From Acidobacteriota bacterium (GTDB lineage: Bacteria > Acidobacteriota > Vicinamibacteria > Vicinamibacterales > UBA8438): a stretch of DNA of 35,149 nt. Position numbers and translations under genes: made by a program. How positions within the stretch are numbered: position 1 is the stretch's first letter; every line of letters begins with the position of its first letter. The notes beneath the pieces were generated by a model. The model was not told the DNA's origin. It saw only the letters and a program-made list of their open reading frames with translations, and did no database searches. The stretch covers positions 1-35,149 of the forward strand of contig DQNS01000057.1 of the NCBI GenBank assembly GCA_015659035.1. The letters run 5' to 3'. Shown here piece after piece: positions 1-35,149 of this stretch.

Positions 1-13
1 GAGGGAGAGGGAG
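1..13. repeat. Edge-truncated copy of a G/A-rich intergenic repeat
   Basis: The first 13 bases (GAGGGAGAGGGAG) are identical to 6617-6629, the right end of the longer intergenic repeat at 6590-6629. The window edge cuts the rest, so this is only a probable second copy. Bases 14-87 hold no gene that I can support. Confidence 0.4.
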
Positions 14-87
14 CAACCGGAGCGGCGTTTTCACCGCCTGCCAGCGTAGTGCGCCGACCTGACGCTGCTGGCGAGGACAGCCGTTTC

Positions 88-1047
88 CTACACCAGCGCC
101 TGCTTCACGTAGTTGTAGCACCGTATGACTTCGTCGACGGGCGACCCGGAGCCCCGGTACTCGTACTCGACGTGCGCGCGAATCGGCCATCGCTCGCGTT
201 GGAGCAGCTGCAGAACTTCGCGGATCGGCGTGTCACCGGTGCCCCAGGGCACGTTGGCACCCTGGTCACGCCGGCGGTCCTTCAGGTGCAGGTTCGAGAT
301 CGACGCATGATGCTCGCGTAGATACGCGACCGGGTCGTAATTTGCGGCCGTGAAGTGCCCGATGTCGAGGTTGACCTTGACATACGGGGAGAGCGCCATC
401 GCGGCCGCGAAGCTCTCCGGTCTCGCGAACTCGTTCGGGTCCGAGATGTTCGAGTGGTTGTGCACGGCAACCACCATCTGGTGTCGTGCAGCGAAGGGGA
501 CGACCCGCTTCATCGCCGAGAGGGTAGACGAGGCGGTGATGATCTCGGCACCGAGCGCGCGCGCGATCTCGAAACCGCGGTCGATCTCGTCGTCCGAGAA
601 CGAGTCGTTGAAGCTGTAGTTGAAGCCGTAGATGGTGAGGCCGGCCGCCGTGAACCGGTCACGGATGGCCTCGAAATGCGAGAGCGGGGTCTCGACGCGC
701 CACCGGCGAAGCTCGTCACGCGCCTGCCGTCGTGCATCGGGGCTCGCGTCGCGACCGACCCCTGAGACCGGCTCGAGCATCGGCGACCAGAGCTCGCAGT
801 CGCCGATGCGGCAGCGGGTCATCGCCTGGATGATCGCCTCCGACTGGTCCTCACCTGGGGGCCAGACGGCCGTCCGATCGTGCTCAACGATGGCAACCGA
901 GCGGGGCAGGGCCCGGAAGCTATAGGTCTGCACCCCGATCTTCACACCGCCGACCGTCGAATCGATCTGCGCGGCCAGACGCCGCGGCAGCGCAAGCCCC
1001 CCAAGCGCCATGGCGCTGAGGGCGCCGAATTCACGTCTCGTGTACAT
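88..1047 (-). CDS. Tat-exported sugar phosphate isomerase/epimerase (TIM barrel, AP-endonuclease-2 fold)
   Basis: The 319-residue protein starts at the ATG at 1047, with GGAG about 8 nt upstream; a GTG one codon earlier is possible. It opens with a twin-arginine motif (TRREFGAL) and a hydrophobic stretch ending near AQ, so it is probably exported folded. The rest fits the xylose-isomerase-like TIM-barrel family (PF01261). The visible metal- and substrate-site patterns are VHNHSN in mid-chain, VNLDIGHF, NLHLKD and a C-terminal HVEYEY. Family members isomerise or epimerise sugars, inositols or their phosphates; the substrate cannot be read from sequence. It is the last gene of a minus-strand run behind the PQQ dehydrogenase and cytochrome c (about 97 nt gap), which suggests work on a periplasmic sugar or polyol. 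Confident on fold, unsure on substrate. Confidence 0.88.
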   Translation of the reverse strand: MYTRREFGALSAMALGGLALPRRLAAQIDSTVGGVKIGVQTYSFRALPRSVAIVEHDRTAVWPPGEDQSEAIIQAMTRCRIGDCELWSPMLEPVSGVGRDASPDARRQARDELRRWRVETPLSHFEAIRDRFTAAGLTIYGFNYSFNDSFSDDEIDRGFEIARALGAEIITASSTLSAMKRVVPFAARHQMVVAVHNHSNISDPNEFARPESFAAAMALSPYVKVNLDIGHFTAANYDPVAYLREHHASISNLHLKDRRRDQGANVPWGTGDTPIREVLQLLQRERWPIRAHVEYEYRGSGSPVDEVIRCYNYVKQALV

Positions 1048-1095
1048 CACGCGCTCTCCATTCTCGCTGCCGAGACTCCCGCAGGCTGCTGAACA

Positions 1096-1120
1096 CGGCG
1101 AAGCCCTCCGGCTTCTCCTG
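1096..1120 (-). repeat. Intergenic repeat copy A with stem-loop
   Basis: On the minus strand this 25-mer reads CAGGAGAAGC, then CGGAGGGCTTCGCCG, and matches 10501-10525 (plus strand) at 23 of 25 positions. Bases 1100-1115 form a perfect 6-bp stem with a 4-nt loop (GAAGCC-CTCC-GGCTTC on the plus strand). Both copies sit just upstream of a gene encoding a Tat signal and are preceded by CAGGAGGCAGGAGA-like purine repeats. Confidence 0.55.
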
Positions 1121-1144
1121 CCTCCTGACTCCTTCGGGCTCTCT

Positions 1145-2812
1145 CTAATACATCACGAACGCATACAGCTGTCGGCCGGAGGCGACCAGCACATGCTGGC
1201 GCCCATCGATCAGATAGGTCTGCGGCGCGTTCGAGATGTTCCCGATGCGTGTGTGCCAGAGCAGATCGCCGTCGGCTGCATCGAACGCCACGAAGTTGCC
1301 GCTGCCGTCGCCCGTGAACACCAGGCCGCCCGCCGTGGTCAACACGCCGGCGCCGCCACCGCCACCGATCGGCCAGGCGTGGCGCCATGCGGTCTCGCCG
1401 GTGCGGTAGTCGATGGCCGACAGCGCATTGCCACCCGAGCCAACCGTGATACGGTCTTTGCCCCCGAGTCCCATCGACCCACGTGGATCCAGCTCCGTCA
1501 GATACAGCAGGTTGAACCCGTTGTTCTCCTGCGTGTAGAACAGCCCCGTGTCCGGGTTGAACGCCGGCGGCTGCCAGTTGGCCACGCCACCCTCGACCGG
1601 TGACACCAGCGCCCCCGGAACGATCGCTTCCTTCGCCGGATGCGGATTCGGAGACCCGTTCTCGCGGATGTGGCTCGCCCAATTCGACGTCGCGCCGTAT
1701 CGGGTCGTCACGATATGCTCGCCGGTCACCCGGTCGAGGGTGAAGAAATAGCCGTTCCGCGCCGCCGTCGACACGAGCTTCCGGGGCACCCCGTCGATGA
1801 CGCCGTCGATCAGGATCGGCGTCTGCGCCGAATCCCAGTCGTGCGTATCGTGCGGTGAGGTCTGGAAGTACCACGCCATCTCGCCGGTGTCGACATCGAC
1901 GGCGATGAGCGTGCAGGTGAACAGATTGTCACCGCGGCGCGCGACGCCGGTGTACCCGGGTGTCGGGTTCCCGGTGCCGAAGATGTAGTAGTTGGTCTCG
2001 GGGTCGTACGCCCCCGGTACCCAGACCTGCCCGCCGCCGTGTCGAGCCGCGTCGAGGGTCGGCCAGGTGTCGAGCCCCGGGTCGTCCGGGCTCATCGGGA
2101 CGGTATAGAACTTCCACCGCAGCTCGCCGGTCTCCGGGTCGAACGACTGGAGAAAGCCGGGTGCATCGAGGTCGTTGCCGGTCCCGACCAGCAGATGGTC
2201 GCCGACCACGATCGGCGCCATGGTCGAAAAATACTGCTCCTCGAAGCTGGCGATCTCGGTGTGCCAACGCTCTTCACCGGTCCGCGCGTCGAGCGAGACG
2301 AGGTAGTTGTCGACCGTCTCGAAGATCAGCGAGTCGCGCCACAGCGCCGCGCCGCGATTGCCGATGTGGGGCCCTCCCCGCGTTTTCCAGAAGTAATGCC
2401 ATCGTTCGCCGCCGTCGCGCACGTCGAGCGCCCAAACATGGTCGGGCGCCGTCACGTAGAGGAGGTCGTCGACCTGCAGGATGGAGCCCTTGATACGCTG
2501 CGAGCCGATGGCGAAGTCGCCGGTCCCCTCGCCGCCGACAAACGTCGGCGCATTGGCGCCCTCGAGGGCCGGTGTCCCGGTATCCAACTGCCTGGTCCAC
2601 GCGAGCGTCAGACGCGAGACGTTGTCGGTGGTCACCTGCGTGAGTCCACTGTAGCGACGGCCGCTGTAATCACCCGAATAGGTGGGCCACGACTCTGCCA
2701 GCGGCGCGAGGAGCGACGCCGGGTCCAGGCCACCACGTTCCTGCGCAAGCGACACAGCCGGCACGACGATGACTGCAACGGCGAGCGCGACACATACAGG
2801 CTTCAATGTCAT
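1145..2812 (-). CDS. PQQ-dependent alcohol-type dehydrogenase (quinoprotein beta-propeller)
   Basis: The 555-residue protein has a signal peptide (about residues 1-23, ending SLAQ) and then an eight-bladed-type quinoprotein propeller. Blade repeats with the pattern A-x-D-x-x-T-G-E-x-x-W recur (ALDVRDGGERW, SLDARTGEERW, AVDVDTGEMAW, AIDYRTGETAW). The family hallmark HDTHDWDSAQTPIL occurs in mid-chain and carries the conserved Asp region near PQQ and the metal. WQPPAFNPDTGLFYTQ is also typical of methanol/ethanol-type quinoproteins. It should oxidise an alcohol or sugar in the periplasm and pass electrons to cytochrome c. Its ATG overlaps the stop of the dihaem cytochrome gene by 4 nt (ATGA), implying translational coupling and a working pair. 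I see no vicinal CysCys pair, unlike classical MxaF. The exact substrate is unknown. Confidence 0.92.
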   Translation of the reverse strand: MTLKPVCVALAVAVIVVPAVSLAQERGGLDPASLLAPLAESWPTYSGDYSGRRYSGLTQVTTDNVSRLTLAWTRQLDTGTPALEGANAPTFVGGEGTGDFAIGSQRIKGSILQVDDLLYVTAPDHVWALDVRDGGERWHYFWKTRGGPHIGNRGAALWRDSLIFETVDNYLVSLDARTGEERWHTEIASFEEQYFSTMAPIVVGDHLLVGTGNDLDAPGFLQSFDPETGELRWKFYTVPMSPDDPGLDTWPTLDAARHGGGQVWVPGAYDPETNYYIFGTGNPTPGYTGVARRGDNLFTCTLIAVDVDTGEMAWYFQTSPHDTHDWDSAQTPILIDGVIDGVPRKLVSTAARNGYFFTLDRVTGEHIVTTRYGATSNWASHIRENGSPNPHPAKEAIVPGALVSPVEGGVANWQPPAFNPDTGLFYTQENNGFNLLYLTELDPRGSMGLGGKDRITVGSGGNALSAIDYRTGETAWRHAWPIGGGGGAGVLTTAGGLVFTGDGSGNFVAFDAADGDLLWHTRIGNISNAPQTYLIDGRQHVLVASGRQLYAFVMY

Positions 2813-3651
2813 TGGAGAGTAACCAGATAGGCGGTGACGTTGTGAATGTCCTCGTCGCTGTAGCGGGGCAACATCTCCCGGTGGGTGGCCAGCGGGTCGT
2901 CCACCTCCACCACCGGCGTGTCACCGTGTCGGCTGAACGACCGATGCCGGCCGTCGGCCTCGGTGAGCACGACCAGGAAGTCGTTGAGCCGTTCGAGCCG
3001 GCCCACCACTCGCTCACCCGACGACTGGGTGACCGTCACGGTGATGGGAGGGCGGTCGGCGTTCCGTGCGCCACCCCTGACCCAGGTGTTCTGGAGCTGC
3101 TGCGCGCCGGGGATTCTTGCTCCGATGCCCTGCAGGTCACCCGTCGGCGAATGACACGAGGCGCACCTGGCGGCGAAGTAGGTCTGCCCGGCCGCCGCAT
3201 CGCCCACGAGAATATCGAGCTCGACTTCATCACCCAGCGGCGGTCCACCCTGGCGGGACGCGGTGCCGAGCACGTCGTGGATATACTCGACAACCGCTCG
3301 ACTGTCAGCGTCGGACAGCGGCTGGGGCGGCATGCTGGACCCGCCGGCGCCTGATTGGCCGTCGCGGATGACCGGCAGCATCTCCTCGCCCCGCTGATCC
3401 CTCAGCACCAGTTGTGAGCGGAGCAGATTCGGCCCTCCGAGATCACCGCCTCGGAGGTCGAGGCCGTGACAGGCGCGACAGTTGATGCCGTACAGCGCCT
3501 GACCGCGGGCGATCAGCTCGGGATCACCGGGTGGACGCTGGAGGGCCGGATACAGCTGCTGGCTACGGTCCTGACCCGCCGGCGCGGCGTGCGCCCCGAC
3601 CTGAACAGCCACGCCGGTCAGGATCACCGCACAGTATGTCAAGGCACGCAT
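2809..3651 (-). CDS. Dihaem c-type cytochrome, partner of the PQQ dehydrogenase
   Basis: The 280-residue secreted protein has a signal peptide ending around HAAPA. It has two haem-binding motifs: C58-RA-C61-H62 and C163-AS-C166-H167. Met107 (SSMPPQPLSD) and Met260 (EMLPRYSDED) are the likely distal ligands. The second module carries an insert (about residues 190-250, GERVVGRLERLNDFLVVLTEADG). An open frame continues upstream to 4230, but that part overlaps other genes and lacks cytochrome features. I therefore chose the ATG at 3651, directly before a good signal sequence. The stop overlaps the start of the PQQ dehydrogenase by 4 nt. Inferred role: electron acceptor for the quinoprotein, passing electrons toward a terminal oxidase. 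Confidence 0.93.
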   Translation of the reverse strand: MRALTYCAVILTGVAVQVGAHAAPAGQDRSQQLYPALQRPPGDPELIARGQALYGINCRACHGLDLRGGDLGGPNLLRSQLVLRDQRGEEMLPVIRDGQSGAGGSSMPPQPLSDADSRAVVEYIHDVLGTASRQGGPPLGDEVELDILVGDAAAGQTYFAARCASCHSPTGDLQGIGARIPGAQQLQNTWVRGGARNADRPPITVTVTQSSGERVVGRLERLNDFLVVLTEADGRHRSFSRHGDTPVVEVDDPLATHREMLPRYSDEDIHNVTAYLVTLQ

Positions 3652-3745
3652 GCCGCCGATTATACGCTCACAACGGCGGCAGACCCTTATTCCCGGCGAA
3701 GCGGTGGTGGCGCAGCCTGGTCGAGTCCTCGCGTACTGGTCGAGA

Positions 3746-3946
3746 TCAGCGACCAGGCTCCCGCCGCACGAAGCCCGCACAGTCCGTGACCGGCAGGACG
3801 GGGTACTTCGCATAGCGGTGGTCCACGGCAGACAACCCGCACAGGTAATAGATATTCCCGTCGTCGCTCGTGATGATGCGAACGTTGCGGCAACGACCGC
3901 ACAGACCGGCGGGACAGGGCGCATCCTCGGAGTCACGACTGTCCAC
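3746..3946 (-). CDS. Small four-cysteine protein (putative metal-binding, 66 aa)
   Basis: A short frame within a longer open frame encodes cysteines at about positions 16, 19, 36 and 56 (pattern C-x2-C-x16-C-x19-C) in GRCRNVRIITS, YYLCGLSAVD and PVTDCAGF. It resembles a widespread family of roughly 60-residue conserved hypothetical proteins with a CxxC knuckle and a CxGF-like end. I chose the GTG at 3946 because GAGGT lies 6 nt upstream and the cysteine-rich core follows. That start overlaps the stop of the upstream binding-protein gene (3933) by 14 nt, so the two are probably co-translated. Function unknown; zinc or iron binding is a guess from the cysteines. The 94 nt between it and the cytochrome gene show nothing obvious. 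Confidence 0.66.
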   Translation of the reverse strand: MDSRDSEDAPCPAGLCGRCRNVRIITSDDGNIYYLCGLSAVDHRYAKYPVLPVTDCAGFVRREPGR

Positions 3947-4841
3947 GAGCTGACCTCGGTGTCCACGTGGTCGTCGGTCGTGCTGGCGGCGTCGACACTC
4001 CCGCGGGAAGATCCGTGCGCTCTTCGCAGGCCAGCAAGGGATCCGGTGCGACGCCCACGGTGTGGGCGATAAGCCTGTGTAGTTGCCTGAGTCCTTCGGT
4101 GAGCGCCGCGGGACCAGGTTGCAGGATGTAGGTCGATTTGATCTCGTAGACATGACCGTGTTGGACGGCGGCGGTCCGGTGCCAGTCGGGCCGGGTCTCG
4201 ATGGTCTTCTTCCGAACCGCCTTGCCGCACCAGGAAGCGATGATGAGCTCAGGGTCTCGGGCTACGACCTCCGCCGGACTCACGACCCGATTGGTCGCCA
4301 GGCTCTCGGTCCTCAGCTCCGGAAACAGTGTTGCACCGCCGGCGATGTCAATCAGTTCGTCGACCCACCGAATCCCCGAGATCAACGGGTCGTCCCACTC
4401 CTCGAAAAAAACCCGCGGCCGAAACGGAAACGCCTCGGCTGCTCGACGCGCCGTCTCGAGACCAGCCGCCAGCTCATTGGCCAGCGCGTCAGCGCGCTCC
4501 ACGCGTCCGACGATGCCACCCAGCATGCGCACCATCTGGAGGATCTCCGCCACGCTGCGTTGATTGAACGTGAACACCGGCAGCCCGCGGCGAATCAGCT
4601 CGGCGGTGATGTCGGCCTGCAGATCGGAGAAGGCCAGCACCAGGTCTGGTCGCAGCGCCTCGATCTTGTCGAATCGCGCGTTGATGAATGCGGAGACCTT
4701 GGGCTTGGAACGTGCCTCCGGCGGCCGGACCGTATAGCCCGAGATGCCGACGACGCGGTCCCCTTCGCCGAGCCGATAGAGGGTTTCGGTCGTCTCCTCC
4801 GTGAGGCAGACGATCCGTTCAGGGAATCCCGAAAGCACCAT
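3933..4841 (-). CDS. BtuF/FhuD-like substrate-binding protein (cobalamin-binding type)
   Basis: The 302-residue protein fits the periplasmic binding protein family of vitamin B12 and iron-siderophore ABC transporters. It opens RIVCLTEETTETLYRLGEGDRVVGIS, has KIEALRPDLVLAF in the first lobe, the long connecting helix (MVRMLGGIVGRVERADAL), and the second-lobe pattern FEEWDDPLISGIRWVDELIDIAGG. The start at 4841 places the family core immediately after the Met; no signal peptide is visible. No permease or ATPase gene lies nearby. Members of this soluble, orphan type are often annotated as cobalamin-binding proteins. Upstream codons of the open frame to 4991 look non-coding. The C-terminal 30 residues (rich in Pro, Thr and Arg) look disordered. 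It heads the minus-strand cluster. Ligand uncertain. Confidence 0.82.
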   Translation of the reverse strand: MVLSGFPERIVCLTEETTETLYRLGEGDRVVGISGYTVRPPEARSKPKVSAFINARFDKIEALRPDLVLAFSDLQADITAELIRRGLPVFTFNQRSVAEILQMVRMLGGIVGRVERADALANELAAGLETARRAAEAFPFRPRVFFEEWDDPLISGIRWVDELIDIAGGATLFPELRTESLATNRVVSPAEVVARDPELIIASWCGKAVRKKTIETRPDWHRTAAVQHGHVYEIKSTYILQPGPAALTEGLRQLHRLIAHTVGVAPDPLLACEERTDLPAGVSTPPARPTTTWTPRSARGQS

Positions 4842-5009
4842 GACGATTCCGGAAGGCCGAAGACGGCGGTGCCGCCCACGCAGGCACCGCCATCGTGGAA
4901 CGAACCGGCATGATTCTACCTGGGCGAGAGTCCTGTCCGGGAGGTGCGCTCCGAGCAGAGTAGTCGCCCCGCAGCGATCCGGGGCGCTCATCGCGTGATC
5001 GGATGCCCG

Positions 5010-6386
5010 TCAGTCGTAGTCGGCGGCAGCAAGCGAGACGCGGATAATCTCGTCGTCGTTTCGCATGACGAGATGGCGGTTCGCGTAGGCGGGGTGGGAC
5101 CAGACGACCCCACGGTCGCCCCACCGGCCGGTGGCGCCGCCGCGCGTGCGGGTGGCCGGGGCAATGAGCCGCGTGCGGCCGATCTCGGTGTAGCCCTCCG
5201 GTGTGAGGCGGGCCAGGATCAGCTCACCGGAGTCGTTGGTCACGAAGACCCGGTCGCCGTGCTGGACGAAGAAGGCGGCACCCCAACGCTCTTGCCCGAC
5301 CAGCTCGATGGTCTCCCAGACCCGCTCACCGGTGCGCGCATCGAGACACCGCAGCTCGCCATAACTGCCAACGCCGTAGACGTAGTCGCCGATGATGAGC
5401 GGGGTCGTGATGAGCGCATGCAGGCCATCGGTCTGGCCCGGCAGCTCACTGCGGCTCTGCCCCCTCCAGAGTTCTTCCGCCGCCGGCCGATCGCTGTCGA
5501 GCCGGAGCATCAGTGACCCGCGAAAGAAATGGGTGACCAGCAAATAGGGACCCCTCGAGACCGGGGTGGCCACGGTCATGCCGCCGATCGGCCACTCGTG
5601 CTCCCAGTAGACAGCCCCGTTTTCCGGGTCGAGCGAGCTGACCCCGCGGGGGTGCCAGAGCATGAGCTGGCGCACGCCGCCCGCCTCGTAGATCATCGGG
5701 GCGCTGTACCCCGTCTCGGACACCAGCGGCAGGGCGCGCCAGATCTCGTCACCGGTCCGCTTGTCGAAGGCGACGATCAGCGCGTCGGGCTCGCCGCCCA
5801 CCACCACGATGAGCCGGTTCCCGTCGACGAGCGGCGAGCTGCTGACACCGTACACCGGTACGGTTGTGCCGTACTCGGCCACGGTGTCGACCTGCCAGAC
5901 GACCGCGCCGGTCGCGATGTCGAAAGAAAGGATCATCCCGGCGGCCCCGACCACGTAGACCCGGTTACCGTCTACGCTCGGGGTCGCGCGCGGCCCCGTC
6001 GCGAACGTGATGTGGATGTTGCGATAGGTGGCGGGCCACTCCTGGGCCCACAACAGCTCGCCGGTCTCCTCGTCGAGACACAGCAGCCGTTCGGCACCGT
6101 CCATCGTGCGGGAGCCTGGATCCTCCTGATAGTCGAGCACGAAGACCTGGCCGCCGGCGACCACCGGCCCGGCGAACCCGGCCCGGATCGGCACCCGCCA
6201 GGCCACCTGCAGTCCAGTGTCGGGAAACTGGTCGACGATGCCGGTCTCGGTCCAGACCCCGAGCCGGGTCGGCCCACGCCACTGGGGCCAATCGTCGGCA
6301 TCCGCTGTCGCCGCGAGCAGGAATAGCGCGAGACAGGACACCGTCAGGTGTCGCAAGCGCGGGTGAGACGGAAGGTGCACGTGCAT
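5010..6386 (-). CDS. Secreted PQQ-like beta-propeller protein, paralogue 1
   Basis: The 458-residue protein has a signal peptide (LTVSCLALFLLAATADA) followed by the DDWPQWRGP entry motif of secreted PQQ-like (BamB-type) repeat proteins. Propeller blades recur (CLDEETGELLW, SFDIATGAVVW, AFDKRTGDEIW, SLDPENGAVYW, CLDARTGERVW). It ends HPAYANRHLVMRNDDEIIRV. The start at 6386 was chosen for the signal peptide; no good Shine-Dalgarno precedes it. It lies downstream of the DUF5916 gene on the same strand (271 nt gap). It is a close paralogue of 9089-10465, with the same length and collinear motifs. No haem motif or catalytic quinoprotein residue is evident, so it may be a non-enzymatic scaffold or an enzyme of unknown substrate. 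The 168 nt after its stop hold nothing recognisable. Confidence 0.85.
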   Translation of the reverse strand: MHVHLPSHPRLRHLTVSCLALFLLAATADADDWPQWRGPTRLGVWTETGIVDQFPDTGLQVAWRVPIRAGFAGPVVAGGQVFVLDYQEDPGSRTMDGAERLLCLDEETGELLWAQEWPATYRNIHITFATGPRATPSVDGNRVYVVGAAGMILSFDIATGAVVWQVDTVAEYGTTVPVYGVSSSPLVDGNRLIVVVGGEPDALIVAFDKRTGDEIWRALPLVSETGYSAPMIYEAGGVRQLMLWHPRGVSSLDPENGAVYWEHEWPIGGMTVATPVSRGPYLLVTHFFRGSLMLRLDSDRPAAEELWRGQSRSELPGQTDGLHALITTPLIIGDYVYGVGSYGELRCLDARTGERVWETIELVGQERWGAAFFVQHGDRVFVTNDSGELILARLTPEGYTEIGRTRLIAPATRTRGGATGRWGDRGVVWSHPAYANRHLVMRNDDEIIRVSLAAADYD

Positions 6387-6589
6387 CCTGCGCGGAACTC
6401 GGAGGCGCGTTCGTCGCCTTGGTGATGAGAGCGCCCGCGGTGCGAGCACACGCTCCCACCCCGCTGCAACCGCTACCGGGTGTCTCGCGTCAGTTGAGCA
6501 GTGAAGCTCCGTCGGTGGTGGAGACGGTAGCCGATAGGCTGCAAACCTACCCCAGACTTCTGCCACAGGCAAGCCCTGCTAGAAAGCGC

Positions 6590-6629
6590 CCTGGCCCTCA
6601 CCCCGGCCCTCACCCGGAGGGAGAGGGAG
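6590..6629. repeat. Intergenic CCCTCACC/GGAGGGAGAGGG repeat
   Basis: The stretch has CCCTCACCCCGG, then CCCTCACCCGG, then GGAGGGAGAGGG: two direct CCCTCACCC units and a partly complementary purine-rich unit that can fold into a stem. Similar REP-like strings are common between genes in many GC-rich bacteria. The same 13-nt end occurs at window positions 1-13. The rest of 6387-6657 shows no gene. Confidence 0.55.
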
Positions 6630-6657
6630 ATGCAGGAGTGGTTCTTTCATCAGCTCT

Positions 6658-8955
6658 CTAGAACCGGAACAACCGGTTCATCTTGACCACGAAGCCTCGA
6701 TTCCGCAGGTCGGTCCGCCGATCGGGCAGGAACGGGTCGGTGTCGCGGTCCTCGGTGTACACCACGAACAGCTCGCTCCCCGGGGAATACTCCCAGCGCA
6801 ATCGGACGTTGGTGCTGAAGGTGTTGCCGCTGGAGTTGTGTTGCAGCAGCCCGCTGAAAAACATCCGCGGCGACACCGTGTAGCTCACGCGCACCCGGCT
6901 GAGGTTGGTGGCAAAGTTCCCCTCCGGCAGCTCCACCCAATTGAGCGACAGACTCGGCTCGACCGACAGCTGGGGAGTCACCTCGACCCGGCCCCGGCCC
7001 AGCTCGACCACGGTGATGTCACCGTTCCAGAGCTCGCCGGTCCCCACCGCGATCGACCCGCTGACGGGGCGCTGCTGACCGAATGCATAGCCGACCAGGA
7101 CGCTTCGAAAGCCGTACCCGCCGACCGGCACGGTCACCCCCGGCGCGATGGTGAACGGCTGTCTGAGCAGCTCGTAGCGGTCGGTCGCCGAGACCGTGAA
7201 GCGATCGGAGTTCTCGAGCTGTACCTCGAACGCGACATCCTGTTGGCGGGTCTCGAGCACGCGGTCATCTGCAGACTGGGTGTAGTCCAGACCGGCCGAC
7301 AAGCTGAACCGGCGGACCCAGTCGATGGAGCTGGGTCGCGGGCTGAACCGTCCTGACGCCGTGGTGCGACGGATGTTGTCCCGGCGCATGAAACCGATCT
7401 CGGGATTGAAGTTGTCCTCGATGACGAGATGCGCGAGGTTCACACCATAGCGGTCGCCGGCATAGTCGAACTGCGCGAGGTAGCTGGCATCCCGACCGGG
7501 CCTGTCGGCCGTCCGGGTGCGGGCGACATAGCCGAGCAGTGTCACGTCGTCGAAGAAGGCGAGCCGGCCGTCGATCCCGTAGACCTGGTTGGACCCGTCG
7601 CCGAGCAGCGACACCGAGCGGTTCGTGAAAATGCCGCCGATGGTGCTCCGACGCAAGATGTCCCGCTTGACCCGGAGGACGGTGAAGTTGGTGGTCTGGG
7701 CCCCGGACAGCAGCTCGTTGCCGGTCTGGATGTTCAACGCGCCGACGTCGAACGCGCCTATCTTCCCGGTCAGCCGCCCGCCCGCCAGTATCGGCACCAC
7801 GTCGCCGCCCTGCAGCCCGATCCGCCGACTGAAGAACAGTGTGGGCGCCCCGGCGCCGCCCAGACCGGCACCCCGCGCGAAGTCGAAGTTGCCGCGCGCT
7901 TCGAGAAAGAACTCCCGTTTCTCCGGGAAGAACAGGCTGAACCGCGTCAGGTTCACCCGTTGCTCATCGACTTCGACCTGGGCGAAGTCGGTGCTGTAGG
8001 TGAAGTCGGCCGTCAGGTTCTGTGTGACCCCGTACTTGACGTCGAGCCCGAACTGCCCGTCCAGCGCGTTCCGCGTCGGGGAATCGGCGTCGATGTCGGT
8101 GGTCACGCCGCCGATGCCATACGGCTTGATCTCGATCTTGCGGCTTCCGGACGGGACCTCGATCCCGACGAGCGACCCGGCCTGCGAGACGCGCCACAGC
8201 CCGGCAATCACGCTGTTCCCGCGCGCGGCCGAGATCGGCAACGGCGTCAGATACGACGCCTCGGTCCGGCGCCGGATGATACGCCGCAGCTGGATCCCCC
8301 ACACCTGGGTCGATGTGGGCCGGTAGCGCAGCGACTTGAACGGAATCTGGATCTCGACCGTCCAGCCGCCATCAAACCGAGCGGTTCGCGAATCCCAGAT
8401 GGTGTTCCAGTCAGTGTTGACCCGCCCGCCCTCGTTCGAGATCGCGAAATCGGAAAACCCTCCGATCGGCGTCACCAGAAACGCCAGGCCGTTGCGCCGG
8501 TCGTAGAATGTGTCGAGCATCAGCGAGAACGAGTCGTTCTGCCGAAGCTGAATGACGTCCCGACGCATCTCGTTCGCCACCCACTCGCTCGGCGGGGCGG
8601 TGTCGTAGCAGCGCGCCGAGATGTAGATGCTGTCGTCGTCGAACAGGACCCAGGCCTCGGTGCGCTCGCTGCCGAGCGCACCTTCATCCGGAAGCTGCTG
8701 GATGAAGTCGGTGATGGACTGCACGGTCTCGTAGACCGGTTCGTCGAGCCGGCCATCGATCTGCAGTGGGGCCCTCAGCCGGGTCGCGCGCACCGTGGCC
8801 TGGCCTTGTCGGTCGCGGGAGATCACCTCCGGCGCCACCGGCGGCGGGGGACCCTGCAGCACCGCGAGCACGTCGCTGTCCAGCGGCTGGCCGGCCGCGG
8901 GAGATCCCAGGACGAGGACGAGACCGGCCACGGTCAACTGCTGCTTCGAAGACAC
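6658..8955 (-). CDS. DUF5916 / CBM9-like outer-membrane protein
   Basis: The 765-residue protein starts at GTG 8955 with a short signal peptide ending around AAGQ. Residues about 50-240 resemble the carbohydrate-binding family 9 (CBM9-like) domain: IDGRLDEPVYETVQSITDFIQQLPDEG, WVLFDDDSIYISARCYD, and GGWTVEIQIPFKSLRY. Residues about 270-765 are the DUF5916 region, with the signature FPEKREFFLEARGNFDFA, alternating beta-strand patterns and a C-terminal aromatic (RLFRF) expected of an outer-membrane barrel. The family is common in Acidobacteriota and Bacteroidota, with no firm biochemical role; polysaccharide or surface binding is inferred from the CBM9 domain. The two PQQ-like paralogues flank it, one downstream on the same strand and one divergent. 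The divergent intergenic region is 133 nt. Confidence 0.87.
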   Translation of the reverse strand: MSSKQQLTVAGLVLVLGSPAAGQPLDSDVLAVLQGPPPPVAPEVISRDRQGQATVRATRLRAPLQIDGRLDEPVYETVQSITDFIQQLPDEGALGSERTEAWVLFDDDSIYISARCYDTAPPSEWVANEMRRDVIQLRQNDSFSLMLDTFYDRRNGLAFLVTPIGGFSDFAISNEGGRVNTDWNTIWDSRTARFDGGWTVEIQIPFKSLRYRPTSTQVWGIQLRRIIRRRTEASYLTPLPISAARGNSVIAGLWRVSQAGSLVGIEVPSGSRKIEIKPYGIGGVTTDIDADSPTRNALDGQFGLDVKYGVTQNLTADFTYSTDFAQVEVDEQRVNLTRFSLFFPEKREFFLEARGNFDFARGAGLGGAGAPTLFFSRRIGLQGGDVVPILAGGRLTGKIGAFDVGALNIQTGNELLSGAQTTNFTVLRVKRDILRRSTIGGIFTNRSVSLLGDGSNQVYGIDGRLAFFDDVTLLGYVARTRTADRPGRDASYLAQFDYAGDRYGVNLAHLVIEDNFNPEIGFMRRDNIRRTTASGRFSPRPSSIDWVRRFSLSAGLDYTQSADDRVLETRQQDVAFEVQLENSDRFTVSATDRYELLRQPFTIAPGVTVPVGGYGFRSVLVGYAFGQQRPVSGSIAVGTGELWNGDITVVELGRGRVEVTPQLSVEPSLSLNWVELPEGNFATNLSRVRVSYTVSPRMFFSGLLQHNSSGNTFSTNVRLRWEYSPGSELFVVYTEDRDTDPFLPDRRTDLRNRGFVVKMNRLFRF

Positions 8956-8983
8956 GCTTTGATTGGGCGACGCGGAGGACGAC

Positions 8984-8989
8984 AGTATA
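8984..8989 (-). promoter_or_regulatory. Putative -10 element for the DUF5916 gene
   Basis: The minus strand reads TATACT here (plus: AGTATA), about 29 nt upstream of the GTG start, giving a short leader. No convincing -35 is visible at the right spacing. The same TATAnT type recurs before msrA, the 27581-28516 gene and the 12362-13360 gene. Confidence 0.4.
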
Positions 8990-9088
8990 GACTTTCAAGG
9001 CACGAGGCCGTTCGCCACCTGGCCGAACAGCCTCGCCGGTTCACGCATCGGTCGGCGGTCCGGCCGAGCCAACAGGAGACACAACAAC

Positions 9089-10465
9089 ATGACTCATCGC
9101 GTGACGAACCGCCAGACGCCCGAGCTCGTGCGGTGTCTCGCGCTTGCCGTCTGCGTGCTGCTGATGGCCCCGCCGCTGGTCGCCAATGACTGGCCCGAAT
9201 GGCGTGGCGCCGGACGCGACGGCGTGTGGACCGACACCGGGATCGTGCAGGAGCTGCCCGCCGAATTGACGGTGAAGTGGCGGGTGCCGGTCAACGCGGG
9301 GTTTTCCGGCCCCGCTGTCGTCGATGGCCGGGTGTTCATCACCGACTGGGCGGAGGATCCTGCGTCTCGGACGATGGACGGGACAGAGCGGGCGATCGCG
9401 CTCGACGAGGAGACCGGGGAGATCCTGTGGACCCGCGAGTGGCCCACTTCGTATCGGATGTTGATGGTCTCGTACGCCATCGGGCCACGGGCGACGCCGA
9501 CGGTCGACGGGGACCGAGTGTACGTGGTCGGCGCCGCGGGCGATCTCTTCTGTCTGGATGTCGAGACCGGTGCCGTGATCTGGGAACGGCACTACATCGA
9601 GGAGTTCGACAGTTTCATCCCGACCTGGGGTGTCGCCAGCTCGCCGATCGTCGATGGCGATCGTCTGATCACCGTCGTCGGCGCCGAGCCTGGCGGTGTG
9701 GTCGTGGCGTTCGACAAGCGGACCGGGGAGGAGGTCTGGCGTGCGCTCGACGTGGTCGGGGAGATGGGGTACGGCCAGCCGATCATCATCGAGGCGGGTG
9801 GTGCCCGTCAGTTGATCGTCTGGCACGCCGCGGCACTGGTCTCGCTCAACCCCGAGACCGGGGAACTCTATTGGGCGGAGGAGTGGGAGGCTGGGGGCGG
9901 CATGTCGGTGGCCACGCCTGTGCACAGTGGCAACTACCTGCTGGTGACACAGTTCTACCGCGGCTCGCTGATGATGCGGCTCGACCAGGACCGTCCGACC
10001 GCCAGCTTACTCTGGAAGGGCCAGAGCCGAAGCGAAATGCCCGACCAGACCGACGGTCTGCATTCGCTGATCACCACACCGCTGATCATCGGCGACAACT
10101 TCTACGGTGTCGGCAGCTACGGCGAGTTGCGGGGTCTGGATGCGACAACCGGTGAGCGTCTGTGGATGAGCGACCAGATGGTCGCCCAGGGCCGGTGGGG
10201 CTCCGCGTTCATGGTCAAACAGGGCGACCGCTACTTCGTCAACAACGATGACGGGTTCCTCATCATCGCAGAGTTCACGCCGGACGGCTACGTGGAACAC
10301 AGCCGCACCCGGCTGATCGAACCGACCGGCAGCTCCGGCTTCGGGCCCGCCCGCCGATGGGACCGAGCCATCAACTGGACGCACCCGGCCTACGCCAACC
10401 GGCATATCGTCCACCGAAACGACAACGAGATCATCCGCGCGTCCCTGGACGCCTCGGACTACTAA
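9089..10465 (+). CDS. Secreted PQQ-like beta-propeller protein, paralogue 2
   Basis: The 458-residue protein starts at ATG 9089 with GGAG about 10 nt upstream. A signal peptide (LALAVCVLLMAPPLVA) is followed by NDWPEWRGAGRDGVW. Blade motifs are ALDEETGEILW, CLDVETGAVIW, AFDKRTGEEVW, SLNPETGELYW and GLDATTGERLW. The end, HPAYANRHIVHRNDNEII, parallels paralogue 1 almost residue for residue. It is transcribed divergently from the DUF5916 gene and is followed 94 nt later by the LDI-like gene, so these two may be co-transcribed. As with its paralogue, no CxxCH haem site is present. Possible roles are a quinoprotein of unknown substrate or a BamB-like scaffold. Confidence 0.87.
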   Translation: MTHRVTNRQTPELVRCLALAVCVLLMAPPLVANDWPEWRGAGRDGVWTDTGIVQELPAELTVKWRVPVNAGFSGPAVVDGRVFITDWAEDPASRTMDGTERAIALDEETGEILWTREWPTSYRMLMVSYAIGPRATPTVDGDRVYVVGAAGDLFCLDVETGAVIWERHYIEEFDSFIPTWGVASSPIVDGDRLITVVGAEPGGVVVAFDKRTGEEVWRALDVVGEMGYGQPIIIEAGGARQLIVWHAAALVSLNPETGELYWAEEWEAGGGMSVATPVHSGNYLLVTQFYRGSLMMRLDQDRPTASLLWKGQSRSEMPDQTDGLHSLITTPLIIGDNFYGVGSYGELRGLDATTGERLWMSDQMVAQGRWGSAFMVKQGDRYFVNNDDGFLIIAEFTPDGYVEHSRTRLIEPTGSSGFGPARRWDRAINWTHPAYANRHIVHRNDNEIIRASLDASDY

Positions 10466-10482
10466 CGGGAACATCCTCCCAG

Positions 10483-10525
10483 GAGACAGGAGGCAGGAGA
10501 CAGGAGAAGCGGGAGGGCTACGCCG
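10483..10525 (+). repeat. Purine-rich intergenic repeat copy B
   Basis: Tandem CAGGAG-containing units (AGGAGACAGGAGGCAGGAGA) lead into a 25-mer at 10501-10525 that matches the minus strand of 1096-1120 at 23 of 25 positions. It lies immediately before the LDI-like gene, whose own Shine-Dalgarno (GAGGAG, 10546-10551) follows. Confidence 0.5.
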
Positions 10526-10559
10526 CCTTCTTCAGAGTCCTCTTTGAGGAGAGCGGTTG

Positions 10560-12365
10560 ATGACTGCCGAGAAGGGATATTCGCGGCGGGACTTCGTGAA
10601 GCGGGTCGGCTCGGCGGCCGGCGCTGTGGCGCTGTCGCCCGCCGCCGTCGGGGCGAGCGGCCTGGCGCAGGCGCCAGCCGAAGCCCTGCCGATGCTTCAT
10701 GAGACACCCCGATCGGTGTTTCCCACGCTGAACGGCCGGACACGCGGGTGGTTGCGCTTTCTGTGGGAGAAGGCGACCACCGACGACGACTGGAGCTCGG
10801 CCGGCGTGCCCCACCAGTGGTGGGACCGCTACTCCGCCCCGGTCGTGCTCAGCTACGGACGTTTCGACCTGTCGTTCTCCTCCTACGCCCTGCTGCTCAT
10901 GGCAGACCAAACGCCGGCCTGGCGCGAGGTCTACACGCGGATCGCCGACGGATTCGCCGGCCGCTATCCGACCTACTGGGGCGCCATCGACTGGCTGACT
11001 CAGATTGGCGACGACCCGAAACGCGAGAACTATCCACCCCGGGTCATGGCGGGCATCCCCGAGCGGTTGCGCGGGAACTACAACCGATTCGGCTGGACCG
11101 CGAACGGTGTCGAACCGTGGGGGCTGCAGCCCGACCCGATCGGCGCCGACGGCTACCTCTTCTTTCGCGGCTGGTTCACCCTGCTGCTCTCGATCTACAA
11201 GTACGTCTCGGGCGACGACAAGTACACGCGGCCGTTCCCGGTGACCGGCTACCGGGACCAGATGTTCGAGTGGGACCACCATCGCATCGCCGAGCACATG
11301 GAGCGGCAGTATCAGGCGCATCCGGAGGGACCGCAGTGCGAGAACACCAAGATCTGGTTCTACTGCAACAGCGCCGGCGGTCTCGGCATGCATCTCTACG
11401 ACCGGGTGTTCGGCAAACAGACACACCGTGCCTTCGAGAACTTCCTGGAGTATGCGGGCGAGAACTACATGGGCCTGTCGAACGACGGCGGGCTCGAGTG
11501 GGTCACGAGCTACTACGACCCGATCGTGAACCACAAGGCGAACGCCGGCCCGGCGGGTGGGATCGCGACCGCGTTCATGGTGCTGCCGCAGAACCGCGAG
11601 CTGGCGACGACGCTCTACGACGCCGCAGCCAACTCGCTCGGCTGGCGCGACTCGCAGCGACCGATTCGCGCGAATGCCACCGGTCTGCTCCTGGCCCGCG
11701 CGCTCGGTGACCACACGGCGATCGCCCGGCTGCGGGCCGCGGCCGAACGGGAATACGACCCTCGTTTCTTCGGCGACCACGACGAGAAGTTCGGTTGGTT
11801 CTTCGGGCTGAACGAGGCGTATCCGCGGGGCCAGCGGAGCGCGACCATGATGGTGTCCGAGGTCGGAAACGACGGCGACTGGATTCGGGCGTTCGAGGCG
11901 CCGTACATGGACAAGTTCGACGCACCCACCGTCGAGGGCGTCGACTTTCCCTCGCTCGGGCTGTATCAGGCGTGGAACGACACCGACAGCGGGACCCTCT
12001 ACGTCGGCACCTATCCCACGTCACCCGACCGACGCGGCGTCGAAACGACCTGGCGCGTGACCAATCTGCCGAACACGGCAGACGTCTTCATCCTCTGCGA
12101 CGGCGAGCCGTTCGACCGGTTCGAGGCGACGGACGACGGCACCATCAGGCTCGAGACGACGCTCGACGCCAGGCAGTATCAGATCTTCACGGGGTATCGG
12201 GGCCCAGGCGGGCCGCCGACGGCCAGACGGCAGGAGCCGCGGGCCGGTCGTGCAGCGGCGGGACTGGCGGCGTCCCGACCACCGGCTGACGACACTCGGG
12301 CGGCCACGCGAAGGGCGAGGAGCGAGATCGTACAGGGTGGCGGACCGACCTGTCCCTGCTGCTAA
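10560..12365 (+). CDS. Tat-exported linalool dehydratase/isomerase-like (LDI) protein
   Basis: The 601-residue protein starts at ATG 10560 with GAGGAG 8 nt upstream. A near-perfect twin-arginine signal (SRRDFVK, residues 8-14) sends it to the periplasm. Residues about 70-420 look like the (alpha/alpha)6 barrel of linalool dehydratase/isomerase from Castellaniella. The key match is C260-ENTKIWFY-C269-NS followed by LYDR. As I remember the enzyme, it has CEP-x6-CNS and YDR with catalytic Cys171 and Cys180, the same 9-residue separation. Its catalytic His129 (YKGH) aligns with Trp205 here (FFRGW), so the chemistry may differ. Beyond the barrel lie a probable beta-sandwich (about 460-548) and a low-complexity tail ending GGGPTCPCC, so the protein is about 200 residues longer than LDI. 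The stop overlaps the converging gene's stop by 4 nt. Substrate unknown; an allylic or terpenoid alcohol is a guess. Confidence 0.75.
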   Translation: MTAEKGYSRRDFVKRVGSAAGAVALSPAAVGASGLAQAPAEALPMLHETPRSVFPTLNGRTRGWLRFLWEKATTDDDWSSAGVPHQWWDRYSAPVVLSYGRFDLSFSSYALLLMADQTPAWREVYTRIADGFAGRYPTYWGAIDWLTQIGDDPKRENYPPRVMAGIPERLRGNYNRFGWTANGVEPWGLQPDPIGADGYLFFRGWFTLLLSIYKYVSGDDKYTRPFPVTGYRDQMFEWDHHRIAEHMERQYQAHPEGPQCENTKIWFYCNSAGGLGMHLYDRVFGKQTHRAFENFLEYAGENYMGLSNDGGLEWVTSYYDPIVNHKANAGPAGGIATAFMVLPQNRELATTLYDAAANSLGWRDSQRPIRANATGLLLARALGDHTAIARLRAAAEREYDPRFFGDHDEKFGWFFGLNEAYPRGQRSATMMVSEVGNDGDWIRAFEAPYMDKFDAPTVEGVDFPSLGLYQAWNDTDSGTLYVGTYPTSPDRRGVETTWRVTNLPNTADVFILCDGEPFDRFEATDDGTIRLETTLDARQYQIFTGYRGPGGPPTARRQEPRAGRAAAGLAASRPPADDTRAATRRARSEIVQGGGPTCPCC

Positions 12366-13360
12366 GGCTGTTCCGCCGCCGCCTCCTCGGCGCGGGCGCC
12401 GGACAGAATGCCGGCTATGGCGTAGTTCCCTTCGTGGCACGCATACTCGAATATCGACTCTTCCGACCCCTTCAACGGAATCATGAGGGTCCAGGGCTGG
12501 GCCCACGTGTCCGGGTCGTCGAAGGTGACCACGTACTCGACGATGTCTGGCGCGACCCGGGTGAACCGTTCGATGACCCGGACGTTCTCGGTGGCACCCC
12601 GGTAGGCGCCGCGGCGCGAGTAGTTGGTCGTCTCCACCACCAGCGTGTCGCCGTCCCAATGCCCGCGTGAGTCGCCGTGTAGCTGGCGCACCGTGGCATC
12701 CAGATGTGGCGAGTCGTCGATCGGGATGACACGCGCGTCGTGGATCAGCTCCTGCATGACGACGACGTGGTCGGCCGACTGAAAGATCTGAAAGTAGCTG
12801 TTGTAGCCGGCCAACAGATTCGGCACGCCATAGGAGATGCAGCGGTCCAGCATGCTCCGGCGCTCGTGCGAGTCGGCTCGGCCGCCCGTCGGGCGGGGCT
12901 GACTCCGGCGGCGCTCGCGCGCCTCCTCGGTGACGGGCGGAATGCGGCCGTTCGGCGGGTCGACGATGAGGGATGTCCGGTTGTCGAGCTCACGCTCGAC
13001 CAGCCAGAACGAGTTGTAGTTCCCGGTCCCGGCATCAAACTCCCGGAAGTTCGGGTCCTCCAGCACCTGTTGAAACAGGAGGGGACCGAGGAGGTTGCCC
13101 GCCTGTTCGTTCGCGTGCAGCTCGGCCGCGCGGGCCTGATACACCGCCAGCTCCTCGTCTGTCAGCGACTCCTTACCCTCGAACGCCGCGGGGCGCTGCA
13201 TCGGGGTCGCGCTGTTGTTCGCCCAGACGCCCTGGAGGTCCGGGTGGCCATCGGCGGTGCGCGGCACCCTCCAGTTCTGCTGCGCCCACGCCGTTCCGTA
13301 CGTCAGGCAAACCACCGCCGCAATACTGATCGCGATCCGGCACCCCACTCGACGTCTCAT
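12362..13360 (-). CDS. Secreted protein of unknown function (PDLQGVW / GHWDGDTLVV family)
   Basis: The 332-residue protein starts at ATG 13360 behind a perfect AAGGAGG (spacing about 7). The signal peptide ends TAWAQQ. The body has motifs I associate with a family abundant in Acidobacteriota: HPDLQGVWAN near the N terminus, and DSRGHWDGDTLVVETTNY followed by ERFTRVAPDIVEYVVTFDDPDTW in the C-terminal half. The strand-rich C-terminal half suggests a beta-barrel or lipocalin-like fold, but I know of no demonstrated function. The gene converges on the LDI-like gene, sharing 4 nt (CTAA) that hold both stop codons, so neither has room for a terminator. Confidence 0.85.
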   Translation of the reverse strand: MRRRVGCRIAISIAAVVCLTYGTAWAQQNWRVPRTADGHPDLQGVWANNSATPMQRPAAFEGKESLTDEELAVYQARAAELHANEQAGNLLGPLLFQQVLEDPNFREFDAGTGNYNSFWLVERELDNRTSLIVDPPNGRIPPVTEEARERRRSQPRPTGGRADSHERRSMLDRCISYGVPNLLAGYNSYFQIFQSADHVVVMQELIHDARVIPIDDSPHLDATVRQLHGDSRGHWDGDTLVVETTNYSRRGAYRGATENVRVIERFTRVAPDIVEYVVTFDDPDTWAQPWTLMIPLKGSEESIFEYACHEGNYAIAGILSGARAEEAAAEQP

Positions 13361-13367
13361 CTCTCAC

Positions 13368-13421
13368 CCTCCTTGTGCGACGGGTGTCGCACGGCCACCG
13401 CTGCTCGATAGCCACATTATA
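13368..13421 (-). promoter_or_regulatory. -10 box, leader hairpin and Shine-Dalgarno of the 12362-13360 gene
   Basis: The minus strand has a perfect TATAAT at 13421-13416, predicting a transcription start near 13409. In the leader a perfect 7-bp hairpin (GTGCGAC-ACCC-GTCGCAC, 13392-13375) abuts the AAGGAGG Shine-Dalgarno at 13374-13368 without a gap. This could stabilise the message or gate ribosome access. No good -35 is visible. Confidence 0.5.
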
Positions 13422-13422
13422 G

Positions 13423-13662
13423 TTCCGCGACAGCTCCGATGAGCCGACATTCGTCGGCAACACCACAACGAAACAGCGGATTCGATCCGAGCTGTCGCGA
13501 GTTCGCGGTAGAGTCGGGCGGGATGCCATCGTGGCGGCGCTGAGCGAACTGGGTCTGGCGAACCCGGGCGCCCTCAGCCGACCCGACGCGCTGGCCATCG
13601 GCCGGCGAGCCGGAGCGCGCTGGCTGATCCACGGCGGGTACCAGCGGGTCAATGCACAGATC
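13423..13662 (+). pseudogene. Remnant of a FlgO/TolB-like domain protein
   Basis: An open frame without a convincing start or ribosome site carries DAIVAALSELGLANPG followed by DALAIGRRAGARWLIHGGYQRV. This resembles the conserved block of FlgO/TolB-like domains that head many acidobacterial TPR and cyclase proteins (ALxVGRRLGARWLVxGGYQR). Similarity stops after about residue 80; the expected ITARLVDVETG continuation is absent in all frames, so it reads as a decayed fragment. It lies in the 433-nt gap between the 13360 start and vapB. Apart from the two flanking promoter regions, nothing else is visible there. Confidence 0.4.
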
Positions 13663-13756
13663 GACCATCCTGCTCGACGGGGGCTCCAGAGCAGACGTGG
13701 GGCAAACCGGTCGACTACAGACGCACCCCTCGTCTGGACGCATCGCGGCTGCACCG

Positions 13757-13785
13757 TTTACATTGATATGGTTGTAGTGATATGG
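13757..13785 (+). promoter_or_regulatory. Promoter and possible autoregulatory repeat of vapBC-1
   Basis: TTTACA (13757-13762) and GATATG (13779-13784) are 16 nt apart in a locally AT-rich island. A direct repeat TGATATGG occurs at 13764-13771 and 13778-13785, overlapping the promoter, a plausible binding site for the ribbon-helix-helix antitoxin. The predicted start falls only a few bases before the ATG at 13794, and no Shine-Dalgarno is present, suggesting a leaderless or nearly leaderless message. Confidence 0.45.
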
Positions 13786-13793
13786 GTATATGT

Positions 13794-14039
13794 ATGAAGA
13801 CGACCGTCGAGATTCCGGATGCGCTCCTCATCGAAGCCAAGCAACTAGCAGCCAGCCAGCACACGACCGTCCGGGCGCTGATCGAACAGGGCCTGCAACG
13901 GGTGCTCGTCGAGAGGAAAGGGCGCGCGGTCCATCGGCTGCGGCAAGCGAGCTTCGCCGGCGAGGGCTTGCAGCCGGACGTGCGGGAGGGAGCCTGGGAA
14001 CGCCTACGGGAACTGGCCTATGAGGGTCGTGGCGGATGA
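13794..14039 (+). CDS. vapB: Type II antitoxin, VapB family
   Basis: The 81-residue protein opens MKTTVEIPDALLIEAKQLA followed by TTVRALIEQGLQRVL, the ribbon-helix-helix pattern of VapB-type antitoxins (a strand, then helices with A-x-x-L-I-x-x-G-L). The variable C-terminal part (about 45-81), rich in charged and aromatic residues, should wrap and inhibit the toxin. ATG 13794 was chosen because it begins the conserved MKTT strand; an upstream in-frame ATG at 13782 would add four residues. The stop TGA overlaps the toxin ATG by 4 nt. It is expected to neutralise VapC and repress its own promoter. Confidence 0.85.
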   Translation: MKTTVEIPDALLIEAKQLAASQHTTVRALIEQGLQRVLVERKGRAVHRLRQASFAGEGLQPDVREGAWERLRELAYEGRGG

Positions 14040-14470
14040 TTGCCCTCGACACGAATCTTCTCGTCTACGCCCACCGGGAGGATTCTCCATGGCACGAGCC
14101 GGCGACACGGTGTGTGACGGCGCTGGCCGAGGGTCGGAGCGACTGGGCTATTCCATGGCCGTGCCTGCACGAGTTTCTCGCCATCGTGACCCACCCCCGT
14201 ATCTATCGGCCTCCGACCCCGCCCGAGCTGGCCCTCGACCAGGTCGCAGCCTGGATGGAAACACCGACGCTGGTCCTGCTGGGGGAGTCCGTCGGGTACT
14301 GGGACCAACTGCGCGCCGCGGTGCTGGAAAGCCAGGTAACGGGCCCACGGGTGCACGACGCCCGGGTGGCGGTCCTATGCCTGCACCATGGCGTCGACGA
14401 GCTGTGGTCGGCGGACCGCGACTTTGGCCGGTTCGCGGGACTCAAGGTCCGCAATCCGTTGGTGTCGTAA
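14036..14470 (+). CDS. vapC: Type II toxin VapC, PIN-domain ribonuclease
   Basis: The 144-residue PIN-domain protein has the expected acidic metal site: Asp5 (MIALDTNLLVYAHR), Glu46 (PWPCLHEFLAIV), Asp108 (RVHDARVAVLCLHHGV) and Asp127 (LWSADRDF). All four residues are intact, so it is probably an active Mg-dependent endoribonuclease, typically cutting tRNA or rRNA. It is coupled to the antitoxin through an ATGA overlap. Length matches the family. Confidence 0.9.
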   Translation: MIALDTNLLVYAHREDSPWHEPATRCVTALAEGRSDWAIPWPCLHEFLAIVTHPRIYRPPTPPELALDQVAAWMETPTLVLLGESVGYWDQLRAAVLESQVTGPRVHDARVAVLCLHHGVDELWSADRDFGRFAGLKVRNPLVS

Positions 14471-14540
14471 CGGCACCTTCCGAAGGGACCGCGCCCTCCC
14501 TGGTGAGGCGCTCTTAAACTATGGCCGCCCCGCGCGCGTC

Positions 14541-14546
14541 TATACT
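14541..14546 (+). promoter_or_regulatory. Putative -10 element for msrA
   Basis: TATACT lies 29 nt before the msrA ATG, giving a short leader containing GGAGGAG. No clear -35 is seen. Confidence 0.4.
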
Positions 14547-14574
14547 GAGGAGTGGTTGGAGGAGCCCGAGCATC

Positions 14575-15219
14575 ATGACGACAACTCAGAGATTGTCCGC
14601 ATCACTCGCCATCGCGGTACTGGTTGGGGGAGTGATCGCGCTCGTCACGGCCGAAGGACAGACCTCGGCGACACCGGTCGCCGCCCAGGGGCTGGCCACG
14701 GCGACGTTCGCGGGTGGCTGTTTCTGGTGCATGGAGCCGCCATTCGACAAGCTCGACGGTGTGATCTCGACGACATCCGGCTACACCGGCGGGGAACGGC
14801 GACATCCGACCTACGGCGACGTGTCGTCCGGCCGGACCGCGCACGCCGAAGCGGTCGAGGTGGTTTACGACCCGACGAAGATCAGCTACGCGCAGCTGCT
14901 CGACGTGTTCTGGCTGAACATCGACCCGCTGACCCGGAACCGGCAGTTCTGTGACGGTGGTGCGCAATATCGTACCGCCATCTTTTTCCACGGTGATGAA
15001 CAAGAGCGCCTGGCGCGCGAGTCGAAGCAACGGATCGAAGACTCGGGCCGCTTCGACCAGCCGATCGTGACCCAGATTGTCGAGGCCGCGGAGTTCTGGA
15101 CCGCCGAGGACTACCACCAGGACTACTACCTGAAGAACCCGCTCCGGTACAAGTTCTACCGGTTCAGTTGCGGCCGCGACCGGCGCCTCGACGAGCTCTG
15201 GGGCGACGAAAACCAGTGA
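14575..15219 (+). CDS. msrA: Exported peptide-methionine (S)-S-oxide reductase
   Basis: The 214-residue MsrA has the catalytic GCFWC motif (Cys49 nucleophile) followed by EPPFDKLDGV, the SGYTGG loop, and the substrate-site HPTYGDVSSGRTAHAE. Later come QYRTAIFF and the AEDYHQDYY block. A hydrophobic N terminus (about residues 8-27, ending in the AQG region) indicates export or membrane anchoring, so it probably repairs oxidised methionine in periplasmic proteins. Candidate recycling cysteines are in FCDGG and the C-terminal SCGRD. ATG 14575 was chosen because GGAGGAG lies upstream. No MsrB domain is fused. It follows vapC but has its own promoter-like box. Confidence 0.95.
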   Translation: MTTTQRLSASLAIAVLVGGVIALVTAEGQTSATPVAAQGLATATFAGGCFWCMEPPFDKLDGVISTTSGYTGGERRHPTYGDVSSGRTAHAEAVEVVYDPTKISYAQLLDVFWLNIDPLTRNRQFCDGGAQYRTAIFFHGDEQERLARESKQRIEDSGRFDQPIVTQIVEAAEFWTAEDYHQDYYLKNPLRYKFYRFSCGRDRRLDELWGDENQ

Positions 15220-15237
15220 GGAGCCTCGCGGCTCCTC
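15218..15237. other. Stem-loop after msrA without U-tract
   Basis: A perfect 8-bp inverted repeat GAGGAGCC-TCGC-GGCTCCTC overlaps the msrA stop codon. It is followed by GGCTTCAGGCTACAGGCTTCAG, itself repetitive, but not by a T-run. It may protect the 3' end of the mRNA or act as a weak or Rho-assisted terminator. Confidence 0.45.
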
Positions 15238-15280
15238 GGGCTTCAGGCTACAGGCTTCAGACGCTCCCCGCGGAGGTACC

Positions 15281-15619
15281 GTGATCTATCGGGTCACCGC
15301 GCGGTTCAAGCCAGCCACGGCAGGGGAGCTCCGTCGCAGGCTCGACGACGGGACCATCGCCGCGCAGCAACCGGACGGCCAGGAGATGGTCGACTCGCTG
15401 CGTCGGGCGGTGGTAAAGGACGACGGCGAGGTCATGTGGAGCGAGCGCTGCTACTGTCAGCCGCCGCTGACGCATGAACGCGCGACCATCCTCGACCACT
15501 ACTTCGACGACATCGTCACCCGGCCGATCGAGGACTATCAGGAGTACGACGGGCGGCCGTTCATGGACTACCTCGACGCGCTGGTCGAGACGCCCACGGC
15601 CCGGTCCGATGCCACCTGA
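15281..15619 (+). CDS. Small conserved protein of unknown function (112 aa)
   Basis: The frame starts at GTG 15281 with GGAGG 5 nt upstream, a good initiation site. The 112-residue cytosolic protein begins IYRVTARFKP and has an acidic, aromatic-rich C-terminal half (TILDHYFDDIVTRPIEDYQEY). Two Cys form a C-x-C (RCYCQPP). I do not recognise a domain. The composition and strong ribosome site support a real gene. It could be co-transcribed with msrA (61 nt gap, interrupted by the stem-loop). Confidence 0.65.
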   Translation: MIYRVTARFKPATAGELRRRLDDGTIAAQQPDGQEMVDSLRRAVVKDDGEVMWSERCYCQPPLTHERATILDHYFDDIVTRPIEDYQEYDGRPFMDYLDALVETPTARSDAT

Positions 15620-15651
15620 CTCACCGGCCTCAACACCGGCCGGCCGTGTGG

Positions 15652-15773
15652 CTACAGCCCGGGCTCGGCCAGGAGCTCCCGATACTCGGCGGCTTGGTCC
15701 GGTTTGTCCCACGCCTCGTACAGCTCGACGAGGTGTCTGACGGCCTCCTGCGTCTGGCGGTTGATGGAGATGT
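15652..15773 (-). pseudogene. C-terminal remnant of a TPR (kinase-type) protein
   Basis: Reading leftward from the CRTAC1 stop, a frame without start codon encodes INRQTQEAVRHLVELYEAWD, then KPDQAAEYRELLA, then a stop at 15652. This resembles the last residues of acidobacterial Ser/Thr-kinase TPR proteins (AVRRLVxLYEAWGKPxxAAxYRxLL). Only about 40 codons survive; upstream the frame runs into the CRTAC1 gene. It is probably the left-over 3' end of a deleted gene. Confidence 0.42.
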
Positions 15774-17501
15774 CTAGCGGACCGGCTGGACGCCCTGACC
15801 CTCTCGTGCGACGTAGAAGCGGTCGGCCGGCAGGGCGTCCACGGTCTCGACGAGACCGCTCGGCCAGCGAATCTCGAGCTTCGTGACCCGGTTGGAGCCG
15901 CCGAGCCCGAAATGTACCCGCATGTCGTTGTGTGAGAGGTAGCTGCTGCCGCTTCGCACTTCAGCCGTCTGCGTTCGCCCGCCCGCTTCGACGGTGACCT
16001 TCGCGCCGATGCCGTCGCGGTTGCTCTCGGTACCTACCAGCCGGAGCGTGACCCAGTGGCGACCGCCGGCCGTGTCGTTGCGGAGCAGCGTGGGCCGGTC
16101 GTTCAGATTGATCAGGAGCACGTCGATGTCGCCATCGTTGTCGTAATCACCGAATGCCGCCCCGCGGGTCGATTTTTCGACCAGCAGCCCGCCGCCGACC
16201 TCATCGGTCACGTCCCGGAACCGTGTGTCCCCCTGATTGTGAAACAGCTGGTTGCGCTGGAGGTACGTGGTGGTGAGGCCCTGCTGATCGACTTCGGGGA
16301 CCACATGGCCGTTGGCGACGAAGATGTCGAGGAGCCCGTCGTTGTCGATGTCGACAAGCCCGACGCCCCAGCCTAGATATGGCAGCGTCGGCGGGACGAT
16401 GCCGGCGGCACTGCTGACGTCGCTGAAGAATCCCGCGTCGCTGTTTTCGTACAGCGTGGTGTAGTCTCCGGAAAAATGGGTGACGATCAGGTCGAGACGC
16501 CCATTGCCGTCGTAGTCGCCGGCATCGACCCCCATGCCTGCCTGTTCTCGCCCGGTGGCACTGAGTGCGACGCCGGCGACGAGACCATCTTCCGAGAATG
16601 TCCCATCGCCGTTGTTGGAGAAGAGGAAGTTCGGCTCTGAATCGTTCGCTACGTAGATGTCCGGCCACCCGTCGTCATTGAGATCGGCAAACACCACGCC
16701 GAACCCGTAGTAGTCGGGGCCGTGAACGCCAGCTGCCTCCGTGACATCCGTAAACGTCCCGTCGCCGTTGTTCCGATAGAGCGTATCCGGCTCTCCGGGC
16801 AGTCCGACCGGACCACACGCGACCTCGATTCCCAGGTAGCGGCAGCCCGACGCGTCGCCGCGCTTGGGAACCTGCTCGTCATCGAACGTCAGGTAGTTGG
16901 CCACATAGAGGTCCACGTACCCGTCCCGGTCATAATCTCCGAAGGCGCAGTTGGAGCCCCAGTGCGCATCGCCGACGCCGGCGGTGGGGGTGACGTCCGC
17001 GAACGTGTCGTCGCCGTTATTGCGGAATAGCACGTTTGGCCCGAAGGCAGTCACGTACACGTCCTGGAAGCCGTCGTTGTCGTAGTCAGCGACGCAGGTG
17101 CCCATGCCCCAGCCAAGCGTGTCCAGACCGCGACCTGGCGTCACGTCGTCGAAGGCGCCTCGGCCGTCGTTCTCGTACAGCACGACCATCGGGCTGCCAC
17201 CCTGTTTGAACGTGTCGAGTGTCGAGCCGTTGACGACAAGCAGGTCCAAATCGTCGTCGTTGTCGTAGTCGAAGAAGGCGGCGCCGTTTCCGTTGATCTC
17301 GACGATGTAGTCTTTCGACAGCCCGCCCGAAACGTTGAGGAGCGTGACACCCGCCTGCTCCGCAACGTCCACGAGCGTGATCGCGTGATCCGATGCGCGC
17401 GACGGCGCTGTCAACGACGACAGCAGCAGGAGTACCGGAATCCAGGCGGATCCAGCCACTCGCGTCCCCGCTCGGTCCCACCGGCCTGGGTCATCGTCCA
17501 T
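15774..17501 (-). CDS. CRTAC1-family FG-GAP / ASPIC-UnbV protein
   Basis: The 575-residue secreted protein starts at ATG 17501 with a signal segment (SAWIPVLLLLSSLTAPSRA). At least seven FG-GAP/EF-hand-like repeats follow, each with a calcium-binding-type loop: DYDNDDDLDLLVVNG, DYDNDGFQDVYV, DYDRDGYVDLYVANY, DLNDDGWPDIYVAND, DYDGNGRLDLIV, DIDNDGLLDIFVANGH and DYDNDGDIDVLLIN. The C terminus (about 475-570) is an ASPIC/UnbV domain (GIGAKVTVEAGG, SGSSYLSHND, FGLGGSNRV, LEIRWPSG). It probably forms a calcium-stabilised extracellular propeller involved in adhesion or binding. Its start lies 11 nt inside the end of the TPR gene, so the two are translationally coupled. The stop TAG lies within a 12-mer (15766-15777) shared with the MITE-like element at 27519-27584. 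Confidence 0.92.
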   Translation of the reverse strand: MDDDPGRWDRAGTRVAGSAWIPVLLLLSSLTAPSRASDHAITLVDVAEQAGVTLLNVSGGLSKDYIVEINGNGAAFFDYDNDDDLDLLVVNGSTLDTFKQGGSPMVVLYENDGRGAFDDVTPGRGLDTLGWGMGTCVADYDNDGFQDVYVTAFGPNVLFRNNGDDTFADVTPTAGVGDAHWGSNCAFGDYDRDGYVDLYVANYLTFDDEQVPKRGDASGCRYLGIEVACGPVGLPGEPDTLYRNNGDGTFTDVTEAAGVHGPDYYGFGVVFADLNDDGWPDIYVANDSEPNFLFSNNGDGTFSEDGLVAGVALSATGREQAGMGVDAGDYDGNGRLDLIVTHFSGDYTTLYENSDAGFFSDVSSAAGIVPPTLPYLGWGVGLVDIDNDGLLDIFVANGHVVPEVDQQGLTTTYLQRNQLFHNQGDTRFRDVTDEVGGGLLVEKSTRGAAFGDYDNDGDIDVLLINLNDRPTLLRNDTAGGRHWVTLRLVGTESNRDGIGAKVTVEAGGRTQTAEVRSGSSYLSHNDMRVHFGLGGSNRVTKLEIRWPSGLVETVDALPADRFYVAREGQGVQPVR

Positions 17502-19710
17502 TGCGCTGGTGTGCTGCCCGCATCTGTTCGTAGATCGCTCGTGCCCGCTCGCTCTCTTCCACCCGGCCGACCTCCAGGTAGGCATCCGCCAGGTAGAGGC
17601 GAACGGCCTCGGAATCATCGTCCACCTCGGCCGCCGTCTCGAAGCTCTCGATCGCTTCTTCGACCCGCCCAGCGTCCATCAGGGCCAGTCCGAGGTTGGT
17701 GTGGGCCGCGCCACTTGGGTCCAGGTCGACCGCCTTGCGCAACAGCTCGATAGCGCGGTCGAGCTGTCCAGCGCCCGCAAGACCGAGCGCCTCTTGATTC
17801 AGCGCGTCCAGTTCGCGTTGCCGCCGCGCGCGGTCTTCGCCCTCGGACTGTAGTCGGGAGTATTCGGCGATCTCGCGCCGGCCTTCTTCTACCTCGCCGC
17901 TCCGAATGAGTGCCTGACCGAGTGCGTATCGCGCCTGCATGTGGTCTGGGTTCTCCGCCAGCGCCCGACGGGCAACGGTCACCGCCTTCGCGAACTGTCC
18001 CCGCTGCAGCTCGATCTGCGCCACCCTCGCGTGCGCTTCGCTGTTCAGCGGATCGAGAAGCAAGAGCACCAGATACTCCGTGTACGCCTCGTCGAGGCGA
18101 CTCCCCTCCATGAACAGGCGGGCGATTCCCGAGCGCGGGACCACGGTGTTCGGGTCGACCGCAAGCGCGGCCCGGAACGACCCGATCGCCTCGTCCAACC
18201 GCAGCTGCTGCACATGAATCTCGGCAATGCTCAGATGGAGCCTGCCCACCGCCACGAGCGGATAGCGTTGGAGCGCGTCGCGAAACGCCGCGACCGCCTC
18301 CCGGTTACGCGCGACGCTTTGGTGAAAGCGTCCGAGGTTTTGATGCGCCACACCCGACCGCGAGTGTGCCGCGACCGTCGCGTTGACCTCCGCCTCGACC
18401 GCTTCGTTCGGCTCGACCGCCAGGAGCGCCGTTTGACGTGACGTGCGGAGACGCTCGTCTGCAGGCTCCAGAGCCAGCGCGGCGTTGAACTGCATCACCG
18501 CCGCGCCGATGTCGTCGGCCGCCCAGTAGGCATTGCCCAGCAACCGGCGCGCCTCGCTCGAGGCCGGATGCTGTCTTACCGCGGTTTCGAGATGATCGAT
18601 GGCCTCGCCTCCGTTCATCTCCGACAGCGCGTGGCCGGCCAGCCGAAGCCGTGGCGTCTCGAGCGTCGGGTCCAACCCGAGGGCACGTTGAAACGCCTGC
18701 TGCGCCTCGTCCGGTTGCTCGAGCGCCATCAGCAGCTGCCCGAGGGACACATGTGCGGCAGCGCCGGCGGACGGGTCCGCCGCCGCACGACGCGCCGTCT
18801 GGAGCTGCTGCGCTGGGTTGTCACCCAGGTCGGGGACGTCTTGAGTCAACGGATCGATGCGGATCGCGTCGCGCAGCGCCGCCACGGCCTGTTCGTAGTC
18901 GCCGGTCGCAAAATGTCTGGCCGCGCTCTCGTACGCGGCAGGCAGGAACCCGGCCAACCCGCCACCGGCTCTGGCCAACAGATCGACCGGCGCGTGCCTC
19001 GTGTCGAAACGGCTCCGTTCCCCGAGCACGCGTGACCTCACGCTGTCACTGAGCTGCAGACCGGGCGCGCTCCAGAGATCGTCGAGCCGTCGCTCGGCCG
19101 CCCCGACGAACGCCTGACGCGCGGCAGTTGCTTCCGCGGTCCGTCCTCGCACTCGGTACGCCGACGCAAGCTGATAGAAGTTGAGGGCAGCGCTGGGGTC
19201 GGCCAGGGTCGCCGTGTGCAACGCGTCGGCCGCGAGCTCTGGCCGGGACTCCGCGAGATGAATTCGGCCGAGCAACGCGTATCCGTCCGGGCGTGTCGGA
19301 TCAAGCTCGATCGCTCGTTGGCACTCGCGGCGCGCGTCGTCGATTCGGTGCCGGTCGAGATATACCTGCGCCAGGACGACTCGTGCCTCCGGCGTGCCGA
19401 TGGGGCCAGCCACGCGTGCCAGCGTCCCGACCGCGTCGCCCCACGCCGCGAGCGACGCATCCATTGTGTCGAGGGCCGCACGGAGCCGGTACCCTTCGTT
19501 GCCGTAGGCGCCCCCCAGGTCGGCGACGAAGCCGAGCATTGTCTCGGAAAAACGCCTTTTCGACTCTTCAACCGCGTCGTAGGCCAGAAGAAATCGTCGA
19601 AGATCGGCCTCTGGCTGGCCTGCGGCGGGAGCTGCTGAGAGGACCACGCCAACGGCGAGCGTGGTGGCCAGAGCGCCAACTGGGCGAGACATGACGGTGC
19701 GAATCGACAT
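17491..19710 (-). CDS. Large secreted tetratricopeptide-repeat protein
   Basis: The 739-residue protein has a signal peptide (ALATTLAVGVVLSAAPAAGQ) and many TPR units throughout, recognisable by A-L-x-L-D-P and Y-x-x-A spacing: AIELDPTRPDGYALLGRIHL, AFQRALGLDPTLETPRLRLA, FNAALALEPADERL, FRAALAVDPNTVVPRSGIA, LRKAVDLDPSGAAHTNLG and FETAAEVDDDSEAVRLYLAD. The start is uncertain: ATG 19710 and ATG 19692 both precede the signal peptide and neither has a good Shine-Dalgarno. It lies in a two-gene unit with the CRTAC1 protein (11-nt overlap), a pairing common in Acidobacteriota. Inferred role: periplasmic protein-protein scaffold, perhaps assisting secretion or assembly of its partner. Confidence 0.88.
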   Translation of the reverse strand: MSIRTVMSRPVGALATTLAVGVVLSAAPAAGQPEADLRRFLLAYDAVEESKRRFSETMLGFVADLGGAYGNEGYRLRAALDTMDASLAAWGDAVGTLARVAGPIGTPEARVVLAQVYLDRHRIDDARRECQRAIELDPTRPDGYALLGRIHLAESRPELAADALHTATLADPSAALNFYQLASAYRVRGRTAEATAARQAFVGAAERRLDDLWSAPGLQLSDSVRSRVLGERSRFDTRHAPVDLLARAGGGLAGFLPAAYESAARHFATGDYEQAVAALRDAIRIDPLTQDVPDLGDNPAQQLQTARRAAADPSAGAAAHVSLGQLLMALEQPDEAQQAFQRALGLDPTLETPRLRLAGHALSEMNGGEAIDHLETAVRQHPASSEARRLLGNAYWAADDIGAAVMQFNAALALEPADERLRTSRQTALLAVEPNEAVEAEVNATVAAHSRSGVAHQNLGRFHQSVARNREAVAAFRDALQRYPLVAVGRLHLSIAEIHVQQLRLDEAIGSFRAALAVDPNTVVPRSGIARLFMEGSRLDEAYTEYLVLLLLDPLNSEAHARVAQIELQRGQFAKAVTVARRALAENPDHMQARYALGQALIRSGEVEEGRREIAEYSRLQSEGEDRARRQRELDALNQEALGLAGAGQLDRAIELLRKAVDLDPSGAAHTNLGLALMDAGRVEEAIESFETAAEVDDDSEAVRLYLADAYLEVGRVEESERARAIYEQMRAAHQRNGR

Positions 19711-19772
19711 GAATCTTGCACCAACCGCAGCGCATCTCGACGCGAAAGGGCCCACGGACTGCTACCGCGTTG

Positions 19773-19778
19773 AGTATA
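19773..19778 (-). promoter_or_regulatory. Putative -10 element for the TPR-CRTAC1 unit
   Basis: The minus strand reads TATACT here, about 63 nt upstream of ATG 19710. It is the only such box in the 182-nt divergent gap between the TPR gene and the VWFA gene at 19893. The -35 is unclear. Confidence 0.3.
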
Positions 19779-19892
19779 GCGCGCTCGTGCAGACGGGATA
19801 CAACCGGGACCGCTCCGGCGAAGACCAGCAGGGTGTCCACTCGGTCGCTTGACCTCCCATGGAGACGGGTTACCATAGGAGGCTTGGATACA

Positions 19893-21224
19893 ATGCGTTG
19901 CCACCGCAGCACTCTGTCGAAGCGCACACAGTCTTGGCTGTGTGCCTGCGTGGTCGCTCTGGGTGTGGGTATCGTCGCGAACCCACGGGCCCAGACGACG
20001 CCACAACAACGGTCACCAAGCGACGAGGACACTGCCAATCAGTCCGCGACCTTCCGTGCTGGTGTGACCCTCGTTCGGACCGACGTCATCGTTCGCGATG
20101 AGAACGGTATGTTTGTGCCCGACCTGACGCCGGATGATTTCCGCATCGAGGAGGACGGCGTTCCACAGGAGATCGCGTCGCTCGTCCTGGTGCATGGTGG
20201 GCGGGTGTTCAACCAGCTCACCCCCCCGGCACCGGTCCAGGAGGGGATCATCCTTCCAACGCGGCAGGTAGCGAACAACACCGCGGGGCGCATCATCATC
20301 TTTTTCGTCGATGCGCTCCATCTGCAGCCGGAGATTACTCCCAAGGTCCGGCATTTCATCAAGGAGGTCGCAGATATCCTGGTTCACGAAGGGGACCTGG
20401 TCGGCCTCATTTCGAACGGCGCGACGGCGAATGCGGTCGATCTCACCTATAACCGTGCCCAGCTATATTCCGCGGTGGACCACATCATCGGGAGTGGATT
20501 CAGTCCTCGTGATTTGATCACCACGATGCAGGAGGGACCCAATGGGCCGGCGGAGCTAGCCTGGCGTGCCCATCGCGCCTTTTGGACCGTCAACCTGCTC
20601 ATCGAGAACCTCGAGTCCATCGTGGATCGTCGGAAGGTGCTGATCTACGTGAGCACGGGGTATGACCTGAATCCCTTCGCGCTGCAACGTCTGTATCGTG
20701 ACAACCGGCCAGACCGGGACTTGCGGGACCGTCCCCTCGACCTGGCCGACGGCGCAGGTTTTGCGCCCGACCTCTTCGACCCAATCGGGAGGGTAGAGCG
20801 TCAGGGCGCGGTGTTTGCCGATGGGGAGCTGACCGGAGAGCTGAACGAGCTGACGCGAGCGGCCAATCGGGCCAACACCACCTTCTATACGATGGACCCG
20901 CGCGGCCTCATTTCAGCCCCCGACCTCGACTATGACGTGCCGTTCGACGCCTGGCGGGAGCACATGTCAACGACACGGTCCAGCCTGCGGTCGCTGGCCG
21001 AGCTGACCGGGGGCATCTCGATCGTCAACACCAACAACTTCGACGCGCTGCTCCGCCAGATCGACGCAGAGACCAGCGACTACTACGTAGTGGGTTTCTA
21101 CACGGACAACCCGGACCCGACCAATCGCACGCGCCAGCTCGCTGTGAGCGTGAACCGCGACGGTGCTGCGGTCCAGTCGCGGACGTCCTACACGTTCAGC
21201 CGAACCGGGGTCCACACCCCGTAG
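19893..21224 (+). CDS. VWFA-related protein (acidobacterial type), atypical MIDAS
   Basis: The 443-residue secreted protein starts at ATG 19893 behind AGGAGG (spacing about 10). It has a signal peptide (LCACVVALGVGIVANPRAQ) and then the N-terminal beta domain of this family (VTLVRTDVIVRDENGMFVPDLTPDDFRIEEDGVPQ). Next is a von Willebrand A-type domain (about 130-430: IIIFFVDALHL, LIYVSTGYDLNPF, SLRSLAELTGGISIVNTNNFDALLRQI, SDYYVVGFY). The metal motif position reads Asp140-Ala-Leu-His-Leu instead of DxSxS, so classic Mg coordination is doubtful. The next gene follows 13 nt later. Role unknown; such proteins are abundant, secreted and probably mediate surface interactions. Confidence 0.9.
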   Translation: MRCHRSTLSKRTQSWLCACVVALGVGIVANPRAQTTPQQRSPSDEDTANQSATFRAGVTLVRTDVIVRDENGMFVPDLTPDDFRIEEDGVPQEIASLVLVHGGRVFNQLTPPAPVQEGIILPTRQVANNTAGRIIIFFVDALHLQPEITPKVRHFIKEVADILVHEGDLVGLISNGATANAVDLTYNRAQLYSAVDHIIGSGFSPRDLITTMQEGPNGPAELAWRAHRAFWTVNLLIENLESIVDRRKVLIYVSTGYDLNPFALQRLYRDNRPDRDLRDRPLDLADGAGFAPDLFDPIGRVERQGAVFADGELTGELNELTRAANRANTTFYTMDPRGLISAPDLDYDVPFDAWREHMSTTRSSLRSLAELTGGISIVNTNNFDALLRQIDAETSDYYVVGFYTDNPDPTNRTRQLAVSVNRDGAAVQSRTSYTFSRTGVHTP

Positions 21225-21237
21225 TGTGCGACGCGTC

Positions 21238-21969
21238 ATGACCGTCATCGCGAGAACCGGGTTCGTCGCCTTTCTCGCACTGGTGCTGACCGCGGCAGGC
21301 ACGACTCAAGACACAGCCGCTATCGCAGGCGAGGTCGGGGTCGTGCTCCGTGATGACCTGGACCTCGAGACCGTCGACTATCACGTGGACGGGACCGAGG
21401 TCACACTGTCGGGGCGGGTGCCGACGCTCTGGGTCAAGACGCAGGCCATCGACCAGGTGCTTGAGATTGATGGCGTCGAGACTGTCGCGAGCGAGCTCAG
21501 CATTCCCGAGGTCGAAGACGATGACGAGATCGCACAAGCGGTCGGGTCGGCGATTCAAAGATATCAGCACAACACGATCTGGGACTACGTCGAAGGCGCG
21601 GTCACCGACGGCGTCGTCACGCTCAGCGGGAGTGTCACGCCAGACCGTGACAAGCCCGCCGAGCTGTTCGAACGCGTTGCGAAGATCAAGGGCGTACAGG
21701 ACATTAACCTCGAGATCAGGCGCCAGTCGTCCTCGCGACGCGACAGGGATCTGAGAATCATCATCGACCAGAGGGTCCGACGCCATCCGACATTCTCCCA
21801 ATTCGCCATCCTCCCTGACCCGCCTTTCCGGATTCTCGTCGACCGGGCCGTGGTGACGCTCGTCGGTTCAGTGCGGGGCGACGTCGAGAAGCGCGTGCTC
21901 GAACAGATCGCCCGCCAGGCGTTCGAAGTAGATCGCGTGGTCAATCTCCTTCAGGTCGGCGGCCGATAG
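21238..21969 (+). CDS. Secreted triple-BON-domain protein
   Basis: The 243-residue protein starts at ATG 21238, 13 nt after the VWFA stop, so it is probably co-transcribed. It has a short signal peptide (FVAFLALVLTAAGTTQ) and three BON units at about 28-91, 96-162 and 171-241. Each shows the G-x-V-x-L-x-G-x-V strand (TEVTLSGRVP, GVVTLSGSVT, AVVTLVGSVR) and a valine-rich ending (VETVASEL, VQDINLEI, VDRVVNLLQV). BON domains bind membranes or lipids and occur in OsmY-like periplasmic proteins. Inferred role: outer-membrane maintenance or interaction with the adjacent VWFA protein and receptor. Confidence 0.88.
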   Translation: MTVIARTGFVAFLALVLTAAGTTQDTAAIAGEVGVVLRDDLDLETVDYHVDGTEVTLSGRVPTLWVKTQAIDQVLEIDGVETVASELSIPEVEDDDEIAQAVGSAIQRYQHNTIWDYVEGAVTDGVVTLSGSVTPDRDKPAELFERVAKIKGVQDINLEIRRQSSSRRDRDLRIIIDQRVRRHPTFSQFAILPDPPFRILVDRAVVTLVGSVRGDVEKRVLEQIARQAFEVDRVVNLLQVGGR

Positions 21970-22007
21970 GGCAGCAGCCCGTCGTAAAACCCCGCGTCGC
22001 ACCGAGA

Positions 22008-22081
22008 CCGGCGTTGCGCGCGGCTGACAAGGCGGGACGAGGGAGAATACCGGGCAGTATTCGACCGAGGAGCAACGCCGG
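22008..22081. repeat. 74-bp nested inverted-repeat element
   Basis: Perfect 10-bp terminal inverted repeats (CCGGCGTTGC at 22008-22017, GCAACGCCGG at 22072-22081) enclose a second perfect dyad, GAATAC-CGGGCA-GTATTC (22045-22062). A separate hairpin AGCGAA-TGATC-TTCGCT follows at 22106-22122. No protein is encoded. It could be a REP/MITE-type element or a structured RNA. It occupies the 318-nt gap between the BON gene and the TonB receptor. Confidence 0.6.
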
Positions 22082-22183
22082 CAGCCGGGATGCAGCGCCG
22101 GTCGAAGCGAATGATCTTCGCTGGCAACAAAGAACGTAGCGGGAAGGAGCTCATACGCTGTCGCTCTCTCGTCGCCGAAATGT

Positions 22184-22197
22184 GTGAATCTATTCAC
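22184..22197. promoter_or_regulatory. Dyad operator-like site upstream of the TonB receptor
   Basis: GTGAAT-CT-ATTCAC is a perfect 6-bp dyad with a 2-bp centre in an AT-richer stretch, 91 nt before the receptor start. Nearby are tandem CTTGAAG repeats and GCTAAGCTAAGC. A transcription factor binding site is likely, but I cannot name the regulator. Confidence 0.45.
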
Positions 22198-22287
22198 GAG
22201 GCATGATGTTTTTACTTGAAGCTTGAAGATCGTGCTAAGCTAAGCCATCAGTCGTATCAATCGTCTTTATTTTCGGGGAGGGATATC

Positions 22288-25200
22288 GTGAGAAAACTTT
22301 CCGTTTTTGCGGCAATCGTGACACTCGCTTGTGTGACGGCGACCTCGGCGTCGGCCCAGATAGGTCGCGCCGAGCTGCGCGGAACGGTGACCGACGAGTC
22401 TGGCGGCGCGCTTCCGGGTGTGACCGTGGTCATCACCCACCAGGCCGCCGGCACGTTTCGCGAGCTCGTCACCGGTGCGGGGGGCAACTACTTTGCGGCC
22501 CAGCTCATACCCGGGGTGTTCACCATCACGGCCCAGCTGCCCGGATTTAGGGGGTTCGAGCAGACCGACTTTGCCCTCGGGGTCGGAATGACCCTGGACC
22601 TGGACATCACCCTCGGGGTCGGCGGAATCGAAGAAACCATCACGGTCTCGGGTGCAGCGCCGATCGTCGACCTGACGTCGGCCGAGGTCGGTGGGACGGT
22701 CACCACTGGCGAGCTGATCGACCTGCCGACCGGGAACCGGAGCTACTTTGCCGCGGTCTCCTTGTTGCCTGGAATCCAGTTCCAACCCTCCTCGAGCCTG
22801 GGCAACGACTCCATCATCGCCAACGGGCAGACCCAGGCTGGCAACTCGGTCGGCTTCGATGGCGCGGCGAACAACGACGACTCCAGTGGCACCGGCGCGG
22901 GCGGTCAGGTCCGCGTGCCGATCGAGTCGGTCGCGGAGTTCCAGGTGCTGACGAACCAGTTCGACGCCGAGTTTGGCCGCGTGCGTGGGGCGATCGTCAA
23001 CTCGATCACCAAGCAGGGAACCAACCAGTTCACCGGCGTGCTCTTCAATTACTTCACCAGCGAGACGATGACGGCGGAGGACTACTTCGTCAAGAACAGC
23101 GCCACGCTGGAAAAGCCGGCGACGAGCAAGAAGGAGTTCGGCGGGGTCCTCGGCGGCCCGATCATCCAGGACAAGGTGCACTTCTTCTTCAGCGCCGAGC
23201 GGCAGCTGGTCGCGCCGAGCCGGTCGCGGGAGTATGCGAGCCGCCCGGACCTGAACTTCACGCTCTCGGAGAACTGGAAGGCGCTGAACACGTTGATGCG
23301 CCTCGACCAGCAGATCAACGCCAGCAACTCGTGGGCGTTCCGGTGGCTGCGTGAGGATGCGCCGCAGTTCAACCTGATCGGCGGTGGCTCACGCAATACC
23401 AAAAACTTCATTCAGGACGAGACCGACAACGATCAGATCTGGGTCGGGACCTATACGAGCGTGATCGGGTCCAACAAGGTCAACACCGTCCGCATCTCGG
23501 CGACGAGCGAGTCGTTCTGGCGGGGCAACCCGTGCTGGCGTGAGCAAAACAGCGTTGGCACTGGCGCCCAGAAGCTGTGCCCGCCGCAGTGGACGCAACG
23601 CACCTTCAATGAAAACACGCGTGCAGGTGCGAGCGGCCGGGATGACGAGAACTCGCAGTGGAACAACACGTTCTCCTGGTTCGTGCCCGACAAGAAGGGG
23701 GACCACGACATCAAGTTCGGGATGACCTACCACCGCACGCGACTCACTCCCACGATTGAGAGTGACCTCGGCGGTCGGTTCAATTTCGACGGCGACCTCA
23801 GGTTCGATCCGAACAATCCGTCGACCTATCCGGAACGGCTCCGCGTCCGGGTCGGCAACCCCTTGGGGCAGACTTTCGACTTCAACCTGCGGACCTATGA
23901 GGTGTTCGCGCAGGACAAGTGGGCGATGACCGACCGGCTGACGGCATCGCTAGGGGTTCGGTACGACCTCGAAGTCTTCCGGTCCGGCGTCACGGACAAC
24001 CCGATGTTTCCGAGTGGCGGCGACCCGATTGACACCAACAACTTTTCCCCGCGTCTCTCGCTCGCCTATGACCTCACGGGTGACGGCCGATCGGTCCTGC
24101 GTATGGGCTACGGCGGGTTCTACGACAAGACGACCATCGACGCGACCGACAACGTCCTGCAGTACGAAAAGTACGCCGATTCGTTCGTTTATTCGTGGCC
24201 GCTGAACAGCTCCGATCCGGGACCCGGGAACGGGGTGTTGCCGACCGATTCGATGCTGTTGAATTACGGGACAAAAGATAAATGTCCGGCGCAGCTCGCG
24301 GGTGTCGCCTGCCCGGAGGTGGATCATGCTGCCATCGCTTTGCTGTTCCCGGCGGGGACGGTGCAACGGAATCTGGGGGACGTCTACTTCGACTCGCCCA
24401 ACCGGCGACAGCCATGGATGCACCAGCTGACGCTGGGGTACGAGCGGGAGCTGGGGCAGTTGATGTCGTTCTCGGCCGACTTCATCCGGTCGATGGGCCG
24501 CGACATGCTCGGGCGGATCGACTACAACATTCCGACCCGGACGGGCACCGGGCGGAACGACCCGCTGCAATTCGGCGGCACGTTCGGCGACACGTTTGGC
24601 AAACTGGGGGGCGACCCCGACTTCGTGAACTTCCAGAACAACGTCATCGTCATGGAGAGCCTCGGCACAACGAACTACGACGCGTTGAACATCCAGATGG
24701 AGAAGCGGTACTCCGACCGGTGGGGGGCACGTCTGGCCTATGCGCTCGGGTACTCCCGGGGTAACACCTTTAACCTGCACCAATCGATCGTCACGCAGGT
24801 GGGGAACGATCTCAACCTCGACGAGTTCCACCAACCTGCCCTGACCGACCGGCGGCACATCTTGACGCTCAGTGGGCGGACGGAGTTGCCGGGTGGCATC
24901 ACGGCGAGCGGCGTGCTCCGCTACATGACCGGGCAGCCGATGACGCTCCACAACACCAACTTCGATCTCAACCGGAACGGCAAGTCGCCGGATCCGATCG
25001 CGGCTGGGACCTACACTAGTGCCTCGACCACCCATGGCATCACGGTGCAGAACACCGGTGGCTTCGGTGGGGCGCGGCCACTGGACTTCCTGCAGCTGGA
25101 TCTGCGGCTTGGCTATCGCCTGCGGCCGGCCCAGGGCCAATCGGTGGACATCTTCTTTGATATCTTCAACCTGACCGACCGTGCGAACTTCAACAACCCC

Positions 25201-25302
25201 ACTGGGGACATGCGGAGCGGCAACTTCTTGAGGCTGACTTCGCTCCGGGGTGGCAGCGGGTTCCCGCGGCAGTCACAGTTCGGTCTTCGGTACGGCTTCT
25301 AA
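22288..25302 (+). CDS. TonB-dependent receptor, Oar-like, with carboxypeptidase-regulatory N-domain
   Basis: The 1004-residue outer-membrane receptor starts at GTG 22288 with GGGGAGGG 5-6 nt upstream; the frame is open further up but has no site. A signal peptide (KLSVFAAIVTLACVTATSASAQ) is followed by a CarboxypepD_reg-like beta-sandwich (about 27-110: ELRGTVTDESGGALPGVTVV, GNYFAAQLIPGVFTITAQLPGF). Next is the plug region (GELIDLPTGNRSYFAAVSLLPG, VAEFQVLTNQFDAEFGRVRG, NSITKQGTNQF) and a long barrel ending in aromatic FGLRYGF. Residues such as GGVLGGPIIQDKVHFFFSAERQ are typical of the acidobacterial Oar-like group. The substrate is unknown; large oligosaccharides or peptides are usual guesses. 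It is monocistronic, with an operator-like dyad before it and a strong terminator after it. Confidence 0.95.
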   Translation: MRKLSVFAAIVTLACVTATSASAQIGRAELRGTVTDESGGALPGVTVVITHQAAGTFRELVTGAGGNYFAAQLIPGVFTITAQLPGFRGFEQTDFALGVGMTLDLDITLGVGGIEETITVSGAAPIVDLTSAEVGGTVTTGELIDLPTGNRSYFAAVSLLPGIQFQPSSSLGNDSIIANGQTQAGNSVGFDGAANNDDSSGTGAGGQVRVPIESVAEFQVLTNQFDAEFGRVRGAIVNSITKQGTNQFTGVLFNYFTSETMTAEDYFVKNSATLEKPATSKKEFGGVLGGPIIQDKVHFFFSAERQLVAPSRSREYASRPDLNFTLSENWKALNTLMRLDQQINASNSWAFRWLREDAPQFNLIGGGSRNTKNFIQDETDNDQIWVGTYTSVIGSNKVNTVRISATSESFWRGNPCWREQNSVGTGAQKLCPPQWTQRTFNENTRAGASGRDDENSQWNNTFSWFVPDKKGDHDIKFGMTYHRTRLTPTIESDLGGRFNFDGDLRFDPNNPSTYPERLRVRVGNPLGQTFDFNLRTYEVFAQDKWAMTDRLTASLGVRYDLEVFRSGVTDNPMFPSGGDPIDTNNFSPRLSLAYDLTGDGRSVLRMGYGGFYDKTTIDATDNVLQYEKYADSFVYSWPLNSSDPGPGNGVLPTDSMLLNYGTKDKCPAQLAGVACPEVDHAAIALLFPAGTVQRNLGDVYFDSPNRRQPWMHQLTLGYERELGQLMSFSADFIRSMGRDMLGRIDYNIPTRTGTGRNDPLQFGGTFGDTFGKLGGDPDFVNFQNNVIVMESLGTTNYDALNIQMEKRYSDRWGARLAYALGYSRGNTFNLHQSIVTQVGNDLNLDEFHQPALTDRRHILTLSGRTELPGGITASGVLRYMTGQPMTLHNTNFDLNRNGKSPDPIAAGTYTSASTTHGITVQNTGGFGGARPLDFLQLDLRLGYRLRPAQGQSVDIFFDIFNLTDRANFNNPTGDMRSGNFLRLTSLRGGSGFPRQSQFGLRYGF

Positions 25303-25327
25303 GGAGCGCCGCCGTCAGACGGACGCA

Positions 25328-25360
25328 GGGCCGGGCGCGCAGAGCGCCCGGCCCTTTTTT
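25328..25360 (+). terminator. Intrinsic terminator of the TonB receptor gene
   Basis: A perfect 11-bp stem (GGGCCGGGCGC / GCGCCCGGCCC) with a 5-nt loop (GCAGA) is followed by TTTTTT, 26 nt after the stop codon. It is a textbook rho-independent terminator in the plus direction; the minus direction lacks a T-run. Confidence 0.95.
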
Positions 25361-25394
25361 GTGTGCGTTTGGCCGCGGCTCACTTGTGCCGGGG

Positions 25395-26381
25395 TCAGGG
25401 CTGGATCTGGGCGAGGATGCTCCCCGCCTGCTCGGCGAACCGGCCGTCCGGTTCCCGGTCGAGGTAGAGCGTGAACTCGGCCGCCGCCTCGGCGACCTGA
25501 CCGGCGTTCAGATTCGCCATGCCGAGCCAGTAGTGGGCTTCGCCGTGTTCGGGGTCGAGCGCGAGGGTGCGTTCGAACTGCTGCCTCGCGTCGTCGAGAT
25601 TGCCGAGGTTCCAGAAGATCAGGCCCTGGTCGAACACCGCGGTCGCGCTGTTGCCCCCGGCGACGGCGCCCGAAAGTCTGATCGCCTCGGCGCTGGCCTC
25701 GGCCGCATCAGCGAACCGCCGCTGCGCGTTATAGACCTCGGCCAATCCCTCGTACGACGCCGCGTTGTCCGGCTGCAACGCGAGCGCCGCCTTGAAGGCG
25801 GTCTCGGCCTGCGCGTAGTCCTCCATCTGCGTGTAGAGGATGCCGAGATTCCGCCGGCACTCCGCGCACTCGGGCACGGTTTCGATCGCACTGTTGAGCA
25901 GCGTCACCGCCTCGTCGAGGTCGCCGCGGCGCGCCGCGGCGAGGCCGCGGTTGAATGCGTCGGTGGTGGCTTCGGCTGCCTCGAGCTCCGCCAGCTGCTC
26001 CTCAGACAGGCTCTCCCTGACCACCTCGTCGGGTGACAACAGCTCCATGTTCATCTCGAAGGACTGACCCGCCAGGAGGGTGACGGTGCCGGTGAGGGCA
26101 CCAACCCCCTCCTTGCCGGCCGAGACGCTGTAGGGACCGCGCGCCAGCCCCATCTGTATGAACTCCCCCTCGTCGTTCGTGGTCAACTCGAATTTCCGAG
26201 CCACCCCCCCCTGGAACTCCACCACGACGCCTGCATCCGGCACGGGCTCGCCGTCGGAGTCGGTCACCACCCCGTAGATCCTGGCGCTCATCTGAGCCCT
26301 CGCTGCTGAAGGGAGCGCCAGCGTTGCTCCCAACGCCGCGAGGAGTAGACACGACACACAGCTGAGTCTGATCTGAGACAT
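25395..26381 (-). CDS. Secreted CarboxypepD-regulatory plus TPR protein
   Basis: The 328-residue protein starts at ATG 26381, 14 nt after the stop of the upstream VWFA gene, with no Shine-Dalgarno, so translation is probably coupled. The signal peptide ends AARAQ (residue 30). A carboxypeptidase-regulatory-like beta-sandwich (33-115: ARIYGVVTDSDGEPVPDAGVVV) is followed by an acidic linker (117-140). Four or five TPR units then run to the end (FNRGLAAARRGDLDEAVTLL, NLGILYTQMEDYAQAETAF, YEGLAEVYNAQRRFADAAE, GLIFWNLGNLDDARQQFERTLALDPEHGEA in two parts). A longer frame upstream to 27347 is a shadow of the VWFA gene. Inferred role: periplasmic or surface scaffold in the VWFA operon. Confidence 0.88.
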   Translation of the reverse strand: MSQIRLSCVSCLLLAALGATLALPSAARAQMSARIYGVVTDSDGEPVPDAGVVVEFQGGVARKFELTTNDEGEFIQMGLARGPYSVSAGKEGVGALTGTVTLLAGQSFEMNMELLSPDEVVRESLSEEQLAELEAAEATTDAFNRGLAAARRGDLDEAVTLLNSAIETVPECAECRRNLGILYTQMEDYAQAETAFKAALALQPDNAASYEGLAEVYNAQRRFADAAEASAEAIRLSGAVAGGNSATAVFDQGLIFWNLGNLDDARQQFERTLALDPEHGEAHYWLGMANLNAGQVAEAAAEFTLYLDREPDGRFAEQAGSILAQIQP

Positions 26382-26395
26382 GGGATCGCGCCGAT

Positions 26396-27376
26396 CTACC
26401 GAAACCTCGCCGGCACCGCACGCACGGTAATCGGCTCGTTGCTGTTCACCGCAATCTGGACCTGGGGCGGGACCAGGCTCCTGGCGCCGGCGTAGACGAC
26501 CAGATACTGGTTGGACAGCTCGAAGGCGAGCCGTGACAGGACTTCCCCGAGACCGTTCACGGTCGAGAGATCGACGCGATGTCCGCCGGTCTGCTCCGGT
26601 CCGATGTCCAGCATGAGATCCCGCGCGCGATTCGCCCACGACGGAAACGCTGCCAGCCCGAACGTGCCCGTAAAGCTCATCCGCACCCTGGACGTACGCA
26701 TGACAACGGCGTGAACGGCCGCGCCGGCGGCGCGCAGCCGCGTCACGACCGGCTGGGGGTCCTGTTCGCTGAAATCGACGCCGGTCGTCGTCACGACAAC
26801 CACGACCGGGCGCAGCGCCTCCCGCTCGGCGAACCCGCCCGCCGCGTCGTTCAGCGCGTTCACGAGATAGGTTGCCGTATCGGGACGACTGAAGAGCTTC
26901 GACATGCCCGCCTTCAGCCTGTCGAGACGGGTTGTCGGCTGGACCAGGACCTGGCGCGTACCGCCAAAGGTGATCACGGCGATCTCGTTGCCCTCGTGCA
27001 ACTCCTCGACAAAGCTCTCGAGCGCGCGACGGAGGTCCCCTATGATCGGCCGCGCCGCCATGCTGGTGTCGACCAGAATATCGACCTGCATCGGCGCCGT
27101 CGCGGGGCCGGCGCGAAGCACCTCTCGATCGATGCCATCTTCTCTGATGAAGAAATCGCTGTCGCCGAGACCCTGAAGCGGGGAGCCGGAGTCCTGGAGA
27201 ACACTGACGTACAGCTGACGTTCCACCGCCAGGGTCTGCGCGTTCGCCGACCGAAGCGCCGCCCCCGTCATTACGCCGGACAACAGGACCACACCCAGCA
27301 GACACCGCCTCACCGGACGAGGACACACACGCCACGGTGGTCGACACAGCCGAGATGGCAGTGGTCTGATGAGCAT
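26396..27376 (-). CDS. VWFA-domain protein with altered MIDAS (DTSMA)
   Basis: The 326-residue secreted protein starts at ATG 27376; a GTG at 27406 is an alternative, and neither has a clear ribosome site. After an Arg-rich N terminus comes the signal segment (CLLGVVLLSGVMTGAALRSANAQ). A short strand domain (LYVSVLQDSGSPLQGLGDSDFFIREDG) leads into the A-domain. Its metal motif is Asp103-Thr-Ser-Met-Ala, one residue off DxSxS. Other A-domain landmarks are AVITFGG, VVVVVTTTGVDFSEQD, and the family end LAFELSNQYLVVYAG. It is followed 14 nt later by the CarboxypepD/TPR gene and preceded by the related VWFA gene at 27581, probably one transcript interrupted by the MITE-like element. Confidence 0.85.
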   Translation of the reverse strand: MLIRPLPSRLCRPPWRVCPRPVRRCLLGVVLLSGVMTGAALRSANAQTLAVERQLYVSVLQDSGSPLQGLGDSDFFIREDGIDREVLRAGPATAPMQVDILVDTSMAARPIIGDLRRALESFVEELHEGNEIAVITFGGTRQVLVQPTTRLDRLKAGMSKLFSRPDTATYLVNALNDAAGGFAEREALRPVVVVVTTTGVDFSEQDPQPVVTRLRAAGAAVHAVVMRTSRVRMSFTGTFGLAAFPSWANRARDLMLDIGPEQTGGHRVDLSTVNGLGEVLSRLAFELSNQYLVVYAGARSLVPPQVQIAVNSNEPITVRAVPARFR

Positions 27377-27518
27377 CGATTCAAATTGTAGTTGGCTGGT
27401 AAACACACTTCAATGGATTTACACGATCGTAGGACCTCAAGGTCCGTACGCCCCACGCCGAATCGTCGACACGGGATGATCCAGGGGCGCACGTTCGGGA
27501 AACGAGAGGCTAGGCAGG

Positions 27519-27584
27519 CTAGACATCTCCGAAGGCGAGATCGTCACGTTTGGATCAAGTTTTCGCGACACCGGAGATGTCTAG
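27519..27584. mobile_element. 66-bp MITE-like element with 13-bp perfect terminal inverted repeats
   Basis: CTAGACATCTCCG (27519-27531) and CGGAGATGTCTAG (27572-27584) are perfect inverted repeats around a 40-nt core without coding capacity. The outermost CTAG may be a 4-bp target duplication, as some IS5-group elements make at YTAR sites; the mobile part would then be bounded by ACATCTCCG. The right end contains the stop codon (TAG) of the 27581-28516 gene. The 12-mer GGAGATGTCTAG also occurs alone at 15766-15777, again covering a stop codon. No transposase is in the window. The rest of 27377-27518 shows only a small GGACCT-CA-AGGTCC hairpin. Confidence 0.6.
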
Positions 27585-28516
27585 GGCGGCTTCCCGTCCG
27601 TCGTGACGGTGGACCTCACTCCAAACCGGATGATGCTGACCCGAAGACTCCCGGGACCCTCGCCCTCGGGGCGCTCGTAGCGAACTAGATGCTGCGTCGC
27701 CAGCACCCGACTCCGGGACCTGATCCTCTCTGCGATATCAACCAACGGCTGGTCCAGGCTCGACCCCAGGAGGATCGACGTGTAGGACCCACCGGTCGCG
27801 CTGCTCAGGTCGCGGCCGACCGCTTCCGGCACGGACATTCGGCGCTCGAACGACGCCGGCCTCGGCGTGGACATCACCAGCGTGTGTACGGTGATGCCAT
27901 TCCGCTGCACCCGCTCGATGAGGGAGTCGAATTTGGCGACGAGGTCTGCACTCGAATCAGTGCCATCTGCCGACACGATGACGATCACAGGACGCTGGAG
28001 CTGACTCCCGGCCGCGAGCCACTCGCTGGCCTCGACCAGGCCGTCGAGAAGTCGCGTCGATGAGTCGCTCTCGACCGCGATCCGGTCGACTCCGTCGCGG
28101 ATCTCGCCCCGATCGAGTGCCGCTCGCAGGACCCACCGAGGCCGTGGCGACAAAGCCAGCAGGGACATCGACTGATTCGCCCTCAGACGGTCGAAGAAGG
28201 CGCGCAGCCCGTCCTGCATCCGGCTGAACGCGCGTGACGCCGCGCCACCGTTGTCCACGAGAACCGTCAGCGTGATGGGGAGGTTGGCGCCTCTCACGTC
28301 GAGGACGGGGTACGCGACGCCATCCACACGGACCACCACTTCCGCCTTTCGTAGATCGTCCACGATCGCACCGGTCCGCCGGTCGAAGACCTGGACGTAG
28401 AGCCGGCCCTGAGCATGCACTGGTAGCGGATGGACACCCGAGACGGCGAATGCCAGGGTCAGGCCGATCCACCCACCTGCAGTACGCTTGCAGGCACGCC
28501 ACCGTGTTTGAGCCAC
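27581..28516 (-). CDS. VWFA-domain protein with degenerate MIDAS (DNGGA)
   Basis: The 311-residue secreted protein starts at GTG 28516 with AGGA 7 nt upstream. The signal peptide ends PVHAQ. Strand domain YVQVFDRRTGAIVDDLRKAEVVVRVDG is followed by an A-domain beginning LPITLTVLVDNGGAASRAF. The MIDAS position reads Asp88-Asn-Gly-Gly-Ala, lacking both serines. VIVIVSADGTDSSADLVAKF is the central strand with the downstream acidic loop. The protein ends in GKPP, with the stop codon supplied by the inverted repeat at 27572-27584, so the original C terminus may have been cut. It is a paralogue of the VWFA gene at 26396. Confidence 0.83.
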   Translation of the reverse strand: MAQTRWRACKRTAGGWIGLTLAFAVSGVHPLPVHAQGRLYVQVFDRRTGAIVDDLRKAEVVVRVDGVAYPVLDVRGANLPITLTVLVDNGGAASRAFSRMQDGLRAFFDRLRANQSMSLLALSPRPRWVLRAALDRGEIRDGVDRIAVESDSSTRLLDGLVEASEWLAAGSQLQRPVIVIVSADGTDSSADLVAKFDSLIERVQRNGITVHTLVMSTPRPASFERRMSVPEAVGRDLSSATGGSYTSILLGSSLDQPLVDIAERIRSRSRVLATQHLVRYERPEGEGPGSLRVSIIRFGVRSTVTTDGKPP

Positions 28517-28542
28517 GCCGTTATCCTACTCGCCCCAGTTGC

Positions 28543-28629
28543 CGGTAGCGCAAAGACGTAGAGCGCGTTGCCGTTGTCAGGCTCGTCCGGCGCCATCGTT
28601 CGTGTGGATGTTGTTCCCGAAGGGGTACC
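28543..28629 (-). pseudogene. Possible C-terminal scrap of a quinoprotein gene
   Basis: A 29-codon stretch in the leader of the VWFA gene ends DEPDNGNALYVFALP, resembling the last residues of acidobacterial PQQ-dependent dehydrogenases (LYVFALP or LVVFALP). There is no intact frame upstream. The similarity is short and could be chance. Confidence 0.2.
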
Positions 28630-28632
28630 GCC

Positions 28633-28638
28633 ACTATA
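28633..28638 (-). promoter_or_regulatory. Putative -10 element for the 27581-28516 VWFA gene
   Basis: The minus strand reads TATAGT here, about 117 nt upstream of the GTG start, in the 137-nt gap behind the symporter gene. No good -35 was seen. Confidence 0.3.
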
Positions 28639-28653
28639 CTCCCGTCCACTCGC

Positions 28654-30573
28654 TCACTCGGCGTCTGAGGGCCTCGGGTAGCCCAGCCGATACCAGACGG
28701 GACAGAGCAGCAGCCCCGCCAGCAGGAGGCCACCGACCCAGACCGGCCTGAACGGCAGCCACAGCGGGGGCGGACTGCCGACCAGCCAGGTGCCGAGACC
28801 GACCAGCAGACAGAACACCGAGAGCGAGCAGGTGACCATGGCGCCCAGGGCGCGCCACAGCCGCCGGGCGCCCGCGTCGTCGCGGTCACCGGCGCCGGCC
28901 GCACGCGCGACCGGGCCCCAGAAGCCGACCGGCCGCACCCGCTGGTAGAACGCCCTCAGCCGCGCCTGGTCCTCCGGCCCCTTGATCCAGATCGCCGCCA
29001 GCGCCGCCGTCGTGGCCACCGTCGCCATCAGCAGCAGCCGGAGCGCCTGCTGGTCGTCGTCGAGATAGAGGATGAGGAACGGCGCGACCACCAACGACAC
29101 GAGCATCGCGGCGATCTCCGCCCAGGCGTTCATTCGCCACCAGATCCAGCGCAGCACCTGCACCACGCCGAGCCCGGCGCCGAACAGCAGGCTGATCTGC
29201 CACGCCTGGTTGATGGAGGTGAGCTGGGTCATGATCGCAAGCGCGATCACGAGGATGATGACGTTGGCCCCGCGTGCGACCCAGACCAGGGCGCGGCCGC
29301 TCGGCTCGGTCTTCAGCCACGCCTGACAGATGAACCGCTTGTAGATGTCGTTGGTCCAGTAGGAGGCCCCCCAGTTCAGGTGGGTATCGACGGTCGAGGC
29401 GAGCGCCGCCAGCATGCCGGTCAGCATCAGCCCCATCACGCCGGGCGGCAGCAGCTCGGCCATGCCGCGGACGTAGGTGGCCTCGCGGTCCGCCTGCATG
29501 AGATCGGAGGCAAGCCCCGGCGCCGGCGGGAAGAGCACGAGCAATCCGATCCCGAGCGGCAGCCAGAGCAGGCTGCGCGCCAGCACCTGTGTGAAGGTGA
29601 AGACGACCGCCGCCGTCTTCGCATCGCGGTCGCTGCGACAGGCCATCGCCCGTTGCGCCAGATAGCCGGTTCCGTCGGAGACATGATTGATCAGCCACAA
29701 CAGCCCGAGGAGCGAGAGGGTCGTCAGGGTGACATCTTTCCCGCGACCCGGGGTGAAAGCGAGGATCTGGTCGGGCAGGATGCCGCCCGGTCCACCACCG
29801 GCAAAGGTCTCGTAGACCCGGTCGGTCATCGCGCCGAGACCGCCGACCTCCCGCACGACAAACGTCGTGAACGCCAGCGTGCCGAGAAACATGATGGCAA
29901 TCTGGACAACGTCGGTGGCGACCACGCTGCGCAGACCGCCGGTGGCCGAGTAGAACGCCGCAACCGCCAGGATCGTAGCGAGCGAGATGAGGTTGTTGGC
30001 CGTCTTGACCCACACCTCGGGGTCGTCGAGCCCACCGATCGTGAGCGGCATCCCGACCGACTCGACCAGGCTCACCACCGGCCGTAGCAGACCAGCCGGC
30101 AGCCACTCGTTCCAGAGCAGAAACGGCTCGGCGATCTTAGCAGCGGCGAACAGCACCCAGGCCAGCGCCACGCAGTTGATGACAGTGCCAACGTACACCG
30201 CCTTGACGCCACGGAGCACCGCCGCCGGCGTGCCGCCATAGCGCACTTCGGAGAGCTCGGCATCGGTCACGACCCCGGCGCGACGCCAGGCTCCGGCCAG
30301 CACGAACCCCATGAGCAGGAACGTGGCGGCGAAGATCCAGAGCTGCCACAACCCGAAGATTCCCGCCGTCGCGACGATCCCGGTGACCAGCAGCGGTGTG
30401 TCGGCGGCGAACTGGGTCGCCGCCATGCTGAGCCCCGCCTTCCAGCCAGGCAGGGTCCGGCCGGCGAGGAAGTACTCCTCGAGGTTCTTCGAGGCCTGCC
30501 GCCGGTTCCGGAAGCCGGCGCTGACGGCGTAGGCGATGAAGGCGACGACGATCAGCGCGTCGACCGTGCTCAC
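28654..30573 (-). CDS. Sodium:solute symporter (SSS family)
   Basis: The 639-residue inner-membrane protein starts at GTG 30573 with GGGAGG about 10 nt upstream. It shows about 14 hydrophobic segments, starting VDALIVVAFIAYAVSAG. SSS-family features include the cytoplasmic loop EEYFLAGRTLPGWKAGLSM, TQFAADTPLLVTGI, the conserved SATGGLRSVVATDVVQ, the TM segment with NHVSDGTGYLAQRAM, and GVMGLMLTGMLAALASTVDTHLNWGASYWTNDIYKR, which matches the family's LAAxMSTxxSxLN-type helix. It should import a solute with Na+; the substrate cannot be told (sugars, organic acids or amino acids are typical). It directly follows the amidohydrolase remnant. Confidence 0.93.
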   Translation of the reverse strand: MSTVDALIVVAFIAYAVSAGFRNRRQASKNLEEYFLAGRTLPGWKAGLSMAATQFAADTPLLVTGIVATAGIFGLWQLWIFAATFLLMGFVLAGAWRRAGVVTDAELSEVRYGGTPAAVLRGVKAVYVGTVINCVALAWVLFAAAKIAEPFLLWNEWLPAGLLRPVVSLVESVGMPLTIGGLDDPEVWVKTANNLISLATILAVAAFYSATGGLRSVVATDVVQIAIMFLGTLAFTTFVVREVGGLGAMTDRVYETFAGGGPGGILPDQILAFTPGRGKDVTLTTLSLLGLLWLINHVSDGTGYLAQRAMACRSDRDAKTAAVVFTFTQVLARSLLWLPLGIGLLVLFPPAPGLASDLMQADREATYVRGMAELLPPGVMGLMLTGMLAALASTVDTHLNWGASYWTNDIYKRFICQAWLKTEPSGRALVWVARGANVIILVIALAIMTQLTSINQAWQISLLFGAGLGVVQVLRWIWWRMNAWAEIAAMLVSLVVAPFLILYLDDDQQALRLLLMATVATTAALAAIWIKGPEDQARLRAFYQRVRPVGFWGPVARAAGAGDRDDAGARRLWRALGAMVTCSLSVFCLLVGLGTWLVGSPPPLWLPFRPVWVGGLLLAGLLLCPVWYRLGYPRPSDAE

Positions 30574-30600
30574 GCGTCAATCCTCCCACGACTTGAACCC

Positions 30601-30699
30601 TCACGTATCCAATCCGAACACCGCGACGTCGGCGAACGCACGTGCTCGCAGATACCCCCGGTCGGTCAGGTGCAGGAAGTCGGCCGCCAGTCCGGGCGC
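30601..30699 (-). pseudogene. C-terminal remnant of an amidohydrolase (N-acyl-D-amino-acid deacylase type)
   Basis: The last 32 codons before a TGA at 30601 read LHLTDRGYLRARAFADVAVF then GLDT. This is the classic C-terminal strand pattern of D-aminoacylase-like amidohydrolases (GLTDRGxLRPGxxADVVVFDxxT). Upstream in the same frame the sequence loses all resemblance, and no metal-ligand motifs are found, so only the 3' end survives. It ends 28 nt before the symporter start, suggesting the intact ancestor formed an uptake-and-hydrolysis unit with it. Confidence 0.5.
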
Positions 30700-30829
30700 A
30701 CCCGGGGGCTCTGTTCTCCGCAACGTGCAGGCTGCCCGCATGCTCCAGGTCGATGCCTGGCGGGATGATTGTCGGCTCGAGCACGTCGAAGTACGGACCA
30801 GGAATGGAACAGGCGCGTAGAATGGGTGG

Positions 30830-31147
30830 GTGGTTTTTCGCGACAAGCGTGGTGTGGAGTACGACCCCGTGCCGCTGCCGACACATGAGGTGACCGTCGC
30901 CGTGGCGGTCGACGCGCGAATCGTGAGACGCACGGTCACCAGGAAGGCGGTGCCCGTCTATGCCGGCACCGACGGTGCCGAGCTCGCGGAGCAGCCCCGT
31001 GGCCACCGACGACACTGGAGCGACCGGCAGTGGCTCGCGTTCGAGGAGCACCGGCGTCTCGAGGTGGAGCTGTCGAGAGATGACGAGCCGGTCGCCGCGG
31101 TCTGGGTCGTCAAGCCACACGATCCAGCCTCGACCGATTCCCCCTGA
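30830..31147 (+). CDS. Hypothetical ORF, possibly a gene fragment
   Basis: A 105-residue frame (GTG start, no Shine-Dalgarno) shows GC-rich third positions and a charged, protein-like composition (WLAFEEHRRLEVELSRDDEP, VAAVWVVKPHD). I do not recognise it. It is alone in the 30574-31388 region, which otherwise holds the amidohydrolase remnant, a GC hairpin (AGCCCC...GGGGCT, about 31218-31237) and the GAGGCGGAGCC repeats. It may be an old fragment rather than a gene. Confidence 0.28.
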   Translation: MVFRDKRGVEYDPVPLPTHEVTVAVAVDARIVRRTVTRKAVPVYAGTDGAELAEQPRGHRRHWSDRQWLAFEEHRRLEVELSRDDEPVAAVWVVKPHDPASTDSP

Positions 31148-31264
31148 GCCACGTGACCGGTTAGGGCCGGTCGAGGGCCGGTTCGCGCTCACCACGACAG
31201 CCTCCGTTCAAGGAGTCTAGCCCCCGCGTCGCGGGGCTGTGAGAACAGCTCGTTTCGCGCTAGC

Positions 31265-31305
31265 GAGGCGGAGCCAACCGGGTCGGGTCGGTCTGAGGCG
31301 GAGCC
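31265..31305. repeat. Direct repeat GAGGCGGAGCC (two copies)
   Basis: GAGGCGGAGCC occurs at 31265-31275 and 31295-31305, 30 bp apart, about 70 nt before the promoter of the second toxin-antitoxin module. The second copy continues into CTCGCC and can fold back on itself. Role unknown. Confidence 0.4.
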
Positions 31306-31374
31306 TCGCCAGCACTGGCCGGCAGACCGATCGGACGACCCGCCGCATCATTGGCACGACAGCACGATGACCAG

Positions 31375-31403
31375 TTGACATCTGATGTGTGATGCGAGAT
31401 GCT
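31375..31403 (+). promoter_or_regulatory. Promoter of vapBC-2
   Basis: A consensus -35 TTGACA (31375-31380) is followed after 17 nt by GATGCT (31398-31403), a weak -10. The predicted start falls at about 31410, exactly the GTG that begins the conserved VapB sequence, and no Shine-Dalgarno precedes it. This suggests a leaderless transcript, as for vapBC-1. Confidence 0.42.
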
Positions 31404-31409
31404 GCCGTA

Positions 31410-31637
31410 GTGCGTACCACGCTCGATGTCGATGACGATGTCCTCCAGGCTGTCAAGGAACTGGCGGCGGTCCGGCGCCTGACGGCGGGCCGTGTCATCT
31501 CGGAGCTCGCCCGCGCGGCGCTTCAGCCTTCGCGCCCGGCTCGAACCAGAAACGGCGTACCGGTCCTCCCGTGCCGGCCACCCGATGCTCGCCGACCAAC
31601 GATGAAGCTGGTCAACGAGCTGCGGGACGGTGAGTAA
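31410..31637 (+). CDS. vapB: Type II antitoxin, VapB family (second module)
   Basis: The 75-residue protein begins VRTTLDVDDDVLQAVKELAA and continues LTAGRVISELARAAL, a ribbon-helix-helix DNA-binding unit. The C-terminal half (NGVPVLPCRPPDARRPTMKLVNELRD) has the 'NGxPVLP ... VT/VNELRD' form seen in VapB partners of PIN toxins. GTG 31410 matches the usual RTTLD start; an upstream ATG at 31392 would add six residues. The toxin follows after 27 nt, which contain an AATCGA/TCGATT inverted repeat. Confidence 0.82.
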   Translation: MRTTLDVDDDVLQAVKELAAVRRLTAGRVISELARAALQPSRPARTRNGVPVLPCRPPDARRPTMKLVNELRDGE

Positions 31638-31664
31638 TCGACTGATTGCTTGATCGATTGATTC

Positions 31665-32114
31665 ATGACCCGACCGGCGCTCCTCGATGTGAATGTCCTC
31701 GTCGCGCTGTTCGACCCCGACCATATCCATCACGACCTGGCGCACGACTGGTTCGCCGACAACCGCAGCCAGGGCTGGGCGACCTGTCCGCTGACGGAGA
31801 ACGGGTTCGTGCGGGTGTTGGCGAACCCCGCGTATGGTGGCCCGGTCGCGCGCGCTTCGGAGCTGCTCTCCCGACTTGGGATGTTCTGTCGCGCCGAGGA
31901 CCACCAGTTCTGGCCCGATGTGGTCTCACTGCGTGACGAGACACGCTTCGACCCGGCGATGATGACCGGACATCGCCAGCTCACCGACATCTACCTGCTT
32001 GGTCTCGCATGCGCGCAGCGTGGTTGTTTGGCGACCTTCGACCGCAGTATTCCGCTGAACGCGGTCATCCAAGCCACGCCGCAGACGCTCACGGTCATAG
32101 AACCGGCCGACTGA
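31665..32114 (+). CDS. vapC: Type II toxin VapC, PIN-domain ribonuclease (second module)
   Basis: The 149-residue PIN protein has an intact acidic site: Asp8 (ALLDVNVLVALFDPDH), Glu45 (PLTENGFVRVL), Asp108 (QLTDIYLLGLA) and Asp126 (LATFDRSI). The NGFVRVLANPAYGG and GHRQLTDIYLL patterns are those of the TA-system PIN subgroup that pairs with NGxPVLP-type antitoxins. No Shine-Dalgarno is visible; the spacer from vapB is AT-richer. Unlike module 1 there is no overlap with the antitoxin, and the two toxins share little beyond the fold, so they are not a recent duplication. Confidence 0.9.
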   Translation: MTRPALLDVNVLVALFDPDHIHHDLAHDWFADNRSQGWATCPLTENGFVRVLANPAYGGPVARASELLSRLGMFCRAEDHQFWPDVVSLRDETRFDPAMMTGHRQLTDIYLLGLACAQRGCLATFDRSIPLNAVIQATPQTLTVIEPAD

Positions 32115-32197
32115 GCCCAGTGGTCTGTGGACCTCGCTTCGCGGCCAGCGACCGTCGAGATGGATGTGTGGTGTCCCTGCACCGTGCCAGGGACCGA

Positions 32198-32226
32198 TTG
32201 ACATCCGACGCCACTTGGCCAAGGAT
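32198..32226 (+). promoter_or_regulatory. Putative promoter of the structured 32.2-32.5 kb transcript
   Basis: TTGACA (32198-32203) with a 17-nt spacer and AAGGAT (32221-32226) forms a plausible sigma-70 promoter. Its TTGACATC octamer is identical to the start of the vapBC-2 promoter. Just upstream, GTCCCT...AGGGAC (32173-32194) forms a stem-loop after vapC. Confidence 0.4.
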
Positions 32227-32340
32227 CGGCGTGATGTTCCGCGCGAGATGCGGCGGCCTCGGGTTGGGCCTGGGCGGTCCTGAGGCTGGGCGGGATGGGA
32301 CCCGCCACCCATGGTAACGCCTGGCGAAGGAGGTGATCCT

Positions 32341-32385
32341 GTGGACGATTACGACAGTAGCTCTGCGGAGGTGGCGTCCTCGTAG
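32341..32385 (+). CDS. 14-codon ORF behind a perfect Shine-Dalgarno
   Basis: GTG at 32341 follows AAGGAGGTGATCC (32327-32339), a 13-nt perfect complement of the canonical 16S rRNA 3' end, at ideal spacing (7 nt from GGAGG to GTG). It encodes the acidic peptide MDDYDSSSAEVASS and stops at TAG 32383-32385. No downstream gene follows before the terminator, so it is not an ordinary attenuator leader. It may be a real micropeptide, a ribosome-docking element of an sRNA, or the relic of one. Confidence 0.42.
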   Translation: MDDYDSSSAEVASS

Positions 32386-32461
32386 GGACCTCCAGCGCAC
32401 TGGTGGCGCCAGGGGGACCCCGTCACGGGGGAACCCAACGCCGCCGACGCAGACCGTACGC

Positions 32462-32500
32462 AAGAGCCCCGGTCCTTTCGGACCGGGGCTCTTTTTAATT
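32462..32500 (+). terminator. Strong intrinsic terminator
   Basis: A perfect 14-bp stem (AAGAGCCCCGGTCC / GGACCGGGGCTCTT) with a TTTC loop is followed by TTTAATT. It ends a plus-strand transcript, either the structured RNA or read-through from vapBC-2. The 100 nt between it and the converging dehydrogenase gene are very GC-rich and hold another GGGGC-GCT-GCCCC hairpin. Confidence 0.93.
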
Positions 32501-32601
32501 AGTCGGGGCGCTGCCCCGAACCCCACGCGGCCGCTCGGGGGGACCCCTGAGCCCCGCGCCGCGCCCGCGGGGCGCGCATGTGCGCGCCCTGGCTCCCATA
32601 T

Positions 32602-34965
32602 CTAGTACCCCTCGAGCTCCGGAAACCGCTCGTCGTCCGGGAGCGGTTGCACACCGAACGCGTTCAGCGTCATCGACACCATGCGATAGCGGGCCGCGGT
32701 GGCGGCAATGCTGAACATCTGGTGCGTGTCGTAGCGTTCGGAGAGCGTGGCCCAGGTCGCGTCCGAGATCATCGTGTCGCGATACATCTCGTCCGCCGCG
32801 TCTATCAGCGCCAGCTCGTTCGCGTCCCAGCCGGTGGCATCTTTGCCCTGGGCGATCCAGAGCGGCTCGAGCCCGCGCTCGCGCGCGCGGCCGACGCTGC
32901 CGACGTGCTTCGCCCATTCGTAGACCGCCTGCGCGTTCCACCCGGTGCGCAGAATGAGCAGCTCGCGGTCGTGCGGCATCAGCCGCGACCGCTCGGGATT
33001 CAGTATGTACCCCGGATTCGTCCCGCGCGCCGCCGCCATGTCCGGATGCCGGCGGAACGTGCGTCCCACCCGCAGCCCGTCACCCTCGAGCGGTTCGATC
33101 CGCGGCACCTCGAGCGACGGCTCGCGGTCGGGCACGACGACGCGGTAGGCGACATCGTCGGTCGGGATGCGTGCGGTCGTGTCGTCGTCAGGCTGGATCC
33201 CGAGCGAGTTGAACAGGATGGCGTTCGACGTGGTCTCGTTCACCGTCACGACGGCGTCCACCATGTTGTACAGGTCGTACTGCTCCGCAAGCGTGTCCCA
33301 GGTCTGATCGGTGACCGACGCGTTCCGGAACAGCTCGTCGGCCAGCCCGAGCAGCACCGCCTCGAACTCGCTCCAACCTTCTGCGGGCCCCTCCGCCACG
33401 CGCTGCACCTCCGCGGCCGACAACCCGGACGCGCCGGCCCGACTCGCATGTGTCGCCCAGAGGTTGGCGCTCTGGGTGAGCCAGGCGGTGCGCAGGATCA
33501 GCATCGCGCGATGACGCGGCGACAGCGTCGAGTCGCGTGCGATGTAGCCCATGAACGGAAATACCCGGTCGGCCAGCGCAGGCACCCGGACGAGCGTCCG
33601 CAGCGCGTTGCCCGGATTGCCGTCGGGCGCATACCGTTCGACGAGGGCGCGCTGCTCGTCGGTCCACTCCGCCTCCGGCAGCGGCGGGACGCGCGGCTCC
33701 TCCAAACGATCGACGAAGATGCCGCTGCCGGGGGGATCGGTAATCGCATGCGCCGGCTCGATGCGCAGCAGGACCCCGTCCTCTTCCTCGGTCAGAACGT
33801 AGAGATACCCATCAGGGCCCTGCCGGACGTCCCGGATGCGCTGCTTGAACTCGGTCAGCAGCCACTCGCGGCGAATCTCTTCGCCCCGCCGGTTGAAGAC
33901 AATCCGTTCGATATGTCCCGTGCGCTGCATCCGGCCGACCATCATCGACCCGACGATGAGGTTGCCCTGCCAGGCGGGGAAGTGCTCGCCGGTGTAGAAG
34001 GTCAACCCGGACGGCGCAATCGACGGCCACCAGAGCACCTCCGGTTGCGCGAACTGGGCGAGCCAGGGCGTGTCCGTCACCCGAACACCGGAGTATTCAC
34101 GGCTGTAGGAAGCAATCGGCCACCCGTAGTTCTCGCCCGCCTTGATGATGTTCGCCTCGTCGCCACCCTGCGGCCCGTTCTCGGTCGCCCACAGCTCGCC
34201 GGTCTCGGGGTGAATGGCGAGGCCGAGCTGGTTCCGGTGCCCCATCGAGTAGATCTCCGGCAGGTACTCGGCGTTGCCGATGAACGGGTTGTCGGTGGCC
34301 GCCGTCCCGTCGTCGTTCAGCCGCATCAGCTTGCCGAAGTGTGTGCCCGGATCCTGGGCGTAGCTCCCCGTGTCGGCGAACACATAGGAGCCCCCGACGC
34401 TCATGAACAGCGTCCCGTCCGGTGCGAAAATCACCCTGGAGGCGGCGATGCCGCGGTCCAACCCCTCGGCCACGAAGATGTCGCGGACCTCGGTCAGAGC
34501 GCCCCCGTCGAGGCGGCCCCGGGCCAGCGCCACGGTCACACTCGGTTGCCCGTCACGCTCTATCGGCTTGGAGTAGGTGAGGTAGACGATGCGGTCGTCG
34601 CTCGGGTGGACGGCGACGTCCATGAGCCCAGCTCGACCGACGCCTTTGACGACCTCCGGCACTCCCGGGATGTCGCGCTCCAGGAGCTGACCGTTGCGGA
34701 TGACCCGCAAGGCGCCCTTGTCACGCTCGGTCACCAGGATGTCGCCGTTCTGTCGGAAGGCCAGCCCCCACGGATGGGAGAGCCCGCGGGCAATCGGCAC
34801 CACGCGAATGCGCGGCACCTCGGCCGTGCGGAGCACCACCGGCCCATCGGGCGGCGGCAGCGCCGGCACGCCGTCCCGCCGCTGGGCGGACGTCGAGACG
34901 CCGGCGAGGGCGAGCGCGAGCGTGAGCGCGAACAACGGACGTCGAAGCCGAGACAGATGGCTCAT
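32602..34965 (-). CDS. PQQ sugar dehydrogenase fused to two carboxymuconolactone-decarboxylase-like domains
   Basis: The 787-residue secreted protein starts at ATG 34965 with GGGAGG upstream and has a signal peptide (LFALTLALALAGVSTSAQ). Residues about 45-410 are a soluble aldose sugar dehydrogenase (GSDH) propeller: GLSHPWGLAFRQNGDILVTERDKG, GRAGLMDVAVHP, GHRNQLGLAIHPETGELWATENGPQGGDEANII, NYGWP and IRDVRQGPDGYLYVLTEE. Two CMD/AhpD-like alpha-helical units follow (about 445-590, SPRHRAMLILRTAWLTQSANLWATH; about 620-775, PHDRELLILRTGWNAQAVYEWAKHVG). Neither has the CxxC of peroxidatic AhpD. Periplasmic oxidation of an aldose or aldehyde is likely; the CMD units may process the lactone product, but this is inference. 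Confidence 0.9.
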   Translation of the reverse strand: MSHLSRLRRPLFALTLALALAGVSTSAQRRDGVPALPPPDGPVVLRTAEVPRIRVVPIARGLSHPWGLAFRQNGDILVTERDKGALRVIRNGQLLERDIPGVPEVVKGVGRAGLMDVAVHPSDDRIVYLTYSKPIERDGQPSVTVALARGRLDGGALTEVRDIFVAEGLDRGIAASRVIFAPDGTLFMSVGGSYVFADTGSYAQDPGTHFGKLMRLNDDGTAATDNPFIGNAEYLPEIYSMGHRNQLGLAIHPETGELWATENGPQGGDEANIIKAGENYGWPIASYSREYSGVRVTDTPWLAQFAQPEVLWWPSIAPSGLTFYTGEHFPAWQGNLIVGSMMVGRMQRTGHIERIVFNRRGEEIRREWLLTEFKQRIRDVRQGPDGYLYVLTEEEDGVLLRIEPAHAITDPPGSGIFVDRLEEPRVPPLPEAEWTDEQRALVERYAPDGNPGNALRTLVRVPALADRVFPFMGYIARDSTLSPRHRAMLILRTAWLTQSANLWATHASRAGASGLSAAEVQRVAEGPAEGWSEFEAVLLGLADELFRNASVTDQTWDTLAEQYDLYNMVDAVVTVNETTSNAILFNSLGIQPDDDTTARIPTDDVAYRVVVPDREPSLEVPRIEPLEGDGLRVGRTFRRHPDMAAARGTNPGYILNPERSRLMPHDRELLILRTGWNAQAVYEWAKHVGSVGRARERGLEPLWIAQGKDATGWDANELALIDAADEMYRDTMISDATWATLSERYDTHQMFSIAATAARYRMVSMTLNAFGVQPLPDDERFPELEGY

Positions 34966-35081
34966 GGGGTCCTCCCAGGCTGGAATGCTCAACACTCTAC
35001 CGCAGCCGGCGTCGGAAAGGCATGGCTCTTCACGAGCAAGCTGGCCAGCGTCCAGTCCTCGATTTCGCTATGATCTGCTCG

Positions 35082-35149
35082 GTGCTGAAGCGCTTCCGTG
35101 GCATCCTGCCTCTGGTCGTAACTCCCGAATTCTACCTCTCGGGCTGGCA
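35082..35149 (+). CDS. Start of a gene cut by the window edge
   Basis: A frame opens at GTG 35082 (or ATG 35070, in frame) and reads LKRFRGILPLVVTPEFYLSG up to the end of the window. TATGAT (35069-35074) is a good -10 that would place transcription start right at the GTG. Too little is visible to name the product; a basic-then-hydrophobic N terminus suggests a membrane or exported protein. Confidence 0.3.
   Translation, partial: MLKRFRGILPLVVTPEFYLSGW

Follow-up and report, generated by a model that had tools for sequence, protein, structure and literature searches.

The gene at positions 10560-12365 of the window, the whole analysed stretch of 35,149 nt (contig DQNS01000057.1, assembly GCA_015659035.1, Acidobacteriota bacterium (UBA8438)), encodes an exported relative of linalool dehydratase/isomerase (LDI) whose function is uncharacterised. 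Judged by its sequence, it belongs to a separate clade of the Pfam family PF18566, described here for the first time, which carries a CENTKxW..C motif and spans five phyla. Because of the homology and a fixed Cys-Glu-Cys core, we favour on balance the reading that the product is a Tat-exported, presumably cofactor-free LDI-superfamily enzyme, a (de)hydratase-isomerase that would use cysteine acid/base catalysis on a lipophilic alkenol or alkene.

The open reading frame proposed in an earlier, sequence-only reading of this DNA is present on the plus strand, with an ATG at 10560 and a product of 601 amino acids. Comparison with the nearest relative (L002, ~85% identity) gives 58, 32 and 123 differences at codon positions 1, 2 and 3, with dN 0.077, dS 0.32 and dN/dS 0.24. 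The codon-position pattern and the dN/dS ratio show that this is a real gene whose protein is under purifying selection. It is the sole PF18566 match in its own 3.18-Mb genome. The features of the gene are as follows.

10560..12365, plus strand, stop codon included: Ldi-superfamily (PF18566) protein, 601 aa, from Pfam, profile, fold and dN/dS
10560..10673, plus strand: predicted Tat signal peptide with SRRDFVKRVGSAAGAVALSPAA, residues 1-38, end estimated, from TIGR01409
10728..11894, plus strand: (alpha/alpha) barrel domain, residues ~57-445, from AlphaFold and Foldseek (366 columns against 364 resolved LDI residues)
10785..10793, plus strand: D76-x-W78, clade-invariant, W78 aligning with LDI W54, from alignments
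11172..11174, plus strand: W205, aligned with the catalytic His129 of LDI; clade members have W or F here; from the LDI profile alignment and the superfamily alignment
11337..11366, plus strand: CENTKIWFYC, with C260 and C269 equivalent to LDI C171 and C180 and E261 to E172, from alignments
11925..12191, plus strand: C-terminal beta-sandwich, residues ~456-544, from the AlphaFold model and the superfamily alignment
12192..12350, plus strand: linker, predicted disordered, residues 545-597, from pLDDT <50 from residue 552 and low conservation
12351..12362, plus strand: C-terminal CPCC, residues 598-601, CxCC being terminal in most of the clade

Sequence profiles and fold both place the protein in the LDI superfamily. 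It matches the Pfam Ldi model with 55 bits (cut-off 26.1; E 1.2e-14) over profile positions 66-286 of 318. A single-sequence search of the PDB reached LDI at E 0.1 only; a profile built from 20 relatives (A1) matched every LDI entry, with E-values from 8e-12 to 5e-10, its sole other match being an antibody fragment at E 0.018, and LDI is the only significant family in this search. The AlphaFold model, a monomer of moderate confidence (pLDDT 77, pTM 0.78), was compared with the PDB using Foldseek. The top 27 matches are all LDI chains (E 3e-11 to 1e-9), with full LDI covered at a TM score of ~0.65 by target length and ~16% identity. A second tier, comprising a phage tail protein, GH127, GH9 and others, follows at E 5e-5 and weaker. 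The distant homology to LDI put forward in the sequence-only reading is thus borne out by the Pfam, profile and Foldseek results, and the structure search that it had proposed returns LDI as the best match. Glycosidases are not the best structural match, as their E-values are some six orders of magnitude worse than those of LDI.

We compared active-site residues in a superfamily alignment of 22 sequences, in which the LDI letters come from the printed PDB alignment. The LDI active-site residues have been reported as H128, Y44, D38, C179 and C170 (PMC12455561), equivalent to H129, Y45, D39, C180 and C171; the thiols at 170 and 179 (signal-less numbering) are essential and must be reduced (PMC6600392), and LDI is described without an associated cofactor (PMC6013536). 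As had been claimed, C260 and C269 lie nine residues apart like C171 and C180, with which they align, within CENTKIWFYCNS, and YDR is found at 280-282. The Cys-Glu-(7)-Cys core is common to this protein and all superfamily sequences compared, C260, E261 and C269 being unchanged in all 22; W140, D192-P193, D281 and D384 are also near-universal.

The replacement of LDI His129 by Trp205 is seen in two alignments, but it is not the oddity that it first appeared to be. His occupies this position in only 4 of the 22 sequences (LDI, L046, L053 and L057), with Tyr, Phe or Trp in the other 18. The non-His sequences include L036, L044 and L055, which have an N-terminal hydrophobic region like that of linalool isomerase (LIS), an active enzyme, and L044 is also close to LIS in length (~646 vs 644 aa). 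A replaced His is therefore what superfamily members usually have, and it does not mark an enzyme as dead or odd. LDI Asp39 and Tyr45 face A72 and a gap, the N-terminal stretch being the least certain part of the alignment, and neither position of the Cys49-Cys102 disulphide that caps the LDI active site holds a Cys here; the disulphide is absent from L046 as well. Asp39, Tyr45 and the capping disulphide are private to LDI within the alignment. D76 is a candidate acidic residue near the Asp39/Tyr45 region and may have a catalytic role.

Tat export, also part of the sequence-only reading, is predicted by a TIGR01409 match just above the curated cut-off (16.8 vs 16.7 bits) and by an RRxF motif kept in nearly all acidobacterial and gemmatimonad relatives. 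The extension of ~200 residues beyond LDI is real, but the beta-sandwich within it is the superfamily norm, being common to all compared clades and absent only from LDI and L046. That reading mentioned the tail and missed both the multi-phylum clade and the conserved terminal CxCC, which lies at the C-terminus or within four residues of the end in 26 of the 31 sequences read. The remaining five comprise two that genuinely lack it (L026 and L028) and three that are cut or differently extended there (L008, L012 and L030); the Streptomyces clade protein is without it. As L025, L031 and L048 have CxCC and no Tat signal, the tail is not tied to export. We also asked whether CxCC might serve as a sorting tag throughout the genome. 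When both strands of five genomes were scanned for the pattern, 26 such ends were counted vs 14 in a reversed control, two of the 26 being Ldi-like genes and the others pattern-level matches not checked against ORFs, and this idea was rejected for lack of clear support.

The tree, built by a quick method and with long branches that leave its deep order unsure, contains four groups: LDI with L046; the LIS-like proteins; proteins of R. erythropolis, Agrobacterium and Variovorax; and the clade of the 10560-12365 gene. This last clade has a long supported stem (20 rows including L049; SH-aLRT 99) and members in Acidobacteriota, Gemmatimonadota, Proteobacteria, Actinomycetota and Chloroflexota. Predicted Tat export marks one of its branches, and some members appear to be cytosolic. 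Of the 28 genomes in the family to which the window belongs, 19 carry a PF18566 gene (9 of the 11 of high quality), whereas a sample of 199 genomes across the phylum yielded only four with a gene of this type. Two of these four are in the same family; the others are L057, which the tree places elsewhere, and L058, whose score falls below the PF18566 cut-off. The gene is therefore a near-core trait of one acidobacterial family. A Tat-type member of the acidobacterial clade with 63% identity also occurs in a contig titled Bifidobacterium breve (L013, CALQBJ020000191.1), which is most likely a misnamed or contaminated bin.

Our literature search found no paper naming PF18566, and the literature retrieved on LDI and Acidobacteria contained no mention of LDI. 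The sole known sequence relative of LDI has been given as one linalool isomerase (2018 review, PMC6013536; 2019 paper, PMC6600392). Here the superfamily is broad and divides into about four clades. One of these is exported in part and is kept throughout a family of Acidobacteriota most of which are uncultured. Dozens of proteins thereby become new candidates for alkenol chemistry without a cofactor (dienes, tertiary alcohols). Because the His is often replaced while both Cys and the Glu are constant in the sequences compared, the need for His129 can be tested directly.

The closest characterised system is LDI itself (LinD; EC 4.2.1.127/5.4.4.4) from Castellaniella defragrans (PDB 5HLR, 5I3T, 5G1U), which converts linalool, myrcene and geraniol. 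It is an enzyme of a rare type that needs no cofactor to add water to terpene alcohols, to remove it or to shift it. The two proteins share an (alpha/alpha)6 barrel and, as predicted here, periplasmic export, and LDI C171, E172, C180, D117-P118, W54 and D192 all have counterparts. They differ at His129, in CENTK for the CEPDN of LDI, and in the Tat signal, beta-sandwich, linker and CxCC tail of a protein whose LDI relative uses Sec. LDI is a homopentamer with its active site between subunits; our model covers a single subunit. A close gammaproteobacterial relative of LDI, L046 (237 bits to 5I3T), keeps His129 and both Cys and has a Cys-bearing C-terminal extension (ACPACFWG).

LIS of Thauera linaloolentis 47Lol and the LIS-like L036, L044, L045 and L055 share the Cys-Glu-Cys core and the C-terminal sandwich with the 10560-12365 protein; among the LIS-like proteins, which represent this group in the alignment, the residue at the place of His129 is likewise aromatic. 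In LIS, four predicted transmembrane helices at the N-terminus serve as an anchor and the domain lies in the cytoplasm (PMC4791888). The protein studied here lacks such helices, with a predicted Tat signal followed by the barrel, and sits in a separate clade. An exported PF18566-type protein encoded on plasmid pRSLBG43 of Rhodococcus erythropolis BG43 (L053:7752-9452) resembles ours in its N-terminal RR signal, Cys-Glu-Cys core and sandwich, but it keeps His129, reads CEPNCIFQLC, has no CxCC tail and belongs to another clade. Its cluster holds aldehyde and alcohol dehydrogenases, an AMP-binding protein and a P450. The locus is of interest because myrcene-to-geraniol activity, by an enzyme about which little is known, has been reported in R. 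erythropolis MLT1 (PMC6013536).

In the reaction that we favour, the barrel would bind a lipophilic unsaturated alcohol or alkene, and the C260/C269 pair with E261 would act as the acid/base catalyst, so that water is removed, added or moved at an alkenol (dehydration, hydration or 1,3-isomerisation). As LDI His129, Asp39 and Tyr45 are absent, what remains of the polar role would have to be taken over by residues that do not vary in the clade, for example D76, D89 or D103. The CxCC on its flexible C-terminal arm may protect or re-reduce the catalytic thiols, a role suggested by the need of LDI and LIS for a reductant. One point in favour of this reading is L055, which resembles LIS, has Tyr in place of the His and is encoded near genes for alcohol and aldehyde dehydrogenases and a P450. 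Against it count the missing counterparts of LDI Asp39, Tyr45 and Cys49-Cys102 and the near absence of conserved neighbours in the Tat branch, the BamB-like propeller of the closest relatives excepted. For the arm, a redox role restricted to the periplasm is made less likely by L025, L031 and L048, which have CxCC and lack a Tat signal. That the arm swings to the Cys pair of its own or a neighbouring subunit, and keeps it reduced or shares in catalysis, is a speculative refinement that we hold to be unlikely. If true, CxCC arm and alkenol-type chemistry would form an undescribed combination, near-core in one acidobacterial family.

The CxCC tail could also mean that the LDI scaffold now serves thiol-disulphide or thiol-transfer chemistry, with the arm exchanging with C260/C269 and alkenol chemistry lost. 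Mercuric reductase and thioredoxin reductase have Cys tails at the C-terminus that exchange with their active sites in this way, and here too an extreme C-terminal CxCC follows a flexible linker in most members, a Cys pair lies in the core, and LDI His129, Asp39 and Tyr45 are not kept. However, the tail-less Streptomyces, Nocardioides and Ktedonospora members sit inside the clade and retain the CENTK..C core, and Pfam detects no flavin, NAD or thioredoxin-like domain in the 10560-12365 product. We regard this exchange as improbable. The loss of the three LDI residues would also suit a protein of LDI fold that binds lipids or isoprenoids and catalyses nothing, but 90 residues are invariant, both Cys and the Glu among them, and Cys and Glu are kept through the superfamily sequences compared, which makes a mere binding function more doubtful still. 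Least probable of all is a metal-dependent glycosidase-like enzyme with Zn held by C260, E261, C269 and perhaps the tail Cys: the GH127 beta-L-arabinofuranosidases do hold Zn with Cys and Glu and are, like this secreted, sandwich-bearing protein, (alpha/alpha)6 barrels with beta-sandwiches, but their fold matches (E 5e-5 to 1e-3, TM ~0.2, rmsd ~17) rank behind all 27 LDI chains, LDI, described without an associated cofactor, carries the same Cys-Glu-Cys, and the 10560-12365 protein matches no Pfam glycosidase family.

Features of the gene neighbourhoods that recur across loci include the following.

8963..10465, plus strand: PQQ_2/BamB-like beta-propeller protein, directly upstream, in the same order in L002, L003, L004 and L010
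L025:7321-7965, L026:7391-7957, L031:4989-5591 and L051:9369-9986: unassigned ~200-aa protein, encoded directly before the non-exported Ldi-like gene, Proteobacteria and Actinomycetota

A divergent DUF5916-type gene precedes the propeller gene in the window, L002, L003 and L004; the rest of the Tat branch has no widely conserved neighbour in the fetched loci. In Streptomyces, Nocardioides, Porticoccaceae and L031, the clade gene comes directly after that for the ~200-aa protein (alignment A2), which in Streptomyces and Nocardioides is itself preceded by an alpha/beta hydrolase gene. We considered the ~200-aa partner as an SCP2-type carrier and set this aside, as it has no Pfam or PDB match and its model (pLDDT 39) is too poor for a fold. 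Two alpha/beta hydrolase genes flank the Ktedonospora member, one akin to the Streptomyces neighbour and the other to the epoxide-hydrolase-like neighbour of a Variovorax superfamily member; an epoxide-hydrolase-like gene adjoins both L028, in the clade, and L052, elsewhere in the superfamily. Read by eye, CoA-linked catabolic genes surround L025 and L026, and non-exported members lie by acyl-CoA and enoyl-CoA genes. The neighbourhoods of the non-exported members fit catabolism of a lipophilic compound.

The sequence-only reading had attached significance to a position beside quinoproteins, but in this genome such a position says little. The genome contains 89 PQQ-domain stretches, an unusually large set that amounts to roughly 50 genes, about two dozen of them full length. 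With so many genes, nearness is expected by chance: at a density of ~1/60 kb, about one locus in four should have a PQQ-type gene no more than 8 kb away, and one was observed in 7 of 30 loci plus the window. We therefore rejected quinoprotein linkage of the Ldi-like gene. The nearest dehydrogenase-like gene in the window and its neighbour are as follows.

1145-2812, minus strand: PQQ-dehydrogenase-like gene, TIGR04528 acido-empty-quinoprotein group A, 714 bits against a cut-off of 650
2809-4230, minus strand: cytochrome c gene next to it

The TIGR04528 family name implies no PQQ, and the adjoining cytochrome c is a plausible electron acceptor. On the other side of the Ldi-like gene, whose end it overlaps by 4 bases at its own end, lies a minus-strand gene (12362-13360) for an exported-looking protein with the motifs DLQGVWxN and SLIxDPPxGRxPP. 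This protein and its 19 relatives in 11 fetched loci, some with multiple copies, have no Pfam or NCBIfam match. Further along, a short plus-strand open reading frame (14036-14470) starting MIALDTNLLVYAHREDSPWH resembles, by eye, a PIN-domain (VapC-like) protein.

Follow-up and report, generated by a model that had tools for sequence, protein, structure and literature searches.

A structured RNA family of Acidobacteriota with a conserved micro-ORF and a 13-nt site complementary to the canonical 16S rRNA tail

Results and discussion

The locus and its predicted transcript

The window, by which we mean the whole stretch of 35,149 nt of Acidobacteriota DNA analysed here, contains a predicted RNA gene with a micro-ORF, flanked by a VapBC-like gene pair and by a convergent glucose/sorbosone dehydrogenase gene (Table 1). 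The VapBC-like pair lies directly upstream on the plus strand and comprises a small antitoxin-looking ORF without Pfam matches (31389-31637) and the gene of a PIN-domain protein (31665-32114). The promoter assigned to the RNA gene is conserved among its relatives: exact TTGACA occurs in 34/47 non-redundant homologues, the spacing is 17+/-1 nt, the -10 element has the form xAxxAT or xAxxxT, and a promoter score of at least 9 out of 12 is reached by 70% of the homologues, compared with 2% of shuffled sequences. Judged by sequence, the RNA therefore has its own promoter and terminator, as dual-function sRNAs do, the transcript itself being predicted. Past the terminator (32500-32600 of the window) there is a GC-rich sequence, GGGGC..GCCCCGAACCCCACG..., found in the same place in three homologous loci (L004, L006, L008), which may be a repeat-like element.

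The original prediction, made from the window alone, had proposed a transcript starting at 32233, a 13-nt anti-16S site longer than any other in the window, a 14-codon ORF behind it, and a 14-bp terminator. The start agrees with the position of the promoter, the exact copy of the site proved to be unique, and the ORF and the terminator were placed as listed in Table 1. Of the checks that it had named, those for homologues, covariation and conservation of the frame gave positive results.

Table 1. Features of the RNA locus in the window
Feature	Position	Strand	Remarks
Promoter (TTGACA 32198-32203, 17-nt spacer, AAGGAT 32221-32226)	32198-32226	+	kept in most homologues
Predicted transcript (whole RNA gene)	32233-32495	+	~262 nt; promoter-to-terminator interval; homologues
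P0, 5' hairpin CCGC/GCGG	32239-32253	+	complementary changes seen by eye
P1 hairpin (32256-32263 with 32279-32286)	32256-32286	+	loop holds GGGCG 32272-32276
P2 hairpin GGCGGG/CCCGCC	32289-32306	+	GGG-containing loop; covariation
Pseudoknot strand CGCCU	32318-32322	+	pairs with P1-loop GGGCG; covariation
13-nt site AAGGAGGTGATCC (putative extended Shine-Dalgarno)	32327-32339	+	complementary to canonical 16S 3' tail; 59/60 homologues pair fully
14-codon ORF, GTG start, TAG stop, peptide VDDYDSSSAEVASS	32341-32385	+	ORF in 60/60 homologues
P4 5' strand GGUGGCG	32370-32376	+	within ORF codons 10-12; long-range helix
P5, small hairpin UCC/GGA	32377-32388	+	stop codon in loop; 73% of cells paired; weakest helix
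ACCTCC element	32388-32393	+	pairing-capable with either GGAGGT; enriched after stop, not universal
P7 hairpin CCCC/GGGG	32418-32430	+	77% of cells paired; two pairs with compensatory changes
P4 3' strand CGCCGCC	32439-32445	+	pairs with GGUGGCG of ORF
Intrinsic terminator (14-bp stem, T run)	32462-32493	+	terminator-like in 43/47 homologues
Glucose/sorbosone dehydrogenase gene	32602-34995	minus	Pfam match; convergent to RNA gene

Across genomes, the genes downstream of the RNA encode such different products as a VTT-domain protein, M48 peptidase, malate synthase, LMW phosphatase, SDR and carbamoyl-phosphate synthase (neighbouring genes were delimited by taking the longest ORF, a simple rule that predicts too many genes in GC-rich DNA, and only those with a Pfam match are named). 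They are often convergent to the RNA, as in the window, although both orientations occur. Since the neighbouring genes are of unrelated kinds and may point either way, the RNA is not the leader of one particular gene, and a uORF or leader-peptide attenuator of a fixed gene is rejected by the synteny, there being no consistent same-strand gene downstream. In its layout the locus does match an attenuator, with hairpins and a terminator behind a short ORF that has a strong Shine-Dalgarno sequence, but the differing and often convergent neighbours largely refute this reading, no common codon run or antiterminator was seen, and we consider it very improbable. With its own conserved promoter and terminator sequences and its unrelated neighbours, the RNA gene is apparently autonomous.

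Distribution of the family

Within the family to which the window belongs, BLASTN detected the RNA in 23 of 28 genomes; genomes sampled from the order's other families gave no match. A first covariance model concurred with BLASTN, and we discount its sole extra match (24 bits) as noise. When 84,980 species genomes were scanned with a DNA pattern, the records obtained came from Vicinamibacterales, Thermoanaerobaculia and one uncultured bacterium, apart from a few matches by chance; these records and further homologues were used to build phylum-wide covariance models. Matches of model R2 under ~30 bits were counted as noise and were gone with model R3. The covariance model identified the RNA in 41 of 396 Acidobacteriota genomes, representing 22 genera and 15 family-level lineages, with one copy each; in this phylum search the weakest true match scored 83 bits, and no further match appeared at E<=0.001. 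The distribution is patchy, with several well-sampled families apparently devoid of the RNA, though the absence from a lineage may be a miss, because model searches over more than 40 genomes were run with stricter filters. The draft genome G022 carries two near-identical copies on its contigs C78 and C52 (L008, L043), one of them with several changes; the pair probably reflects an assembly duplication or a strain mixture.

Comparison with Rfam 15 revealed no family reaching the gathering threshold in the window or in L080, L081, L085 and L100; the best sub-threshold matches (Spot 42, CC2171 and others) fall far under the cut-off. Nor did we find a description of the family in the literature searched. 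The comparative evidence strongly supports a structured RNA family that had not been catalogued before and that carries a conserved micro-ORF. Several known RNAs were considered as candidates and rejected. ARAGORN found no tmRNA in the window, and a separate tmRNA is present in the genome of origin and in four related ones. Likewise, the window has no match to the 6S RNA family (RF00013), while 6S RNA is encoded on another contig of the same genome and elsewhere in four relatives. No repeated GGA loops, as in a CsrA sponge, were seen by eye, and a phage origin was rejected on the lack of any match in viral contigs to the pattern used.

An Anaerolineae contig (L085, ~376-437) contains AGGAGGTGATCCAGTG followed by an 11-codon ORF (VDDSMVEVLDL), hairpins and a terminator. 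This element scores 23 bits with R3, equal to a chance match (L077), so we do not claim that the family has spread to Chloroflexota and regard the element as an analogue or a chance occurrence.

The anti-16S site

The copy of AAGGAGGTGATCC in the RNA is the sole exact one in the window, the runner-up having 2 mismatches, and also the only one in the 3.2-Mb genome of origin. Three other genomes (4.7-10.2 Mb) contain the exact 13-mer once each, always inside the RNA; this genome-wide count of extended start sites covered the exact 13-mer only. The site is present in all 60 homologues read and exact in 29 of them. A candidate extended Shine-Dalgarno sequence, it can pair over all 13 nt in 59/60 homologues, G-U pairs included, with the canonical bacterial tail GGAUCACCUCCUU and not the hosts' own 16S tails as the reference (a tail-pattern search recovered no 16S 3' end from near-complete genomes including G007, G491 and G216). 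Because the homologues are mutually related, such counts are not independent events and those with one sequence per lineage are safer; there, 24/25 pair over the full site. Among the distinct site-peptide combinations 36/37 substitutions are A>G or C>T, i.e. G-U compatible with GGAUCACCUCCUU, as read with a pattern that was written after seeing the sequences and that dropped no homologue. Transitions of A and C are always G-U compatible, hence the informative features are the lack of transversions at these positions and the near-invariance of the G and T positions. By these comparisons, pairing constrains the evolution of the 13-nt site. A displaced fragment of 16S rRNA was rejected by direct reading, the bases around the site being unlike the 16S 3' end.

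Such a constraint might be met in a ribosome-binding decoy or hibernation RNA, in which the full complement would hold the 30S subunit by its 16S tail and translation would be incidental. That the 13-nt complementarity exceeds what initiation normally needs, that no second exact copy exists in the searched genomes, and that it drifts almost solely to G-U pairs would all suit a decoy. However, a decoy needs no start codon at a fixed spacing, no open frame and no stop, all of which are conserved here, and the RNA is single copy with one site. Moreover, extended pairing can occur within normal initiation complexes (PMC13009471). We consider a decoy improbable.

Conservation of the reading frame

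In the window, the GTG start sits 1 nt 3' of the anti-16S site. The homologous ORFs have lengths of only 13, 14 or 15 codons, changing in threes, and start with GTG, TTG or ATG; in L138, where the GTG is lost, an ATG a few bases downstream opens the same frame. The 374 variable codons of 47 distinct ORFs include no in-frame stop, compared with 23 and 32 stops in the other frames and ~20 in shuffles; with one sequence per lineage (n=25) there are 0 stops in 198 variable codons, against 14 and 20 in the other frames and ~12 in shuffles. Conservation of the frame is well supported by these counts. The small-ORF definition of PMC11109978 asks for a conserved start and stop, coding-like conservation and no consistent gene downstream, and all of these were found, with codons 3-6 as the weak part. 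The stop is TAG or TAA, the two interchanging, and never TGA in the 60 homologues. In these GC-rich genomes the stop is thus always readable by release factor 1, and the use of these two stops may reflect either a constraint on the RNA in P5 or a termination requirement.

The RNA fold

None of 200 shuffled versions of the stretch folds as well as the native sequence (z -3.9), and 11 pairs show two-sided changes, against 3.7 in shuffled controls and 3-5 in slid registers. Hairpin P2 has compensatory changes at all 6 counted pairs and 96.7% of its cells are paired. The pseudoknot, whose 3' strand ends 4 nt before the anti-16S site, is paired in 95% of the cells (45 sequences), with 0/20000 shuffles as good and only 40-56% in slid registers, and shows compensatory changes in L100, L128 and L140/L141. 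The long-range helix P4 is paired in 315/315 cells; three separate lineages (L016/L017, L128 and L140/L141) carry compensatory changes, and the helix covaries both by missense (GCG>ACG in L016/L017) and by synonymous change (GCG>GCA in f18). For P4 and the pseudoknot the shuffle controls are exceeded by a small margin, most cells being invariant, whereas the slid registers score far lower. Variants of P0 recognized by eye include CCGCAU/AUGCGG in L010 and CCGUG/CACGG in L015. In our assessment comparison establishes P2, P4 and the pseudoknot, while P5 and P7 are weaker. One homologue (L012, genome G005) has an insertion of ~45 nt between the stop and P7 with the site, ORF and P4 intact, so the variable region between stop and P7 tolerates expansion.

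The original prediction had also described a switch-like layout in which two GGAGGT copies compete for one ACCTCC. The comparison supports this switch in part. The copies (32329-32334 and 32368-32373) are indeed placed as described, and the ACCTCC element is enriched after the stop (48% of non-f1 homologues versus 13% of shuffles), but several lineages lack it, and the bases of one GGAGGT also belong to the better-supported helix P4. Burial of the Shine-Dalgarno sequence by folding was rejected: the predictions give no clear ON or OFF state (mean unpaired probability 0.34-0.41). Conservation, covariation, frame and promoter statistics all argue against a chance resemblance in an untranscribed intergenic stretch, the probability of which we regard as negligible.

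Peptide or act of translation

The RNA could be a structured mRNA whose functional product is the peptide of 13-15 residues. Frame, start and stop are kept in all homologues; codons 7-8 favour Gly and then Leu/Met/Ser, with partly synonymous variation (TTG/TTA/CTG); the peptide mostly ends with [AVTM]-E-V-A-x-[SP]; and the very strong start site would fit a high output. On the other hand, codons 3-6 are as variable at positions 1 and 2 as at position 3, with no third-position excess; this indicates no amino-acid-level constraint there and suggests that selection acts more clearly on the frame than on the peptide. Within the ORF, nucleotide and codon conservation peak together: E-V-A falls on the P4 strand GGUGGCG, paired in all sequences, and is altered by missense changes that are compensated in the RNA (A>T in L016/L017, E-V>G-A in L128). 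Since codons 3-6 are unconserved and the conserved E-V-A overlaps a paired RNA strand, the peptide is weakly supported as the product, and we view a micropeptide gene as a rather unlikely explanation.

The reading to which we give about an even chance is that of a stand-alone Acidobacteriota RNA in which ribosome loading and translation gate the fold. Comparison supports its gene, promoter, terminator, site, frame, P2, P4 and pseudoknot, whereas translation itself, the melting of P4, action in trans and the function controlled are what we infer. The 5' domain (P0, P1, P2 and the pseudoknot) would present a start site that matches the free 16S tail along its full length; the 30S subunit would bind it, initiate at the GTG, read 13-15 codons and stop at UAG or UAA. 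The last codons of the ORF form one strand of P4, the other strand of which lies near the terminator in the same molecule, so that a ribosome at the end of the ORF would have to melt P4, and an idle RNA would re-form it. Recruitment about as strong as base pairing allows, together with last codons placed in P4, would make the passage of the ribosome a folding input. The act of translation, not the peptide, would set the shape of the RNA, with the melting of P4 as the regulatory step, and the RNA could report on free ribosomes or on the capacity for initiation, acting in trans or via its own stability. More tentatively, and with a clearly lower probability, it may be a trans-acting sensor of ribosome availability that samples free 30S subunits via their complete 16S tail and changes between two folds when a micro-ORF, whose peptide is irrelevant, is translated. 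To our knowledge, such switching by a peptide-indifferent micro-ORF is known in no stand-alone bacterial RNA.

The original prediction had named three possibilities: a new sRNA, a gene for a micropeptide, and an RNA that sequesters ribosomes. Homologues, covariation and frame bear out a structured RNA family with a micro-ORF, but the peptide as product gains little from them and pure sequestration leaves the open frame and the stop unexplained. The small RNAs of Acidobacteriota have, as far as we know, hardly been studied, and a phylum-wide, single-copy family is missing from Rfam. This RNA joins a ribosome recruitment site of the greatest possible strength to a frame apparently selected for openness more than for sequence, and offers a testable case of translation serving as an RNA-folding signal rather than for making a protein. 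The RNA would also test whether full pairing with the 16S tail matters outside Staphylococcus.

Comparison with known systems

Spot 42/SpfP, SgrS/SgrT and SR1/SR1P are dual-function small RNAs with micro-ORFs. Our family resembles them in its predicted independent short transcript, intrinsic terminator and tiny ORF, but differs in that the ORF lies inside a covarying, pseudoknotted fold and that the frame, not the peptide, is conserved. With tmRNA it shares a pseudoknotted structure and a short internal reading frame for ribosomes; unlike tmRNA, it has no tRNA-like domain, and its ORF has its own Shine-Dalgarno sequence and start. The odc1 and ilvB/fthC uORF candidates likewise combine a conserved structure with a conserved micro-ORF (11 codons in odc1) and a Shine-Dalgarno sequence, but they sit upstream of a consistent gene, whereas the acidobacterial RNA has no conserved neighbour and its own terminator (PMC8632094, PMC11109978). 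The downstream-peptide/yfr6 RNA is also a structured RNA of ~250 nt with a short coding sequence and indels in threes, but it is cyanobacterial and a riboswitch candidate with its conserved structure confined to the 5' UTR, while the acidobacterial RNA has no Rfam match (PMC2864571). Finally, in the aur mRNA of S. aureus extended pairing between the Shine-Dalgarno and anti-Shine-Dalgarno sequences directs initiation at a GUG, and G-U is able to replace A-U (PMC13009471). The acidobacterial site would likewise pair with the 16S tail beyond the canonical core, with a GUG start and compatibility with G-U. In aur, however, two extra pairs extend the site of a normal mRNA (PMC13009471), whereas the acidobacterial family retains the full 13 nt, and does so in a stand-alone structured RNA with a micro-ORF.
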